Positions 1-64,000 of a stretch of DNA of 64,000 nucleotides are shown one piece after another. The notes under the pieces are model-generated. The model made no database searches, had not been told where the DNA came from, and was given only the letters and a program-made list of their open reading frames with translations. The stretch lies in assembly GCF_036013915.1 (NCBI RefSeq), contig NZ_CP107899.1, positions 5,084,001 through 5,148,000 on the forward strand. The letters run 5' to 3'. Origin of the DNA: Streptomyces sp. NBC_00464 (lineage in GTDB: Bacteria > Actinomycetota > Actinomycetes > Streptomycetales > Streptomycetaceae). The first letter of the stretch is position 1. Each line of letters starts with the position of its first letter. The position numbers were made by a program, and so were the translations under genes.

Positions 1-89
1 GGAACCCTCAGCCCGGGGCCAGGAGGCGAAATCCAGCCCGCCCGGCGTTTGAGGGCAAGGACCCGCGCCCGGGACCGGGGCGCGGTTCC

Positions 90-106
90 GTCCTCAATCG
101 CCGGAC
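90..106. repeat. Dispersed intergenic element, copy 1
   Basis: GTCCTCAATCGCCGGAC, whose GTCC and GGAC ends can pair. The same 17-mer, or versions with one or two changes, recurs at 7863-7940 and in altered form inside the 33858-33895 hairpin. Related inverted or partial copies lie at 41-54 and 168-180; the last overlaps the stop codon of the HTH/TPR gene. The first 171 bases hold nothing else I recognise. Confidence 0.6.
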
Positions 107-171
107 TGGCTTGAGCGGGCCAGCAGGTCTGAAGGGGCCGACGGGCTCGAGAAGGGCCCGGCGCCCCGTCC

Positions 172-1536
172 TCAAACGCCCGCCGCGGACATCGCGTGGC
201 GGTCCAGGAAGTCCTTGACGTCCACCGAGCCCCGGCCCCGGGGACGCAGGACCGTGACCGCGTCGGCCAGCATCGACCGGATACGGGAGGACTGGACCTG
301 GTCCAGCAGGTCGAGCACCCGGTGACCCGTCGCCGCGGCCTCCTCCGTGAGCCCGGCCAGGGCCAGGTCCGTGGTCAGCTCCGCGCGGTACAGCGCCAGA
401 TTCCGGGTGAAGTGCGGTTCCTGGAGCCGCGTCGCGCGCCGCGCGTGACGCGCGGCCCGCGACCAGTCGCCCAGCGCCGACCAGCACTGCGCCTCCAGCA
501 TCTCCAGCTCCGCCTCCCGGAAGAAGGTCATCCACTCCGGGTCCGCCGCGGACGGCCCCCGTCCGAACGCGGTGTGCGCCCGGCCGAGCGCCCGTTCGCA
601 GCCGGTACGGTCCCCGAGCCCGGCCCGGCCCCCCGCCTCCCGCAGTGCGAGCAGCGCCAGCAGCCGCGGCGAGCCCAGGGACTGGGCGGCCCGCTGCCCC
701 GCCTCCGCCGCGCGTACGGACTCGCGCGGCCGGCCCATGTCGCGGGCCAGGAACGACGCGTTGCAGAACGCGTGCGCCTCCAGCGCCGGGTCCCCGGCCA
801 GCCGGGCGGTGGCCAGCGCCTCCGCGTAGTGCGAGCGTGCGTCGTCGAACCGGCCCGAGTCATGGGCCAGCCAGCCCACCGAGATGGCCAGCTCGCCGGC
901 GCCCGTATGCAGCCGGTCCGCCGTGGAGCGGCGGGTCGCGGTGCCGGAGTCGAGCAGCGCGTACGCCGCCCGCAGCGGCTGCGAGGCCCGTCGGTACAGG
1001 CCGTCGCCGCCGTGCCGGTCGTCCAGCAGGCGGATCTGCCGCACCGCCTTCTCGACGGCGTTCACCTCCGCCTCGCCGACCCGGCGCTGCGCGGGCACGG
1101 AGGCGGCGGCGGGGCCGCCGAGGCTCAGGCCCAGGGAGGCGGCCGCCACCGCGGTGGTGCCGCTCGTCATGAATGCGCGACGCAGCACGTCGCTCTCCTC
1201 GTCGGTGTCGCCGCCGAACACGAGCAGCGGGGAAGTCGGGGGGCGCGGGGCGTCCGCCGCGGACCGGGCCCCTCGGCCGCGTACCGATTCGCGCGGTGAG
1301 AAGCCCAGGTCCGCCAGGGTCGCCCCGGGGAACATGTGCAGGAAGACCCGCTCGTACGCGTAGTTGGGGCAGCGGATCTCGCCGGACTCCACGCGTCCGA
1401 TGTACCGGGCGTCGCACGCGACCTGCTCGCCGATCTCGCGAGCGGACCTGCGTACCGCGGCAGCGAACTCTCCGGCGGAGCGCTGTCCGCGCAGCCGCCG
1501 GAAGGCGGAGTTGGGAACTGCCCGTGTCGACACCAT
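172..1536 (-). CDS. HTH (XRE-like) transcriptional regulator with TPR-like C-terminal region
   Basis: 454 residues from the ATG at 1536, which follows a GAGAGGG ribosome site; an in-frame start at 1593 lacks one. Residues about 10-65 resemble a lambda-repressor-type helix-turn-helix, ending in VESGEIRCPNYAYE. Residues about 120-140 form an Ala-rich hydrophobic patch. The remainder is helical with repeated Ala/Leu/Arg-rich units (ALATARLAGDPALEAHAF is typical) that look like TPRs. Such proteins are usually cytoplasmic regulators whose TPRs sense a partner or peptide. It diverges from the Thr-rich gene at 1781, and a palindrome lies between them. No ligand or target can be named. Confidence 0.75.
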   Translation of the reverse strand: MVSTRAVPNSAFRRLRGQRSAGEFAAAVRRSAREIGEQVACDARYIGRVESGEIRCPNYAYERVFLHMFPGATLADLGFSPRESVRGRGARSAADAPRPPTSPLLVFGGDTDEESDVLRRAFMTSGTTAVAAASLGLSLGGPAAASVPAQRRVGEAEVNAVEKAVRQIRLLDDRHGGDGLYRRASQPLRAAYALLDSGTATRRSTADRLHTGAGELAISVGWLAHDSGRFDDARSHYAEALATARLAGDPALEAHAFCNASFLARDMGRPRESVRAAEAGQRAAQSLGSPRLLALLALREAGGRAGLGDRTGCERALGRAHTAFGRGPSAADPEWMTFFREAELEMLEAQCWSALGDWSRAARHARRATRLQEPHFTRNLALYRAELTTDLALAGLTEEAAATGHRVLDLLDQVQSSRIRSMLADAVTVLRPRGRGSVDVKDFLDRHAMSAAGV

Positions 1537-1605
1537 GACGGGGCCCTCTCTGGTGCGAGCCGGGCGCCTGTTTCCGGTGTCCCGGCGGAGCAAGAACGTA
1601 CCTGC

Positions 1606-1619
1606 TGTGACGAGTCACA
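1606..1619. promoter_or_regulatory. Palindrome TGTGACGAGTCACA, candidate operator
   Basis: Two 6-bp half-sites (TGTGAC, GTCACA) around a 2-bp centre, 70 bp upstream of the HTH/TPR gene start and within the divergent intergenic region. Its position suits autoregulation. The binding protein is inferred. Confidence 0.4.
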
Positions 1620-1780
1620 CACACTGCGTTTCCCAACAAATCGGATATCTCGCCCACGATCCGCCATGAACTGCCACCCTTTGCGGCGGTGCTGCACCGT
1701 AGCCCTTGACGCGGTCGGCACGTTGGTCCATGCGGAGACGGAGTCCGGCTCCGCCCGGCGATGAGAGGAGAGGTCCCTTG

Positions 1781-2266
1781 TTGCACCTCGGCACGGCGAC
1801 CGGATCGCGAACGACCGCGACGACTGCGGCCACCACGACGACGGCGGCCACCACGGCGACGGCAGGCACCACGGCATCCGCCGAGGGGCCCTGCGCCCCC
1901 GGCGCACCCCCCGAGCCCGAACCCTGCGATCTCGTGACCGTCCCCGCCCGCCAGGGCCTGGAGGCCGTCGACATCCTGCGGCGCGGCGCGGATGTGGAGG
2001 CCGTCGGTCCGGTCCTCCACGACGGCGCCTGCGCCACCCTCGGCTTCCTGGTGCCCCCCGGCACCGCCCAGGCCTGGGACGTACCGGGCAGTGCCTGTAC
2101 GCAGACCGACGGCCGCGGGCTGCGCATCCCCGCCGAGCCGCCGGCCCCGGGCAGCGGCTGGCTGCTGCCGCCCGCCGACGACACCCCGGTCACCGACCCG
2201 GCCGTACTGCGGGCCGCGCTCGACCAGGCGGCCCGACTGATCGAGGCGGCCGACAACTGCCGCTGA
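1781..2266 (+). CDS. Hypothetical protein with Thr/Ala-rich N-terminus
   Basis: 161 residues from TTG at 1781, chosen because GAGGAGAGG lies seven bases upstream; in-frame ATG/GTG codons further upstream lack such a site. Residues about 4-34 are almost only Thr and Ala. The rest is a compact domain with FLVPPGTAQAWDVPG, three Cys and a C-terminal helix. I recall similar small proteins next to HTH regulators in Streptomyces, but none with a known role. There is no signal peptide or membrane segment. It is divergent from the regulator at 172-1536, suggesting a regulator/partner pair. Confidence 0.55.
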   Translation: MHLGTATGSRTTATTAATTTTAATTATAGTTASAEGPCAPGAPPEPEPCDLVTVPARQGLEAVDILRRGADVEAVGPVLHDGACATLGFLVPPGTAQAWDVPGSACTQTDGRGLRIPAEPPAPGSGWLLPPADDTPVTDPAVLRAALDQAARLIEAADNCR

Positions 2267-2386
2267 GAAGGTGCCGGGTGGCCCCGGAGCTCATAATGGC
2301 CGGACGGCGGGTGCCTTGATCAGCCCGTCATGGCCGGTCCCCGACCGGCCCCGGACACGATGAGCAGTGAGCAGGGACGAGGAGCA

Positions 2387-3313
2387 GTGGCACGTCGAGG
2401 AGCGGCCGGTGGCGCGGGCGACCGCAAGCAGCGCGCGGACCGCAGGACCGACCGCAAGGCGGCACGCGGCTCCGAGCGCCCCACGGGCAACGTCACCGAG
2501 CCGGTGGACGGCGGCCTCGCCGAGCTCGTACCCGACCGGGAACGCCGGCGTGCCTGGACCCTGACGATCGACGGCGCCCCGCAGTCCCATGTGGACCTGG
2601 ACGATCCGACGCACCTCTCGTTCGAGTACCAGCGCCGCATCGGGCACATCGCCGATCTGGTGGCGCCCCCCGGGCAGCCGCTGCACGTCGTGCATCTGGG
2701 CGGCGGGGCCTTCACCCTCGCCCGCTACATCGCCGCGACCCGCCCCCGCTCCACCCAGCAGATCGTCGAGGTGGACGCCGCCCTCGTCCAGCTGGTGCGC
2801 CGGGAGCTGCCGCTGGACCCGCAGGCGAGGATCCGGGTCCGCGCCACCGACGCCCGCGCCGGACTCGGGAAGATCCAGGACGGCTGGGCCGACCTCGTCA
2901 TCGCCGACGTCTTCAGCGGGGCCCGTACCCCCGCCCATCTCACCAGCACCGAGTTCCTCGCCGAGGTGCGCCGCGTCCTGAAGCCCGGCGGGAGTTACGT
3001 GGCCAACCTCGCCGACGGGCCGCCGCTGGCCCATCTGCGCGGCCAGATCGCCACCGCCGCGGCCGTCTTCCCCGAACTGGCGCTCGCCGCCGACCCGACC
3101 GTGTTCCGCGGCCGCCGCTTCGGCAACGCCGTGCTGCTCGCCTCGGACGTGGCGCCGAGGACCGCGGAGCTGACCCGAAGGGTGGCGACCGATCCGCACC
3201 CGGGACGCGTCGAGCACGGGCGGGCGCTCGCCGACTTCACCGGCGGCGCGGCAGCGGTGCACGACGCGGACGCCAGGCCGTCACCCGCACCGCCGGCCAC
3301 CGCCTTCGACTGA
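2387..3313 (+). CDS. Spermidine synthase-like class I methyltransferase-fold protein
   Basis: 308 residues from GTG at 2387 (purine-rich AGGGACGAGGAG just upstream); ATG at 2360 or 2330 are alternatives. The N-terminal 45 residues are basic and disordered. The core has the SAM-fold signature HLGGGAFTLARY, an acidic strand end (QIVEVDAAL) and an IADVFSG loop, as in polyamine synthases and related proteins. The stand-alone form without membrane segments is frequent in actinobacteria and is usually annotated as spermidine synthase, but aminopropyltransferase activity is not proven. It stands alone between unrelated genes. Confidence 0.7.
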   Translation: MARRGAAGGAGDRKQRADRRTDRKAARGSERPTGNVTEPVDGGLAELVPDRERRRAWTLTIDGAPQSHVDLDDPTHLSFEYQRRIGHIADLVAPPGQPLHVVHLGGGAFTLARYIAATRPRSTQQIVEVDAALVQLVRRELPLDPQARIRVRATDARAGLGKIQDGWADLVIADVFSGARTPAHLTSTEFLAEVRRVLKPGGSYVANLADGPPLAHLRGQIATAAAVFPELALAADPTVFRGRRFGNAVLLASDVAPRTAELTRRVATDPHPGRVEHGRALADFTGGAAAVHDADARPSPAPPATAFD

Positions 3314-3327
3314 ACTCCGCCGAGGGC

Positions 3328-3885
3328 TCAGGACTTCACGATCTCCACCTGCGGCGGATGGTCGTTCCAGGTGCAGAAGACCGAAACCGTCGTGCCGTCG
3401 TCCTTGGTGAAGTTCACCCGGATCCAGGTGGTGTTCGACCAGACCTGCACCGACCAGCCCTGCTCCGGAGTGGCCGACACCAGCTTCGCCGAGTCCTTGC
3501 CGAGCTCGAAGACGATCCGGCCGCCGTCGGTCCCGTAACTCCTCACCGTGCCCGACGCGGTGGGCGTCGCCGTCGCCGTCGCCGTCGGGCGCGGAGTACC
3601 GGAGGGGGTGTGCGACGGCGTCCGGGACGGGGTCGCGGACTGCTTCGCGGTGGCCCGGGGGGTGGCGCGGGGCGTCCTCGACGGGGACGGCGCCGGGCGA
3701 TGCGTCGAGGACGACAGGATCCCGGCGCTGTCCCCGTCGCTCCGGGGCCCCGCCGCGATCGGCACCGCGCGCGGCGGGTCGTACGCCGTGCCCGCCATCA
3801 CGGTGTGCACACCCCACCACGACAGCGTGACCGCGGCGCCGGTGGCGAGCGACCACGCGAGCGCGTGTACGAGACCTCGTTGCAT
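3328..3885 (-). CDS. Secreted or membrane-anchored Pro/Thr/Ser-rich protein
   Basis: 185 residues from ATG at 3885, with CAGGA eight bases upstream. An N-terminal hydrophobic segment (residues about 5-28) serves as signal or anchor. A low-complexity linker follows (PSRTPRATPRATAKQSATPSR and on), then a globular C-terminal domain of about 70 residues containing VWSNTTWIRVNF and one Cys. The layout suggests an exported small domain on a flexible stalk. It diverges from the two-component pair at 3975, so it could be a target or accessory sensor. Family not recognised. Confidence 0.55.
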   Translation of the reverse strand: MQRGLVHALAWSLATGAAVTLSWWGVHTVMAGTAYDPPRAVPIAAGPRSDGDSAGILSSSTHRPAPSPSRTPRATPRATAKQSATPSRTPSHTPSGTPRPTATATATPTASGTVRSYGTDGGRIVFELGKDSAKLVSATPEQGWSVQVWSNTTWIRVNFTKDDGTTVSVFCTWNDHPPQVEIVKS

Positions 3886-3974
3886 CCGGCACATCCTGCC
3901 CCACGGTCCCCGCCCTGTCCCCACTACCGCCACCGGGCGGACCGCACCCGGTCCGATGGCGTACGGTGCCGCCC

Positions 3975-4685
3975 ATGCCAAGTGTGCTCGTGGTCGAGGA
4001 CGACCAGTTCGTACGATCCGCCCTCATCCGGCACCTGACCGAGGCCTCCCACACGGTACGGAGTGTCGGCACCGCGCTCGAAGCGCTGCGCGAGGTCGCC
4101 CACTTCCGGTTCGACGTGGTCATCCTCGACCTCGGACTGCCCGATCTCGACGGGGCCGAGGCGCTGAAGATGCTGCGCGGCATCACCGATGTGCCGGTCA
4201 TCATCGCGACCGCGCGCGACGACGAGAGCGAGATCGTCCGGCTGCTCAACGACGGCGCCGACGACTACCTGACCAAGCCGTTCTCCGTGGAACACCTCTC
4301 GGCCCGCATGGCCGCCGTACTGCGCCGCTCACGGGCGGCCGGCGGCGAGGCCCCGCCGTCGCGCGTTCTCCAGGTCGGCGGGCTCTCCATCGACCCGCTG
4401 CGGCGCCAGGCCGAACTCGACGGAGCCGAACTCGACCTCACCCGGCGCGAGTTCGACCTTCTCACCTTCCTGGCCGGCCGGCCGGGCGTCGTCGTCCCGC
4501 GCAAGGAACTCCTCGCGGAGGTCTGGCAGCAGTCCTACGGGGACGACCAGACCATCGACGTCCATCTCTCCTGGCTGCGCCGGAAACTGGGCGAGACCGC
4601 CGCCCGGCCCCGCTATCTGCACACCCTGCGCGGCGTCGGCGTGAAGCTCCAGCCGCCCGCCGCACCCCCGGAGCAGCCCGCATGA
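3975..4685 (+). CDS. OmpR/PhoB-family response regulator
   Basis: 236 residues. Receiver domain at about 3-115 with acidic pocket E8/D9/D10, phospho-acceptor D52 (ILDLGLPD) and K101 in YLTKPF; winged-helix DNA-binding domain at about 125-228 (LTRREFDLLTFLA, TIDVHLSWLRRKLGE). ATG at 3975 is preferred to 3966 because it begins at the conserved SVLVVEDD strand. The TGA overlaps the ATG of the kinase gene by four bases, so the two are translationally coupled. A pair of 11-bp direct repeats at 6144-6165, after the kinase gene and before a chitinase, could be a target. Confidence 0.92.
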   Translation: MPSVLVVEDDQFVRSALIRHLTEASHTVRSVGTALEALREVAHFRFDVVILDLGLPDLDGAEALKMLRGITDVPVIIATARDDESEIVRLLNDGADDYLTKPFSVEHLSARMAAVLRRSRAAGGEAPPSRVLQVGGLSIDPLRRQAELDGAELDLTRREFDLLTFLAGRPGVVVPRKELLAEVWQQSYGDDQTIDVHLSWLRRKLGETAARPRYLHTLRGVGVKLQPPAAPPEQPA

Positions 4686-6127
4686 GATGGGCCCTGGTCA
4701 AGGTCTGCCTGGCCGTCACCGCGATGGTCGTGATCGCCTTCGCCGTCCCCCTCGGTCTCGTCATCAAGGAGATGGCGCGCGACCGCGCCTTCTCCGACGC
4801 CGAACGGCAGGCCGCGACGATCGGCCCCACGCTCTCCATCACCACCGACCGCACCGAGCTGGAAACGGCCGTCCTCACCACCGAACCCGGAGTCGCCGGA
4901 CGGATGGCCGTCCACGTCCCCGCGTCCGGCGAGGCCGACGGCGTGGCGGTGGAGATCGGCATCCGGCGCGCCACCCGCAAGGACCTGGAGACCGTACGGA
5001 AGTCGGGGCGCGCCTCCATCACGGAGGTGGCGGGCGGCTCCGCGCTGCTCCAGCCGACGTCGCTGGGTTCCCGGGGCACCGTCGTCGTCGAGGTGTTCGT
5101 GCCGGAGGACGAGGTCTCCAACGGCGTCGCCACCGCCTGGCTGATGCTGGCGGGCGTCGGTATCGCGCTGATCGTCGGATCGGTGGCGGTGGCCGACCGG
5201 CTGGGCGTACGCATGGTGCAGCCGGCCCGGCGGCTGGCGGGCGCCGCGCAGGACCTGGGGGAGGGGCGGCTGGGCACCCGGGTGCCGGAGGAGGGGCCGA
5301 CCGAACTCCGTTCCGCCGCAGCCGCGTTCAACTCCATGGCCGACCAGGTCGTCCAGCTCCTCGCCAACGAGCGCGAACTGGCCGCCGACCTCTCGCACCG
5401 GCTGCGCACCCCGCTCACCGTGCTCCGGCTCAACGCCGCCTCGCTCGGCGAGGGGCCGGCGGCCGAACAGACCCGGGCGGCCGTCCAGCAGCTGGAGCGT
5501 GAGGTCGACACGATCATCAGGACCGCCCGCGAACAACGCCCCCAGCCCCAGGGGCAGAACGGCGGGCCCGGGGCCGGCTGCGATGTCTCCGAGGTGATCC
5601 GCGAGCGGATGGACTTCTGGTCCGCGCTGGCGGAGGACGAGGGCCGCGAGGTGCGCCTGGCGGGAGTGGACCGTACGGTACGTATCCCGGTGGCCCGCCC
5701 CGAACTGGTCGCCGCACTCGACGCGTTGCTCGGCAACGTCTTCCGGCACACCGCGGAGGGCACCGCCTTCTCCGTCGACGTCCACCACAGCGGGGACGCG
5801 GTGATCGTGCTCGTGTCGGACGCGGGCGGCGGCATAGCGGACCCGAAGGCCGCACTGGCACGCGGCAGCAGCGGGCGCGGCGGCGCGAAGGGTGCGGTGG
5901 GCTCGACCGGTCTCGGCCTCGACATCGTCCGCAGGGTCGCCGAGTCCACCGGGGGCGACGTGCGGATCGGGCGTTCGGTGCTCGGCGGCACCGAGGTGCG
6001 CATCTGGATCGGGCTCGACGGGCAGCAGCCGCAGCGGCGCGGGCGAGGCCACCGGGTGGGGCGGCAGCGACGCGGAGTCATCCGCCGGAGCGCGGCGCTC
6101 CGATTCCGTTCGGGCCCCCACCTTTAA
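4682..6127 (+). CDS. Sensor histidine kinase
   Basis: 481 residues. TM1 about 5-28, an extracytoplasmic region of about 120 residues, TM2 about 152-175, HAMP to about 230, H-box DLSHRLRTPLT with H239, N-box LLGNVFRHT, and G-boxes SDAGGGI and GLGLDIV. It is the cognate partner of the overlapping OmpR-type regulator. The short sensor region shows no recognisable ligand domain. A basic tail of about 35 residues follows the ATPase domain. The stimulus cannot be read from sequence; a chitinase lies 130 bp downstream on the same strand. Confidence 0.9.
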   Translation: MRWALVKVCLAVTAMVVIAFAVPLGLVIKEMARDRAFSDAERQAATIGPTLSITTDRTELETAVLTTEPGVAGRMAVHVPASGEADGVAVEIGIRRATRKDLETVRKSGRASITEVAGGSALLQPTSLGSRGTVVVEVFVPEDEVSNGVATAWLMLAGVGIALIVGSVAVADRLGVRMVQPARRLAGAAQDLGEGRLGTRVPEEGPTELRSAAAAFNSMADQVVQLLANERELAADLSHRLRTPLTVLRLNAASLGEGPAAEQTRAAVQQLEREVDTIIRTAREQRPQPQGQNGGPGAGCDVSEVIRERMDFWSALAEDEGREVRLAGVDRTVRIPVARPELVAALDALLGNVFRHTAEGTAFSVDVHHSGDAVIVLVSDAGGGIADPKAALARGSSGRGGAKGAVGSTGLGLDIVRRVAESTGGDVRIGRSVLGGTEVRIWIGLDGQQPQRRGRGHRVGRQRRGVIRRSAALRFRSGPHL

Positions 6128-6143
6128 CCAGCGCCGATGCCCT

Positions 6144-6165
6144 CCTTAAGACAACCCTAAGAACA
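6144..6165 (+). promoter_or_regulatory. Tandem 11-bp direct repeat, candidate OmpR-type regulator site
   Basis: CCTTAAGACAA followed at once by CCCTAAGAACA. Spacing of one helical turn between direct repeats is typical of PhoB/OmpR-class sites. It sits between the kinase and the chitinase, about 93 bp upstream of the chitinase start. Assignment to the adjacent regulator is inference. Confidence 0.45.
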
Positions 6166-6257
6166 TCAACCCCGGTCCGGATCGCGCCGTTTGCCGGGTT
6201 CGGTGCCGCTAGCGTGCTCCCGCATCCCCCACTTCCGTATGACGAGGCAGGAACGCG

Positions 6258-7757
6258 ATGGGCACCAGCACGCACCGGCGCACGGCGAGCACCAGGACCA
6301 AGGCGATCGGCGCGGTCGTCGCCGCGGCCGTGATCGGCGGCACGGTCTTCGCCCTCACCGGCACGGCCCAGGCGGCGGCCGTCGGCGCCGCGTACACGAG
6401 GACCAGCGGCTGGACCGGCGGATACACCGGGCAGTACGTCGTCACCAATGACACCGACACGGCCAAGTCCGGCTGGACGCTCGAATTCGACCTGCCGGCG
6501 GGCACGAGGCTCAGCTCGCTGTGGAACGGCGAGCACACCGTCAGCGGCAGCCACGTCACGGTCAAGCCGGCGAGCTGGGACAAGGAGCTCGCCGCCGGGA
6601 AGTCCGTCACCATCGGCTTCGTCACCAGCTCCGACGGCACGGCCGCCGACCCCACCGGCTGCCTCATCGACGACGCCACGTGCTCCGTCGACACCGGCGC
6701 GACACCGGAACCGAGCGGCCGCCCCACCGAGACGGCGACCCCCACCCCGACCGCTTCGGCCACCCCCACCGCTTCGGCCACCCCCACCGAACAGCCCACC
6801 GCGACCGCGACGGCGACCCCCACCCCGACGCCCACCGAGACCGACAGCGGCGGCGGCACGGCGAGCGGCGCGGGCTTCGCCCCGTACGTCGACACCTCGC
6901 TCTACCCGGCCTTCGACCTGCTGGACACCGCCACCAAGACCGGCGTGAAGCAGTTCAACCTCGCCTTCATCACCTCCGGCGGCAGCTGCGCCCCGCTGTG
7001 GGGCGGGGTCACCGGCCTCGGCGACGACCACGTCGCATCCCAGATCGGCGCCCTGCGCGCGGCCGGCGGCGACGTCCGGGTCTCCTTCGGCGGCGCCTCC
7101 GGCTCCGAACTGGCACTGAACTGCACCTCGGCCGCCGACCTGGCCGCGGCCTACGGCAAGGTCGTCGACACCTACAAGCTGACCAAGGTCGACTTCGACA
7201 TCGAGGGCGGGGCGCTGCCCGACACGGCGGCCAACTCCCGCCGCTCCCAGGCCATTGCCCAGCTCCAGAAGTCCCACCCCGGCCTCGACGTCTCCTTCAC
7301 CCTGCCGGTGATGCCCGAGGGCCTGACCCAGCCCGGCGTGGACCTGATCGCCGACGCGAAGAAGAACGGCGTGGACGTCGGGGCGGTCAACGTCATGGCG
7401 ATGGACTACGGCGCCTCGTACAGCGGCGACATGGGCACGTACGCCATCCAGGCAGCGACGGCCACCCAGGCCCAGATCAAGGGCGTGCTGGGGCTCTCCG
7501 ACGCGGATGCGTGGAAGGCCGTCGCCGTCACCCCGATGATCGGTGTGAACGACGTCAGCACCGAGATCTTCAAGGTCGAGGACGCCACCCAGCTGGTGAC
7601 CTTCGCCAAGGAGAAGGGCCTCGCCTGGCTCGCGATGTGGTCGGGCACCCGGGACAAGGAGTGCGCCGGCGGGGCCAAGCCGTCCGCGGACGCCTCGTGC
7701 AGCTCCCTCGCGCAGGAGCCGCTCGCCTTCACGAAGGCGTTCGGCGCGTACAAGTAG
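6258..7757 (+). CDS. Secreted chitinase, CBM2 + GH18
   Basis: 499 residues. Sec-type signal peptide 1-39 (cut after AQA), a family 2 carbohydrate-binding module at about 40-145 (aromatic-rich, SGWTLEF...WNG), a Pro/Thr linker at about 150-200, then a GH18 barrel to the end. The GH18 acid motif is DFDIE with D312, D314 and catalytic E316. It hydrolyses chitin outside the cell, feeding the GlcNAc pathway that also involves the hexosaminidase and glmS in this window. GCAGGAA precedes the ATG. No DasR-like site is visible upstream, unlike many Streptomyces chitinases; the repeats at 6144-6165 may control it instead. Confidence 0.92.
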   Translation: MGTSTHRRTASTRTKAIGAVVAAAVIGGTVFALTGTAQAAAVGAAYTRTSGWTGGYTGQYVVTNDTDTAKSGWTLEFDLPAGTRLSSLWNGEHTVSGSHVTVKPASWDKELAAGKSVTIGFVTSSDGTAADPTGCLIDDATCSVDTGATPEPSGRPTETATPTPTASATPTASATPTEQPTATATATPTPTPTETDSGGGTASGAGFAPYVDTSLYPAFDLLDTATKTGVKQFNLAFITSGGSCAPLWGGVTGLGDDHVASQIGALRAAGGDVRVSFGGASGSELALNCTSAADLAAAYGKVVDTYKLTKVDFDIEGGALPDTAANSRRSQAIAQLQKSHPGLDVSFTLPVMPEGLTQPGVDLIADAKKNGVDVGAVNVMAMDYGASYSGDMGTYAIQAATATQAQIKGVLGLSDADAWKAVAVTPMIGVNDVSTEIFKVEDATQLVTFAKEKGLAWLAMWSGTRDKECAGGAKPSADASCSSLAQEPLAFTKAFGAYK

Positions 7758-7862
7758 TCACCCCAGTAGCCACCTTCCCCCGCCCGCGCATCCCGGCCGG
7801 CCCCCACACTCCCCCCACCCGGCCGGGGTGCGCGCCCCTCTGTCCGTGCGGCCCGTCCGGGT

Positions 7863-7940
7863 GTCCTCCATCGCCGGACGGGCTCAAAGACGTCCTCAAT
7901 CGCCGGACGGCGGGCTCAAAGACGTCCTCAATCGCCGGAC
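7863..7940. repeat. Three tandem-spaced copies of the dispersed intergenic element
   Basis: Copies at 7863-7879 (one change, CCATCG), 7892-7908 and 7924-7940, each GTCCTCAATCGCCGGAC-like and separated by GGGCTCAAAGAC-type spacers. They fill the space between the convergent chitinase and leuA genes (7758-7966). Each can form a short GTCC/GGAC hairpin and the group may end transcription of both genes. Confidence 0.6.
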
Positions 7941-7966
7941 GGGCTGGGTTTCCGCCCGGACGGGGC

Positions 7967-9727
7967 TCAGCGGTCCGCCCGGTTCACCGCCGACAGCACC
8001 GCCGCCACCGACGCGGCCACGCCCGACGCGTCCTGGCCCGCGCCCCAGCACACCCGCTCGCCCACCCGGCACTCCGCGAACGCCGTGACCGGCCCTCCGG
8101 CCGCCCCGTGCTCCGCGAAGTCGAGGACCGTGACCCTCACCCCGGCACCCTCCAGCGCGTCCGTGAACGCGGACACCGCACCGCCGCCCATGCCCTCGTG
8201 GTCGCCCTCCCGGCCGTCCACCCGCAGCGTGCAGACGAAGCGGTGCTCACCGGCCGGGCCGCGGTCCGTCGACCAGGAGGCCAGGGCGACCGAGCCGTCC
8301 CGTCCGGGCGCCAGGTACGTCGCCTCGAACAGGTTCCACAGGTCCTTCGGCGTGGCCTCCAGGCCGCTGTCGTCCGTCGCGTCCTGCACCGTGCGGGAGA
8401 AGTCCGCCCGCATCCTCGCCGGCAGGTCCACTCCGTGATTGCTCCGCAGCAGATGGGCGATACCGCCCTTGCCGGACTGGCTGTTGACCCGGATGACGGC
8501 CTCGTACGTACGCCCCACGTCCGCCGGGTCGATCGGCAGGTACGGCACCGACCACAGCGGCGAACCGCTGTCGCCCCGGTGCGCGAAACCTTTGCTGATC
8601 GCGTCCTGGTGCGTGCCCGAGAACGCGGTGTACACCAGGTCGCCGCCGTACGGATGGCGTGGCGGCACCGGCAGCCGGTTGCAGTGCTCGACCGTGCGGC
8701 GGATCTCGTCGATGTCCGAGAAGTCGATCATCGGGTCGACACCCTGGGCGTGCAGATTGAGGGCCAGGTTGACCAGGTCGACGTTGCCCGTGCGCTCCCC
8801 GTTGCCGAACAGGCAGCCCTCCACCCGCTGCGCCCCCGCCAGTACGGCGAGCTCCGCGCAGGCCACGCCCGTACCGCGGTCGTTGTGCGGGTGGACGGAG
8901 AGGATCACGGAGTCACGCCGGTCCAGATGGCGGTGCATGTACTCGATCTGGTCCGCGTACACGTTCGGTGTCGCGATCTCCACCGTGGCCGGCAGGTTGT
9001 GGATGACCGGCCGGTCCGGCGAGGCGTCCCACAGCTCGGTGAGGCTGTTGCAGATCTCCAGGACGAAGTCCGGCTCGGTGAGGATGAAGACCTCGGGGGA
9101 GAACTCGAACCGGATGTCCGCCCCGGGCCTCGCCCGCGCCAGCCGCTCCATCTGCCGCGCGGCATCCAGCAGCACGCCGTGCACCTCGGCCCGGCTGCGG
9201 CCGAGTACGACGTCCCGCCAGACGGGCGCGGTCGGGATGTAGAGGTGGACGACCACCCGGTCCATCCCCACGACGGACTCGAAGGTCCGCTCGATCAGCT
9301 CCGGCTTGGCCGGGGTGAAGACGACCACGGTCACGTCGTCGGGCACGGCCCCGCTCTCCGCCAGATGCCGTACGAAGCCGAAGTCGGTGCGGCTGGCGGA
9401 CGGGTAGCCGATCTCGATCTCCTTGTAGCCCATCGCGACGAGCAGATCGAACATCCGGCGCTTGCGCGGGGTGTCCATCGGTTCGGCCAGGGCCTGGTTG
9501 CCGTCCCGCAGATCGACGGGGACCCAGAGCGGGGCGCGGTCGATACGGGCCTGCGGCCAGCTCCGGCCGGTCAGCGGGATGTCGACACGGTCGAACGCCG
9601 GACGGTAGCGGTGCGAGGGCATCGAGCTGGAGCGTTGCGGGTTCCAGTGCGGAGCGGCCTCGGGCACGGGCCCGAGGGGCGTGCAGATCGTGGGGAAGCT
9701 GTGCATCGGTGACAGACGGTGGGACAT
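7967..9727 (-). CDS. leuA: 2-isopropylmalate synthase
   Basis: 586 residues; first committed step of leucine synthesis, condensing acetyl-CoA with 2-ketoisovalerate in the cytoplasm. The TIM-barrel catalytic part carries [16 protein letters not shown] and GNGERTGN; the C-terminal about 120 residues form the leucine-binding LeuA dimer domain. Start chosen at ATG 9727, preceded by GAGAAGAGACC; 9706 and 9766 are alternatives. Length and layout fit the long actinobacterial form. Upstream lies a complete attenuator: promoter 9856-9885, leader peptide 9800-9847 with four successive Leu codons, terminator 9771-9793. It is divergent from a GntR-family regulator. Confidence 0.96.
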
Positions 9728-9770
9728 GGAACGGTCTCTTCTCGCATCGCCGGATGCGACCGGCACAGCA

Positions 9771-9793
9771 CGGCACCCCGCGGCGGGGTGCCG
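9771..9793 (-). terminator. leuA attenuator terminator hairpin
   Basis: Perfect 10-bp stem (CGGCACCCCG / CGGGGTGCCG) with a 3-base loop, 44 bases before the leuA start. The 11-mer at 9778-9788 is also exactly complementary to the 11-mer at 9805-9815 inside the leader peptide gene, so pairing of those two would destroy this terminator. Confidence 0.75.
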
Positions 9794-9799
9794 ATCGCT

Positions 9800-9847
9800 T
9801 CAGGCCCCGCCGCGGCAGCCGAGAAGAAGGAGACCGCGGTACGTCAT
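9800..9847 (-). CDS. leuL: leuA leader peptide (attenuation)
   Basis: Fifteen codons from ATG at 9847 reading MTYRGLLLLGCRGGA, then TGA. Four Leu codons in a row (CTC CTT CTT CTC) are the regulatory codons. With Leu-tRNA scarce, a ribosome stalled there would leave 9805-9815 free to pair with 9778-9788 and block the terminator. With Leu plentiful, the ribosome reaching the stop covers 9805-9815 and the terminator forms. Leader-peptide attenuation of leuA in actinobacteria is known in principle. The ATG lies about 8 bases from the predicted -10, so the mRNA would have almost no 5' leader. Confidence 0.8.
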   Translation of the reverse strand: MTYRGLLLLGCRGGA

Positions 9848-9855
9848 GGTTCGGT

Positions 9856-9885
9856 ACAGTAGCCAGAAACCAAGTCCTCAGACAA
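9856..9885 (-). promoter_or_regulatory. Predicted leuA leader promoter
   Basis: On the minus strand, -35 TTGTCT (9885-9880), an 18-bp spacer and -10 TACTGT (9861-9856). Transcription would begin near 9849, at or just before the leader ATG at 9847. The -35 touches the palindrome at 9885-9895. Confidence 0.55.
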
Positions 9886-9895
9886 CCTGACAGGT
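9885..9895. promoter_or_regulatory. Palindrome ACCTGACAGGT, candidate GntR operator
   Basis: Five-base arms around one base. It overlaps the edge of the leuA -35 box and the ribosome-site region of the gntR gene, with a further TCAG-n5-CTGA inverted repeat at 9878-9890. Position suits autorepression and perhaps leuA control. Confidence 0.35.
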
Positions 9896-9902
9896 GAATC
9901 CC

Positions 9903-10598
9903 GTGTCCTCGCTCGGCCCGCTCCGCCCCAGCCCCCTGGTCGAACAGGCCACGAGTCATCTGCGCACGCAGATCACCGAGGGGCACTGGCCGGTCGGCAC
10001 GAAGATCCCCGGTGAGACCACGCTCGCCAAGACGCTCGGTGTGGGCCGCTCCACCGTGCGCGAGGCGGTGCGTACGCTCGCCACGCTCGGCCTGCTCCAG
10101 TCCCGCCAGGGCGCCGGCGTCTTCGTCATCGCCGACCACGCGACGGAGGAGTGGCCGGTCCGGCTGCGCCGGGCCGCGGTCACCGACGTCTACGAGGTCC
10201 GCATGCTGATCGAGGTCCAGGCCGCCCGGCTCGCCGCGCGGCGCCGCACCGACGAGGACCTGATCGCCCTGGAGTCGGCGCTCGCGGCACGGCGGGCGGC
10301 GGGCGGCGGACCGGACGACGCGGAGTTCGTGGATGCCGACATCGCCCTGCACCGGGCGGTCGTGGCGGCCGCCCACAACCCCGTACTCACCGATCTCTTC
10401 GCCGAATTCGCCCCCGCGCTGCGGCAGGCGCTCATCGACCTGGTGGAGCTGCTCGGCCTGCGCCGCGGTGACCCCCAGCACGGCGACGCGCAGCACCTGG
10501 CGCTGGTCACGGCGGTGGTGGCGGGCGACGCGGAGGGCGCGGGCCGGGCCGCCCAGGCGGAGCTGGAACACACCCTGACCCGCCTGCGCGCCGCCTGA
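9903..10598 (+). CDS. FadR-subfamily GntR transcriptional regulator
   Basis: 231 residues. Winged helix at about 8-75 (KIPGETTLAKTLGVGRSTVREAVRTL) and an all-helical FCD ligand domain at about 90-225 with conserved acidic and His residues (DADIALHRAV, HLALVTAV) that usually bind a metal and a carboxylate. GTG at 9903 is preferred (AGGTGA five bases upstream); GTG 9894 is the longer alternative. Divergent from leuA, so a branched-chain or organic-acid effector is plausible but unproven. A strong convergent terminator follows the gene. Confidence 0.85.
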   Translation: MSSLGPLRPSPLVEQATSHLRTQITEGHWPVGTKIPGETTLAKTLGVGRSTVREAVRTLATLGLLQSRQGAGVFVIADHATEEWPVRLRRAAVTDVYEVRMLIEVQAARLAARRRTDEDLIALESALAARRAAGGGPDDAEFVDADIALHRAVVAAAHNPVLTDLFAEFAPALRQALIDLVELLGLRRGDPQHGDAQHLALVTAVVAGDAEGAGRAAQAELEHTLTRLRAA

Positions 10599-10606
10599 TC
10601 CGGCCC

Positions 10607-10645
10607 GATCCGTACGAGAGATCCCACGGGCCTCTCGTACGGATC
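10607..10645. terminator. Bidirectional terminator between gntR and asdA
   Basis: Perfect 14-bp arms (GATCCGTACGAGAG and its complement) with an 11-base loop, between two convergent genes. Confidence 0.8.
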
Positions 10646-10672
10646 AGGCCGGGCTGATCCGGACGAAATTCC

Positions 10673-12328
10673 CTAAGCGGCCCCGGACTCCCGCCACTCC
10701 TGCGCGTACTCGTCGAAGATCGCCCGCAGTTGGTGGCCGATCTTCAGATAGTCCAGGTCGTCCAGATTGGCCAGGGAGACGCGGACCGACCACTCCGGCC
10801 CGTCGAAACCGCCGCCGTTGAGCAGCACCACGGACGTCTGCTCGGCCAGCCGGAACAGCGGGTCGACCGGCTCGTAGTTCTGCTCCAGGTAGTCGGCGAA
10901 CTCCTTGCCCAGCGTGCGTTCCGCCTCGGCCAGCAGGTCCAGCTCGATGTAGTACGAGGCACGCTTGGGATCCTCGGAGATCTTCATGTGCGCGCCCTCC
11001 AGCAGGAGTTCGAGGCGCTGCCGCACGATGGCGCGGATCCGCACCTTGTACTCCTGGCCCTCGTCCAGCATGTCGAAGAGGGAGAAGAGCGTCATCATCA
11101 CCTGCTGCGGCAGCGACAGGCCCGCCGTGTGGTTGAGCGCCACCTGACGGGAGTCCGCGACCAGGCGGTCGATGAACCGCATCCTCTCCGGGTGCAGGGA
11201 CAGCGTCCCGTACCGCTTGCCCAGGCGCGCCTTCTCCTCGGCGCTCTGCGCGGCCAGCAGATCGTCGATGACGTTGTCGTCGTGCAGTCCGATGACACCG
11301 AGCCGCCAGCCGGTGGCGCCGTAGTGCTTGGAGTACGAGTACACGAGCAGGGAGTTGCGGGGCAGGTCGGCGGCGAGCGAGCGGAAGCCCTCGACGAACG
11401 TCCCGTAGACGTCGTCCGTCACCACGATCAGGTTCGGGTTCTGCTCGGCGACGACCCCCACGATCTGCTCGGCGACCTTCGGAGCGAGCGCGAGGGACGG
11501 CGGATTGCTCGGGTTGACGCAGCAGACCATCCGGACGGACGGGTCGGCCAGCTTGGCGATCTCCTCCGGCGGATAGCGCCACTGCCGCACCCCGGTCTCG
11601 GTGAACAGGTTCGCCTCGACGTGCACGACGTCGAAGCCGTACGTGTCCAGTTCGGGGATCTCCAGGTACGGGGTGAACACGGGCACCATCAGGGCGATGC
11701 GGTCGCCCTTGCTCAGGATCCCGTTCTTCAGCAGCGAGTCGAAGATGTAGCACATCGCGGCGGTGCCGCCCTCGGTCGCGAACAGGCTCAGGTTCTGCCC
11801 CTCCGGCGGCCGGCGGTCGAACATCTCGTCCGCCACGTACCCACGCACGACCTGCTCGACATGCGGCAGGATCCGCCCCGGCACCGGGTAGTTGTCCCCG
11901 ATCGAGGAGTCCGTCAGCTCGTGGACGAACGCGTCGGGCACGAAACCGAAGCGCTCGACCGCCAGGTCGATGCTCGCCTGGAGCAGCTCGATCCCGGGCA
12001 GCTCCGGATGCGTACGCACGAAGTGCGCGAAGCGGTCCGCGCAGCCGGCCTCCTCCGGCATCCCGCCCAGGTTGTCCGCCGTCCAGACCCGGCGGGACTC
12101 GGCGAGCGCGAAGTACCCGAGCGCGTGGTACGCCTCCCGGGGGCCGGTGGCGACCCAGTTCGGGTTGCCGCGGCCCGCGTTCAGCATGGCCCGGATCGTC
12201 TTGCCCTTCTGGCCGGGCTTGTCGCTCTGTTCGGACTGGGCGATGGCGATGAATTTGTCCTTCAGCTCGAACGGGCTGAGCTGGGCGAACGAGCGGATCT
12301 CCGCACGGCTGAGGCTGGCCTTGGGCAT
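10673..12328 (-). CDS. asdA: Aspartate 4-decarboxylase / aspartate aminotransferase
   Basis: 551 residues; PLP enzyme of fold type I converting L-aspartate to L-alanine and CO2, with side transaminase activity. Seen: NPSNPPS substrate-binding loop, VVTDDVYGTF, and the PLP-lysine segment VYSYSKHYGATGWRLG. Length matches bacterial AsdA (about 530-550), longer than ordinary aminotransferases. Last gene of an operon with two AspT antiporters, the classic partnership in which aspartate enters in exchange for alanine and internal decarboxylation consumes a proton. Confidence 0.92.
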   Translation of the reverse strand: MPKASLSRAEIRSFAQLSPFELKDKFIAIAQSEQSDKPGQKGKTIRAMLNAGRGNPNWVATGPREAYHALGYFALAESRRVWTADNLGGMPEEAGCADRFAHFVRTHPELPGIELLQASIDLAVERFGFVPDAFVHELTDSSIGDNYPVPGRILPHVEQVVRGYVADEMFDRRPPEGQNLSLFATEGGTAAMCYIFDSLLKNGILSKGDRIALMVPVFTPYLEIPELDTYGFDVVHVEANLFTETGVRQWRYPPEEIAKLADPSVRMVCCVNPSNPPSLALAPKVAEQIVGVVAEQNPNLIVVTDDVYGTFVEGFRSLAADLPRNSLLVYSYSKHYGATGWRLGVIGLHDDNVIDDLLAAQSAEEKARLGKRYGTLSLHPERMRFIDRLVADSRQVALNHTAGLSLPQQVMMTLFSLFDMLDEGQEYKVRIRAIVRQRLELLLEGAHMKISEDPKRASYYIELDLLAEAERTLGKEFADYLEQNYEPVDPLFRLAEQTSVVLLNGGGFDGPEWSVRVSLANLDDLDYLKIGHQLRAIFDEYAQEWRESGAA

Positions 12329-12345
12329 GTCTGCGCTCCCGCGGT

Positions 12346-14049
12346 TCAGTGGTTGAGGATGACGATGACGGCGCCCCACACGGTCAGCAGCACATTGCCG
12401 ACGGCGTACGGGATCGTGTAACCGAGCGTGGGGATCTGGGACTTGGAGGTCTCGTTGACGGCGCCGATCGCCGCCGTGGTGGTCTGGCCGCCGGCCAGCA
12501 CCCCCATCAGGATCGGGAACCTGATCTTCTGGATGTAGTGCCCGACCAGGAATCCGACGATCAGCGGTACGACGGTGGCGACGGCTCCCAGGAGCAGCAG
12601 CCCCCAGCCCGCCGAGGAAAGACCGCTGGTGAAACCGGGGCCGGCGTTGATGCCGACCACCGCGACGAACATGCACAGGCCCAGGGTGTCCATGAACCAC
12701 TGGGCGCCCGGCGGCACATTCCCGTACGTCGGGTACTTGCCCCGGATCCAGCCGAAGACCAGACCCATGATGAGCCCGCCGCCCGAGGTGGAGAGCGAGA
12801 TCGGCACCCCGCCCGCGGTCAGCGCCGGAATACCGATGCAGCCGCCGAGGAAGATGCCGAGGCCCACCCACACCATGTCGGTCGCGAAGCTCGTCGGCAC
12901 GGGCTTGCCGAGCTCCTTGCCCGCCGGGCCGACCAGCCGCTCCGGACCGGTCAGCACCACCGTGTCGCCGCGCTCCACCGGGGTGGAGAGCCGGAAGGGG
13001 AACTCGGCGCCGGCCCGGTAGATCTTCTCGATGTAGACACCGGCCATGAACGGCTCCCGGCGCAGCTCCTCGACCGTTCGCCCCAGCTGCGCCTTCTCGG
13101 ACGCCACCACGTGCAGGGTCTCGGTCCGGTAGCCGAGCAGCGCCACGTCGTCCGCCTCCGGGCCCACATGCGTACGGGCGTCGAAGTCCACCAGGTCGTG
13201 CCGCAGCGCGCTGACCGCGATGGTGTCCCCGTCCCGCAGTACCAGGGACTGGGCCTGCGGCAGGATCGTTCCCTCGCGCCGGACCTGGGTGATGTAGACG
13301 CGACGGCCGAGCGCCTGCTGCTGGGCCTCGAAGTCGGCGATGCTGCGGCCGACGAGGTCGTGGCGCTCGACCGTGTAGGCGCGCAGCACGGTCTCGTAAT
13401 AGCCCTCGCCCTCGTCCGGGTTCTCGTCGGGGGCGTCCAGCTCGGCCGCCAGCTCCGCGCTCTCCTTCGCCAGGTCCCGGCGGTAGAGCCGGGGCAGCAC
13501 GTTGGCGAGGAGCATCGCGCAGAGGATGGTGCCGAGCGGATACGTGACCGCGTAGCCGACCGCGACCAGGTTCTGTTCGGACTTCACCTGGGCGTCGGAG
13601 AGGCCGGGCAGGGTGCCGATGGCGTCCTGGGCGACACCGATGGCCGCCGACTGGGTGAGCGCGCCGCTCATGAGTCCGGCGCCGAGGCCGGGTCCGTATC
13701 CGAGCACGACGGCGAAGAGCCAGGAGATCAGCAGCCCGGACACACAGACCACGACCGCGTTGACGACCTGGGGCAGCCCGTCCTTCTTCAGGCCCCGGAA
13801 GAACTGCGGGCCGACGCGGTAGCCGAGTGCGAACAGGAACATGATGAAGAAGAGGTTCTTCACCGTGCCGTCGATCTGGACGCCGAACTGAGCTCCCAGC
13901 ACGAGTCCGGCGACCAGGCAGCCCGTGACCGCCCCGAGCGCGATCGCCTTGTAGCGGACCTTTCCGAGCAGGAACCCCAGTGCGACGACCAGGAAGACCA
14001 GCAGTTCGGGATGGGGTTCGAAGATGTTGCGGTTGAGGAAATCGATCAT
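12346..14049 (-). CDS. AspT-type aspartate:alanine antiporter (second copy)
   Basis: 567 residues. Two hydrophobic blocks (about 10-175 and 375-565, each with some five membrane helices) flank two TrkA_C-like cytosolic domains at about 210-370, the layout of the AAEX/YbjL-AspT family. Gly-rich segments such as GGLIMGLVFGWIRG and PTLGYTIPYAVGNVLL are typical. Start codon directly abuts the TGA of the upstream paralogue (TGA-ATG), so translation is coupled. It should exchange aspartate for alanine with the decarboxylase 17 bp downstream. Paralogues in tandem may form a heteromer or differ in substrate. Confidence 0.85.
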   Translation of the reverse strand: MIDFLNRNIFEPHPELLVFLVVALGFLLGKVRYKAIALGAVTGCLVAGLVLGAQFGVQIDGTVKNLFFIMFLFALGYRVGPQFFRGLKKDGLPQVVNAVVVCVSGLLISWLFAVVLGYGPGLGAGLMSGALTQSAAIGVAQDAIGTLPGLSDAQVKSEQNLVAVGYAVTYPLGTILCAMLLANVLPRLYRRDLAKESAELAAELDAPDENPDEGEGYYETVLRAYTVERHDLVGRSIADFEAQQQALGRRVYITQVRREGTILPQAQSLVLRDGDTIAVSALRHDLVDFDARTHVGPEADDVALLGYRTETLHVVASEKAQLGRTVEELRREPFMAGVYIEKIYRAGAEFPFRLSTPVERGDTVVLTGPERLVGPAGKELGKPVPTSFATDMVWVGLGIFLGGCIGIPALTAGGVPISLSTSGGGLIMGLVFGWIRGKYPTYGNVPPGAQWFMDTLGLCMFVAVVGINAGPGFTSGLSSAGWGLLLLGAVATVVPLIVGFLVGHYIQKIRFPILMGVLAGGQTTTAAIGAVNETSKSQIPTLGYTIPYAVGNVLLTVWGAVIVILNH

Positions 14050-15726
14050 TCAGGCTCCCAGGACGCCGACGAGGATGGGACCGGTCAGAGGCAGCAGGAA
14101 GTTGGAGAGTGCGTACGTGATCGTGTAGCCGAGCAGCGGCACCGAGCTCTGCGCCACCTGGGTGATGGAGGTGATCGCCGGGGTCGAGCACTGCTGGCCC
14201 GCGATGGCGCCGATCAGCAGCGGCTTCTCGATCTTCAGGACCGTCAGTCCGACGATCAGGGAGATGGTCGCGGGGATCAGCACCATGGCGATCCCGGCGA
14301 ACGGAAGCAGTGCGCCGTACTCCTTCAGCAGCGGCCAGGCCTGTGGCCCGGCGGTCAGCCCGGTGCAGGCGATGAAGACGGCAAGACCCAGGTCCTTCAG
14401 CGTGTTCGCGGCCTGCGGGGGGAAGGCCCCGAAGGTCTGTTTGCGGGAGCGGAACCAGCCGAAGAGCAGCCCGGAGACCAGGCAGCCGCCGCCGGTGCCG
14501 AGCGACAGCGGGATGTCGCCGATCCGGACGACGATCTGGCCGATCAGCGAACCCGCCACGATGCCGAGGCCCAGGTAGATGAAGTCCGTGGCGTCGTTCT
14601 TGACGACTGCACCGATCTTCGCGACGAGCCTGTTGAGGCCGGAACGGGCGCCGACCAGGGTCAGTACGTCACCGCGCTGCACCGTGGTCTCGGCCGATGC
14701 GGGCAGATGCTGGTCGTTGCGCAGCACATCGGTGATGTACACGCCGTCCCGGCGGAACTCGGGGTGGTCCTTCTCCAGCTGGGCGATCGTCGACCCGGCG
14801 GTGGCCTTCTCGGTCACCGCGACCTGACGGGTGGCCAGCGGGGTGTCGAGGCCGGGTACCGACGGGGTCTCCGGACCGATCTCCCGGCCGGCCTCGATGA
14901 TCCCGCGCCGCCGGCCCACCAGCTGGACCAGATCGCTGAGCGTCAGCTCCAGATCGGGGGAGGGGTCCAGCAGTACGCTGCCGCGCTTGACGCCCTCTAC
15001 GGTGACGGCGCCGCCGAGCGAGGCCTCCAGCTCGCCGATCCGCCGGCCGTCGGCCAGGGTCACCAGGAACGTACGGCCGACCGTGCGGGGCAGCGCCTCG
15101 CGCTCGTCGGACTCCAGCCCGCGGACGCCGCCGCGCATCTTCTCCCAGAGTTCGCGTGAGGCGTCCGCCAGGTTGATGCGCAGCAGCATCGGCATGATCT
15201 GGCTGGTGTACAGCACGATGGTGACCAGGCCGAAGAGGTAGCAGACGGTGTACGCGGTGGCGACGTGCCCCTGGTACTGGGTGATCTGGGCGGCGGTCAG
15301 GTCGTCGAGCTTGCCGATGGCCTCGGTGGCCGTACCGACCACGGCGGACTCGGTCGCCGCGCCCGCCAGGATGCCCGAGGCGGTACCCACGTCGAGGTCG
15401 AATGCCTTGGCCAGACCGAAGGCGATGCCGAGCACACAGACCAGTTCGATCAGGCACAGGGCGAAGAAGCGCAGGCTCTTGCGGTTGAGGTTGGCAAAGA
15501 ACTGAGGCCCGGCCAGATAGCCCAGCGAGAAGATGAACAGCGCGAAGAAGACCGTCTTGACGTCCTCGTTCACGCTCACGTGCCGGGTGCCGATCAGCAG
15601 CGAGACGATCAGGGTGCCGCAGATACCGCCGAGAGTGATGGGGCCGACGCGGATCTTGCCCACGAGATAGCCGAGGGACAGGCAGAGGAAGAGAGCAAGT
15701 TCGGGATGGTCGCGGATTACGCCCAT
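14050..15726 (-). CDS. AspT-type aspartate:alanine antiporter (first copy)
   Basis: 558 residues with the same two-block plus double TrkA_C layout (soluble part about 205-360). First gene of the operon. Conserved segments include GIVAGSLIGQIV, GGGCLVSGLLFGWFRS and PLLGYTITYALSNFLL. Compared with the second copy, the two align along their full length but are clearly diverged, so duplication is old. A perfect inverted repeat lies at 15732-15750, a few bases before the start codon. Confidence 0.85.
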   Translation of the reverse strand: MGVIRDHPELALFLCLSLGYLVGKIRVGPITLGGICGTLIVSLLIGTRHVSVNEDVKTVFFALFIFSLGYLAGPQFFANLNRKSLRFFALCLIELVCVLGIAFGLAKAFDLDVGTASGILAGAATESAVVGTATEAIGKLDDLTAAQITQYQGHVATAYTVCYLFGLVTIVLYTSQIMPMLLRINLADASRELWEKMRGGVRGLESDEREALPRTVGRTFLVTLADGRRIGELEASLGGAVTVEGVKRGSVLLDPSPDLELTLSDLVQLVGRRRGIIEAGREIGPETPSVPGLDTPLATRQVAVTEKATAGSTIAQLEKDHPEFRRDGVYITDVLRNDQHLPASAETTVQRGDVLTLVGARSGLNRLVAKIGAVVKNDATDFIYLGLGIVAGSLIGQIVVRIGDIPLSLGTGGGCLVSGLLFGWFRSRKQTFGAFPPQAANTLKDLGLAVFIACTGLTAGPQAWPLLKEYGALLPFAGIAMVLIPATISLIVGLTVLKIEKPLLIGAIAGQQCSTPAITSITQVAQSSVPLLGYTITYALSNFLLPLTGPILVGVLGA

Positions 15727-15731
15727 CCGGC

Positions 15732-15750
15732 GTCACCCACCCTGGGTGAC
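15732..15750. promoter_or_regulatory. Inverted repeat just before the aspT start
   Basis: GTCACCCA and TGGGTGAC, 8-bp arms around CCC, five bases upstream of the ATG and covering the ribosome site. It could be an operator or an RNA hairpin masking translation. Confidence 0.45.
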
Positions 15751-16266
15751 AAGAGTGATCATTAGGCACATAAGGGCGAAATTAACAGAGTGTGAGATGG
15801 GTGGCATGTCCGGTTCGCCGTCGATGTGCGGAGGAGGGGCAACGGCTCTTCCCGGGGGCGTTGTTCCAGTCATCGGCCCGGCTGCTGTTCTCGGCCACCG
15901 TCCGGCGCTCGGCTTCGGGGAAAGAACGCGGAGGTGCCCCTGAGTGGCCCCTGGGTGCGACGTCCCGTTCACCTTCCGGCGGGCGCGGCCGACGGAAACG
16001 GGGGTAAGGGGAGGTGTTTCGGGGCTCTGCCGGAAATCTGGCGCCTTCGGGTCGGCTTCCCGGTGCCGGCTGCAAGATCCACTCCCAACAGGGCTTTCAC
16101 CTGCGGGAATTCGGGAATCGATCGGTCCGCTTCTCATGGTTGCGCGCTTTGGCAAGCCTTCGGCCGGACACGGTCTCGTGACTTGCAGGACACGCTCGCG
16201 CAACGGAAGCGTCTTCAAGTCTTGACACCCACCCCTCCCAGGCAGCAACCTTCCGACATCGACGCA
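15751..16266. other. Intergenic region, aspT to cebE
   Basis: About 520 bases with no supported gene. Open frames here overlap one another and have no ribosome sites or family features. It presumably holds the aspT operon promoter on the minus strand and the cebE promoter on the plus strand; TTGACA at 16222-16227 is the best -35 candidate, but its -10 partner is weak. Confidence 0.5.
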
Positions 16267-16280
16267 TGGGAGCGCTCCCA
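16267..16280. promoter_or_regulatory. CebR box upstream of cebE
   Basis: Perfect 14-bp palindrome TGGGAGCGCTCCCA, the established CebR operator of Streptomyces, 130 bp upstream of cebE. Cello-oligosaccharide binding by CebR should release it. Confidence 0.92.
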
Positions 16281-16409
16281 CATCGCAAGAGGAATTTTCG
16301 CGCGAACGGCACTGCCCGTGTCCTCCCCCCTGAACCATTCGGCACCCGCACCCACCAGTGCGTATGCCACGCAGTGAGCCAGTCCCACCTTGGAACAAGG
16401 AGTAGTGGA

Positions 16410-17738
16410 ATGCGTATCACCCGCACCGTTGCCGGTCGCAGCCGCAGAGTCGCGGTTCTGGCCACCACGGGCCTGACAGCCACGGCCCTGTTGCTGACCG
16501 GCTGCAGCAGCGACTCGGACTCGTCGGACGACACGTCCTCCGATGCGAACGGGAAGATCACGCTGACCGTCGCCGACTTCGGGCAGTTCGGCTACAAGGA
16601 AGCCGGCCTCTTCGCGAAGTACCACGAGCTGCACCCGAACATCACGGTGAAGGAAGACACCACCGCCGATGAGAAGGTCTACTACCCCAAGCTGCTCCAG
16701 CAGCTGAACTCGGGCAGCGGTCTGGCCGACGTCCAGGGCCTCGAGGTCGGGCGCATCAAGGAGCTCGTCGACACGAAGGCGGACCAGTTCGCCGACCTGA
16801 GCAAGGTCATCGACGTCAACGAGTGGGTGTCCTGGAAGGAGAAGCAGGCCACCACCAAGGACGGCAAGGTGATCGGCGCGGGCACCGACATCGGCCCGAT
16901 GTCGCTCTGCTACAACACCGAGCTCTTCAAGAAGGCCGGTCTGCCGACCGACCGCAAGGAAGTCGCCGCCAAGATCGCCGGGGGCTGGGAGGACTACCTC
17001 GCGCTCGGTGAGGAGTACAAGAAGAAGGCGCCCGCGGGCACGTACTTCATGGACTCCGCCAGCGCCATGTACAACGCCGTCGTCAGCTCGAACGCGAAGC
17101 AGTACTACGACGAGAGCGGCGAGGCGATCTACAAGGACAGCCCCAGCGTCAAGCAGGGCTGGGACCTGGCGGCCGAGGCCGCGGACAAGAAGCTGACCCA
17201 GGGCCTCGCCCAGTTCAGCGACCCGTGGAAGGCCGCTCTGCGCAAGAGCACCATGGCCACCGTCGCCTGCCCCGCCTGGATGGCCGGTCAGATCTCGGTG
17301 AACGCCGGTGACGCCAACAAGGGCAAGTGGGACATCACCACCGCCCCGGGTGCGACCGCCGCCAACTGGGGTGGCTCCTTCCTCGGAGTCCCGAAGGCCG
17401 GCAAGCACGTCAAGGAGGCCGGTGAGCTCGTCAAGTGGCTGACCGCCCCCGAGCAGCAGGCCGCCGTCTTCAAGGCGATCGGCAGCTTCCCGTCCAACAA
17501 GGGCGCGTACGACCTGCCCGACGTGAAGACCGCCAAGCTCGAGTACTTCAACAACGCACCGATCGGTGAGCTGTACGCCGACGAGGCCAAGTCCATCCCC
17601 GAGACCGTTCTCGGCCCGAAGGACGGCATCATCAAGGACACCATCTCCACCCAGATCAACAACATGGAGCAGCGCGGCACCAAGCCCGACGACGCGTGGA
17701 ACGCAGCGACCAACGCGATCGACAAGGCGATCGGCTGA
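16410..17738 (+). CDS. cebE: Cellobiose/cellotriose ABC transporter, sugar-binding lipoprotein
   Basis: 442 residues. Lipoprotein signal with lipobox LLTGC, mature protein tethered to the membrane outer face; then a family 1 solute-binding fold (LTVADFGQFGYKEAGL, CYNTELFKKAGLPTD). AAGGAG precedes ATG 16410. First gene of cebEFG-bglC. No ATPase gene is present; in streptomycetes the shared MsiK ATPase energises such transporters. Two strong hairpins follow the stop codon, which would keep cebE mRNA more abundant than cebF/G mRNA, as suits a binding protein. Identity rests on CebR boxes and gene context. Confidence 0.9.
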   Translation: MRITRTVAGRSRRVAVLATTGLTATALLLTGCSSDSDSSDDTSSDANGKITLTVADFGQFGYKEAGLFAKYHELHPNITVKEDTTADEKVYYPKLLQQLNSGSGLADVQGLEVGRIKELVDTKADQFADLSKVIDVNEWVSWKEKQATTKDGKVIGAGTDIGPMSLCYNTELFKKAGLPTDRKEVAAKIAGGWEDYLALGEEYKKKAPAGTYFMDSASAMYNAVVSSNAKQYYDESGEAIYKDSPSVKQGWDLAAEAADKKLTQGLAQFSDPWKAALRKSTMATVACPAWMAGQISVNAGDANKGKWDITTAPGATAANWGGSFLGVPKAGKHVKEAGELVKWLTAPEQQAAVFKAIGSFPSNKGAYDLPDVKTAKLEYFNNAPIGELYADEAKSIPETVLGPKDGIIKDTISTQINNMEQRGTKPDDAWNAATNAIDKAIG

Positions 17739-17749
17739 CGGTCGTAGCA

Positions 17750-17773
17750 GCGGGCGGCCCCCGGGCCGCCCGC
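17750..17773 (+). terminator. Intercistronic hairpin 1 after cebE
   Basis: GCGGGCGGCC / GGCCGCCCGC, 10-bp stem and 4-base loop, 11 bases after cebE. No U-run. Likely a partial terminator or mRNA 3' stabiliser. Confidence 0.65.
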
Positions 17774-17838
17774 ACCTGCGTGTCCCCACCCCATGGGGCA
17801 CCGGGGGCCGAGGAGCGGTAAGCCTCGCGGAGGGCTTG

Positions 17839-17873
17839 CACGGGGCGACCGGGTACTTCCCGGCCGCCCCGTG
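17839..17873 (+). terminator. Intercistronic hairpin 2 before cebF
   Basis: CACGGGGCG pairs with CGCCCCGTG, with an inner GG/CC extension and one bulge; about 100 bp upstream of cebF. Together with hairpin 1 it fills the 231-bp cebE-cebF gap, in which no gene is visible. Confidence 0.6.
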
Positions 17874-17969
17874 GAAGCCCACCGCACGCGCGTGTCGCCG
17901 ACGGCCCCGGCCCATCCCGCCCGGCCCCGTGCCCGGGTGACCAAGCAATCCAGGGAAGGACTCCCGCCC

Positions 17970-18959
17970 GTGGCCACCTCGACTCCCACCCGGGACGCAT
18001 ACGCCCCGCCACCCCCGAAGAAGCCGGCGAGCGCCCGCCGGCAGACCTGGCGCAGCCGCCTCTGGCGGTTCGACGACAAGGCGTCGCCGTACGCCTACAT
18101 AGCCCCGTTCTTCCTCGTCTTCGGTGCCTTCGGGCTCTACCCGCTGATCTACACCGGCTGGATCGCCCTGCACCGGGTCGAGATGACCGGCCTGGACCAG
18201 ATGGAGTGGGTCGGCTGGGACAACTTCGACAGGATCCTGCACGACTCGGAGTTCTGGACGGCCGTCAGCAACACCTTCCTGATCGGTGTCATGTCGACGG
18301 TCCCGCAGCTGCTCGTGGCCCTGGGCCTGGCGCACCTGCTGAACTACAAGCTCCGTGCCAGCACCTTCTGGCGGACGGTCATCCTCACCCCGTACGCCAC
18401 CTCGGTGGCCTCCGCGGCCCTCGTCTTCGCCCTGGTCTTCCGGGCCGACGGCGGTCTGCTGAACTGGGCGCTGGAGTTCGTCGGCCTGGGTGACACCAAC
18501 TGGGCCAACGGCCACTGGACGTCCAAGATCGCCATCTCCGTCATCGTGATCTGGCGCTGGACCGGCTACAACACCCTGATCTACCTCGCCGCGATGCAGG
18601 CCGTTCCGTCCGATCTGTACGAGGCCGCCTCGCTCGACGGAGCCTCGCGCTGGCAGCAGTTCCTCAAGGTGACGATTCCCTCGCTGCGGCCCACGATCCT
18701 GTTCACGATCGTCATCTCGACGATCGGTTCCATGCAGCTGTTCGGCGAGCCCCTGCTGCTGGAGGGCGGCACCCTCGGCGCGATCGGCGGCAACGAGAAC
18801 CAGTACGAGACCCTCAGCATCTACCTCTACAACTACGGCTGGAACCTGGGGCATCTCGGTCCGGCCGCCGCAGTGGCCTGGGCGATGCTCGCCCTCCTGC
18901 TGATCATCGCCGCGGTCAACTGGCTCATCGGCCGCTTCGTACGCAAATCCGCGGTCTGA
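17970..18959 (+). CDS. cebF: Cello-oligosaccharide ABC transporter permease
   Basis: 329 residues from GTG at 17970, with GGGAAGGA nine bases upstream. A Pro-rich cytosolic N-terminus of about 45 residues is followed by six predicted membrane helices of the MalF type. The EAA loop that contacts the ATPase reads YEAASLDGASRWQQFLKVTIP. It forms the channel with CebG. The gap to cebG is 15 bp. Confidence 0.9.
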   Translation: MATSTPTRDAYAPPPPKKPASARRQTWRSRLWRFDDKASPYAYIAPFFLVFGAFGLYPLIYTGWIALHRVEMTGLDQMEWVGWDNFDRILHDSEFWTAVSNTFLIGVMSTVPQLLVALGLAHLLNYKLRASTFWRTVILTPYATSVASAALVFALVFRADGGLLNWALEFVGLGDTNWANGHWTSKIAISVIVIWRWTGYNTLIYLAAMQAVPSDLYEAASLDGASRWQQFLKVTIPSLRPTILFTIVISTIGSMQLFGEPLLLEGGTLGAIGGNENQYETLSIYLYNYGWNLGHLGPAAAVAWAMLALLLIIAAVNWLIGRFVRKSAV

Positions 18960-18974
18960 CCGGGAGCGATATCC

Positions 18975-19895
18975 ATGACCATCACCAGCCCCACCAAAGT
19001 CCCGGCTTCCGTCCTCCCGGCGCGCACCGCGCACCGTGCGCCGAAGCGCGCGAGCCGTTTCAAGCCCGGTGCCGGGCAGCAGCTGAAGGGCGGTCCCTTC
19101 GCCTACATCGCGCTGACCGTCGTCGGCATCGGCTCGCTGCTGCCGCTGTACTGGACCCTGGTGGCCGCGTCCCACACCCAGGACGAAGTACTGGCCTCCA
19201 CCCCGCCGTTCCTGCCCGGCGACCGGTTGTTCCACAACCTCGACGCCGCCTGGAACCAGGCCCACCTGGGCAAGGCGATCCTCAACAGCTTCATCGTCTC
19301 CAGCTGCATCACGCTGGCGACGCTGTTCTTCTGCACCCTGGCCGGCTACGCCTTCGCCAAGATGCGATTCCGCGGCCGCGGCGCGCTGATGACCGGCGTC
19401 ATCGCGACTCTGACCATCCCGCCGCAGCTCAGTGTCGTCCCGCTGTTCATGATGATGTCCGACCTCGGCTGGAGCGGAAGCCTGGAGTCGGTGATCTTCC
19501 CGACCCTGGTCAGCGCGTTCGGCGTGTTCTTCATGCGGCAGTACCTGACCGAGGCGCTGCCGTACGAGCTGATCGAGGCCGCCAAGATCGACGGCGCGAG
19601 CAACTTCCGCATCGTGCGCAGCGTCGTGCTCCCGGTGGCCCGTCCCGCGATGATGGTGCTGGGCATGCTCACCTTCGTCCAGGCGTGGAACGACTTCTTC
19701 TGGCCCTACCTCGCGCTGAACCAGGAGAACCCCACCCTTCAGGTCGCCCTCGGCCAGCTGAAGGCCTCCTACACCCCCGACGAGAGCATCGTGATGGCCG
19801 GCGGACTGATCAGCACGCTGCCGCTGCTCGTGGTGTTCGTCGTCTTCGGCAAGCAGATCGTCGGCGGGATCATGTCCGGCGCCGTCAAGGGCTGA
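18975..19895 (+). CDS. cebG: Cello-oligosaccharide ABC transporter permease
   Basis: 306 residues, MalG type, six helices; EAA loop ELIEAAKIDGASNFRIVRSV. GGGAGCG precedes the ATG. Partner of CebF. Confidence 0.9.
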   Translation: MTITSPTKVPASVLPARTAHRAPKRASRFKPGAGQQLKGGPFAYIALTVVGIGSLLPLYWTLVAASHTQDEVLASTPPFLPGDRLFHNLDAAWNQAHLGKAILNSFIVSSCITLATLFFCTLAGYAFAKMRFRGRGALMTGVIATLTIPPQLSVVPLFMMMSDLGWSGSLESVIFPTLVSAFGVFFMRQYLTEALPYELIEAAKIDGASNFRIVRSVVLPVARPAMMVLGMLTFVQAWNDFFWPYLALNQENPTLQVALGQLKASYTPDESIVMAGGLISTLPLLVVFVVFGKQIVGGIMSGAVKG

Positions 19896-19992
19896 CATAC
19901 CCCCGGTCACTTCCTCCCGGAACTCCCGTGCGACCCGTACCTGACCGCGGGTTGTACGGGCTCCGGAGTTCCACCCCCTGTCCGTCCACCCC

Positions 19993-20006
19993 TGGGAGCG
20001 CTCCCG
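19993..20006. promoter_or_regulatory. CebR box at the bglC start
   Basis: TGGGAGCGCTCCCG, one change from the perfect box. It ends one base before the bglC ATG, and its GGGAG is also the only ribosome site, so the operator doubles as translation signal. The cebG-bglC gap (19896-20007) holds nothing else. Confidence 0.85.
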
Positions 20007-20007
20007 C

Positions 20008-21468
20008 ATGACTGCCGTACGACCCGACATCGCCCCGAAGCAGGCGCCCGAGGCAACGCAATTCCCGACGGGCTTCGTCTGGGGGGCGGCCACCGCCGCC
20101 TACCAGGTCGAGGGCGCCGCTGCCGAGGACGGCCGCACCCCCTCCATCTGGGACACCTTCAGCCGTACGCCGGGCAAGGTCCGCAACGGCGACACCGGAG
20201 ACATCGCCGCCGACCACTACCACCGCTTCCGCGACGACGTGGCGCTGATGAAGCAGCTGGGGCTGAAGGCGTACCGCTTCTCCATCTCCTGGTCCCGCGT
20301 GCAGCCCACCGGCCGCGGACCCGCCGTCGAACGCGGCCTGGACTTCTACCGCAAGCTCGTCGACGAACTGCTCGAAGCCGGCATCGCGCCCGTCGCCACC
20401 CTCTACCACTGGGACCTGCCCCAGGAGCTGGAGGACGCCGGCGGCTGGCCGCAGCGGGTCACCACCGACCGCTTCGCCGACTACGCCGCGATCATGGCCG
20501 GCGCACTCGGCGACCGGGTCGCGACCTGGACCACCTTCAACGAGCCGTGGTGCTCGGCCTTCCTCGGATACGGCTCCGGTGTGCACGCTCCCGGCCGCAC
20601 CGAGCCCGCCTCCGCCCTGCGGGCGGCCCATCACCTCAACCTCGCCCATGGCCGGGCGATCGAGGTTCTGCGCGATCAACTCCCCGCTGGTGCGCAGACC
20701 TCGGTCACCCTCAACCTCCACCAGGTCCGCCCGCTGACCGCGAGCGCGGCCGACGCGGACGCCGCCCGCCGGATCGACGCGGTCGGCAACCGGATCTTCA
20801 CCGGCCCGATGCTGCGCGGTGAGTACCCCGAGGACCTGCTCGCCGACACCGCGCACCTGGTGGACTGGTCGAAGCTGGTCCAGGACGGCGACCTGGCCGC
20901 GATCTCCCGTCCGGTCGACGTCCTGGGCATCAACTACTACACGCCGACGCTGGTCTCCATGCCCGAGAAGGGCGAGAGCGGCTCTGGCAACGATGTCCAC
21001 GGCGCCAGCGACCACTCCCCGTGGCCCGGCTCCGAGCACGTCGCCTTCCACCTCGCCGAGGGGAAGGAGCGCACCGCGATGGACTGGCCGATCGACCCCA
21101 ACGGGCTCTACAACCTGCTCATGGACGTCACCCGCGACCACCCCGGCCTGCCGCTGATGGTCACCGAGAACGGCGCCGCCTTCGACGACTACGTCTCGCC
21201 CGAGGGCCGGGTGGAGGACCCCGAGCGGATCGCCTACCTGCACGGCCATCTCGACGCCGTGCAGCGTGCGGTGGCCGACGGAGCGGACGTGCGCGGTTAC
21301 TTCCTCTGGTCGCTGATGGACAACTTCGAGTGGGCGTACGGCTATTCGAAGCGTTTCGGCACCGTGTACGTCGACTACGCCTCCCAGCGCCGCATTCCCA
21401 AGTCGAGCGCCTACTGGTACTCCGATGTGATCCGCCGTCACGCACTGCCGCAGGGCGGCCTTTCCTGA
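20008..21468 (+). CDS. bglC: GH1 beta-glucosidase, cytoplasmic
   Basis: 486 residues. GH1 barrel with acid/base motif TFNEPW and nucleophile motif VTENGAA, plus [14 protein letters not shown] at the N-terminus. No signal peptide, so it splits imported cellobiose to glucose inside the cell and thereby removes the CebR inducer. Fourth gene of the ceb operon with its own CebR box. A 12-bp-stem terminator follows. Confidence 0.93.
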
Positions 21469-21516
21469 CCGCACCCCGCCCGGCAGACGCTGCCGGCCGC
21501 ATCACCCGCACCACCC

Positions 21517-21545
21517 CTGAGACCCGGCCCCGTGCCGGGTCTCAG
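21517..21545 (+). terminator. Terminator after bglC
   Basis: CTGAGACCCGGC / GCCGGGTCTCAG, 12-bp perfect stem, 5-base loop. Confidence 0.8.
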
Positions 21546-21611
21546 TCGTGTCCCGGGTGCTTTCCCCCGCCCCGGCGCCGCGACCTGCGGGACCCGCTTG
21601 ACCACGCGCGT

Positions 21612-21633
21612 AGAGTGGGAGCGCTCCCACTCT
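21612..21633. promoter_or_regulatory. Extended CebR box upstream of cebR
   Basis: The perfect core box at 21616-21629 is extended by AGAG/CTCT into a 22-bp perfect palindrome, 107 bp upstream of cebR. It indicates autoregulation. Confidence 0.88.
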
Positions 21634-21740
21634 CCGGTCGGGGAGCGGCCGACCAGTCCCGTTGAGTGTCAAGGGATCCAACACCAGGACTTGGTTTGGT
21701 TATCCGACTGTGAGAAATTGACCGCGAACGGGAGGCAGCC

Positions 21741-22772
21741 ATGGCGGCAGCGCGAGTACGGAGCGGGGGCCGGCCCACGCTCGAAGAGGTCGCGGCACGG
21801 GCGGGGGTGGGGCGCGGTACCGCCTCGCGGGTCATCAACGGCTCACCGCGGGTCAGCGCGCACACACGGGAGGCGGTGGAGGCGGCCGTCGCCGAGCTCG
21901 GGTACGTACCCAACCGCGCGGCCCGTGCCCTGGCCGGGAACCGGACGGACGCCATCGCGCTCGTCGTGCCCGAGTCCGAGAGCCGCTTCTTCACGGAGCC
22001 CTACTTCTCCGACATCGTCCGCGGAGTGGGCGCCGCCCTCGCCGACACCGAGATGCAGCTGCTGCTCACCCTCGTCGGCAGCGACCGCGAACGCCGAAGA
22101 CTCGCTCAGTATCTGACCGCCCACCGGGTGGACGGCGTGCTGCTGGTCTCCGTGCACGCCGATGACCCGCTGCCCGATCTGCTGGAACAGCTCGGCATGC
22201 CCGCCGTCATGAACGGCCGCAGGTCCGCCACCGAGCCGCTGCCCTCGGTCGACTCGGACAACTTCGAGGGCGCCCGCGGCGCCGTCGAGCACCTGGTCTC
22301 CCGGGGCCGCCGCTCCATCGCCACCATCACCGGGCGGCTGGACGTCTACGCCGCCCAGCGACGCCTCGACGGCTACCGCAAGGCCGTGGCCGACGCCGGC
22401 CTCGAACCGGACGAGCGGCTGATCGCCCCCGCGGACTTCTCCGAGGAGGGCGGCGTCCGGGCCATGCGCGAACTGCTCGCCCGCCGCCCGGACGTGGACG
22501 CGGTCTTCGCCGCCTCCGACCTGATGGCCGCGGGCGCCCGCCAGGTGCTGCGCGAGGCCGGCCGGCGCATCCCGGACGACGTGGCCCTCGTCGGCTTCGA
22601 CGACTCGTCCGTGGCCCGGCACATGGACCCCGCGCTGACGAGCGTGCGCCAGCCGATCGAGGAGATGGGCCGCGAGATGACCCGGGTTCTCCTGGCGGAG
22701 ATCGCGGGCGAGAACACCGAGCGCCCGCAGATCGTGCTGCCGACCGAACTGGTGGTCCGGGACTCGTCTTGA
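21741..22772 (+). CDS. cebR: LacI-family repressor of the ceb operon
   Basis: 343 residues. LacI helix-turn-helix at about 9-55 (TLEEVAARAGVGRGTASRVINGSPRVS) and a periplasmic-binding-protein-like effector domain to the end (GRRSATEPLPSVDSDN, DVALVGFDDSSVARHM). GGGAGG precedes ATG. Binds the three boxes at 16267, 19993 and 21616; cellobiose/cellotriose is the known inducer in the family. It is transcribed with, and downstream of, the genes it controls but has its own promoter region. Confidence 0.93.
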   Translation: MAAARVRSGGRPTLEEVAARAGVGRGTASRVINGSPRVSAHTREAVEAAVAELGYVPNRAARALAGNRTDAIALVVPESESRFFTEPYFSDIVRGVGAALADTEMQLLLTLVGSDRERRRLAQYLTAHRVDGVLLVSVHADDPLPDLLEQLGMPAVMNGRRSATEPLPSVDSDNFEGARGAVEHLVSRGRRSIATITGRLDVYAAQRRLDGYRKAVADAGLEPDERLIAPADFSEEGGVRAMRELLARRPDVDAVFAASDLMAAGARQVLREAGRRIPDDVALVGFDDSSVARHMDPALTSVRQPIEEMGREMTRVLLAEIAGENTERPQIVLPTELVVRDSS

Positions 22773-22811
22773 GGGCGGGCCAGGGGGGAATCATGACTAC
22801 ACCCCGCCCTC
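22771..22811 (+). terminator. Terminator after cebR
   Basis: GAGGGCGGG / CCCGCCCTC with a 23-base loop followed by TTTCG; the left arm overlaps the cebR stop codon. Confidence 0.55.
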
Positions 22812-22874
22812 TTTCGCGTAACCGGCGGTGAGAGCGATACGGGCGCCTTCCCGCGCTCGTCCTTCCGGGGCCCG

Positions 22875-22899
22875 GGGGAGGCCCGCGGCGAGCCTCCCC
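22875..22899. terminator. Hairpin between cebR and the FMN-protein gene
   Basis: GGGGAGGC / GCCTCCCC, 8-bp stem, 9-base loop, in a very GC-rich stretch between two convergent genes. Confidence 0.55.
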
Positions 22900-23003
22900 T
22901 GCGGGCCGGGGCCCGGGTGGCTGCGAGGGCACGGACACCCTGCCCCCCGGCTGCCCCCACCGCCGGCCCCCCTCCGGATCAGGCAGTGGGCACCGGCAAC
23001 TCG

Positions 23004-24554
23004 TCACACGTCAGTACCGGCCTCATGGACAGGGGCAGGCTCGGCGGTGAGGAGTGCGGTGATCTCCTGGGCGAGTTCCGGGCCGAGCGCCCCCCAGCCG
23101 TCCTTGTAGCCGTAGACGCTCGCCAGGGTGCGGGCGTCGTAGTCGCCGTTCATGATCTCGATGTCGCCGGTGGTGATGAGTGCCGGGTGGGCGACGCCGA
23201 CAGCGCCCGAGATCTTCAGCAGCTCCTTGCGCAGGGTGCGCAGGTAGACGGCGGCCCGAGTGGCCTTCGAGGGTGCGTCGACGCCGCGCACCAGCCACGG
23301 GTCCTGGGTGGCGATGCCGGTGGGGCACTTGTCGGTGTGGCATTTCTGCGCCTGGATGCAGCCTATGGACAGCATCGCCTCGCGGGCGACGTTGATCATG
23401 TCGACACCCAGGGCGAACGCGACGACGGCGTTCTCCGGCAGGCCGAGCTTGCCGGAACCGATGAAGGTGACGTCGTCCGTCAGACCCCGCTCCGCGAACG
23501 TGCCGTAGACGCGGGAGAAGCCCATCCGGAACGGCAGCGACACCGAGTCGGAGAAGATCAGGGGAGCCGCCCCGGTGCCGCCCTCGCCGCCGTCGACGGT
23601 CACGAAGTCGACCCCGCGGTCGCCCCGCGCCATCAGCGTGGCCAGCTCCTCCCAGAAGCTCATCTCTCCCACGGCGCTCTTGATCCCGACCGGCAGACCG
23701 GTCGCGTCGGCGATCAGCTCGACGAAGTCGAGCATCGAGTCGACGTCGTGGAACGCGGTGTGCCGAGAGGGCGAGGCGCAGTCCTCGCCGACCGGGATGC
23801 CGCGGATCTCGGCGATCTCGGGCGTCACCTTCGCGCCCGGCAGCAGCCCGCCGAGCCCCGGCTTCGCACCCTGCGAGAGCTTGATCTCGATCGCCTTGAC
23901 CGGGGCGCCCGCGACCACGTCCTTGAGCCTGTCGAGGCTGAAGGTGCCGTCCTCGTTGCGGCAGCCGAAGTACGACGTCCCGATCTGGAGGATGAGGTCG
24001 CCGCCGTTGCGGTGGTACTGCGAGAGGCCGCCCTCGCCCGTGTTCTGCATCGCGCCGGCCATCGCCGCGCCCTTGTTGAGGGCCGTGACGGCCGGGCCGG
24101 ACAACGATCCGAAGCTCATGGCCGAGATGTTCACGACGCTCGCCGGCCGGAACGCCCTGGCGCGCCCGCGCGGGCCGCCCAGCACCTTGGCCGAGGGCAG
24201 CGGGCTCTGCGGATCGTGCAGATCGGGCAGCGTGCCGGCGAACGTGCGCTGCTTCACGTACGCGTGCCCCTGCACGTGCTCGACGTCCACGTCGGTGCCG
24301 AACCCGAAGTAGTTGTTCTCCTCCTTCGCCGACGCGTAGATCCAGGTGCGCTGATCACGGCTGAACGGGCGCTCTTCCTCGTTGGACGTCACGACGTACT
24401 GCCGCAGCTCCGGCCCGATCTTCTCCAGCAGGTACCGGGCGTGTCCGACCACGGGGAAGTTTCTGAGCAGTGCGTGCTTCTTCTGGACGAGGTCGCGGGC
24501 AGCCACCAGCGCCACTGCTGCTGCGGCGGCCGCTCCGATACTCCGGGCGCGCAT
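23004..24554 (-). CDS. FMN-binding glutamate synthase-family protein
   Basis: 516 residues. Residues about 1-20 form an Ala-rich hydrophobic anchor. The main part matches the GltB central FMN-barrel (NISAMSFGSLSGPAVTALN, GGEGGTGAAPLIFSDSV, KLGLPENAVVAFALG). A Cys cluster CIQAQKCHTDKCPTG resembles the iron-sulfur motif of glutamate synthase. It lacks the glutaminase and GXGXG domains, so it is not a full glutamate synthase; its substrate is unknown. ATG 24554 is preceded by GAGAGGAA; the frame stays open to 24647 but upstream starts have no site. Confidence 0.85.
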   Translation of the reverse strand: MRARSIGAAAAAAVALVAARDLVQKKHALLRNFPVVGHARYLLEKIGPELRQYVVTSNEEERPFSRDQRTWIYASAKEENNYFGFGTDVDVEHVQGHAYVKQRTFAGTLPDLHDPQSPLPSAKVLGGPRGRARAFRPASVVNISAMSFGSLSGPAVTALNKGAAMAGAMQNTGEGGLSQYHRNGGDLILQIGTSYFGCRNEDGTFSLDRLKDVVAGAPVKAIEIKLSQGAKPGLGGLLPGAKVTPEIAEIRGIPVGEDCASPSRHTAFHDVDSMLDFVELIADATGLPVGIKSAVGEMSFWEELATLMARGDRGVDFVTVDGGEGGTGAAPLIFSDSVSLPFRMGFSRVYGTFAERGLTDDVTFIGSGKLGLPENAVVAFALGVDMINVAREAMLSIGCIQAQKCHTDKCPTGIATQDPWLVRGVDAPSKATRAAVYLRTLRKELLKISGAVGVAHPALITTGDIEIMNGDYDARTLASVYGYKDGWGALGPELAQEITALLTAEPAPVHEAGTDV

Positions 24555-24812
24555 GAAACGTTCCTCTCGTCGACTGCTCGATCCGACTTCAGCGCTGCGC
24601 GGCGGACGCGGTGAGGCATGCACCGGCGTCCGGCGACGGAACGCCACATGATGCTAGAAGTCTCGTGGAGGGGCAGACGCGGCAGGGTGCGTGAGTGGAA
24701 CGCGTGCGGCGTGACGTGGCCGGCCACGTCCCTGTTCACGGCGCAGGGGTACGTGGGCCCGCACATGAAGAAGGGCCGATCCGCTTTCGCGAATCGGCCC
24801 TTGATCATTCAG

Positions 24813-24886
24813 GGTGAGTAACGGGACTCGAACCCGCGACATCCTGGACCACAACCAGGTGCTCTACCGTCTGAGCTATACCCACC
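24813..24886 (-). tRNA. tRNA-His (GTG)
   Basis: Cloverleaf on the minus strand with GTG in the anticodon loop TTGTGGT, T-arm GGGTTCGAGTCCC and D-arm GCTCAG. The acceptor stem G1-A7 pairs with 66-72, with one G-T pair. The extra 5' G(-1) typical of tRNA-His is present (24886) opposite C73. CCA is not encoded. The 260 bases between it and the FMN-protein gene hold no gene. Confidence 0.97.
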
Positions 24887-25011
24887 ATGTCCGGGCGTTT
24901 CCGACCGGCCGAGAAAAAGTGTACAGGGTCTGAGAGGGTGCTCGCGCCCCCATTGATTCGGCGCCGGTCCCGGCCCCCGAAAGGGCCGTGACCAGCGGCT
25001 TTCCCGAGGGC

Positions 25012-25614
25012 CTAGGCCGAGGGCTGCGAAAGGCGCGCAGCGATCGACTTCGCGCGCTCCGAGTCCGGCCCCGGCTGCGGGACGAAGACGGCCTCGCGGT
25101 AGTACCGCAGCTCCGTGATGGAGTCACGGATGTCGGCGAGCGCGCGATGGTTGCCGTTCTTCTCCGGACTGTTGAAGTACGCCCTCGGGAACCAGCGGCG
25201 GGCCAGCTCCTTGATCGAGGACACATCGACGATCCGGTAGTGGAGGTAGCCCTCCAGCGACGGCATGTCCCGCGACAGGAAGCCGCGGTCGGTACCGACC
25301 GTGTTCCCGCAGAGCGGGGCCTTGCCGGGCTCCTTCACATGCTCGCGGACATACGCCAGGACCTTCTCCTCGGCTTCGGCCAGGGTGGTGCCCCCGGCCA
25401 GCTCGTCGAGGAGGCCCGAGGCGGTGTGCATCTGCCGCACCACCTCGGGCATGGTCTCCAGCGCCGCGTCCGGCGGGCGGATCACGATGTCCACCCCTTC
25501 GCCGAGCACGTTCAACTCCGAGTCGGTGACCAGTGCGGCCACCTCGATGAGTGCGTCTTCCGTCAACGAGAGCCCGGTCATCTCGCAGTCGATCCACACC
25601 ATGCGGTCGTTCAT
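25012..25614 (-). CDS. orn: Oligoribonuclease
   Basis: 200 residues. DEDDh 3'-5' exonuclease of 2-5 nt RNAs, finishing mRNA decay and degrading pGpG from c-di-GMP. Seen: VWIDCEMTGL (Asp and Glu ligands), a middle Asp region GNTVGTDRGFL, and NHRALADIRDS with catalytic His and last Asp. ATG 25614 is preferred to 25623; GGGTGGGG lies upstream. Located directly downstream of adpA (10 bp), as in other Streptomyces, where ornA influences development. Confidence 0.95.
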   Translation of the reverse strand: MNDRMVWIDCEMTGLSLTEDALIEVAALVTDSELNVLGEGVDIVIRPPDAALETMPEVVRQMHTASGLLDELAGGTTLAEAEEKVLAYVREHVKEPGKAPLCGNTVGTDRGFLSRDMPSLEGYLHYRIVDVSSIKELARRWFPRAYFNSPEKNGNHRALADIRDSITELRYYREAVFVPQPGPDSERAKSIAARLSQPSA

Positions 25615-25624
25615 GCGCCCCACC

Positions 25625-26845
25625 CTACGGGGCGCTCCGCTGTCCCGGCAGGGCCGGGCGACCCGCGGCGTACGCCTCGGAGCCCGGTTTCCCGTGCTCC
25701 CCGCGGCCCAGGTCCGGGGCAGCCGTGGACGGACCCGCCGGAGCGGGTACCGGCGCGCGACGGCCCGCGGAGGCCTGAACAGGCACCGCCGGCTCGGTCA
25801 CCGTGACGACCTGCTCCGGACCACCGCTCTGCGGACGACGGGCCCGGTAGGCGGCCCGGTACGCGGCAGGCGACGAACCCAGCTGACGCCGGAAGTGTCC
25901 GCGCAGCGCGACCGGCGAGCGGAAGCCGCAGCGGCCCGCGACCTCGTCGACCGAGTAGTCGGACGTCTCCAGCAGCCGCTGCGCCTGCAGCACCCGCTGG
26001 GTGATCAGCCACTGGAGCGGCGCGCTGCCGGTGAGCGAGCGGAACCTCCGGTCGAAGGTCCGCCTGCTCATATAGGCGCGCGCGGCCAGCGTCTCCACGT
26101 CGAACTGCTCGTGCAGATGCTCCAGCGCCCAGGCCACGACCTCGGCGAGCGGGTCGGAGCCGATCTCTTCCGGTAAAGACCTGTCGAGATAGCGCTCCTG
26201 GCCGCCACTGCGCCGCGGCGGCACGACGAGCCGGCGGGCCAGCGCCCCGGCGGCCTCCGTGCCGTGGTCCGAGCGGACTATGTGCAGACAGAGGTCGATC
26301 CCGGCCGCAGTCCCGGCGGACGTGAGCACATCGCCGTCGTCGACGAAGAGTTCACGCGGGTCGACGTGCACCGACGGATAGCGCTTGGCCAGCGTCGGTG
26401 CGTACATCCAGTGCGTGGTCGCCGGGCGGCCGTCCAGCAGCCCGGCCGCGGCGAGCACGAAGGCACCCGTGCACAGCCCCACGATGCGCGCACCCTCTTC
26501 GTGGGCGCGACGCAGCGCGTCGAGCGCCTCCACGGGCGGTGGCGAGGTGATCGAGCGCCAGGCAGGCACCACGACGGTGCCGGCCCTGCTGATCGCCTCC
26601 AGCCCGTAGGGCGCGGTCAGTTCGAGTCCCCCCGTGGTGCGCAGCGGTCCCTCTTCGCCGCTGCACACGAGCAACCGATAACGCGGAACTCCCGCGTCCT
26701 GGCGGTCGATCCCGAACACCGAGAGCGGAATGGAGCTCTCGAAGATAGGGCCACCGCTGAACAACAGCACGGCGACCACCTCACGGCGTCGGCGCCCGCT
26801 CAGCTTCCGTACAGCCTCCGTTGCGGTGGCGGAGTCCTGGCTCAT
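25625..26845 (-). CDS. adpA: AdpA, central developmental regulator (AraC/DJ-1 type)
   Basis: 406 residues. DJ-1/PfpI-like dimerisation domain at about 23-200 (LCTGAFVLAAAGLL) and two AraC helix-turn-helix motifs at about 235-330 (LAARAYMSRRTFDRRF, VAGRCGFRSPVALRGHF), then a Pro-rich tail. Residue 224, between the domains, is encoded by TTA (26176-26174), the conserved codon that makes adpA translation depend on the bldA tRNA. AdpA controls morphological and antibiotic genes and binds TGGCSNGWWY; a 9-of-10 match lies upstream at 27024-27033. It should be co-transcribed with ornA. Confidence 0.97.
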   Translation of the reverse strand: MSQDSATATEAVRKLSGRRRREVVAVLLFSGGPIFESSIPLSVFGIDRQDAGVPRYRLLVCSGEEGPLRTTGGLELTAPYGLEAISRAGTVVVPAWRSITSPPPVEALDALRRAHEEGARIVGLCTGAFVLAAAGLLDGRPATTHWMYAPTLAKRYPSVHVDPRELFVDDGDVLTSAGTAAGIDLCLHIVRSDHGTEAAGALARRLVVPPRRSGGQERYLDRSLPEEIGSDPLAEVVAWALEHLHEQFDVETLAARAYMSRRTFDRRFRSLTGSAPLQWLITQRVLQAQRLLETSDYSVDEVAGRCGFRSPVALRGHFRRQLGSSPAAYRAAYRARRPQSGGPEQVVTVTEPAVPVQASAGRRAPVPAPAGPSTAAPDLGRGEHGKPGSEAYAAGRPALPGQRSAP

Positions 26846-27236
26846 GACGCTAAGCCCCCCTCGGTGTTCGCGTCTCCCTGGTCCTTACGGGCCTGTCGCA
26901 CCTGCACGTGTCCCCTCGGTAGTGCACGAGTCCCCAGCCTTCGACACCCAAGATCGAATCTACTGCGTCCCGTGGTGCCGCCGTGACAAGTTCACCAACC
27001 GGCTTTATGTCGACAAGGCAACCTGGCGGGAAGCATTCGATCACGAAGCGTTTCACTCGTGAGTCGTGCAGGGAAGTGCGCGTGGCGTTCATGGCCCGTC
27101 CCCATGGGGTGGAAGCGTACCGCTCGGTCTCCTTCTGCCTGCTGGCAAGGGGGCTGATCGGCCAATTCGACAAGGATTCGACTGCGCCGTGAAGTTGGCT
27201 GAAAATATACGGTCGCGTGTGCGGAAATCAGTCGTT
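26846..27236. promoter_or_regulatory. adpA upstream region
   Basis: About 390 bases without a gene. Contains TGGCGGGAAG at 27024-27033 (nine of ten positions of the AdpA consensus), a candidate autoregulatory site. A loose inverted repeat GACA...TGTC at 26985-27011 has a CCGGC core vaguely like gamma-butyrolactone-receptor sites; I do not rely on it. The length fits the long regulatory region known for adpA. Confidence 0.4.
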
Positions 27237-27566
27237 CTACCGGCGCACTACCCGTGGGGTGCAGTCACTCCCGTGCGCCCCCTCGCCCGATCCGAGGGCC
27301 GGATCGGGCGCCGAACGGGGTGTGGACCGGGGTGCGGACAGGGAGTCCTCGCGGGCAGCCGCGCGGGCGGACCGGCGGAGCAGTACCCGGCAGGTCACGG
27401 TGATGGCGGTCAGGCCGAACGCGACGGTCGCGGCGCCGCCCGCGGAGTCGCCCTGGGCGAGCAGGACGACGGGTACCAGCAGGCAGCCGAATGCCGCCCA
27501 GCGGACCACGTCGGTCGCCGGCTGTGCGGCGGGTTCCGGATGGGTGGGGGGAACGGGTGCGGGCAC
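27237..27566 (-). CDS. Small membrane protein, function unknown
   Basis: 109 residues from GTG at 27566, with AGGGAG six bases upstream. Pro-rich N-terminus, then two hydrophobic segments (about 23-39 and 43-63) with a short turn, then an Arg/Ser/Pro-rich cytoplasmic tail. GC at third positions is high and the start signal good, so I take it as real. No family recognised. It lies upstream of adpA on the same strand. Confidence 0.6.
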   Translation of the reverse strand: MPAPVPPTHPEPAAQPATDVVRWAAFGCLLVPVVLLAQGDSAGGAATVAFGLTAITVTCRVLLRRSARAAAREDSLSAPRSTPRSAPDPALGSGEGAHGSDCTPRVVRR

Positions 27567-27929
27567 GGAGTGCTCCCTGGGGCGGCTCGGGTGGCGCTCC
27601 GGTCGGTACGGAACGCGGAGGGCGCCGCAGCAGGTGTGCGGTCCATGGTCACGTGGCTAACGGACCGGGCCCCGGCCGGTCACCGATTGCGGCCGTCCGG
27701 GTCCCGTGACGTCGGTGTACCGCGCAACCGGCATTGCCATACGGGGCGGTCTCGGGCATGCTCCGTGAAACGTCGCACGCGCTTTGCGCGGGTCTGGCAG
27801 TGGAGGAGTGGCGCCGTACCCTTGGGGGTAAGGGGTTGGGAAGATGTTTCCCGGACACCACTACACCGCCCGCTGACGCACGTTCTCCACGTCGCTCTCC
27901 TCACGAGGACTCTCTTCGCCGAGACACCG
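27567..27929. other. Divergent intergenic region before the stress-protein gene
   Basis: About 360 bases without a supported gene. Contains a short hairpin CCCTT-n6-AAGGG around 27819-27834 and a T/A-richer stretch near 27840. It must hold the promoters for the small membrane protein and the universal stress protein. Confidence 0.4.
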
Positions 27930-28451
27930 ATGGCCGGTCACGAAATCCCCGAACCCGCGGACCGCAAGCAGGTAGCCGACCCCAGGTCGGACCAGCAGGC
28001 GGCCGAAGAAGCATGTCATTCCTGCGATCCCGCCTTCCGGCACGGCGTCGTCGTCGGTTTCGACGGCTCGACCTCCAGTGAGCGGGCCCTCGCGTATGCC
28101 ATCGGCATGGCCCGGCGGACCGGCTCCGGCCTGATCATCGTCCATGTCGCCAACCGGCTGCCGACCACCGTCTGGGCAGGCTGCGAGCCGCCCGTCTTCG
28201 TGGACGTCCCGGATCACCGCACCGAGGTCCTCGGCCTGGAGCTCGCCTGCGCGGACTACCTCTCAGAGGTGCCGTGGGTGCTCGTCGAGCGCGGCGGGGA
28301 CATCTGCCACGAGCTGGAGGAGGTCGGCCGGGAGTACTCGGCCGACGCGATCGTGGTGGGCTCCACGCACGGGATCGTCGGCCGGATCTTCGGCTCGGTG
28401 GCGGGCCGGCTGGCACGCCGGGCGCAGCGCCCGGTCGTCGTCATCCCGTAG
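27930..28451 (+). CDS. Universal stress protein (UspA family)
   Basis: 173 residues. Usp fold with strand GVVVGFDGSTSSERAL at about 39-54 and the ATP-binding signature GSTHGIVGRIFGSVAGRL followed by the terminal strand PVVVIP. The first 35 residues are polar and extra to the domain, including a Cys pair (CHSC). No clear ribosome site precedes ATG 27930; GAGGAC is about 18 bases away. The stop codon is the first base of a 19-bp tandem repeat. Confidence 0.88.
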   Translation: MAGHEIPEPADRKQVADPRSDQQAAEEACHSCDPAFRHGVVVGFDGSTSSERALAYAIGMARRTGSGLIIVHVANRLPTTVWAGCEPPVFVDVPDHRTEVLGLELACADYLSEVPWVLVERGGDICHELEEVGREYSADAIVVGSTHGIVGRIFGSVAGRLARRAQRPVVVIP

Positions 28452-28621
28452 TTGCCCGCTGAACCGCTGGTTGCCCGTCGAACCGGCTGTTGCCCGTTGA
28501 ACCGGTAGCTGCCCGCGGGGTCGGCAGTTTCCCGCTGAACCGGCAGCTGCCCGTCGGGTCGGCAGTTGCCTGCCAGGCCGGTAGTTGCCCGTTAAACCGG
28601 CAGTCTTCCGCCGAACCGGCG
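28451..28621. repeat. Nine tandem copies of a 19-bp repeat
   Basis: Units begin GTTGCCCG or GCTGCCCG and end near GAACCGGCA; consensus about GTTGCCCGYTGAACCGGCA. All nine units are exactly 19 bp, with point changes but no length changes, and a degenerate tenth begins at 28622. The array starts in the last base of the stress-protein stop codon. 19 is not a multiple of three, so it is not a coding repeat. Confidence 0.85.
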
Positions 28622-28991
28622 GTCTCCTGTGTCGACGGCCACCCTGTGCCTGTGTCCGCAGCCGCCCTGCGCACCCCCGCATCCTGCGCCGCCGTGCCCT
28701 GCGGCCTCCACGGGGCGTGTTCCTTCCGCCCGTTCGCCGTATCGACCGGGCGGCGGTCGGATGTGGGCCGGATGCGGGCGGTCTGTTTTTGGTCGGTTCT
28801 CAGCCCGGCAGTGATCGGCTTCGGCCAACGGCCGGTCTCTTTTCGTCACGACAGAGCGGACGTGGCGTCAACTCGCCTACGGAAACAGCACGAATGACGA
28901 AGCTACCGGTCCGTAGATGTGGATTGTGCGCTTGTGAAGGGTACATAAAAGCCACTGGAGACAGCACGATTGCATGTGAAGGGAGCCCGCC
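28622..28991. other. Intergenic region after the repeat array
   Basis: About 370 bases with no supported gene. The end is A/T-richer (28900-28980) and should contain the promoter of the 28992 gene. Confidence 0.4.
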
Positions 28992-29564
28992 GTGGACAAC
29001 GACGTCTCTGCGGGAAACACCAGCACCTCCACCCTCGGCCATCTCGCCCTGGGACTCACGCTGTTGGCATTCGGGATCGGTCACACAGGGGCCGTGGACG
29101 GGGTGACGGCGGCCGATGCCGTCTCGCTCGCGCTGTATGTCGGCGGTATCGCCCTGTTCGTCGCCGGACTCCTGGAGTTCCGCGGCGGCAACGGCTTCAA
29201 CGGCACCGCCTTCGCCGGACTGGGCGCCTTCTGGTTCACCTGGGGCACCGGTGCCGACGCCCGGGTGTCGGACCATGCGGCAGGGCTGTTCCTGCTGCTC
29301 TGGGCCCTGTTCGCGCTCACGCTGACCCTCGGGGCATCAGGTCGCGGTCTGCTCGGCCAGGGGACGTACGGGCTGCTGTTCGCGGCCCTTCTGCTCCTGG
29401 GTGTCGGGCAGTTCGCGGACAGCGGCTTCCTGGGCAGGGCGGGCGGCTGGTTCGCCGCGGTGGCCGGTCTCGCCGCCTGGTACGGAGCGACCGCCGCGTC
29501 GGCCCACTGGCCGACGTCGGTGCCGAAGCGGGCTGCCGGCCGAGGAGTGACGGCCACCGGCTGA
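28992..29564 (+). CDS. GPR1/FUN34/YaaH-family membrane protein (acetate/succinate transporter type)
   Basis: 190 residues from GTG at 28992 (AAGGGAG upstream). Six predicted helices with family features: an N-terminal LGHLALGLTLLAFG segment in the place of the NPAPLGL motif, a cytosolic loop LLEFRGGNGFNGTAFAGLGAFWFTWG, and small residues in helices. The family forms hexameric channels for acetate/succinate or ammonium. Convergent with glmS, separated by a 19-bp-stem terminator. Confidence 0.8.
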   Translation: MDNDVSAGNTSTSTLGHLALGLTLLAFGIGHTGAVDGVTAADAVSLALYVGGIALFVAGLLEFRGGNGFNGTAFAGLGAFWFTWGTGADARVSDHAAGLFLLLWALFALTLTLGASGRGLLGQGTYGLLFAALLLLGVGQFADSGFLGRAGGWFAAVAGLAAWYGATAASAHWPTSVPKRAAGRGVTATG

Positions 29565-29610
29565 GGCAGCGGCCAGGGCCGGTCCGGGGGCGGCACCGGC
29601 CCGTACGGGA

Positions 29611-29656
29611 GAGCGGCCCCGTACCCACGGGCAGGATCGTGGGTACGGGGCCGCTC
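29611..29656. terminator. Bidirectional terminator, YaaH-type gene / glmS
   Basis: Perfect 19-bp arms (GAGCGGCCCCGTACCCACG and complement) with an 8-base loop, between convergent genes. Confidence 0.88.
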
Positions 29657-29677
29657 TTGGCGTCTGTGGCGGCGCGG

Positions 29678-31507
29678 CTACTCGACGGTGACGGACTTCG
29701 CCAGGTTGCGCGGCTTGTCGATGTCACGGCCCATGGCGAGGGCCGTGTGGTAGGCGAAGAGCTGGAGCGGGATCCCCATCAGGATCGGGTCCAGCTCGTT
29801 CTCGTTCTTCGGGACGAGGATCGTGTGGTCGGCCTTCTCCTGCTCGCGGTGGGCCACGGCGAGGATGCGGCCGCTGCGGGCCTTGATCTCCTCCAGGGCC
29901 GCGCGGTTCTTCTCCAGCAGGTCGTCGTCCGGCACGATCGCGACCGTGGGGAGCGCGGGCTCGATGAGCGCGAGCGGACCGTGCTTGAGCTCGGAGGCGG
30001 GATAGGCCTCGGCGTGGATGTACGAGATCTCCTTGAGCTTCAGGGAGGCCTCCAGTGCGACGGGGTAGCCCCGGACCCGGCCGATGAACATCATCGACTG
30101 CGCGCCCGCGTACTCCTCGGCCAGCTTCTTGATCTCGTCCTCCGACTCCAGGATCCGGTCGATCTGCTCGGGCAGCCTGCGCAGCCCCTCGATGATCCGC
30201 TTGCCGTCGGAGACCGACAGGTCGCGGATGCGGCCCAGGTGCAGGGCGAGCAGCGCGAAGGCGACCACGGTGTTGGTGAAGCACTTGGTGGAGACGACGC
30301 AGACCTCGGGGCCCGCGTGGACGTACATGCCGCCGTCCGCCTCGCGGGCGATCGCCGAACCGACGACGTTCACGACGCCGAGGACCCGGGCGCCCTTGCG
30401 CTTGAGCTCCTGGACGGCGGCCAGCACGTCGTACGTCTCACCGGACTGGGAGACCGCGACGTACAGGGTGTCGGGGTCCACGACCGGGTTGCGGTAGCGG
30501 AACTCGGACGCGGGCTCCGCGTCCGCGGGGATGCGGGCCAGCTCCTCGATGAGGCCGGCGCCGATCATGCCCGCGTGGTACGAGGTGCCGCAGCCCAGGA
30601 TCTTGATCCGGCGGACCCCGCGGGCCTCGCGGGCGTCCAGGTTCAGGCCGCCCAGGTGCACGGTGGAGAAGCGGTCGTCGATGCGGCCGCGCAGCACGCG
30701 GTCCACGGCTTCGGCCTGCTCGGAGATCTCCTTGTGCATGTACGTGTCGTGGCCGCCCATGTCGTACGACTCGGCCTCCCACTCCACCGTGGTGGGCGTG
30801 GCCGTCGTGGTCGAGCCCTCGGTGGTGTACGTACGGAAGTCGTCGGCCTTGAGGGTGGCCATCTCGCCGTCGTCCAGCGTGACGATCTGGCGGGTGTGGG
30901 CGACCAGGGCGGCGACGTCGGAGGCGACGAACATCTCCTTCTCGCCGATGCCGAGCACGACCGGGGAGCCGTTGCGGGCGACGACGATGCGGTCGTTGAA
31001 GTCGGCGTGCATGACGGCGATGCCGTAGGTGCCCTCGACGGACTTCAGTGCCTCGCGGACCTTCTCCTCCAGGGAGTCCGCCTGCGAGCGGGCGATCAGA
31101 TGGACCAGCACCTCGGTGTCGGTCTCGGAGAGGAAGACGACGCCGTCGGCGACGAGCTTCGCGCGGAGCTCGGAGGCGTTGTCGATGATGCCGTTGTGGA
31201 CGACGGCGACCTGGTTGCCGGCGTCCAGGTGCGGGTGGGCGTTCTCGTCGCTCGGGGCGCCGTGGGTGGCCCAGCGGGTGTGGGCGATGCCGGTGGTGCC
31301 GGTGAAGCGCTTGGGGACCCGGGACTCCAGCTCGCGGACCCGGCCCTTGGCCTTGACCATCTTGAGCGCGGCGGGCTTGCCGGCCGCCGGCTTTCCGGTG
31401 ATGACGATGCCCGCGGAGTCGTAACCCCGGTACTCCAGCCGCTGCAGACCCTCCAGCAGCAGCGGGGCCACGTCACGCTTTCCGATGTAACCGACGATTC
31501 CGCACAT
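29678..31507 (-). CDS. glmS: Glutamine--fructose-6-phosphate aminotransferase (isomerising)
   Basis: 609 residues. Makes glucosamine-6-phosphate for peptidoglycan precursors. N-terminal Ntn glutaminase beginning MCGIVGYIG with nucleophile Cys2, then two SIS domains (LGCGTSYHAG, SQSGETYDV, GRVRGYPVALEASLKLKE) and the conserved tail DKPRNLAKSVTVE. ATG 31507 is fixed by the required N-terminal Cys. S. coelicolor has two glmS genes and the one near adpA is, from memory, the second. A 91-residue gene lies 69 bp upstream on the same strand. Confidence 0.95.
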   Translation of the reverse strand: MCGIVGYIGKRDVAPLLLEGLQRLEYRGYDSAGIVITGKPAAGKPAALKMVKAKGRVRELESRVPKRFTGTTGIAHTRWATHGAPSDENAHPHLDAGNQVAVVHNGIIDNASELRAKLVADGVVFLSETDTEVLVHLIARSQADSLEEKVREALKSVEGTYGIAVMHADFNDRIVVARNGSPVVLGIGEKEMFVASDVAALVAHTRQIVTLDDGEMATLKADDFRTYTTEGSTTTATPTTVEWEAESYDMGGHDTYMHKEISEQAEAVDRVLRGRIDDRFSTVHLGGLNLDAREARGVRRIKILGCGTSYHAGMIGAGLIEELARIPADAEPASEFRYRNPVVDPDTLYVAVSQSGETYDVLAAVQELKRKGARVLGVVNVVGSAIAREADGGMYVHAGPEVCVVSTKCFTNTVVAFALLALHLGRIRDLSVSDGKRIIEGLRRLPEQIDRILESEDEIKKLAEEYAGAQSMMFIGRVRGYPVALEASLKLKEISYIHAEAYPASELKHGPLALIEPALPTVAIVPDDDLLEKNRAALEEIKARSGRILAVAHREQEKADHTILVPKNENELDPILMGIPLQLFAYHTALAMGRDIDKPRNLAKSVTVE

Positions 31508-31576
31508 AGAGCCTCTGCCCTTCCATCGACGTACAGGTGCAAACAAGTAAGGAAACGCAGGGGTGAACGGCTCGGC

Positions 31577-31852
31577 TCAGCCGTAGACGATCCGGCGCAG
31601 CTGGCGGAGCGAGAGCTCCGGCGGCGCGACTGCCCGGTGCGGCAGCTCGGCCGAGATCCGTTCGAAGATCTCCGTGTTGACGAGGCCGCCGGACTGCAGT
31701 TCGCGGTGGCGTCGGCGGACGAAGGTGTCGGTCGTCTCGTCGAAATAGGCGAGCACGTCGAGAATCACCCGGGCCGCCTCGCCGCGCGGGAGCGCGGTGC
31801 TGCGTACCAGGTGGTCAATGAGGTCGTCGTACGACGAGCGGCGTTCGAGCAC
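31577..31852 (-). CDS. Conserved small protein, unknown function
   Basis: 91 residues from GTG at 31852; no clear ribosome site, so the start is uncertain. Two helical halves: RSSYDDLIDHLVRSTALPRG followed by an acidic middle (DETTDTFVRRRHREL) and a conserved end PPELSLRQLRRIVYG. I recall similar proteins in many streptomycetes without an assigned role. Lies upstream of glmS on the same strand and may be co-transcribed. A perfect 26-bp palindrome is centred about 50 bp upstream. Confidence 0.65.
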   Translation of the reverse strand: MLERRSSYDDLIDHLVRSTALPRGEAARVILDVLAYFDETTDTFVRRRHRELQSGGLVNTEIFERISAELPHRAVAPPELSLRQLRRIVYG

Positions 31853-31888
31853 TCGTCGATATTGCGGTGGAAGAAGCTCCAGCGCAAC

Positions 31889-31914
31889 ATTCCTGCCCGA
31901 TATCGGGCAGGAAT
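31889..31914. promoter_or_regulatory. Perfect 26-bp palindrome, candidate operator
   Basis: Left half ATTCCTGCCCGAT, right half its exact complement, with no spacer. Centre about 50 bp upstream of the 91-residue gene and about 285 bp upstream of the hexosaminidase. Perfect zero-spacer symmetry points to a dimeric DNA-binding protein rather than a terminator. The rest of 31853-32186 has no gene. Confidence 0.6.
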
Positions 31915-32084
31915 CCGGTCAATGGGTGCTCGTTCTGCCGTTCTGGACGATTTCGGCACCCCTTCGCCGACGCGCGCGGCCGCCCTGGGCGTATCGAGCG
32001 CGGAGGGGGAGTGGGGGAGGCGGGGCGGATTCGGCCAGATGCCCGTGACGGCTCGGCCACGTTCAAGCGCGGCCCAAGTGGGGA

Positions 32085-32100
32085 AGTGGTCTACACCTTG
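32085..32100. promoter_or_regulatory. DasR-responsive element (dre-like) upstream of hexosaminidase
   Basis: AGTGGTCTACACCTTG against the consensus AGTGGTCTAGACCACT: the left half is perfect, ACC is kept on the right. It lies 87 bp upstream of a GlcNAc-releasing enzyme, a usual class of DasR target. Confidence 0.7.
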
Positions 32101-32186
32101 ACCATCCGTGAGGCGCGCGGTACGCATGGTGACGGTTCGAATGGTCAGGAGATCCAGGTGTGAACCAGTAGAAAGGGACCCGGCTT

Positions 32187-33848
32187 GTGAGACTGCACAT
32201 GGCGCAGCGCAGTGCTCTTCCCCGTGCTCTACCCCGTCTTCTCGGCTCGCTGCTTCTCGTCACGGCGGCCGGAATCTCCACCGCTTGCATGGCCCCCACG
32301 GCGTCCGCGGCAAGCAGTGGCTCCGCCGCGTCGACGCCCCGGCCGCTGGGCCAGGTCGTGCCCGCCCCCGCCTCGGTGAGGCCGGGCGGATCCCCGTACT
32401 CCATCACCGGCGCCACCAGGATCCGGGTCGACGGCTCGTCCGGCGAGGTCCGGAAGATCGGCGAATACCTGGCGGGCGTGCTGCGCCCCTCCACCGGGTA
32501 CGCCCTGCCGGTCACCGGACAGGCCGGCTCCGACGGCATCCGGCTCCGGCTCGGCTCCCACGACAGCGCGCTGGGCGCCGAGGGCTACACCCTGACCGCG
32601 GGGCGGGGCTCCGTCACCATCACGGCCCGCAAGCCCGCAGGGCTCTTCCACGGTGTCCAGACGCTGCGTCAGCTGCTGCCGGCCCAGGTCGAGCGCGACA
32701 GCCGCCAGAAGGGGCCGTGGAAGGTCGCGGGCGGCAGCATCACCGATACGCCGCGCTACGCCTACCGGGGCGCGATGCTCGACGTCTCGCGGCACTTCTT
32801 CTCGGTCACCGAGGTCAAGCGCTACATCGACCAGATCGCGCTGTACAAGATGAACACCTTCCACCTGCACCTCTCCGACGACCAGGGCTGGCGCATCGCC
32901 ATCGACTCCTGGCCGAAGCTGGCCACGTACGGCGGCTCCACGGAGGTCGGCGGTGGGCCCGGCGGCCACTACACCAAGAGCCAGTACAAGGAGATCGTGC
33001 GGTACGCGGCCTCCCGCTATCTGGAGGTGGTGCCGGAGATCGACATGCCCGGCCACACCAACTCCGCCCTCGCCTCGTACGCGGAGCTGAACTGCGACGG
33101 CGTCGCGCCCCCGCTCTACACCGGGACCAAGGTCGGCTTCAGCTCGCTGTGCGCGGCCAAGGACGTCACGTACCGGTTCATCGACGACGTCATCGGTGAA
33201 GTGGCCGCGCTGACTCCCGGCAGGTACATCCACATCGGCGGTGACGAGGCGCACTCCACCAGCCACGAGGACTACGCCAGGATCATGGAGAGGGCGCAGG
33301 CCGCCGTCGGCCGGCACGGCAAGACCGTGATGGGCTGGCACCAGCTCACCGGGGCCACGCCGGTCGAGGGTGCGGTCGCCCAGTACTGGGGCTATGACAG
33401 GACGAGCGCCGCGGACCGTCAGCAGGTGGCGGACGCGGCGAAGAACGGCACCAGGCTGGTGCTGTCGCCGGCGGACCGGGTGTACCTCGACATGAAGTAC
33501 AACGAGGACACCGTGCTGGGCCTGAAGTGGGCCGGTCTGGTCGAGGTGCAGCGCAGTTACGACTGGGACCCGGCGACGTATCTCGCCGACACCCCGGCGG
33601 ACGCGGTGCTCGGGGTCGAGGCGCCGATCTGGGCCGAGACGCTGACCGACAGCGACGACATCGACGCGATGGCGTTCCCGCGGCTGCCCGGCGCGGCGGA
33701 GCTGGGCTGGTCCCCGGCCGAGACGCACGACTGGGACACGTACAAGCTGCGACTGGCGGCGCTCGGGCCGCGGTTCACCGCGCTGGGCATCGACTACTAC
33801 CGGTCGCCCCAGGTGCCGTGGCCGGCGGAGCCGGCTGCGGCGGGGTGA
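32187..33848 (+). CDS. Secreted beta-N-acetylhexosaminidase (GH20)
   Basis: 553 residues from GTG at 32187. Signal region to about residue 38 (a Cys in ISTACMAP hints at a lipoprotein, but a cut at ASA is also possible). Domain GH20b at about 60-185, catalytic GH20 barrel after it with MLDVSRHFFS, DMPGHTNSALASY and the acid pair D353-E354 in HIGGDEAHS. It releases GlcNAc from chito-oligosaccharides outside the cell. The dre-like site at 32085 suggests repression by DasR and release by glucosamine-6-phosphate. Confidence 0.93.
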   Translation: MRLHMAQRSALPRALPRLLGSLLLVTAAGISTACMAPTASAASSGSAASTPRPLGQVVPAPASVRPGGSPYSITGATRIRVDGSSGEVRKIGEYLAGVLRPSTGYALPVTGQAGSDGIRLRLGSHDSALGAEGYTLTAGRGSVTITARKPAGLFHGVQTLRQLLPAQVERDSRQKGPWKVAGGSITDTPRYAYRGAMLDVSRHFFSVTEVKRYIDQIALYKMNTFHLHLSDDQGWRIAIDSWPKLATYGGSTEVGGGPGGHYTKSQYKEIVRYAASRYLEVVPEIDMPGHTNSALASYAELNCDGVAPPLYTGTKVGFSSLCAAKDVTYRFIDDVIGEVAALTPGRYIHIGGDEAHSTSHEDYARIMERAQAAVGRHGKTVMGWHQLTGATPVEGAVAQYWGYDRTSAADRQQVADAAKNGTRLVLSPADRVYLDMKYNEDTVLGLKWAGLVEVQRSYDWDPATYLADTPADAVLGVEAPIWAETLTDSDDIDAMAFPRLPGAAELGWSPAETHDWDTYKLRLAALGPRFTALGIDYYRSPQVPWPAEPAAAG

Positions 33849-33857
33849 GCCGTGGGT

Positions 33858-33895
33858 CCGTCCGGCGGTCGGGGACGTCCTCGACCGCCGGACGG
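33858..33895. terminator. Bidirectional terminator, hexosaminidase / desE
   Basis: CCGTCCGGCGGTCG pairs perfectly with its 14-bp complement over a 10-base loop. The right arm plus loop is a variant of the dispersed GTCCTCAATCGCCGGAC element. Confidence 0.85.
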
Positions 33896-33969
33896 GCTCG
33901 ATGTGGCTTCGGCCGCCTCGCGGAGTCGTTTCTCGCTCGTGACCCGGGGCGTGGCGGCGGTCGTCAGGG

Positions 33970-35001
33970 TCAGGCGGTCTTCTTCGCGTCCTCGATGGCC
34001 TTCGCGAGGTCTTCGAGGATCGGCGCGCACTTGTCGTAGCTGTAGATCGGCTCGGTGGTGCGCGGGATGACCTGGCCGGCCTTGACGGCGGGCAGCTGCG
34101 CCCAGGTGGGCTTGGAGGTCAGCGCGTCGGGCTGCAGGGCCGAGGACCGGTTGTCCATCATGATGATGTCGGCCCCGTACTTGTCGACGTTCTCCCAGCT
34201 CAGCTCCTCGAAGAAGCCTGCCGCGTTCACCTTCGGCTCGACGAACTTCACGCCCAGCTCCTGGAAGTACAGGGTGTCGGCGGACGTCTTGGCGAGCGAG
34301 ACGTAGAAGAGGTCCTGGCTGGCCGAGCCGATCATGACCTTGAGGTTCGGCTTGGACTTCGCGGCGGCGCGCAGCCGGGCCGCCGCCTTCTCGAACCGGG
34401 CCTTCGCGTCGGTGACCGTCTTGGCCTTGACGTCGGCGCCGAGGGAGGCGGCGAGGTCCTCGTGGCGCTGGATCGCCTTGGGGATCGTGGTCTGGGCGGC
34501 CCACAGGGCGACACTCGGGGCGAGCTTCAGGATCTTGTCCTTGGACGCGTCCGGCACGTACCAGAGGGCGTCCTTCTCCCACATCGCGGTGACCAGCAGG
34601 TCCGGGCCGAGCGCCGCGTACTTCTCGACGTTGAACTCGCCCCAGACGTTGCCGAGGATCTCGACCTTGCTGATGTCCAGGTCGCCGGCCTGGACGTCGG
34701 CCTTGCCGTCCTTGGTCTTCGTCGGGCCGAAGACGGCCTTGACCTCGACGCCGTAGTCGTGGAGCGCGGCGGCGACACCGGTGAAGGCGACGATGTTCTT
34801 CGGGACGGACGTGGCCTCGGCGCTCTGCCCGCGGTCGTCCTTGAAGCTCCAGGGCCCGGCGTCGGCGCCCTTGGAGCCGGTGGAACCGGAGTCCTTCGAG
34901 TCGCTGTCACCGCAGGCCGCCAGCACGGCGCCCAGGCCAACGGCGCCGCCCATGGCCAGCAGGCCGCGGCGGGTGGGACGGGACACTCGGGCAGTGCGCA
35001 T
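33970..35001 (-). CDS. desE: Iron-siderophore ABC transporter substrate-binding lipoprotein (DesE type)
   Basis: 343 residues. Twin-Arg-like leader RPTRRGLLAMGG with lipobox AVLAAC (Cys30), so probably Tat-exported and lipidated; the rest is an FepB/FhuD-type class III binding fold with a long connecting helix. An iron box (35056-35070) lies 55 bp upstream of the start. From memory, desE in S. coelicolor sits beside desABCD (desferrioxamine synthesis), between them and the acdH gene. Here the hexosaminidase follows after 121 bp with no des biosynthetic genes. The named substrate, ferrioxamine, is inferred. Confidence 0.82.
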   Translation of the reverse strand: MRTARVSRPTRRGLLAMGGAVGLGAVLAACGDSDSKDSGSTGSKGADAGPWSFKDDRGQSAEATSVPKNIVAFTGVAAALHDYGVEVKAVFGPTKTKDGKADVQAGDLDISKVEILGNVWGEFNVEKYAALGPDLLVTAMWEKDALWYVPDASKDKILKLAPSVALWAAQTTIPKAIQRHEDLAASLGADVKAKTVTDAKARFEKAAARLRAAAKSKPNLKVMIGSASQDLFYVSLAKTSADTLYFQELGVKFVEPKVNAAGFFEELSWENVDKYGADIIMMDNRSSALQPDALTSKPTWAQLPAVKAGQVIPRTTEPIYSYDKCAPILEDLAKAIEDAKKTA

Positions 35002-35055
35002 GACGGAGTCCGCTTTCGTACGAGCCGGAGACCGGCCGGTGACAAGTTCGAGCGA

Positions 35056-35070
35056 AGGTTAGCCTAACCT
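35056..35070. promoter_or_regulatory. Iron box (DmdR/IdeR-type operator)
   Basis: AGGTTAGCCTAACCT, perfect 7+1+7 palindrome matching the core of the actinobacterial iron box TTAGGTTAGGCTCACCTAA. Lies in the 116-bp gap upstream of desE. Fe-loaded DmdR1 should repress. Confidence 0.85.
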
Positions 35071-35117
35071 CACGAACTGTCGAGCCTGCGGATGCCCCCG
35101 GCCCCGCTCGCCCTCGC

Positions 35118-35477
35118 TCACCAGACGACGACGCCGCCGTCCACGTCCCGGGCGAGCACGGCGGCCGCCGTGATGTTGGCCAGCCGCGCCGCCACGTAGT
35201 CGCCGGAGTAGCCACTGTGCGCGGCGAGCGCCGCGATGTGCCCGCGCAGCAGCTCGCACTCGGCGAGGAAGGCAGGGACGTCCTCCGGATCCACGCAGAG
35301 ATTGTCGGTGGCCAGCTGCGGGAGGAACCGGGCCCCGAGGTCGCGCACCGGCTGCGATCCCCACAACGTGGTCCGGCTGCTCTCGAATCCGGCGAGCGTC
35401 CGCCCGTGGTCGGGATCGTCCAGGAAGTGGTCCTCGCCGCTCCGACCCCGTACGTAGGTGTGCACAAGGAGGGTCAT
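35118..35477 (-). CDS. Conserved hypothetical protein, 119 residues
   Basis: Start ATG overlaps the stop of the GNAT gene by four bases (ATGA), so translation is coupled. Soluble, with no signal or membrane segment; contains LVHTYVRGRSGEDHF at the N-terminus and a helical middle (ECELLRGHIAALAAHSGYSG). No family recognised. Coupling to an acetyltransferase suggests a partner or substrate. Confidence 0.6.
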   Translation of the reverse strand: MTLLVHTYVRGRSGEDHFLDDPDHGRTLAGFESSRTTLWGSQPVRDLGARFLPQLATDNLCVDPEDVPAFLAECELLRGHIAALAAHSGYSGDYVAARLANITAAAVLARDVDGGVVVW

Positions 35478-36115
35478 CCGCCGAACATCTCCCGGCAGTC
35501 GTCGAGCCCCTCGACCGTGACCTCGACCGAGCGGTGTTCCTCCCACCGCGCGCGCTCCAGGCGCAGCTGCTGGAGCGTGACTCGTTCACCCCGCAGCGCG
35601 GCGACCGTCAGCCCGTCAGGGAGATAGCCGAGCCGCCGCGAGACGCCCAGCGAGCGCGGGTTGTCCGTCATCGCGGACGAGACCGCCGCGCCGGCGCCCA
35701 GGCCGTCGAAGGCGAGATGGAGCGCGGCGGCCCGCATCTCGGTGCCGATGCCCCGGCCCTGGTGCGCGCGCCCGAGCCACGAGCCGGTCCTGACCTCACG
35801 GGTCACCGCGAAGTCCTTCGCCATCAGGTCCTGCCGCCCGACCACCCGGCCCCCGTGCAGGACGGCGAGGCTCAACGACCATTCCGGTGCCGACCAGTTG
35901 GCGATGCTGCCCAGCACATGCTGGAACACTGCCCGGCCGCGCTCGGCGGGCGGGCAGTCGGTCCAGGGGACGGTGAACGGCATGGTGTCCGGGGCGTGCA
36001 CCCCGTCGGCGGCGACGGAGGCCAGCTCGTCCAGCAACTCCAGGTCCGGGACGCGCAGTTCCAGACGGGTGGTGCGGATGCGGAGCCCGTACAGGGGCCA
36101 GTGCTGCGGCTTCAT
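35474..36115 (-). CDS. GNAT-family N-acetyltransferase (RimJ/RimL type)
   Basis: 213 residues. Acetyl-CoA motif A appears as TGSWLGRAHQGRGIGTEMR, followed by a conserved pair NPRSLGVSRRLGY. Fold of protein or small-molecule acetyltransferases. First gene of a two-gene unit with the 119-residue protein. Substrate unknown. Confidence 0.85.
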   Translation of the reverse strand: MKPQHWPLYGLRIRTTRLELRVPDLELLDELASVAADGVHAPDTMPFTVPWTDCPPAERGRAVFQHVLGSIANWSAPEWSLSLAVLHGGRVVGRQDLMAKDFAVTREVRTGSWLGRAHQGRGIGTEMRAAALHLAFDGLGAGAAVSSAMTDNPRSLGVSRRLGYLPDGLTVAALRGERVTLQQLRLERARWEEHRSVEVTVEGLDDCREMFGG

Positions 36116-36226
36116 GGACGGACTCTGCCGGGGCCGGGCGGCAGCTGTCGAACGAATTGCGGCGGCCGGTACGAGGCGCGGTCGATCGCCTGCGCCTCCT
36201 GGAGTACGTGCGATGCCTGGTCCGCG

Positions 36227-37615
36227 TCACCCGGAGGTGTCCACGGAACCGGTGCCGACGCTCACCCGGTGACGGGCGGTCGTCCTGTGGGACAACGTCA
36301 GGGCGAGAGCGAAGGCCGTGGCGACCGCGGCCACGAGAACGCAGGTGATGAATCCGTCGCGTAGATCACCTGCGGAGCCCAGCAGTGGGCCGAAGGCGGC
36401 GACGCCGATGGCGGCGCCCACCTGCCGAGATGCGTTGAACGCAGCGGAAGCCGCACCATGCAGAGCCGTGGGAACGGCGGCGAGGGATTGGGACGTCATG
36501 GTCGGAACGAGGACCCCCGCACTGAATCCTGCCGGTAGCAGCGCGATGGCCAGCGGCCATAGTGAGGACAGTGTGCTCGTGAGCGCGACCGCTACCAGGG
36601 CGGCGGCCAGCACGAGTTGTCCGCCGACCAGGACCGCGCGGCGCCCGGCGCGTCCGGTGAGGGCTGCCGCGCAGATGCTCCCCAGGGAGATCAGGCCGGT
36701 CAGGGGCAGGAACAGCAGACCGCTCGCGATGGCACTGAGGTCGCGACCCTGCTGAAGCATCAGACTCAACGCGAACAGGAGCCCGTAGAAAGTGAAGTTG
36801 AACAAGGCGCCCTGCAGTGCGGAGGTGGTAAAGGGCCGGTCGGAGTACACAGCGGTCGGAAGGAGAGGGGCCTTCGCGGTGCGTTCCGCTCGTACGAACG
36901 CGAGGAGGCCCACGCCCGCGAGGGTGAACGCTGTGAGTACACCGGGTGTTCCCCACCCCTTGGCCGGGGCCTCGATCAGACCGAAGACGAGACCGCCGAT
37001 CAGCACGGTCGCGGCGACCATGCCCGCGTAGTCCACGCTTCGGCCCCGACGCGGCACGGACGGCATCGAGCGGATGCTCCACACGATCGCCGGGATGCCG
37101 ATCACGACGTTGACCCCGAACACCGCGCGCCAGTCCGCCACGGAAACCAGCACCCCGCCGAGGAGCGGCCCTGCGGCCATGCCCATCCCGCCGGCGGCGG
37201 CCCACCAGCCGACGAGCTTGTGGCGGGCGTGCTCGTCGGTGGCGGCGGAGGTGGCCAGCACGAGCGCGCTCGGAAGCAGCAGTGCGGCACCGACACCCTG
37301 GGTGAGCCGGGCGAGGTTCAGGATCAGCATGGTTCCCGCCGCTGCGCAGACCGCGGAGGAAGCCGTGAAGGCGATCAGCCCCGTGATGAACGTGCGTTTG
37401 GCGCCCAGGACGTCAGTGACGGCACCCGATCCGAGCAGCACGGCGGCGAAGCCGAGCGTGTAGGCGTTGACGGCCCACTCCAGCCCCGAACGTGAGGCGT
37501 GCAGGTGAGAACTTAACTGCGCCAGAGTCAAGTTCACGATGGTGCCATCGACGTACACCATGAATGAAGCGATCAGTGCGAGAGCGACAACGGCCCTCTT
37601 TAGTTCTATGGGCAT
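36227..37615 (-). CDS. MFS drug-efflux-type transporter (DHA2, 14 TM), with TTA codon
   Basis: 462 residues, about 14 membrane helices; motif D1-like DGTIVNLTLAQL in TM1 and motif-C-like GGMGMAAGPLLGGVL. Resembles EmrB/QacA exporters of small toxic molecules. Codon 34 is TTA (37516-37514), rare in Streptomyces and read only by the bldA tRNA, so protein should appear late or during differentiation. Base use (ATG/AAC/TCT mix) is less extreme than in neighbours, suggesting later acquisition. Divergent from an ArsR-type regulator 55 bp away. An inverted repeat TAGTTC-n10-GAACTA spans the start codon. Confidence 0.88.
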   Translation of the reverse strand: MPIELKRAVVALALIASFMVYVDGTIVNLTLAQLSSHLHASRSGLEWAVNAYTLGFAAVLLGSGAVTDVLGAKRTFITGLIAFTASSAVCAAAGTMLILNLARLTQGVGAALLLPSALVLATSAATDEHARHKLVGWWAAAGGMGMAAGPLLGGVLVSVADWRAVFGVNVVIGIPAIVWSIRSMPSVPRRGRSVDYAGMVAATVLIGGLVFGLIEAPAKGWGTPGVLTAFTLAGVGLLAFVRAERTAKAPLLPTAVYSDRPFTTSALQGALFNFTFYGLLFALSLMLQQGRDLSAIASGLLFLPLTGLISLGSICAAALTGRAGRRAVLVGGQLVLAAALVAVALTSTLSSLWPLAIALLPAGFSAGVLVPTMTSQSLAAVPTALHGAASAAFNASRQVGAAIGVAAFGPLLGSAGDLRDGFITCVLVAAVATAFALALTLSHRTTARHRVSVGTGSVDTSG

Positions 37616-37622
37616 GGAACTA
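37601..37622. promoter_or_regulatory. Inverted repeat over the MFS start, candidate ArsR operator
   Basis: TAGTTC and GAACTA, 6-bp arms, 10-bp spacer. The ArsR-type gene next door is the obvious binder, but spacing is loose. Confidence 0.3.
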
Positions 37623-37670
37623 ATCTAGTCATAGTTCGACGCTGATGGAACAACGGTATAGCCTCTGAGG

Positions 37671-37997
37671 ATGCCCACCACGAGCCGGAGCCGGCCACGC
37701 GACGACGTGAGCAAGCCGGCGGAACTTGACGTCATGGCGGTACTGAGGGCTCTGGCCGACCCCGTGCGGCTCGATCTCGTGCGCCAGTTGAGGGAGTCCG
37801 CAGAACCGATCGCCTGCGGTGCGTTCGACGTTGCGGTCGCCAAGAACACCCTGTCCCACCACTTCAAGACGCTCAGGGAAGCCGGAGTGATCATCACTCA
37901 CCGCGAGGGCACCGCCGCCCTCAACGTGTTGCAGGAAGACGAGCTCGACGCGGCCTTCCCGGGCCTGCTCGACGCAATCCTGCCCAGGCGGCGTTGA
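37671..37997 (+). CDS. ArsR-family helix-turn-helix regulator
   Basis: 108 residues. Winged helix with ALADPVRLDLVRQLRES and recognition region AKNTLSHHFKTLREAGVI; no metal-binding CxC motif is visible, so it probably senses an organic ligand. TATAGC at 37657 about 14 bases upstream suggests a nearly leaderless mRNA. Divergent from, and likely repressor of, the MFS exporter. Confidence 0.88.
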   Translation: MPTTSRSRPRDDVSKPAELDVMAVLRALADPVRLDLVRQLRESAEPIACGAFDVAVAKNTLSHHFKTLREAGVIITHREGTAALNVLQEDELDAAFPGLLDAILPRRR

Positions 37998-38057
37998 GTA
38001 CCGAAGAGTCACGCTCGGCCATCACTCAGTACGTCGCTCATAGCGCGAACGCGCGAG

Positions 38058-38327
38058 GTGACGGGCGCCGAGGAGCAGCTCGCAGGTGGCCGCATTCCGC
38101 CGGCCCGGGCGAGGGACGCCAGGATCGTCCACCAGCTGCGCAGCGCCGGCTACCGCATCGGCCCACTACGGACCCTGATGCCGGACCTGCGGCAGGGGCA
38201 CCGGTCCCAGGACGTCCGAGCCGTGCTGGCGGCCCGGGACGCGAGCATCGCGGCCCGCTCGCGTGCCCTCTTCGATGCGACAGTCGCGCTCGGTGCCGTC
38301 CTCGCCACCGAGGCTCAGGGCGGATAG
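38058..38327 (+). pseudogene. MerR-family regulator remnant (C-terminal part)
   Basis: 89 residues recalling the C-terminal helices of TioE-like MerR regulators (RIPPARARDARIVHQLRSAGYRIGPL, LAARDASIAARSRAL). No helix-turn-helix domain is encoded in the 60 bases between it and the arsR gene in any frame. It may be translated from GTG 38058 but should not bind DNA alone. Confidence 0.45.
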
Positions 38328-38392
38328 ATCATCAGGCGCTGCTGAGCGCCGCGTCATGAGCCGAGCTCGCCCGGTACGCCGACAGGGCCCGG

Positions 38393-38428
38393 ACCGCGCG
38401 TCGGCGGTCCGGGCCCTGCTCCGTGCGG
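38393..38428. terminator. Terminator between MerR remnant and the small protein gene
   Basis: CAGGGCCCGGACCGC with a perfect 15-bp complement and a 6-base loop, downstream of both convergent frames. Confidence 0.85.
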
Positions 38429-38451
38429 TGCCGCCCTGCGGCGGCGGCGCG

Positions 38452-38667
38452 TCAGCTCTGTGCGGGGTCGTCGTCCGTCTGGTCGGCGCCCTCGGCCGCG
38501 CCCGTCTTCTCGCGCATCTTGCGCACCAGCTCCGCCTTCTGGTCGGCCGCACCCTGGCGGTCGAGGTTGCGGTGCGGGCCGTTGTTCTGCCGTTCGGCGC
38601 GGGACAGCCTCTTGCGCTGGCCGCCGCCCATGCCCACGGGGTTGTTGATGTTCTTGCTCACGGTCAC
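38452..38667 (-). CDS. Small conserved protein, DUF6243-like
   Basis: 71 residues from GTG 38667 with GGGAGAG upstream. Highly basic and polar: starts with SKNINNPVGMGGGQRKRLS, then RQNNGPHRNLDRQGAADQKAELVRK split by short turns, and ends acidic. Looks disordered with one helix. I recall it as an abundant streptomycete family (DUF6243) without a known role. Confidence 0.75.
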   Translation of the reverse strand: MTVSKNINNPVGMGGGQRKRLSRAERQNNGPHRNLDRQGAADQKAELVRKMREKTGAAEGADQTDDDPAQS

Positions 38668-38974
38668 GGGCTCTCCCGGTAATGATGTGGAGTGATCTAC
38701 GGATTCGTCGGTGGGGGACGGGCGGCGACGTCGAAGGACGTCAGCGGGGGCCCATCACGCTCTCACTCGTAAATCGGCGTCTGGAAGAACATGACAAAGA
38801 CGTTACCCGGTTCCGTCGGCCCCGCACACCAACCATGTTGCCGCCCCGGTGCCGGCCGGGCCTCGGCGAGTGCCCGTCGGTGGTCACCGCCCGCCCGGGG
38901 GACAGGCCCGGACGGACGATACGGGGCTGCCGCAGACGTTGTCAGTGGTCGCGAGCACACGGACGGTGGAAGCG
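38668..38974. other. Intergenic region
   Basis: About 300 bases before the acyl-CoA dehydrogenase terminator. Frames here lack ribosome sites and family features. It should contain the promoter of the small protein gene; nothing more is seen. Confidence 0.4.
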
Positions 38975-39011
38975 GGGTGGGGCGGGCCCGGTGACCGGAC
39001 CCGCCCCACCC
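38975..39011 (-). terminator. Terminator of the acdH operon
   Basis: GGGTGGGGCGGG / CCCGCCCCACCC, 12-bp stem, with inner CCGG/CCGG pairing in the loop, just after the acdH stop codon. Confidence 0.7.
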
Positions 39012-39028
39012 GCACACCGTCCCCGGTG

Positions 39029-40195
39029 TCAGGCCTGCATCCCCAGCTCCCGGGCGATCAGCATCCGCTGCACCTCGCTCGTGCCCTCGCCGATCTCCAG
39101 GATCTTGGAGTCGCGCCACATCCGGGCCACCGGGTACTCGTTCATGAAGCCGTAGCCGCCGTGGATCTGGGTCGCCTCACGGGCGTTGTCCACCGCCACG
39201 GTCGAGGAGTACAGCTTCGCGATCGCCGCCTCCTTCTTGAACGGCTCGCCCGCCAGCAGCCGCGACGCCGCGTCCCGCCAGCCGATCCGGGCCATGTGGG
39301 CCCGCATCTCCATGTCCGCGATCTTGAACTGGATCGCCTGGTTGGCGCCGATCGGCTTCCCGAACGCGTGCCGCTCGGCGGCGTACTTCACCGACTCGTC
39401 CACACAGCCCTGCGCGAGTCCCGTCGAGAGCGCCGAGATGGCGATCCGGCCCTCGTCCAGGATCCGCAGGAACTGCGCGTAACCCCGGCCCTCCTCGCCC
39501 AGCAGGTTCTCCAGCGGGACGCGGACGTCGGAGAAGGAGAGCTCGCGGGTGTCCGAGGCGTTCCAGCCGACCTTGGAGTACGGGGCCGCGACCGTGAAGC
39601 CGGGGGTGCCGGACGGGACGATGATCGAGGAGATGCGCGGGGCGCCGTTCTCCTTGCGGCCGGTGACCGCCGTGACCGTGACCAGTTCGGTGATGTCCGT
39701 GCCCGAGTTGGTGATGAAGCACTTGGAGCCGTTGATCACCCACTCGCCCGTCGCCTCGTCGCGCACCGCCGTCGTCCGGGTGCCGCCCGCGTCCGAACCG
39801 CCGTCCGGCTCCGTCAGCCCGAACGCGCCCAGCGCCTCGCCCGCACAGAGCTTCGGCAGCCACTGCCGCTTCTGCTCCTCCGTGCCGAAGCGGAACACCG
39901 GCATCGCGCCGAGCGAGACCCCGGCCTCCAGGGTGATCGCCACCGACGAGTCGACCCGGGCCAGCTCCTCCAGGGCGATGCCGAGGGCGAGGTAGTCGCC
40001 GCCCATCCCGCCGTACTCCTCGGGGAACGGCAGCCCGAACAGGCCCATCCGTCCCATCTCGCGCACGATCTCGTACGGGAACTCATGGCGCTCGTAGAAG
40101 TCGCCGATCTTCGGTGCGACCACGTCGTGGGCGAACTCCTCGACGGTGCGGCGCAGTTCCTCGTGCTCGGCGGTCAGCCGGTGGTCCAGGGACAT
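39029..40195 (-). CDS. acdH: Acyl-CoA dehydrogenase (isovaleryl/branched-chain type)
   Basis: 388 residues. Flavoprotein with AFGLTEPDGGSDAGG, a substrate and FAD loop YAAERHAFGKPIG, and the end IHGGYGFMNEYPVARMWRDSKILEIGEGTSE. ATG 40195 begins at the conserved LTAEHEELR helix. Last gene of a coupled operon with HMG-CoA lyase and biotin-dependent carboxylase subunits, the layout of leucine/isovalerate breakdown, so isovaleryl-CoA is the likeliest substrate. AcdH in S. coelicolor is the known homologue by position. Confidence 0.93.
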   Translation of the reverse strand: MSLDHRLTAEHEELRRTVEEFAHDVVAPKIGDFYERHEFPYEIVREMGRMGLFGLPFPEEYGGMGGDYLALGIALEELARVDSSVAITLEAGVSLGAMPVFRFGTEEQKRQWLPKLCAGEALGAFGLTEPDGGSDAGGTRTTAVRDEATGEWVINGSKCFITNSGTDITELVTVTAVTGRKENGAPRISSIIVPSGTPGFTVAAPYSKVGWNASDTRELSFSDVRVPLENLLGEEGRGYAQFLRILDEGRIAISALSTGLAQGCVDESVKYAAERHAFGKPIGANQAIQFKIADMEMRAHMARIGWRDAASRLLAGEPFKKEAAIAKLYSSTVAVDNAREATQIHGGYGFMNEYPVARMWRDSKILEIGEGTSEVQRMLIARELGMQA

Positions 40196-40202
40196 CGGGG
40201 GA

Positions 40203-41180
40203 TCACTGCTCCTTGTGGGACTGTGTTTGTTGCACCGAGAGCGCGCGGACGGTACGGGACGGGCTGGGCCGGCCCAGCTGTTCGGCGAGCCACACGCTCG
40301 TGGCGGTGAGCTCGTCGAGGTCGACCCCGGTCTCGATGCCGAGGCCGTCGAGCATCCACACGAGATCCTCGGTGGCGAGATTTCCGGTCGCGCTCTTCGC
40401 GTACGGGCAGCCGCCGAGGCCGCCCGCCGAGGCGTCCACGGTGGAGACACCGTGCTGGAGCGCGGCGAGGGTGTTGGACAGGGCCTGTCCGTACGTGTCG
40501 TGGAAGTGCACCCCGATCGTGTCGGTGTGCACCCCCGACTCGTTCAGCGACGACAACAGGGTCTGTACGTGGCCGGGCGTCGCCACCCCGATCGTGTCGC
40601 CGAGCGACAGCTCGTCGCAGCCGAGGTCCATCAGCGCCTTGGCGACCCGGACGACCTGGTGGACGGGGACGGGGCCCTCCCACGGGTCGCCGAAGCACAT
40701 CGACAGATAGCCGCGCACATGCACCTTGTCCGCCTTGGCGCGGGCCACGACGGGCTCGAACATGGCGAGCGACTCGTCGATCGTGCGGTTGAGATTGCGG
40801 GCCGCGAACGTCTCCGTCGCCGAGCCGAAGACGGCGATCCGGCGGGCCCCGAGCGACAGCGCCCGGTCCAGGCCCCGCTCGTTCGGCACGAGGACCGGGA
40901 GCGCGACGTCGCCCACGTCCGCGATGTCGCCGAGCATCGGGAACAGCTGCTCCGCGTCGGCCAGTTGGGGCACCCACTTGGGGTGGACGAAGCTCGTCGC
41001 CTCGATGGTGGTCAGGCCGGCGACCGCGAGCCGGCGGATGAACTCCGCCTTCACCTCGGTCGGCACGACCGCCTTCTCGTTCTGCAGCCCGTCGCGGGCG
41101 CCGACCTCGTGGATACGGACCCGGGCCGGCAGGTCCGGGGCTGCCACGGTCATGGGCAGGGTGCGGTCGGTGGTCGTCAT
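40203..41180 (-). CDS. hmgL: Hydroxymethylglutaryl-CoA lyase
   Basis: 325 residues. Splits HMG-CoA to acetoacetate and acetyl-CoA, the last step of leucine breakdown. Seen: EVGARDGLQNEK (catalytic Arg and metal Asp), VHFHDTYGQALSN metal-binding His pair, and the flexible-loop Cys in GGLGGCPYAKSATGN. Start overlaps the accC stop (ATGA); the acdH start follows 7 bp after its stop. Tight coupling indicates one mRNA. Confidence 0.94.
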   Translation of the reverse strand: MTTTDRTLPMTVAAPDLPARVRIHEVGARDGLQNEKAVVPTEVKAEFIRRLAVAGLTTIEATSFVHPKWVPQLADAEQLFPMLGDIADVGDVALPVLVPNERGLDRALSLGARRIAVFGSATETFAARNLNRTIDESLAMFEPVVARAKADKVHVRGYLSMCFGDPWEGPVPVHQVVRVAKALMDLGCDELSLGDTIGVATPGHVQTLLSSLNESGVHTDTIGVHFHDTYGQALSNTLAALQHGVSTVDASAGGLGGCPYAKSATGNLATEDLVWMLDGLGIETGVDLDELTATSVWLAEQLGRPSPSRTVRALSVQQTQSHKEQ

Positions 41181-43261
41181 GCTTCCTCCCCGGTGGCGGC
41201 CACGGGGACCACTACCGCCAGTACCTGGTCCATGGCCACCGTGGTCCCGGCGGTCACGTCGAGCTCGGTCACGGTGCCGGCGTGCGGGGCGGAGATGACG
41301 TGCTCCATCTTCATCGCCTCCACGACGAGGAGGCTCTGCCCGGCCGCGACCTCGTCCCCGACGGCCACCTTCACCACGGTGACCGTCCCGGGCATGGGCG
41401 CGGCGAGCGTGTCCGCCCCGGCGCGGGCGGCGCCGGTCAGCGACGCCTCCACCGGGTCGTGATCCCGGACGTGCCAGGTGTCGCCGTCCCGGCCGAGCCA
41501 GTGGCCCTCGGGGGAGGTGGCGTACGCGAACGAGTGGGTGACACCGGCGAGTTCGAGCGTGATCCGGCTTCCGTCCACCGTCAGCGTCCTGGCCGTCTCC
41601 GCGCTGCCGGGCAGCGGGCCCAGCGGGCCACAGGTGCCCGAGGCGGGGGCCGGTGGCCGGGCGCCCTCGCCGACATGGCCGAACGTCAGCTCCACGCCCG
41701 CGCCGCACGGCCGCAGGCCCACCTGGACCGGGTCGTGGCCGGGGATCCGGAAGTGCCGCACCGTCCGCGCCGGGGTGCCGCCGAGCCGCCAGCCGTCACC
41801 GGCCGAGAACGGGTCGGCCCACACATCCGTGCGGGCCGGACCGGGAGAGTGCTGCCGCAACAGCGCCGCGGCCGCGTACACCTCCTCCGGGACCCCGTCC
41901 GGGACCAGCCCGTCCACCTCGCGCTCCACCAGGCCGGTGTCCAGCTCGCCCGCCACCACGGCCGGGTGGCCGAGCAGCCGGCGCAGGAAGCCCGCGTTGG
42001 TCGGGACGCCGAGGACCACCGTGTCCGCGAGCGCCGCCCGCAGCCGGCGCAGCGCCGTCGCCCGGTCGGGGCCGTACGCGATCACCTTCGACAGCATCGG
42101 GTCGTACAGGCTGCCGACCTCGCCGCCCTCGGCGAGCCCCGAGTCCGTCCGCACCCCGCCGCCCTGCGGCTCGTGCAGCGCCAGTACCGCCCCGCCCGAG
42201 GGCAGGAAGCCGCGGGCCGGGTCCTCGGCACAGATCCGGGCCTCGACCGCGTGCCCGGTGAGGGTGATGTCCTGCTGGGCGTACGGGAGTTGCTCGCCGG
42301 ATGCGACCCGCAGCTGCCACTCCACCAGGTCGAGGCCGGTGATCAGCTCGGTCACCGGGTGCTCGACCTGGAGGCGGGTGTTCATCTCCATGAAGTAGTA
42401 CGAGGCCGGGTCGTTGCCCGGGACGATGAACTCCACCGTCCCCGCGCCCACATACCCGCAGGAGCGGGCGGCCTGCACGGCCGCCTCGCCCATGGCCGCG
42501 CGCGTCTTCTCGTCGAGCAGGACCGACGGCGCCTCCTCGATGATCTTCTGGTGGCGGCGCTGGAGCGAGCACTCGCGCTCGCCGAGGTGCACCACATGGC
42601 CGTGGCCGTCCGCCAGCACCTGGATCTCGATGTGGCGCGGCCGGTCGATCCACCGCTCCACGAGCAGGGTGTCGTCGCCGAACGAGGCGCGCGCCTCGCG
42701 CCGGGCGGCGGCGATCTCGTCGGACAGCAGCGCCGCGTCGCGCACCAGCCGCATGCCCTTGCCGCCGCCGCCCGCGGAGGGCTTCAGCAGGACCGGCATG
42801 CCGATCTCATGGGCGGCGTCCGCCAGTTGGCCGTCGGTCAGCTCGCTGCCCGTGGAGCCCGGCACCACCGGGACACCGGCCGTGGAGACCGTCTCCTTGG
42901 CCCGGATCTTGTCGCCCATCAGCGAGATGGCGGCGGCGGGCGGCCCGATGAAGGCCAGTCCCGCGTCCGCGCACGCCCGCGCGAAGCCCGCGTTCTCGGC
43001 GAGGAAGCCGTAACCGGGGTGGACGGCCTGAGCGCCCGTGCGGCGGGCCGCCTCCAGGAGCCGGTCCGCGCTCAGGTAGCTCTCGGCGGCCGGTGCCGGA
43101 CCGATCCGTACCGCCGTGTCGGCCTCCCGTACGTGCCGGGCGTCCGCGTCCGCGTCGCTGAAGACGGCGACGGAACGCACGCCCAGCTCGCGCAGGGTCC
43201 GGATGACCCGGACCGCGATCTCGCCGCGGTTGGCGACGAGAACCGTGTCGAACATCGTCAT
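41177..43261 (-). CDS. accC: Acyl-CoA carboxylase alpha subunit (biotin carboxylase + biotin carrier)
   Basis: 694 residues. Biotin carboxylase with ANRGEIAVRVIRTLRELG, ATP-grasp loop KPSAGGGGKGM and MNTRLQVEHPVTE; a central BT-like region; C-terminal biotinyl domain with VVEAMKMEHV, biotinylated Lys651. Carries CO2 on biotin for the partner beta subunit encoded 7 bp upstream. Operon content points to methylcrotonyl-CoA as substrate, though acetyl/propionyl-CoA cannot be excluded. Confidence 0.93.
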   Translation of the reverse strand: MTMFDTVLVANRGEIAVRVIRTLRELGVRSVAVFSDADADARHVREADTAVRIGPAPAAESYLSADRLLEAARRTGAQAVHPGYGFLAENAGFARACADAGLAFIGPPAAAISLMGDKIRAKETVSTAGVPVVPGSTGSELTDGQLADAAHEIGMPVLLKPSAGGGGKGMRLVRDAALLSDEIAAARREARASFGDDTLLVERWIDRPRHIEIQVLADGHGHVVHLGERECSLQRRHQKIIEEAPSVLLDEKTRAAMGEAAVQAARSCGYVGAGTVEFIVPGNDPASYYFMEMNTRLQVEHPVTELITGLDLVEWQLRVASGEQLPYAQQDITLTGHAVEARICAEDPARGFLPSGGAVLALHEPQGGGVRTDSGLAEGGEVGSLYDPMLSKVIAYGPDRATALRRLRAALADTVVLGVPTNAGFLRRLLGHPAVVAGELDTGLVEREVDGLVPDGVPEEVYAAAALLRQHSPGPARTDVWADPFSAGDGWRLGGTPARTVRHFRIPGHDPVQVGLRPCGAGVELTFGHVGEGARPPAPASGTCGPLGPLPGSAETARTLTVDGSRITLELAGVTHSFAYATSPEGHWLGRDGDTWHVRDHDPVEASLTGAARAGADTLAAPMPGTVTVVKVAVGDEVAAGQSLLVVEAMKMEHVISAPHAGTVTELDVTAGTTVAMDQVLAVVVPVAATGEEA

Positions 43262-43268
43262 CAGTTCC

Positions 43269-44876
43269 TCACATCCGGAAGACGCCGAAGCCGGCGTCGC
43301 CCAACGGGGCGTTGGCGCACGCGGTCAGGGCGAGCCCCAGCACCTGCCGGGTCTCCATCGGGTCGATCACGCCGTCGTCCCAGAGCCGGGCGGTGGCGTA
43401 GTACGCGTTGCCCTGGGTCTCGTACTGCTCGCGGATCGGGGCCTTGAACGACTCCTCGTCCTCGGCGCTCCAGTCGTCGCCCAGCTGGTCGCGCTTGACC
43501 GTGGCGAGGACGGACGCGGCCTGCTCGCCGCCCATGACGGAGATCTTCGCGTTGGGCCACATCCACAGGAAGCGGGGGGAGTAGGCCCGGCCGCACATCG
43601 AGTAGTTGCCCGCGCCGTAGGAACCGCCGACCACCACGGTCAGCTTCGGTACGCGCGTGCAGGCGACGGCGGTGACCATCTTGGCGCCGTGCTTGGCGAT
43701 GCCGCCCGCCTCGTAGTCGCGGCCGACCATGAAGCCCGAGATGTTCTGCAGGAAGACCAGCGGGATGCCGCGCTGGTCGCACAGCTCGATGAAGTGCGCG
43801 CCCTTCTGGGCGGACTCGGAGAACAGGATGCCGTTGTTCGCGACGATGCCGACCGGGTGGCCGTGGATGTGCGCGAAACCGGTGATCAGCGTCGTGCCGT
43901 ACTCGGCCTTGAACTCGGCGAAGCGCGATCCGTCGACGACCCGGGCGATCACCTCCCGTACGTCGTAGGGCGTGCGCGAGTCGACCGGCACCGCCCCGTA
44001 CAGACCGGCGGGGTCCACCTTCGGCTCGTCGACCTGCTGTACGGACCACGGCAGCGCGCCCCGGTCCGGCAGCGTGGCCACGATGTTCCGCACGATGCGC
44101 AGCGCGTGCGCGTCGTCCTCCGCGAGATGGTCGGTGACCCCCGACGTACGGGAGTGGACCTCGCCGCCGCCCAGCTCCTCGGCGGTGACGACCTCGCCGG
44201 TCGCGGCCTTCACGAGCGGCGGTCCGCCCAGGAAGATCGTCCCCTGGTTGCGGACGATGACGGCCTCGTCGCTCATCGCGGGGACGTACGCGCCCCCGGC
44301 GGTGCAGGACCCCAGCACCGCCGCGATCTGCGGGATGCCGGCCCCGGACATCCGGGCCTGGTTGTAGAAGATCCGCCCGAAGTGCTCCCGGTCCGGGAAC
44401 ACCTCGTCCTGCATCGGCAGGAAGGCGCCGCCCGAGTCCACCAGGTACAGACACGGCAGCCGGTTCTCCAGCGCCACCTCCTGGGCCCGCAGGTGCTTCT
44501 TCACGGTCATCGGGTAGTACGTGCCGCCCTTGACGGTCGCGTCATTGGCGACGATCACGCACTCCCGGCCGCTGACCCGGCCGATCCCGGCGATCACCCC
44601 GGCGGCCGGTGCGGCGCCCCCGTACAGCCCCTCGGCCGCCAGTGGGGCCAGCTCCAGGAAGGGCGAGCCCGGATCGAGCAGGGTGTCCACCCGCTCCCGG
44701 GGCAGCAGCTTGCCGCGTGCCACATGCCGGGCGCGGGCCTTCTCACCCCCGCCGAGCCTGGCCGTGGCGAGCCGCTTGCGCAGCTCGTCGGTGAGCGCGT
44801 GATGCGCCGCCTCGTTGGCCTGCCAGGCCTCCGAGGCGGGATCGGCCGCGCTCGCCAGCACCGGTGCCTGCTGCAT
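43269..44876 (-). CDS. accD: Acyl-CoA carboxylase carboxyltransferase subunit (methylcrotonyl-CoA type)
   Basis: 535 residues. Two crotonase-fold halves: [20 protein letters not shown] and [16 protein letters not shown] in the first, [25 protein letters not shown] and [16 protein letters not shown] in the second. These sequences, especially [11 protein letters not shown], are those of methylcrotonyl-CoA carboxylase beta rather than propionyl-CoA types. First gene of the operon; divergent from a TetR regulator with paired operators between. Confidence 0.93.
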
Positions 44877-44943
44877 CCTGTCGAGCCCCCTTGCCCGTAC
44901 CGCAGTGTGACCACCTCGTCCGCGATCGGTAGCGGGAGAGGCT

Positions 44944-44986
44944 GTTAGTGAGCGTTAACGTCCTCCACAGGTTAACGACCGCTAAC
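44944..44986. promoter_or_regulatory. Paired TetR operators between accD and tetR
   Basis: GTTAGTGAGCGTTAAC (44944-44959) and, inverted, GTTAACGACCGCTAAC (44971-44986). Both fit GTTAGYGNNCGTTAAC. Two copies in opposite orientation with 11 bp between suit binding of two dimers controlling both genes. Confidence 0.7.
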
Positions 44987-45001
44987 GCGCCTGTCTAGAA
45001 T
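44972..45001 (+). promoter_or_regulatory. Predicted tetR promoter (leaderless transcript)
   Basis: TTAACG, 18-bp spacer, TAGAAT. The -10 ends eight bases before the tetR ATG and no ribosome site is present, so translation is probably leaderless. The -35 lies inside the right operator. Confidence 0.6.
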
Positions 45002-45009
45002 GACTCGTC

Positions 45010-45633
45010 ATGAGCACCCATGCCGCCGCCCGCGTCGCGGCACCCACCCGCCGCGAGCAGATCCTCAAGGAGGCCGCCCGCCTCTTCGCCGAGCGCGGCT
45101 TCCACGGCGTCGGCGTCGACGAGATAGGCGCCGCCGTCGGAATCAGCGGCCCCGGCCTCTACCGGCACTTCCCCGGCAAGGACGCGATGCTCGCCGAGCT
45201 GCTCGTCGGCATCAGCGAGCGGCTGCTGGCCGGCGGGCAGCAGCGGGTCTCCGAGGACGCCTCAGGCGACGGTTCCCCCGAGGCGCTCCTGGACGCGCTC
45301 ATCGAGGGCCACATCGACTTCGCCCTCGACGACCGCCCCCTGATCACCCTGCACGACCGCGAGCTGGACCGCCTGCGGGACACCGACCGCAAGCGGGTGC
45401 GCCGGCTCCAGCGCGAGTACGTCGAGGTGTGGGTGACCGTCGTCCGCGACCTCTACCCGGACCTCCCCGAGCACGAGGCCCGCGCGGCGGTCCACGCCGT
45501 CTTCGGCCTGCTGAACTCCACGCCCCACCTCGGCCGCCCCGGCGCGCTGCCCGGCCGCACGGACACGGCGGCCCTGCTGCACCGCCTGGCGCGGGGCGCC
45601 TTCGCCGCGGCGGGGGCCCGGGAAGAGGGCTGA
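45010..45633 (+). CDS. TetR-family regulator of the leucine-catabolic operon
   Basis: 207 residues. Helix-turn-helix at about 15-60 (ILKEAARLFAERGFHG, ISGPGLYRHFPGKDAML), helical ligand domain after it. Divergent from accD with operators covering both promoters, so it is likely an acyl-CoA-responsive autorepressor of accD-accC-hmgL-acdH. Its end converges with the next operon with only 10 bp between stop codons. Confidence 0.88.
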   Translation: MSTHAAARVAAPTRREQILKEAARLFAERGFHGVGVDEIGAAVGISGPGLYRHFPGKDAMLAELLVGISERLLAGGQQRVSEDASGDGSPEALLDALIEGHIDFALDDRPLITLHDRELDRLRDTDRKRVRRLQREYVEVWVTVVRDLYPDLPEHEARAAVHAVFGLLNSTPHLGRPGALPGRTDTAALLHRLARGAFAAAGAREEG

Positions 45634-45643
45634 GCGCCTCCGG

Positions 45644-48604
45644 TCAGGAGCCGGCGGCCTCCCTTGCCGACACGGTGACCCGCGCCACCCGCATCGGGTG
45701 CCCGGCCTCGGTCGCGGGGCCCGCGGTGGCACCGTCCGCCGAAGGCAGCCCGCCGCCCATCGCCACGTTCAGGATCAGGAACTGGCCCCGCTTCAGCGCC
45801 CGGTCCCAGGTGGCCGCGTCCATGGCGGACGCCTTCACCCGGTGGTACACCCGGCCGTCCAGATACCAGCGCAGCTCCTCCGCGCCGGGCGCGGTGTCGA
45901 GCTCCACGGCGTACGAGTGGAACGCGCCGCGGCAGCCGGAGCACTTCTGCCGGGGCGAGGTGAGCCCCATCGGCTCCTTGCAGGGCCCGCCGTCCGCCGT
46001 GCCGCAGTGCAGGGTGCCGAAGACGGCGTCCCGGCCGTTGACCGACTCCATGACGTCGATCTCGCCGATGGCCGGCCAGCCCGTGTAGCCGTCGCGCAGC
46101 CCGGCCCCCAGGGTCCAGAAGGCCGGCCAGTAGCCGCCCGCCTTCGCGCCCGTGACCTCCGGCAGGGCGATCGACGCCTCGATCCGCAGGACGCCACCGG
46201 GCGGCGGTGCGAAGTCGGAGCGCCGGGACTCGATGCGGCCCGAGTACCACGTGCCCCCGCGGCGCGTGGGCACGATCTCCAGGGCCCCCTTGCCGTCCAG
46301 CCGGACGTTGTCCGTCGAGTCCGTCATCGTCTCGATCTCCCCGGTGCCCCACTGCGGGGCCGGGCAGCCCGGGTAGCAGGTGCCGCGGTCGTACAGCCAG
46401 CGGGAGGCGGCGGGCCGGCTGCCCGCCGGGCCGTCGAAGTCCTCGCGCAGCAGCTCGGTCCAGCCGTGCGCGGCCGGTGCGCCGGTGCTCATGAGCAGCC
46501 GTTCGAGCCGGGGGGCCAGCACCACGGCCGCCACATCGGTCAGATGGGCGTCGTCCCGGTAGAGCAGGATCCGGTCCAGGACCGCCGGGCAGGTCGGGCC
46601 CGTGGCCGGGCACAGCACCGCGTTCACCTGCACGTTCCGTACGCCCGGGAGCCCGCCGGCCGCGACCTTCTCCGCCAGCGGATCGGGCCACCGGGCCGTG
46701 TCCCGGTCGAAGGCGCAGGTCTCCGGGTCCGTGAGATGGCCCGAGACGCACGCGGGGATGTCCGTACCCGGCACCGGGGTGTCCTCGATGTGGACGATCG
46801 GCACCCCGAGCGCCCGCAGCGGCTTCAGCGTCCGCTCCCAGCCCCTGAGCAGCAGGCGCTGGTCGTCGGTGTAGCGGTTGAGCGAGGAGATCACGATCAT
46901 GCGGGGCTTCGGGCCCTTCGCCAGCCGCGCCAGGCTGTCGGCCCGCCAGGTGTCGCACTCGTGGTACGTACGCCCCAACTGCGGGTTCACCACGGACAGT
47001 TCCGGCAGCGGGCAGCCCTGCTTCACCAGCTCCTGAAGGGCCCAGCCGCGCTTCGCCGCCAGGCTGAGCACCGGGGAGAACCACTGTCCGGCGTGCGAGT
47101 CGCCGAGCAGGACGATCCGGTCGGGACTGTCCACCGCCCCGAACAGGCAGGGCGGGCTGCTGGTCACCGCCGGCGCCACCTCGCAGGCCCCGTCCGGCGG
47201 GAAGCTCTTGCGGGCCTGGACCGGACTCGGTACCACGGGGCCGTCGTTCGCCGGAGTCCTGGTCCGGGTCAGCAGCGAGGGGCCGGTAGCCGCCCCCGGC
47301 GGGAGGCCCTTCACGTCCACCGGGGCGGACGGGCCCAGCAGTTGCAGCGTCGTCGTGCCCACCACGAGTGCCAGGACCACCGGAATGACGACGGCGGCGA
47401 CGCCCAACGACAGTCCGCGCCGGGGGAGTTCGGAGAGCGTACGGCTGTGGCGCAGCGGGCGCTCGACCCAGTGCATGGTGGCCAGGGCGGGCAGCACCGA
47501 GGCCAGTGTCAGGGCTGTCCTGGCCGGCCAGTCCAGGGTGCCGAACCGGGCCTCGGCGAGGACGAGCACCGGCCAGTGCCAGAGGTACAGCGTGTAGGAG
47601 AGCCGCCCGACCGCCCGGGGGCCCCGAAGCCCCAGCAGCCGTCCCACTCCGTAGCGGGCCGGCCCGTCCGGGCGCCGGCCGGGGATTCCGGCCAGGATCA
47701 CCGCGGCCGTCGCCAGGGTCGGGACGAGCGCCGCGTATCCGGGATACGGCGTGCCGGAGTCGTACCGCAGCACGCACCACACGAGGGCCGCCGCCCCCGC
47801 CCATCCGCACACCAGCCGCAGGGCGCGCGGCCCGCGCAGCAGATGCCACGGCAGCAGCGCCAGCAGGGCGCCGACGCCGAACTGCCAGACACGCGAGGGC
47901 GTTCCGAGGTACGCCAGCGAGACGGAGTCGCCCGTCCAGTACAGCGAGAGGGCGAGAGTGGTGAGCGTCAGTACGGCGGTGGCAGCGACCGCTGCCGGCC
48001 GCAGGGCGCGTCCCCGGCGGGCAGCGCGCGCGGTGAGGAGGGCGAGGGCGGCCAGCAGCGGGGCCCAGCAGAGATAGAACTGCTCCTCCACCGCCAGCGA
48101 CCAGAAGTGCAGCAGCGGGCTCTCGCCCTGCCCGGCGGCCAGGTAGTCGGTGCGCTGCTGGACGAAACGCCAGTTGGCGACGGACAGCGCCGCCGCCACG
48201 ACGTCGTTCTCCAGGTCGGTGCGGCGCAGCGGTACGGTCAGCCAGGCCCCGGCCACCGCGACCGCGACGAGCACCACGGCGGCCGAGGGCAGCAGCCGGC
48301 GGGCCCGGCGGGAGAAGAACTCACCGAGCCGGATCCGGCCGGTGGTGACGGCCTCCCGCACCAGCAGCCCGGTGATCAGATAGCCGGAGATGACGAAGAA
48401 GACGTCCACGCCGATGAATCCGCCGGCGAGCCCCGGCACGGAAGCGTGGAAGGCGAGGACCGAGAGGACCGCGAACGCGCGCAGCCCCTCGATGTCGGGA
48501 CGGAAGGGGAGGCGGCGGGAACCCGTGGTGCCGGGACCGCCTGATGACGGGCGGGGGACGGCGCTGCCGCCGGTCCGCGGACCGGAGGGGGCGAGGGTGG
48601 GCAT
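45644..48604 (-). CDS. Acyltransferase-3 / SGNH / GH16 fusion protein
   Basis: 986 residues, three parts. (1) Acyltransferase-3 at about 33-420, some ten membrane helices, with catalytic-type His53 (AFHASV) and FFSRRARRLLPS. (2) An extracellular SGNH domain at about 490-712 with GDSH (501-504) and the partner D684/H687 in RDDAHL. (3) A GH16 domain at about 715-986 with GEIDVME (E848, D850, E853) and six Cys. Parts 1+2 are the known OafA-type O-acetyltransferase layout; a C-terminal GH16 beta-glucanase is unusual. Gene 15 bp downstream of a cellulose-synthase-like GT2, so it probably O-acetylates and trims or transfers the polymer that enzyme makes. Confidence 0.88.
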   Translation of the reverse strand: MPTLAPSGPRTGGSAVPRPSSGGPGTTGSRRLPFRPDIEGLRAFAVLSVLAFHASVPGLAGGFIGVDVFFVISGYLITGLLVREAVTTGRIRLGEFFSRRARRLLPSAAVVLVAVAVAGAWLTVPLRRTDLENDVVAAALSVANWRFVQQRTDYLAAGQGESPLLHFWSLAVEEQFYLCWAPLLAALALLTARAARRGRALRPAAVAATAVLTLTTLALSLYWTGDSVSLAYLGTPSRVWQFGVGALLALLPWHLLRGPRALRLVCGWAGAAALVWCVLRYDSGTPYPGYAALVPTLATAAVILAGIPGRRPDGPARYGVGRLLGLRGPRAVGRLSYTLYLWHWPVLVLAEARFGTLDWPARTALTLASVLPALATMHWVERPLRHSRTLSELPRRGLSLGVAAVVIPVVLALVVGTTTLQLLGPSAPVDVKGLPPGAATGPSLLTRTRTPANDGPVVPSPVQARKSFPPDGACEVAPAVTSSPPCLFGAVDSPDRIVLLGDSHAGQWFSPVLSLAAKRGWALQELVKQGCPLPELSVVNPQLGRTYHECDTWRADSLARLAKGPKPRMIVISSLNRYTDDQRLLLRGWERTLKPLRALGVPIVHIEDTPVPGTDIPACVSGHLTDPETCAFDRDTARWPDPLAEKVAAGGLPGVRNVQVNAVLCPATGPTCPAVLDRILLYRDDAHLTDVAAVVLAPRLERLLMSTGAPAAHGWTELLREDFDGPAGSRPAASRWLYDRGTCYPGCPAPQWGTGEIETMTDSTDNVRLDGKGALEIVPTRRGGTWYSGRIESRRSDFAPPPGGVLRIEASIALPEVTGAKAGGYWPAFWTLGAGLRDGYTGWPAIGEIDVMESVNGRDAVFGTLHCGTADGGPCKEPMGLTSPRQKCSGCRGAFHSYAVELDTAPGAEELRWYLDGRVYHRVKASAMDAATWDRALKRGQFLILNVAMGGGLPSADGATAGPATEAGHPMRVARVTVSAREAAGS

Positions 48605-48619
48605 CGCTACGAGGACCTT

Positions 48620-50293
48620 TCAGCTCAGCCAGGGCAGCATGGGATCGACCCAGCCGGACGCGAGCAGGGCGGTGAGCAGGAGCGTGGCCGTCACGGCCAG
48701 GGTTTCGGGCCAGCGCCTGGGCAGCACCGAGGACCGCCGGCCGCGCCGGAGCCGTTCGGGCCGCGCGGCAGCCGAGGGACGTAGACCGGTCAACAGGTCC
48801 CTGATCAGCGGGACGTTGATCTGAAGCTGCACCAACAGGTAGAGACCGAGACCCCAGTTGGGCTCCCAGCCGTTACGTGCCACCGCCAGGGCGAGACCGC
48901 CGGCCGCCGCTCCCGTGGAGCAGCAGAGCCAGCCGAGCGAGACGAGCACCACCCGGTGCGCCATCGTGCCGGGCTTCCCGCCACCGGCCCCGGTGGGCAC
49001 CCATGCCGCACTGCGGCCGCGCAGGGTGTGCAGGAAGGCGGCCCCGGCGGCCACGCTCGTCAGGACGTTGGCCCGGATCACCTCGATCCGCCAGCGGGTC
49101 CGGCTGATCCGCGGCAACAGCACATGCCAGAGCCACAGCGGCGCGAGCAGCGGCAGCACGTGCCAGGGCCGGATGTGGTCCGGGTACCAGAACATCATCA
49201 CCAGCGGCGGCAGCGGGGCCGCGAAGGTGTTCACCACCGTCGTCAGATAGCCGACGATGCCCTCGTAGAAGCAGAGCCGCATCCGCCACGGGGCGCCCAT
49301 CCGCCTGAGCACCGGGGTTCCCATCAGGTGCAGGTTGCCCATCGCCCAGCGGTACTGCTGGTTGAGATACGAGGCGAGGTTGTCCGGCGAGGTCCCCTTG
49401 GCCACCAGCACCGGCACGTAAAGGGTCCTGAAACCCTGCTCGTACAGGGCGAGTCCGGTGTACAGGTCCTCGCTGTGGTCGAGCCGGGCGAAGCCGCCGG
49501 CCAGGTCGATGGCGCTGCGCCGGTAGACGGCGTTGCTGCCGCAGCAGATGGCCGCGTCGCTCGCGTCCCGGGAGGGCTGGATCCAGCGGAAGAACCACTC
49601 CTGGGCCGATCCGGCGGCGCGCTGGATCCAGTCCATCGTCTCGTCGGTGTCGAAGCACTGCGGGCTCTGCACGATGCCTACGCCGGGGTCGGCGAGATAC
49701 GGCACGAGGTGGCGCAGGAAGTCGGCCCGGGGCGCGAAGTCGGCGTCCAGGATGGCGATGTACTCCGCGCTGCTCAGGGTGAGCGCGTGGTTGAGGTTGC
49801 CCGCCTTCTTGAGGTGCCCCCGGTCGGGTCTGACGACGTAGCGGTATCCGTACGAGGCTGCCAGGGCGGCCACTTCGGGGCTGTCGGCGTCGTCCAGCAC
49901 CCATACGGTCAGCGCACCTGGCCAGTCGAGAGCGGCGACGGCCCGGTAGGCGTTGTCCAGGACCGGAAGCGGTTCGCCGCAGGTCGGCAAGTAGAGATCC
50001 ACGGAAGGGAGTTCGGGTGGATCCCAGGCGTGTACGAGCACCTCGTGCGAGCGCCTGGTCAGCCGGCGCTGGCGCAGGCTGTTCACCGACGAGAGCGCGA
50101 GCGCGACGACGTTCAGGGAGAGCACTGCGAGAAAGGCCCACAGGGCCGGGGTGCGCAGGGCGAAGGTGAACATCGTCGCCGCGGTGAGCACGAAGGCGAG
50201 AGAGGAGCTGATCAGTACCCAGCGGCGCTGAGGCCCGAAGTACCAGTAGAGCTCCTGGTCGGACGGAGGTTGTGGCAGGTGATGCACGGTCAT
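48620..50293 (-). CDS. Processive family 2 glycosyltransferase, cellulose-synthase-like
   Basis: 557 residues from ATG 50293 (GGGGGG upstream; GTG 50305 possible). Two N-terminal helices (about 25-70), cytosolic GT-A domain with DDADS (134-138), DAD (183-185), SED with general base D276, and QQYRW (312-316) of processive synthases; then several C-terminal helices forming a translocation channel. No PilZ domain is visible. It should polymerise and export a beta-glucan-type chain from a nucleotide sugar; cellulose, beta-1,3-glucan or another polymer cannot be separated by eye. First gene of an operon with the acyltransferase-SGNH-GH16 protein. Two DasR-like sites lie upstream. Confidence 0.9.
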   Translation of the reverse strand: MTVHHLPQPPSDQELYWYFGPQRRWVLISSSLAFVLTAATMFTFALRTPALWAFLAVLSLNVVALALSSVNSLRQRRLTRRSHEVLVHAWDPPELPSVDLYLPTCGEPLPVLDNAYRAVAALDWPGALTVWVLDDADSPEVAALAASYGYRYVVRPDRGHLKKAGNLNHALTLSSAEYIAILDADFAPRADFLRHLVPYLADPGVGIVQSPQCFDTDETMDWIQRAAGSAQEWFFRWIQPSRDASDAAICCGSNAVYRRSAIDLAGGFARLDHSEDLYTGLALYEQGFRTLYVPVLVAKGTSPDNLASYLNQQYRWAMGNLHLMGTPVLRRMGAPWRMRLCFYEGIVGYLTTVVNTFAAPLPPLVMMFWYPDHIRPWHVLPLLAPLWLWHVLLPRISRTRWRIEVIRANVLTSVAAGAAFLHTLRGRSAAWVPTGAGGGKPGTMAHRVVLVSLGWLCCSTGAAAGGLALAVARNGWEPNWGLGLYLLVQLQINVPLIRDLLTGLRPSAAARPERLRRGRRSSVLPRRWPETLAVTATLLLTALLASGWVDPMLPWLS

Positions 50294-50346
50294 AAAGCCC
50301 CCCACGGCTGTGCATGTCCCGGTATCGGGGGACCTACCCTAGCGCC

Positions 50347-50362
50347 AAAGGTATAGACCAAT
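50347..50362. promoter_or_regulatory. dre-like site 1 upstream of the GT2 operon
   Basis: On the minus strand ATTGGTCTATACCTTT; the inner GGTCTATACC differs by one base from the DasR core GGTCTAGACC. 54 bp from the GT2 start. Confidence 0.6.
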
Positions 50363-50404
50363 TGCCATCGATCGCGGACTGAGATGCCGAGTTGGCGCGA
50401 TGTA

Positions 50405-50420
50405 AGTGGTCTGGACCTAT
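50405..50420. promoter_or_regulatory. dre-like site 2 upstream of the GT2 operon
   Basis: AGTGGTCTGGACCTAT, 13 of 16 positions of the DasR consensus. 42 bp of sequence separate it from site 1. The rest of the 342-bp region 50294-50635 has no gene. Confidence 0.6.
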
Positions 50421-50635
50421 TGGACGTTCGCTGCCGGGTGGAGCGGGAAGTTCCAGGTCACGCACGAGTGAACGGGCGCCCAACATCCGAGGGGGCCTCG
50501 CGGCGGGCCCCGATCGGGACCCCGGCGGGCCGTCCACCGCACTCATGGAACCACCGGTCCGGCGCCGGACGGTCCGGGCCGCCCACCGTTTAATACAACC
50601 GGCACACTGCGCACACTCCACGGCACAATGGGTTC

Positions 50636-51415
50636 ATGCCGATACCCAGCCGCGCCGCCCTTGTCGACCATCTCGTCCGTACGCGCATAGCGGGAGACGT
50701 CGCGACCCCACGCGACAACAACCTCTCCCACTACCGCAAGCTCGCCAACGGCGACCGCCACTTCTGGCTGGGACTGGAGCTCGGCGACCGGTGGCGCGAC
50801 GAGCAGGACGTCCTCGCGGTCATGGCCGAGAGATGCGGGGTCAGCGACGACCCGGAGCACCGGTTCGGCCAGGACACCATTGATCCCGAGCTCACCGTCG
50901 CCGCCCTGGACCGGGCCGCGGCCCGGCTGCGGAAGGCGGCCGACGGGACGGAGCGGGTGCTCTTCGCCACCGGCCACCCGGGCGGCCTGCTGGACGTCCA
51001 CCGCCAGACCGCGGCCGCGCTGCGGACGGCCGGCTGCGAGATCGTGCGGATCCCGTCCGGGCTGACGGCGGACGAGGGCATGGTCTTCCAGTTCGCGGAC
51101 GTCGCCGTGCAGGAGCGCGGCGCGACTCTCTGGCACACCCACTCCCCGGCCCCGATGGCGGCGATCCTGGACGGCCTGGAGCGGGAGGGGCGCCCCATGC
51201 CGGACCTCGTCGTCGCCGACCACGGCTGGGCCGGGTGCGCGGCGCAGCGCGGACTGGACGCCATCGGCTACGCGGACTGCAACGACCCGGCCCTGTTCCT
51301 GGGGGAGTCCGAGGGCACCCTCCAGGTGGCCGTCCCGCTGGACGACCATGTGCTGGACCCGCGGTTCTACGACCCGATGACGGAGTACCTGCTGGACGCG
51401 GCCGGACTGCTCTGA
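50636..51415 (+). CDS. Conserved actinobacterial protein annotated as phosphatase
   Basis: 259 residues, soluble. Contains RVLFATGHPGGLLDVHRQ, ATLWHTHSPAPM and LVVADHGWAGCAA, with several His/Asp that could bind a metal. I recall orthologues labelled phosphatase in Streptomyces, but no classical phosphatase motif (DxDxT, HxGxx) is evident, so the name is tentative. ATG 50636 is preceded by weak signals. Divergent from the GT2 operon. Confidence 0.65.
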   Translation: MPIPSRAALVDHLVRTRIAGDVATPRDNNLSHYRKLANGDRHFWLGLELGDRWRDEQDVLAVMAERCGVSDDPEHRFGQDTIDPELTVAALDRAAARLRKAADGTERVLFATGHPGGLLDVHRQTAAALRTAGCEIVRIPSGLTADEGMVFQFADVAVQERGATLWHTHSPAPMAAILDGLEREGRPMPDLVVADHGWAGCAAQRGLDAIGYADCNDPALFLGESEGTLQVAVPLDDHVLDPRFYDPMTEYLLDAAGLL

Positions 51416-51473
51416 GCGGGCGGGCGGTAGGCGGGAGGCGGCGGAGGGCTCGGGCGGTAGGCGGCGGGCCGGT

Positions 51474-52523
51474 TCAGGCGCCGGCGTCCGGCGGGCCCCC
51501 GGCGGCGCGGGCCCGCCGCCGCTGTTCCAGGCCCGGCGTCGGGTCCAGATACACCCGCCGGATCGACGGATACCGCTCCCGCAGCTGCTGCTCCGCCTCC
51601 TCGCAGGCCCACTCGACCTGCTCGGCACTGGCCACGTCCCGGAAGTCGACCTTCGCGGCGATCAGGATCTCGGTCGGCCCCTGGATGAGCGTCGTCAGCT
51701 CCAGTACGTCGATGATGTGCGGCACCGAGAGCAGCTCCTCGCGCACCCCCGCCCGCATCGACTGCGGAACCGGCCGCCCGATCAGCAGCTGGGCGTTGGA
51801 CCGGCCGAGCACCCAGGCCACGTACACGAGCAGCGCGCCGATGAGGATCGAGGCGACCCCGTCCCAGACCCCGGACCCCGACAACTGTCCGCCCAGCAGT
51901 CCGCCCGCGGCCAGCAGCAGACCCACCAGCGCAGCGGAGTCCTCCATCACGACGGCCTTGACCGCGGTGTCGGGGGTGAGCCGGAAATAGCGCTTGGCCG
52001 GAGTCCCCAGCCGCTCGGCCTCGCCGCGCACCTGCCGCAGCCCGGTCCGCAGCGAGTAGCCCTCCAGCAGGAAGGCCACGCCGAGCACGATGTACGAGAT
52101 GAGAGGGTCGCCGAGCTCCTCGCCCTCGACCAGGGTGTGGACGCCGTCGTAGACGGAGAAGACCGCGCCGCCGACGAACGTGGCGACGGAGGCGAGCATC
52201 GCCCAGATGTAGCGCTCGGGGCCGTAACCCAGCGGATGTTCCTCGTCGGCGGGCTTCTCGCTGCGCTTGAGCGCGGTGAGCAGCAGCACCTCGGTGACCG
52301 TGTCGGCGACGGAGTGGGCCGCCTCGGAGAGCATCGCGCTCGATCCGCTGATCAGCCCCGCGACGGCCTTCGCCACGGCGATGCCGAGGTTGGCGACGGC
52401 CGCGACGATGACGGTGAAGGTGGACTCGCCACCGCTCGCCGCCCCGGATCCGGATGCCCCGGACCCGTCACCGGACTCCCCACCGTCAGCACCATCAGCC
52501 GCATCGGCTTTTGCGTCGCTCAT
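51474..52523 (-). CDS. Cation diffusion facilitator (CDF) transporter
   Basis: 349 residues. A Gly/Ser/Ala/Asp-rich tail of about 32 residues, then six helices with SSAMLSEAAHSVADTVTE (metal-site His/Asp) in TM2 and MEDSAALVGLLLA in TM5, and a C-terminal ferredoxin-like domain (TEILIAAKVDFRDV). Exports divalent metal against protons; the metal cannot be stated. ATG 52523 has no ribosome site and may be leaderless. GC-rich direct repeats GCGGTAGGCGG fill the 58-bp gap before the next convergent gene. Confidence 0.87.
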   Translation of the reverse strand: MSDAKADAADGADGGESGDGSGASGSGAASGGESTFTVIVAAVANLGIAVAKAVAGLISGSSAMLSEAAHSVADTVTEVLLLTALKRSEKPADEEHPLGYGPERYIWAMLASVATFVGGAVFSVYDGVHTLVEGEELGDPLISYIVLGVAFLLEGYSLRTGLRQVRGEAERLGTPAKRYFRLTPDTAVKAVVMEDSAALVGLLLAAGGLLGGQLSGSGVWDGVASILIGALLVYVAWVLGRSNAQLLIGRPVPQSMRAGVREELLSVPHIIDVLELTTLIQGPTEILIAAKVDFRDVASAEQVEWACEEAEQQLRERYPSIRRVYLDPTPGLEQRRRARAAGGPPDAGA

Positions 52524-52561
52524 GGTGGGGAGTATGTCGGAATTGGCGGGGTGCGGCCCGT

Positions 52562-53449
52562 TCAGTCCCCGCGCGGGACCCGGACGACGCCCTCCTGGAT
52601 GACGGTGATCGCCAGCCGGCCGTCCTGGGTGTAGATACGGGCCTGGCCGAGCCCGCGCCCGCCGGACGCGGACGGCGACTCCTGGTCGTACAGCAGCCAT
52701 TCGTCGGCCCGGAACGGCCGGTGGAACCACATCGCGTGGTCCAGGCTCGCCCCCACCACGTCACCGATCGCCCAGCCGCCGCGCCCGTGGGCGAGGAGCA
52801 CCGAGTCGAGCAGCGTCATGTCGGAGACGTACGTCGCCATGCAGACGTGCAGCAGCGGATCGTCCGCCAGCTTCCCGTTGGTGCGGAACCACACCTGCGA
52901 GCGGGGCTCGCGCGGTTCGCCGACGGTGCCGAACGGCGGTGCGTCCACGTACCGCAGGTCGACCGCGGCCCGTGCCTCGATCAGCCGGTCCACGATGCCG
53001 GGGGCGCTGAACCGGTCCGCGTACCGCGGCAGCATCTCGGCGGCCGTGGGCAGCGTCTCGGGGTCGGGCGCGGCCGGCATGCCGGCCTGGTGCTCCAGCC
53101 CCTCCTCGTGCGTCTGGAAGGACGCCGAGAGGTGGAAGATCGGCTGCCCGTGCTGGACGGCGACGACCCGCCGGGTGGTGAAGGAACGGCCGTCCCGGAT
53201 GCGGTCGACGCTGTAGACGATCGGCGCGCCCGGGTCCCCGGCCCGCAGGAAGTAGGAATGCAGGGAGTGGGCGGGCCGGTCAGCGGGGACGGTGCGGCCC
53301 GCGGCGACGAGCGCCTGGGCCGCGACCTGTCCGCCGAAGACACGGGGCACGATCGCCGAACGGCTGGTGCCCCGGAAGATGTCCTGCTCGATCTGCTCCA
53401 GGTCGAGCAGGTCGAGCAGATCGTGCAGTGGGTCAAGTGCTGCGCTCAT
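52562..53449 (-). CDS. tesB: Acyl-CoA thioesterase II (TesB type)
   Basis: 295 residues, double hot-dog fold: FGGQVAAQALVAAGRTVP and HSLHSYFLRAGDP in the first half, SLDHAMWFHRP in the second with the catalytic Asp. Hydrolyses medium- to long-chain acyl-CoA. Lies 19 bp downstream of an acyl-CoA dehydrogenase on the same strand, suggesting a fatty-acid breakdown unit. Confidence 0.92.
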   Translation of the reverse strand: MSAALDPLHDLLDLLDLEQIEQDIFRGTSRSAIVPRVFGGQVAAQALVAAGRTVPADRPAHSLHSYFLRAGDPGAPIVYSVDRIRDGRSFTTRRVVAVQHGQPIFHLSASFQTHEEGLEHQAGMPAAPDPETLPTAAEMLPRYADRFSAPGIVDRLIEARAAVDLRYVDAPPFGTVGEPREPRSQVWFRTNGKLADDPLLHVCMATYVSDMTLLDSVLLAHGRGGWAIGDVVGASLDHAMWFHRPFRADEWLLYDQESPSASGGRGLGQARIYTQDGRLAITVIQEGVVRVPRGD

Positions 53450-53468
53450 GGGGAAGAACGTAGCCGCT

Positions 53469-54626
53469 CTACAGGCCCATGGACTTGGCGATGATCGACT
53501 TCATGACCTCGCTGGTGCCGCCGTAGATGCGGTTGACCCGGTTGTCCGCGTACAGGCGGGCGATCGGGTACTCGTTCATGAAGCCGTAGCCGCCGTGCAG
53601 CTGGAGGCAGCGGTCGATCACGCGGTGCGCGACCTCGGTGCAGAACAGCTTCGCGGACGCGGCCTCGGCGGCGGTCAGTTCACCGGCGTCCAGCGCCTCC
53701 AGGGCGCGGTCGGCGACGGCCTGGGCCGCGTCCACCTCGGCCTGGCAGCCGGCCAGCTCGAACTTGGTGTTCTGGAACGAGGCGACGGTCTTACCGAAGA
53801 CGGTGCGGTCCTGCACGTACTCCTTGGCGAACCGGACGGCGGCCGCGGCCTGCGCGTACGCACCGAAGGCGATGCCCCAGCGCTCGGAGGCCAGGTTGGT
53901 GCCGAGGTAGCCGAAGCCCTTGTTCTCCTCGCCGAGCAGGTCCTCGACCGGGACCTTGACGTCGACGAAGGCGAGCTCGGCGGTGTCGGAGACCCGCAGG
54001 CCCAACTTGTCGAGCTTGCGGCCGATCGAGTAGCCCGCGGACTTGGTGTCGACGGCGAAGAGGGAGATGCCGAAGCGGCGGTCGTCCTCGCGCGGGGCGG
54101 AGGTGCGGGCGCAGACGATCACACGGTCGGCGTGCACGCCGCCGGTGATGAAGGTCTTGGAGCCGTTGAGGACGTAGTGCGTGCCGTCCTCGGAGAGCTT
54201 GGCGGTGGTCTTCATGCCCGCGACGTCGGAGCCGGTGCCCGGCTCGGTCATCGCGAGGGCCCACATCTCCTCGCCGGTGGTGAACTTCGGCAGCCAGCGC
54301 TTCTTCTGCTCGTCGGTGGCGAGCATCTTGATGTAGGGCAGGCCGAGCAGCGTGTGCACGCCGGAGCCGCCGAAGGAGACGCCCGCGCGGGCGGTCTCCT
54401 CGTAGATGACGGCTTCGTACTTGTGCGAGTCGATGCCCGCGCCGTCGTACTCCTCGTCCACCGTGATGCCGAAGACGCCCAGCTCGCCGAGCTTCAGGTA
54501 GAAGTCGCGCGGGGCCTGGCCGGCCGCGAACCACTCGTCGTACACCGGCACGACCTCGGCCGCGATGAAGGCGCGGATGGTCTCCCGGAACGCCTCGTGG
54601 TCCTCGTTGAATACCGTACGGCGCAC
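53469..54626 (-). CDS. Acyl-CoA dehydrogenase
   Basis: 385 residues from GTG 54626 (GGGAGG six bases upstream). MWALAMTEPGTGSDVAGMKTT split over FAD/substrate loops, QDRTVFGKTVASFQNT, and the terminal LHGGYGFMNEYPIARLYADNRVNRIYGG. Resembles long/medium-chain enzymes of the ACAD family and differs clearly from the 39029 gene. First gene with tesB in a two-gene unit. Confidence 0.93.
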   Translation of the reverse strand: MRRTVFNEDHEAFRETIRAFIAAEVVPVYDEWFAAGQAPRDFYLKLGELGVFGITVDEEYDGAGIDSHKYEAVIYEETARAGVSFGGSGVHTLLGLPYIKMLATDEQKKRWLPKFTTGEEMWALAMTEPGTGSDVAGMKTTAKLSEDGTHYVLNGSKTFITGGVHADRVIVCARTSAPREDDRRFGISLFAVDTKSAGYSIGRKLDKLGLRVSDTAELAFVDVKVPVEDLLGEENKGFGYLGTNLASERWGIAFGAYAQAAAAVRFAKEYVQDRTVFGKTVASFQNTKFELAGCQAEVDAAQAVADRALEALDAGELTAAEAASAKLFCTEVAHRVIDRCLQLHGGYGFMNEYPIARLYADNRVNRIYGGTSEVMKSIIAKSMGL

Positions 54627-54771
54627 GGGGTGCCTCCCTGGTCGGCTTCGCTCGGCTTGGCTAAGCGCTTGCTCAGCCTTGGGTAAAAGTTACCCGGCGG
54701 TCACCGGAGCTGTCCAGGGTGATGCTGAGCACGCCGATGGGGAGGTGTGATCGCCGCTCGCGGGGCCGCCC

Positions 54772-55539
54772 TCAGATGCCGAGCCGGGCGGCGATCCCGT
54801 CGAGCACGCAGTCCAGACCCGTCTCGAACGCCCAGGTCGCGTCGTCCTTGCGGGTCGCGCGCCGTCCGTAGCGCTGGTACGTGGGATAGCGGCCGGTCTC
54901 CATCAGGTACATCATCTGCGGCGCCAGGCCCAGCCTGGTCTCGTCGCCGGACGACCAGCCCGCCGACTCCGTCCACTCCCGCAGGGCCACCTCCGACTGC
55001 CCCGCGCCGTGCGCGAAGGCGCTGACGGTACGGAACGCGACCATCATCGCGTCCTCGTCGAGGCCGAGTCCGTCGAGCGCCGCCAGCTGCCGCTCGGCGA
55101 TGGCCAGCCGGCCGGGCGTGAGGACGAAGAAGCGGGTGGGCAGCTGCCCCACCCACGGGTGCCGCAGCATCGTGTCCCGGGTCAGCAGGCCGAAGGCGCG
55201 CAGCACCTCGCGCCACTCGGTCACCTCGTCGGGGATCCGCATCTCCGTGGCCACCCGCTCGGCCATCAGCGCCCACAGGTCGTCCTTGCCGGAGACGTGC
55301 CGGTAGGCGGCCATGGGGGCGACGCCCAGTTCCGTGGCGAGCCTGCGCATGGTGACGGCGGCGAAGCCCTCCGCGTCGGCGATCTCCACGGCGGCGGCCC
55401 CGATCCGCTCCAGCGTCAGCGAGGTGCGGGGTGCGGCCGCCGGCTGCTCCAGGCGCTGCCAGAGCGAGAGCGATGTGTCGGGCCCCGCCCCGCCGCCCTC
55501 GCTGTCGCCCTTGCCGCTGTCCTTCTTCTGGCCGGCCAC
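54772..55539 (-). CDS. TetR-family regulator
   Basis: 255 residues. Low-complexity N-terminal 25 residues, helix-turn-helix at about 40-90 (TLERIGAAAVEIADAEG, GVAPMAAYRHVSGKDDL), then a C-terminal helical domain as in TetR regulators of efflux genes. Divergent from an FMN reductase and an MFS exporter, with four TACAACGTA-type half-sites between them. Confidence 0.9.
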   Translation of the reverse strand: MAGQKKDSGKGDSEGGGAGPDTSLSLWQRLEQPAAAPRTSLTLERIGAAAVEIADAEGFAAVTMRRLATELGVAPMAAYRHVSGKDDLWALMAERVATEMRIPDEVTEWREVLRAFGLLTRDTMLRHPWVGQLPTRFFVLTPGRLAIAERQLAALDGLGLDEDAMMVAFRTVSAFAHGAGQSEVALREWTESAGWSSGDETRLGLAPQMMYLMETGRYPTYQRYGRRATRKDDATWAFETGLDCVLDGIAARLGI

Positions 55540-55568
55540 AGGCGGGCTCCTCTCGCTAGGCGGTCAGC

Positions 55569-55640
55569 GTACAACGTATCGGTCAGTGGACAACGTACAC
55601 ATCGATGGATACGTTGTACGCACAGGAATACGTTGTACAC
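55569..55640. promoter_or_regulatory. Operator cluster, four TACAACGTA-type motifs
   Basis: GTACAACGTATC (55569-55580), GACAACGTACAC (55589-55600), GATACGTTGTACG (55608-55620), AATACGTTGTACAC (55627-55640). The first and third are exact inverted copies. They lie between the divergent TetR and FMN-reductase genes, and should be the TetR binding sites. Confidence 0.75.
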
Positions 55641-55664
55641 ATTCATTGCTTCAGGGGGACCCCC

Positions 55665-56261
55665 ATGCCCAGTACCCGCCCGCAGCTCCGCGTCGCCGTC
55701 GTCGTCGGCAGCACCCGCGAGGGCCGATTCGCGCCCGTCGTCACCCAGTGGCTGAAGGGGCACCTGTCCCAGCGAGACGACATGGCCGTGGATGTCGTCG
55801 ACCTCGCCGAGACCCCGCTGCCCACCGTCTTCCCCGCGTTCGGCCGGCCGCCGGCACCGGGCACGGAGGAGGCGCTCGCCCTGGTGTCGCCGCGCCTCGC
55901 GGCGGCCGACGCGTTCGTCTTCGTCACGCCGGAGTACAACCACAGCTTTCCCGCGTCCCTGAAGAACGCCATCGACTGGCACAACGAGCAGTGGCACGCC
56001 AAGCCGGTCGCCTTCGTCTCCTACGGCGGCCTCTCCGGCGGCCTGCGCGCCGTGGAGCAGCTCCGCGTCGTGATGGCCGAGCTGAACGCCACGACCATCC
56101 GCAACACGGTCAGCTTCCACAACGCCTACGGCCTGTTCGGCGCGGACGGCACCGTCGACGACGCCCAGGTCGACGCGGCGGCCAAGGCGCTGCTGGACCA
56201 GCTCGCCTGGTGGGGGCACGCACTGCGCGACGCCAGGGCCACGGCCCCGTACGCAGCCTGA
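55665..56261 (+). CDS. NADPH-dependent FMN reductase
   Basis: 198 residues. Flavodoxin-like fold with FMN loop VVGSTREGRFAP and PEYNHSFPASLKNAIDW, as in ChrR/azoreductase-like quinone reductases. ATG 55665 follows AGGGGGA. 27 bp upstream of an MFS exporter on the same strand; the pair may detoxify and expel a redox-active or quinone compound that TetR senses. Confidence 0.92.
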   Translation: MPSTRPQLRVAVVVGSTREGRFAPVVTQWLKGHLSQRDDMAVDVVDLAETPLPTVFPAFGRPPAPGTEEALALVSPRLAAADAFVFVTPEYNHSFPASLKNAIDWHNEQWHAKPVAFVSYGGLSGGLRAVEQLRVVMAELNATTIRNTVSFHNAYGLFGADGTVDDAQVDAAAKALLDQLAWWGHALRDARATAPYAA

Positions 56262-56288
56262 CGACTCAACACGCATGCGGGAGCCACC

Positions 56289-57815
<1,527 letters not shown>

Positions 57816-57833
<18 letters not shown>

Positions 57834-57854
57834 CTGAGGTTCCTCCCGCAACCG
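57816..57854. terminator. Bidirectional terminator, MFS / MarR
   Basis: CGGTTGCGGGAGGA with a perfect 14-bp complement over an 11-base loop. The left arm is inside the MFS coding end, and the stop codon lies in the loop. Confidence 0.85.
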
Positions 57855-57859
57855 GTCGT

Positions 57860-58348
57860 TCAGCTCGCGTCGCCCTCGACGTTGGCGACCATCCTGCGCA
57901 GCACCTTGAGTGCGGCCACGTACTCCTCGTCACTGATGCCGTCGTGGACCACGGCGCGCAGCCCGGTCACCAGCTCCCGCACCTGCACCCTGGCCGCCTC
58001 CCCGGCATCGGTGAGGCGGATGCGATGCCCGGCGTCGACCGACAGCCAGCCGCGGTGGAGCAGCTGGTCGACGACCCGTGCGATCTCGTGCGGCCCGTCC
58101 GCGAGGGGAGTCAGCTGAGTGACGACCTCCTCGCGACTCGGGGCCTCCGGACCGCCATTCACGCGGTTCAACACCCAGTACTGCGGCTGCGTGACGTCGA
58201 TCCCGGCCATGGCGTCACGCAGGTGCCGGGTGACGGCGGAATGGGCGAGGCCACTCCAGTAACCGATGGGCTGGGTGGCCAGCGCGTCGTCGGTGGCGGT
58301 CGGATCGGCCGGGGCCTGGTCGGTGGTGGTGCCACTCGGCGGTCTCAT
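57860..58348 (-). CDS. MarR-family regulator
   Basis: 162 residues from ATG 58348. Winged helix in the middle (DVTQPQYWVLNRVNGG, REEVVTQLTPLADGPHEI) with helical dimer ends. Same strand as, and 54 bp downstream of, the SDR gene, so the two could form a unit. Ligand unknown. Confidence 0.82.
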   Translation of the reverse strand: MRPPSGTTTDQAPADPTATDDALATQPIGYWSGLAHSAVTRHLRDAMAGIDVTQPQYWVLNRVNGGPEAPSREEVVTQLTPLADGPHEIARVVDQLLHRGWLSVDAGHRIRLTDAGEAARVQVRELVTGLRAVVHDGISDEEYVAALKVLRRMVANVEGDAS

Positions 58349-58402
58349 GACGCCGACGCTACATGTCGTACACACCGGAGCCCGCGGATTGCCGGGCAGC
58401 CC

Positions 58403-59362
58403 TCACCGGGCCGCCGCGAAGGCATCGACGCCCGTGAGGTCGGCCGACAACGCCCAAAGCCGGGCCGCCTGTTCGGCATCGATCGCGTGGGCGTGCACGC
58501 CGCCCTCCGTGCCGTCGACGGCAGGCTCGGCGATGTCGCAGTCCTCGCAGTACACGCCGCCCATGCCCGTCAGCTGAGGGGAGGCCGCCGCCCAGACATG
58601 CGTTGCCGCGCCCTGAGCGGGCGTCTTGAAGGTGGGATCGGTCGGGGTGCCGTTCTCGTCGATCCAGCCCGCGTCGACCATGTCCGCTTTTGCGAGGTGG
58701 CGCTGGAGCGGAGTGAGGATGCTGCCCGGATGCAGGGCGAAGGCCCGGACTCCGGCGTCGCGGCCGAGTGCGTCGAGGTGCACGGCGAACAGCACGTTCG
58801 CCGCCTTCGCCTGCCCGTACGCCTCCCATCGGTCGTAGCCGTGCTCGAAGTGCACGTCGTCCCAGCGCATACCCATGCCGTGGGCGCCGGAGGACACGGC
58901 GACCACGCGCGCGCCACCCCGGGCGAGCGCCGGCCAGAGATGGTTGATCAGGGCGTAGTGGCCGAGGTGGTTGGTGGCGAACTGCGCCTCCCACCCCGGG
59001 CCGACCCGCGTCTCGGGGCAGGCCATGATCCCGGCGTTGTTGATCACGATGTCCACGTCGCGCCCCGAGGCCAGGAACCGCTCGGCGAACCCGCGGACGC
59101 TTTCGAGGTCGGACAGGTCGAGGTCGTCGGTCTCCACGCCGTCGATGCCCGCGACCGCCTCCTGAGCGACCGCCCGCCGCCGGGCCGGGACGATGACGCG
59201 GGCTCCGGCAGCGGCCAGGGCGCGGGTTGCCTCCAGGCCGAGCCCGGAGTAGCCGCCGGTGACGATCGCGGTGCTGCCGGACAGGTCGATCCCGTTCAGG
59301 ACGTCGTCCGCGGTGCTGCGGGCGCCGAAGCCCGATCCGATCCTGTGCTGAGGTGTGGTCAT
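58403..59362 (-). CDS. Short-chain dehydrogenase/reductase
   Basis: 319 residues. Rossmann motif TGGYSGLGLE, NNAGIMA, catalytic Ser in VAVSSGAHG and YGQAKAAN in place of YxxxK. The length and C-terminal extension resemble retinol-dehydrogenase/WW-oxidoreductase-like SDRs, whose substrates in bacteria are unknown. NADP preference is suggested by Arg residues after the second strand (PARRR). Confidence 0.9.
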   Translation of the reverse strand: MTTPQHRIGSGFGARSTADDVLNGIDLSGSTAIVTGGYSGLGLEATRALAAAGARVIVPARRRAVAQEAVAGIDGVETDDLDLSDLESVRGFAERFLASGRDVDIVINNAGIMACPETRVGPGWEAQFATNHLGHYALINHLWPALARGGARVVAVSSGAHGMGMRWDDVHFEHGYDRWEAYGQAKAANVLFAVHLDALGRDAGVRAFALHPGSILTPLQRHLAKADMVDAGWIDENGTPTDPTFKTPAQGAATHVWAAASPQLTGMGGVYCEDCDIAEPAVDGTEGGVHAHAIDAEQAARLWALSADLTGVDAFAAAR

Positions 59363-59531
59363 GAGGGGGACGTTAGATGCTCGACCGCGCTCTAGGGCAA
59401 GGGGAGTTGGGGCGCAAACATCACTCTCAACTCTCGAGTGGGAGGCGCGAAGGGCTTGAGGCGCGTTACTGGGTGCCGGCTGTTCGGTGGAGAAGGCAGG
59501 CGCCTCCCGTTGCCCGAGCCGTGCCTCGGCT

Positions 59532-60152
59532 TCAGGAACGGAAGCCGATAACGCCGAAGCCCGGCAGGGCTTCCGCACGCCGCATCCAGGTGAGGCACTG
59601 CATGGCAGCCTCCAGGACTTCGGGCTCCAGCGGCGGCGCTTGGCCTGATTCGTCGACCGCGCGTTTGGTGGCCTCGAACTGCTGCAGCGCTTGGGCGATG
59701 TGTTCGGGAGCCCACTCGCCGCAGCCCGGTGTGTAGGTGTAGGGCAGCGGAGCCGGAGGACCGCTGTGGCTGAAGGCATCCACGGACACAGCGGTGATAC
59801 CCAGGGCCTCCAGACCCTGGTCGACGACGGACAGCCAGTCGCCTTTGTGCGGTGTGAAGCAGTCGTTGGGCAGGAAAGCGCCGGTGAGTGAGCATATTCG
59901 CTGGTAGGCGTAGCTGTACTGGAAGGCGTGGTCCCGCTTCTCGCTGAAGGGGCCCCCGTGGATGACTGCGGAGAGTGCCTCGTCGGCCGTGGGGGAGCCC
60001 TGCTCGATCGCGTAACTGTGGTAGTCGTCGTCGCGGGTCAGATCGTCCCCGAATTCGGCGCGTATCACGTTCAGCAATTGGTCATCGCGGGATCCGACCA
60101 GGGCGCGCGTAGCGGCCACATCCAACAGGTAGACGCTCAAGGAAGAACTCAT
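59532..60152 (-). CDS. DUF7691-like protein
   Basis: 206 residues from ATG 60152. Begins SSSLSVYLLDVAATRALVGS, has a middle GPFSEKRDHAFQYSYAYQRI and an end LEAAMQCLTWMRRAEALPG. I recall a streptomycete family DUF7691 with this pattern and no known function. Codon use is somewhat less GC-biased than its neighbours (CAT, GAA, AAA codons), hinting at acquisition. No operon partner. Confidence 0.7.
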   Translation of the reverse strand: MSSSLSVYLLDVAATRALVGSRDDQLLNVIRAEFGDDLTRDDDYHSYAIEQGSPTADEALSAVIHGGPFSEKRDHAFQYSYAYQRICSLTGAFLPNDCFTPHKGDWLSVVDQGLEALGITAVSVDAFSHSGPPAPLPYTYTPGCGEWAPEHIAQALQQFEATKRAVDESGQAPPLEPEVLEAAMQCLTWMRRAEALPGFGVIGFRS

Positions 60153-60662
60153 GGGACGAACCTTAGGCGGTGCCTCCGACACTCTCGCGAGATGCGCCGG
60201 ACGGCGCGGGAGGGCCCTGGTCAAGGCTGCTCAACAGGGCATTGGTTCAAAGGGTTTGGCTTGTCGCCCGGGCTTGCGGAGAGAAGCGTGGCGGACTGTT
60301 GGACGCTGACGTTCGTCATCTGGTCCTTGGATCGATGGTGGTCGGGTCAGGTGGGGAATCCGCCGATCCAGGTGCGCTGGAGGAGGTGATGGGGGAGGTA
60401 TTCGGATTCGATGCCGAGGGGGAATTCGGTGCAGGGAGAAACTGAACGTGAAATCGATCTGATCTGGCGACTCGTCCAGGTCTTCAATCTTCCCCACCAG
60501 GTCCTCGCTTGGTTGATGAGCAAGCCGCTCTGCTTCGGATCCCTGTAGGCGTGACCGGACCCGCGGGCCCTTGTCCACCACCTGTGTGAGCGGGGGACGT
60601 GAACCCACTTGCGTCAGGCAGAGGGTGCCCGGATCGGGACGTACGCCGAGCCGTGTGCGGGC
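60153..60662. other. Low-GC intergenic patch, no supported gene
   Basis: About 510 bases with lower GC than the window average and A/T-rich words (GAAATCGATCTGATC). The longest frames lack starts with ribosome sites. Two minus-strand frames (LVGKIEDLDESPDQ and EFPLGIESEYLPHH) look faintly protein-like and could be remnants of one broken gene. Confidence 0.35.
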
Positions 60663-62138
60663 TCACTCCTGGCGCAGAGCGAGCCACAACTCCGTACGCA
60701 CGTCCATGTCGTCCAGGTCCACCCCCAGCAACACCCCGCACCGCGCGATGCGCTGGCGGACGGTATTGCGGTGGACGGACAGGGCCACCGCCGTACGGTC
60801 CCAGCTGCCGTGCAGGGAGAGCCAGCAGCGCAGGGTCTCGACGAGCGGGGCGGTGAGCGGGGCGAGGAGGGCGCGGGCGCGGTCGGCCGCCGGGCCGGGC
60901 GGGAGCAGGGCGGCGAGGCCGGTGAGCGGCGCGTCCACCGTCAGTGGGGTGCGGGTCGCCCGCGCCCGGCCGAGTGCGCGGGCGGCCTGGGTGTCGGCGG
61001 CGTCCAGGGCGTCGGCCGGGGCGGGGGCCGAGGCGCCGAGTGTCCAGCCCGGCTGCGGGGTGATCGGGTCGCCGCCGGGGACCAGGACCCGTACCGCCTC
61101 GGCGCCTCGGCCCGCGTCCACGAGGGCCGAGCCCAGGGCGGCGCCGAGTGCGCCCGCCGTGAGCGGGTCCACCGCTTCGCCGCCGGTGCGGCGCGCGTGC
61201 ACCACCGTCCACCGCCCGTCGCCGCCCAGCAGTGGCGCGACGTCCGCCGGGGCCGCGCCCAGCAGCAGCCGGACCAGCGCCGCCGAGCGGCCCGCCGCGT
61301 CGGCGCCCTGGTGCGGGGCGGCCAGCAGGGAGAGCAGGACGACCGCGATCCCGGCGATGGTGTGGTCGCCCGGCTCGCGGTGGTCCGTCGCCACGGTCAG
61401 CGCCAGCCCCTGCCCGCCGCCCAGCGCGTACGCGGACAGGTGGGCGGGGCCCAGGGTGTCGGTGGCCGAGGTGGGGGCGGAGTGGACGGCGGGGGAGACC
61501 ACCCGGGAGAGCCTGGCCAGCGCCGCCCGGACCTCCGGGGACGGCGGCCGGCCCGCCGCGTGCAGCTCCTCGCCGTCGGCCGTGAGCAGGGCCGCCCGCC
61601 CCGGCAGTCGGACCGCCAGCTGGTGCAGCACCGCCGGAATCGGGTCCGGGCGGGCCGCCGCAGTCGCCAGGGCCTGCTGAGCCCGGGTCACCCGGCGCAG
61701 CTCACGGTGGCGGGCCTCGGCCATCAGGCCCCACACCGCCCGCGCGATCGCGGTGAACGGGGTCCCGGGCCCCACCTCCACCAGCGGCAGCCCGTGGCGG
61801 TCGCACGCCGCGATCAGTGCCGGCGGCACGGTGTCATGCACCGGCCGCACCCCGAAACCGAGCGCCGCCGCCCCCGCCTCCACCAGCCGGGCCACATAGG
61901 TGTCCGGGTCCGTGAGCAGCACCCCGGCGGTCAGCAGCAGCTCGCCGCCGAGGAGGTACGGGTACGGGTCCGCCATCTCCGAGGTGTGCACCCACAGCAG
62001 CTCGGCGTCGGCCGGCCCCGCGATCCTGCGGAGCCCGAGTTCCTCCACGGCCAGCAGCCCGGCCAGCGGTACGGGAGGGGTCGGCGGTCCGGCGGGGGAG
62101 CCGGGCGGGGTGGGCGGTCCCTTGGAGACGTCGGGCAT
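60663..62138 (-). CDS. PucR-family transcriptional regulator
   Basis: 491 residues. N-terminal PucR sensory domain at about 25-150 ([29 protein letters not shown] split by turns), a GGDEF-like middle, and the C-terminal HTH_30 motif [23 protein letters not shown]. Family members control purine or amino-acid/guanidino catabolism. Divergent from an agmatinase-family gene. A GGATG-TCATCC inverted repeat overlaps its start codon. Confidence 0.9.
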
Positions 62139-62151
62139 GGATGGTTCATCC
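62139..62151. promoter_or_regulatory. Inverted repeat GGATGGTTCATCC, candidate PucR operator
   Basis: Starts one base before the pucR start codon region; a half-site GGATGA recurs at 62170-62175. The divergent gap to the agmatinase gene is 185 bp. Confidence 0.35.
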
Positions 62152-62323
62152 GTTCAGCGAGGCAAGAATGGATGAAACATACACTTCAGGGTTGCCGTCG
62201 GGCCGCCTAGCGTCATCAGCGGACCCGTACGCCTGTTTCCGTGCCGTGGTGAGGGTTCCGGCACACTCGAACCAGCGCGTCATCGATGGAACCGAAGGCA
62301 CCGAAGGAAAGGTCACCCACCCC

Positions 62324-63334
62324 ATGAGCAGCAACGAGACGCCGCGCGGCCCCGTCGACTCCTCCCGCGTCCCGCGGTACGCCGGACCCGCGACGTTCGC
62401 CCGGCTGCCCCGCCTCGACGAGGTCGGGACGGCGGACGTCGCCGTCGTCGGTGTGCCCTTCGACTCGGGTGTCTCCTACCGGCCCGGCGCCCGCTTCGGC
62501 GGCAACGCGATCCGGGAGGCCTCGCGGCTGCTCCGCCCGTACAACCCGGCACAGGACGCCTCGCCGTTCGCCCTCGCTCAGGTCGCCGACGCCGGGGACA
62601 TCGCGGCGAACCCGTTCAACATCAACGAGGCCGTCGAGACGATCGAGGCCGCGGCCGACGACCTCCTCGGAACCGGTGCCCGTCTGATGACGCTCGGCGG
62701 CGACCACACCATCGCGCTGCCGCTGCTGCGCTCCGTCGCCAAGAAGCACGGCCCCGTCGCGCTGCTCCACTTCGACGCGCACCTCGACACGTGGGACACC
62801 TACTTCGGCGCCGAGTACACCCACGGCACCCCGTTCCGCCGGGCCGTCGAGGAAGGCATCCTCGACACGTCCGCGCTCTCCCACGTCGGCACCCGCGGCC
62901 CGCTGTACGGCAAGCAGGACCTCACCGACGACGCCAAGATGGGCTTCGGCATCGTCACCTCCGCCGACGTGATGCGGCGCGGCGTCGACGAGATCGCCGA
63001 CCAGCTGCGTCAGCGCATCGGGGACCGGCCGCTGTACATCTCCATCGACATCGACGTGCTGGACCCGGCACACGCCCCCGGCACCGGCACCCCCGAGGCC
63101 GGCGGCCTCACCTCCCGCGAGCTGCTGGAGATCGTGCGCGGGCTGTCCTCCTGCAACCTGGTCTCCGCCGACCTGGTCGAGGTGGCCCCCGCGTACGATC
63201 ACGCCGAGATCACCTCCGTTGCCGCCTCGCACACCGCGTACGAACTGACGACGATCATGACCCGCCAGATCGCGGAGGCCCGGAACCCGGCCACGGAGGC
63301 CCAGGAACAGATCGCGGAGGCCCGCCAGCAGTGA
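62324..63334 (+). CDS. speB: Agmatinase / guanidinobutyrase (ureohydrolase family)
   Basis: 336 residues from ATG 62324 (GAAAGG upstream). Mn2-binding motifs of the arginase fold: [18 protein letters not shown] and [19 protein letters not shown]. Hydrolyses a guanidino compound to urea and an amine; agmatine and 4-guanidinobutyrate enzymes are not separable by eye. The stop overlaps the GTG start of a ThDP enzyme gene (GTGA), so they are coupled. Confidence 0.92.
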
Positions 63335-64000
63335 GTCACGACCACCACGACGAGCGGCCCGAGCTCACCCCCGGGCAGATCGCCGCCGCCCTGAACCCCC
63401 CGCCCGGACGCAACGGCGGGGACCTCGTCGTCGAGACCCTCCAGGGCCTCGGCGCGACCACCGTCTTCGGCCTGCCCGGACAGCACGCGCTGGGCATGTT
63501 CGACGCGCTGCGCCGCTCGTCCCTCGGCTACGTCGGCCTGCGCGTCGAGAACAACGCGGGCTTCGCCGCCGACGCCTACGGGCGCATCACCGGCGAGGTC
63601 GCCCCGCTCCTCCTGTCCACCGGACCCGGCGCGCTCACCTCGCTCGCCGCCCTCCAGGAGGCGGCGGCCGCCTCCGCTCCCGTACTGGCGATCTCCAGCC
63701 AGATCCCGACCGCGGGCCTGGGCGGCGGCCGGCACGGCTATCTGCACGAGCTGCGCGACCAGAAGGCGTCGTTCCGCGACATCGTGAAGTCGGTCCACAC
63801 CGTCCGTACCGCCTCGCAGATCCCGTCCGCGATCGCCGCCGCCTGGGAGTCCGCGCTCACGGCCCCGCACGGCCCGGTCTGGATCGAGATCCCCGAGGAC
63901 GTGCTCACCGCCGAAACGACGCTGCCCGTCGTCACGGCGATGGACGCCACCCCGCGCGAGGTGCACGCCCGCCCCGAGCTCATCGCGGTCGCGGCGCACC
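63331..64000 (+). CDS. ThDP-dependent enzyme (acetolactate synthase/benzoylformate decarboxylase family), partial
   Basis: Partial: about 223 residues of the N-terminal (PYR) domain are inside the window. Start GTG 63331 overlaps the agmatinase stop. Seen: [17 protein letters not shown], the ThDP-activating Glu in [20 protein letters not shown], and [20 protein letters not shown]. The coupled ureohydrolase suggests a role in guanidino or arginine-derived compounds, but substrate is not visible without the C-terminal part. Confidence 0.88.

Follow-up and report, generated by a model that had tools for sequence, protein, structure and literature searches.

What is made by a two-gene Streptomyces locus in which a processive GT2 polysaccharide synthase is followed by a single protein joining a membrane acyltransferase (AT3), an SGNH domain and a GH16 glycosidase, and is this arrangement a conserved system? 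The pair lies on the minus strand of a 64,000 nucleotide stretch of the Streptomyces sp. NBC_00464 genome (NZ_CP107899.1, positions 5,084,001 to 5,148,000), hereafter the window. Cutting enzymes, such as BcsZ, CslZ, PgaB and AlgL, recur in bacterial polymer-export operons, and their role in synthesis is debated. No AT3-SGNH-GH16 protein was found in titles or abstract openings of the open literature, a weak absence given that few subscription papers and preprints were covered. We propose, at a probability of about 0.62, that these genes form a minimal synthase-dependent surface polysaccharide system of the Actinomycetes, and that the predicted polymer is likely to contain beta-1,3-glucosyl linkages.

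Organisation of the gene pair

The two open reading frames lie as a first-pass annotation of the window had described them. The upstream gene (48620..50293, minus strand, as are all features below) encodes a 557 aa GT2 from an ATG start, with membrane helices at both termini and a cytoplasmic GT-A domain at residues ~95-330. An alternative, in-frame GTG at 50305 would give a product of 561 aa; the ATG is favoured because it is directly preceded by a run of six G. A 15 bp spacer (48605..48619) separates the GT2 stop from the ATG of the AT3-SGNH-GH16 fusion gene (45644..48604), which encodes 986 aa and has full-length relatives at 72-98% identity among the matches listed.

The three domains that had been read in this chain were recovered by Pfam, for AT3 (residues 37-375, 47480..48496; PF01757, 7.6e-31) and SGNH (residues 474-701, 46502..47185; PF19040, 2.6e-25), and through a match to the solved structure 3dgt for GH16 (residues 710-980, 45665..46477). 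Between AT3 and SGNH, a hydropathy scan found a strongly hydrophobic segment at residues ~393-425 (47330..47416 for ~397-425), and after residue 430 no hydropathy window was as hydrophobic as this segment. The structure model has a helix at 397-422, within a low-confidence stretch, and the model as a whole, being of low confidence (pLDDT 63, pTM 0.42), was used solely for domain matching. The segment at ~397-425 may be an extra helix that places the downstream domains outside the membrane.

Every catalytic residue named in the first-pass annotation proved to be correctly placed and conserved in alignments whose rows were not deduplicated. The GT2 pair E275-D276 and the QQYRW motif (residues 312-316, 49346..49360) are kept in 68 of 70 rows, the other two being gaps, and the SGNH residues G501-D502-S503-H504 and D684/H687 in all 71. 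The GH16 triad E848/D850/E853 (ExDxxE), within the motif EIDVME (residues 848-853, 46046..46063), is present in 67 of 68 rows, the single gap corresponding to an internal GH16 deletion in locus L078. In addition, R35, R42 and H53, at the front edge of the AT3 domain, are kept in 70/70 rows. The SGNH domain was matched by Foldseek to 6se1, the periplasmic domain of a Salmonella acetyltransferase (3.2e-5), and the best NCBIfam match of the AT3-SGNH part was SucT (NF058601), at 207 bits far below the cut-off of 1275, such that the O-acetylation originally suggested is unproven.

No promoter-like site was detected at the operon, and the one terminator-like site lies inside a gene and is no more than was found in shuffled sequence. 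The fusion is faced by a convergent TetR-family gene (SACE_7040 type) whose end lies 10 bp past its own; this neighbour shows no sign of belonging to the unit.

Relationships of the synthase

The description of the GT2 as cellulose synthase-like held in part. BcsA is its best solved match by sequence, and it has the bacterial beta-glucan synthase signature D, D, D, QxxRW together with KAG and QxPH/Q, as defined in PMC6821405 for the set BcsA, CrdS and BgsA. By contrast, it scored 177.6 bits against the CelA model, far under the cut-off of 699.1, a Pfam domain search found no PilZ domain, and the FxVTxK gating-loop motif of described bacterial beta-glucan synthases was not found in the protein. 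The window GT2 reads WVPTG at residues 431-435, and 15 aligned GT2 rows have A-W-[VE]-P-[TS]-G. No hyaluronan synthase was among its sequence matches. The VIA list, which includes no curdlan synthase and has barley CslF6 as its sole mixed-linkage synthase, rules nothing out.

Two more distant GT2s were inspected for their context. The gene neighbours of a Leptolyngbya GT2 (35% identity over residues 5-440) are hypothetical, making this context uninformative, and a Rhizobium GT2 (38% over 89-370) was rejected as a parallel, since it sits after an HlyD-type adaptor and hence represents a different design. An S. meliloti record consulted for the same purpose carries no annotation.

Assignment of the GH16 domain

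Residues 710-980 of the fusion match 3dgt, an endo-1,3-beta-glucanase of S. sioyaensis, with an E value of 2.8e-84, and residues 708-973 match 7eo3, another solved endo-1,3-beta-glucanase, at 3.5e-82; identity to the nearest endo-1,3-beta-glucanases is 48-50%. A Foldseek comparison with 3dgt gave 4.4e-20 (model pLDDT 63). These sequence and fold matches rule out a misassignment, and the C-terminal region can be considered a GH16 domain, as had been claimed, despite the general Pfam model PF00722 finding no match on the window chain at E 0.001. The separate GH16 homologue of locus L082 passes that model (26.6 bits, cut-off 22), and PF26113 is additionally present in most fusion relatives and most stand-alone GH16 proteins among the matches listed. 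The SKN1/KRE6 model scored 18.3 bits on the window chain, under its cut-off of 30, and a Pfam search found no carbohydrate-binding module in the fusion.

Distribution of the gene pair

The comparison set comprised 94 loci, drawn from the genus of the window and from a scan in which each species was represented by a single genome, and chosen using peptides of the fusion; the presence of AT3, SGNH or GH16 was thereby selected for, and that of GT2 was not. Both SGNH and GH16 were found in 67 of the 94, leaving 62 distinct loci once five duplicates were removed, and the two domains share one frame in 55 of these and do not in seven. A GT2 lies upstream on the same strand in all 61 testable distinct loci, giving the conserved pairing that the first-pass annotation had named as support. 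The remaining locus, L072, starts at a contig edge and was untestable; contig L102, from the same record set (S. laculatispora), carries a GT2 and then the AT3 part. By the definition in PMC7112194, a synthase-dependent system combines a polysaccharide synthase with one or more genes for modification or transport at the same locus, and this complement is present in 61/61 testable distinct loci. In locus L085, a frame break separates AT3 from SGNH.

Within the genus of the window the distribution is patchy, with the full-length fusion in 18 of 199 genomes. Exactly these 18 genomes, out of the 199, also have a GT2 with at least 85% identity over the matched part. A further 16 genomes encode AT3-SGNH proteins alone, at ~38-43% identity, and a further 25 a GT2 at 39-42%. 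Among 394 genomes sampled across the class, the pair recurs in five of the genus, in G282 and in G340. Over all loci examined, its range takes in Streptomycetaceae, Pseudonocardiales, Streptosporangiales and Longispora. The best 120 of 3134 relatives are full-length, three-domain entries throughout, with the GH16 accession absent on some rows. The gene pair and the fused frame exceed chance, recurring in dozens of independent loci, and the suspicion that the fusion was a rare misjoining of two genes in an assembly can be dismissed.

Unfused forms and probable repeated fusion

In seven loci of more distant Actinomycetes (L081, L082, L083, L084, L086, L087 and L096), from Solihabitans, Streptosporangium, Planomonospora, two Sinosporangium, Nonomuraea and Longispora, GT2, AT3-SGNH and GH16 are separate genes. 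Each of the seven separate GH16 proteins begins with a lipobox-bearing signal sequence. Six of their genes overlap the end of AT3-SGNH by 4 bp at the start; in Sinosporangium album (L086), GH16 is 98 bp downstream. L084 also has, between GT2 and AT3-SGNH, a minus-strand gene of 368 aa that appears transposase-like by its first residues. No leftover lipobox was seen in the linkers of the fused proteins, which are short.

A tree was constructed from concatenated GT2 and AT3-SGNH sequences, comprising 19 rows (11 fused and seven separate, with the GH26-type locus L153 as outgroup). The fused Actinocrispum locus groups with the unfused Solihabitans locus (support 90/90), and the unfused Longispora locus is placed among fused lineages. 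Constraining the fused loci to a single clade cost 65.8 log-likelihood units and was rejected (p-AU 9.3e-7); the GT2-only tree likewise forces two changes, and with AT3-SGNH only a single fused clade was not rejected. The tree contains several long branches, and a count of changes cannot separate fusion from fission. Fusion nevertheless probably arose more than once, in at least two events, which is the likelier direction because fission would need the signal and lipobox to be regained every time.

Loss and relatives of GH16

GH16 is missing without remnant from four Streptomyces loci at one syntenic place (L068, L069, L071 and L075) and gutted by the internal deletion in the fifth, L078; all retain GT2 and AT3-SGNH. 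Synthesis can therefore do without GH16, and these losses are easier to reconcile with a role in chain length or release than with a role in polymerisation itself. G551 has an SGNH-GH16 remnant lacking AT3 in front, with no GT2 match at 1e-120, and a Motilibacter stretch (L101) has a GH16 of 54% identity but contains neither GT2 nor AT3.

A GH16 tree of 46 rows places the fused and operon lipoprotein domains, with nine database proteins, apart from 18 others, a split whose support of 89/88 is not strong. The lipobox pattern was found in eight of the nine database proteins on the operon side, the ninth (P0131) being recognised by eye. The 18 outside proteins mostly have binding modules or plain signals, and the pattern was found in three, two of them plausible; a lipid anchor is therefore not exclusive to the clade. 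The lipobox-like GH16 proteins lying outside it include P0144, P0216 and, by eye, P0158. A search of the class for lipobox GH16 proteins (52/394 genomes at 1e-60) returned mostly other gene settings, and a search in another family (0/151 at 1e-100) was uninformative on operon membership.

Sister loci with GH26

More divergent members of the synthase family were sampled at 16 loci, namely ten from the 25 genus genomes with a GT2 of 39-42% identity and, from the class sample, the complete set of six loci of other than GH16 type. A GH26 homologue adjoins the GT2 in all 16, as confirmed with Pfam in the six of six so tested, and a lipobox-like start is visible in at least nine of the 16. A PMT-like gene is present in 12/16 (11 by tblastn, and L153 by Pfam), and AT3-SGNH lies beside the GT2 in three (L153, L156 and L158), of which L153 is the nearest operon relative with GH26 (GT2 49%; AT3-SGNH 53/49%). 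A surface glycosidase thus accompanies the synthases of this family, and the kind of glycosidase may report on the polymer.

Comparison with known systems

Acyl editing and a glycosidase are likewise combined in one chain in PgaB (PNAG) and PelA (Pel), which act on exported polymers made by a GT2 (PMC9384988). PgaB deacetylates, whereas AT3-SGNH is of the acyl-adding kind; GH16 also belongs to another glycosidase family, and no porin or TPR partner gene adjoins the window pair. The Pseudomonas wss operon for acetylated cellulose, of which only four were found among 1733 genomes surveyed, also has a BcsA-type synthase, a glycosidase and acyl-transfer genes together (PMC7112194). Its acylation, however, is by the separate proteins WssH and WssI, related to AlgI and AlgJ-AlgX, and export is of the diderm type. 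We take these AlgI and AlgJ-AlgX relatives to be of the MBOAT type. The CslA-GlxA-CslZ cellulose system of Streptomyces similarly pairs a GT2 synthase with a nearby glucanase gene (PMC11022532), but uses the copper oxidase GlxA and has no AT3-SGNH. The genome of the window encodes a separate GT2, 26-27% identical to that of the operon, followed by a 644 aa protein; by size and place, these are probably CslA and GlxA.

OafA/OafB, OatA and SucT share with the fusion the AT3-SGNH domain order, the AT3 arginine and histidine residues and the SGNH triad, and differ in lacking its third domain; the accessible text of a review of AT3 proteins (PMC9558356) names SGNH and alanine racemase fusions, and no GH16. 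The S. sioyaensis enzyme 3dgt is 48% identical to the window GH16, with ExDxxE intact in both. It and its relatives are untethered proteins that frequently carry binding modules, while the window GH16 is membrane-tethered.

Proposed mechanism and alternatives

The gene pairing, co-occurrence, intact residues, two-route tethering of the glycosidase and GH26 alternative are established, and homology suggests how the parts might operate in three steps. GT2 would polymerise a cytoplasmic nucleotide sugar and extrude the product, a beta-linked chain, through a membrane channel that it forms itself. AT3 would then pass an acyl group from acyl-CoA across the membrane to SGNH, following the export and transfer mechanism summarised in PMC9558356, and SGNH would esterify the emerging chain. 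Finally, GH16 would cut or re-join the chain, setting its length or releasing it, at the outer face of the membrane, where the enzyme would be kept through its fusion or, in the unfused lineages, through lipidation. The glucan product of the first-pass annotation is not borne out as written, having been drawn from GH16 by itself; the predicted polymer most likely contains beta-1,3-glucosyl linkages because this domain is closest to endo-1,3-beta-glucanases. A more speculative extension, which we consider rather doubtful, is that there is a class of acylated, beta-1,3-containing glucans whose GT2s each have a membrane-surface GH16 or GH26, swapped between branches, with the ester pattern deciding the sites of cutting or joining, and with acylation and cutting coupled following at least two fusions. 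The GH16 losses are the main evidence against such coupling being necessary.

The same architecture could serve a polymer other than a beta-1,3-containing glucan, such as a mannan, a mixed-linkage glucan or an amino-sugar polymer, on which GH16 or GH26 would act. This is possible, if not favoured, as it runs against the 48-50% identity of GH16 to endo-1,3-beta-glucanases, the position of BcsA as best solved match and the failure of sequence searches to find hyaluronan synthases. It is unlikely that GH16, instead of trimming as a hydrolase, acts by transglycosylation, grafting the acylated chain onto another surface polymer or cross-linking the two: its permanent tethering on the membrane surface would suit such activity, as would a weak likeness to SKN1/KRE6 of yeast glucan assembly (26.3 bits for L082, again under the cut-off), but its closest solved relatives are named hydrolases, and no sequence feature tested separates hydrolase from transferase.

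Very improbable, in our view, is a GH16 that degrades beta-1,3-glucan from fungi or plants outside the cell, merely parked on an acyltransferase. Its nearest free relatives do include secreted glucanases with carbohydrate-binding modules; the fusion, however, has no such module, GH16 accompanies the synthase at all 61 testable loci with SGNH and GH16, including those where it is unfused, and the sister synthases have a GH26 of their own. Least credible is the acylation of another envelope polymer, in the manner of mycobacterial SucT, with the link to GT2 being positional. SucT being the best NCBIfam match speaks for this, whereas GT2 and the fusion occupy identical sets of genus genomes and remain paired across the four groups listed above. 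Furthermore, the AT3-SGNH paralogues of ~40% identity have no GT2, GH16 or GH26 nearby in 10/10 stretches (the AT3 gene being uncalled in L161 and L163).

Conclusions

A minimal synthase-dependent surface polysaccharide system thus remains the preferred reading. Beyond the first-pass annotation, the analysis has revealed an unfused lipoprotein form, probable repeated fusion, sister loci in which GH26 takes the place of GH16, and lineages from which GH16 has been lost. The architecture of AT3-SGNH-GH16 with GT2 is real and conserved, and extends the known logic of polymer-export operons: the cutting enzyme has repeatedly been tethered, by fusion or another membrane route, and it can therefore be argued that its position where the chain exits is selected. 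With two genes, the system is small enough to express and dissect, and the GH26 sister loci and GH16-loss lineages, such as the S. parvus group, offer natural comparisons. A surface polymer, so far unreported, is predicted in many Streptomyces and Kitasatospora.

Variation in and around the operon

Upstream of the operon, and divergent from it, lies a gene with a strong match to the PF15698 (Phosphatase) domain (window 50636-51415), for which nothing was found that argues for operon membership. The fusion gene of S. candidus (L078:6001-8526) has lost its GH16 active site through an in-frame deletion, with the reading frame still open. By its first residues, the opposite-strand gene that separates the GT2 from the AT3-SGNH gene in Sinosporangium siamense (L084:4637-5743) is transposase-like. 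One genome of the class-wide sample, G551, encodes a 536 aa SGNH-GH16 protein without the AT3 domain (L159) and lacks the GT2 at a search threshold of 1e-120; this protein may be either an operon remnant or a soluble two-domain protein.

Other GT2 loci

A GH26 homologue adjoins the processive GT2 in all 16 sister loci examined (L116-L125 from the genus, L153-L158 from the class sample), 12 of which also have a PMT-like membrane protein. Genes named ribosomal-protein/rpoA/truA-like, from their first residues alone, directly precede the locus in seven of the ten genus examples. Two stretches of contig C1 in the window's own genome (L204, C1:4897000-4911000; L205, C1:463000-477000) each contain a further GT2 gene, 25-28% identical to that of the operon, with an AT3 match immediately after it; these are possibly other acylated-polymer loci.
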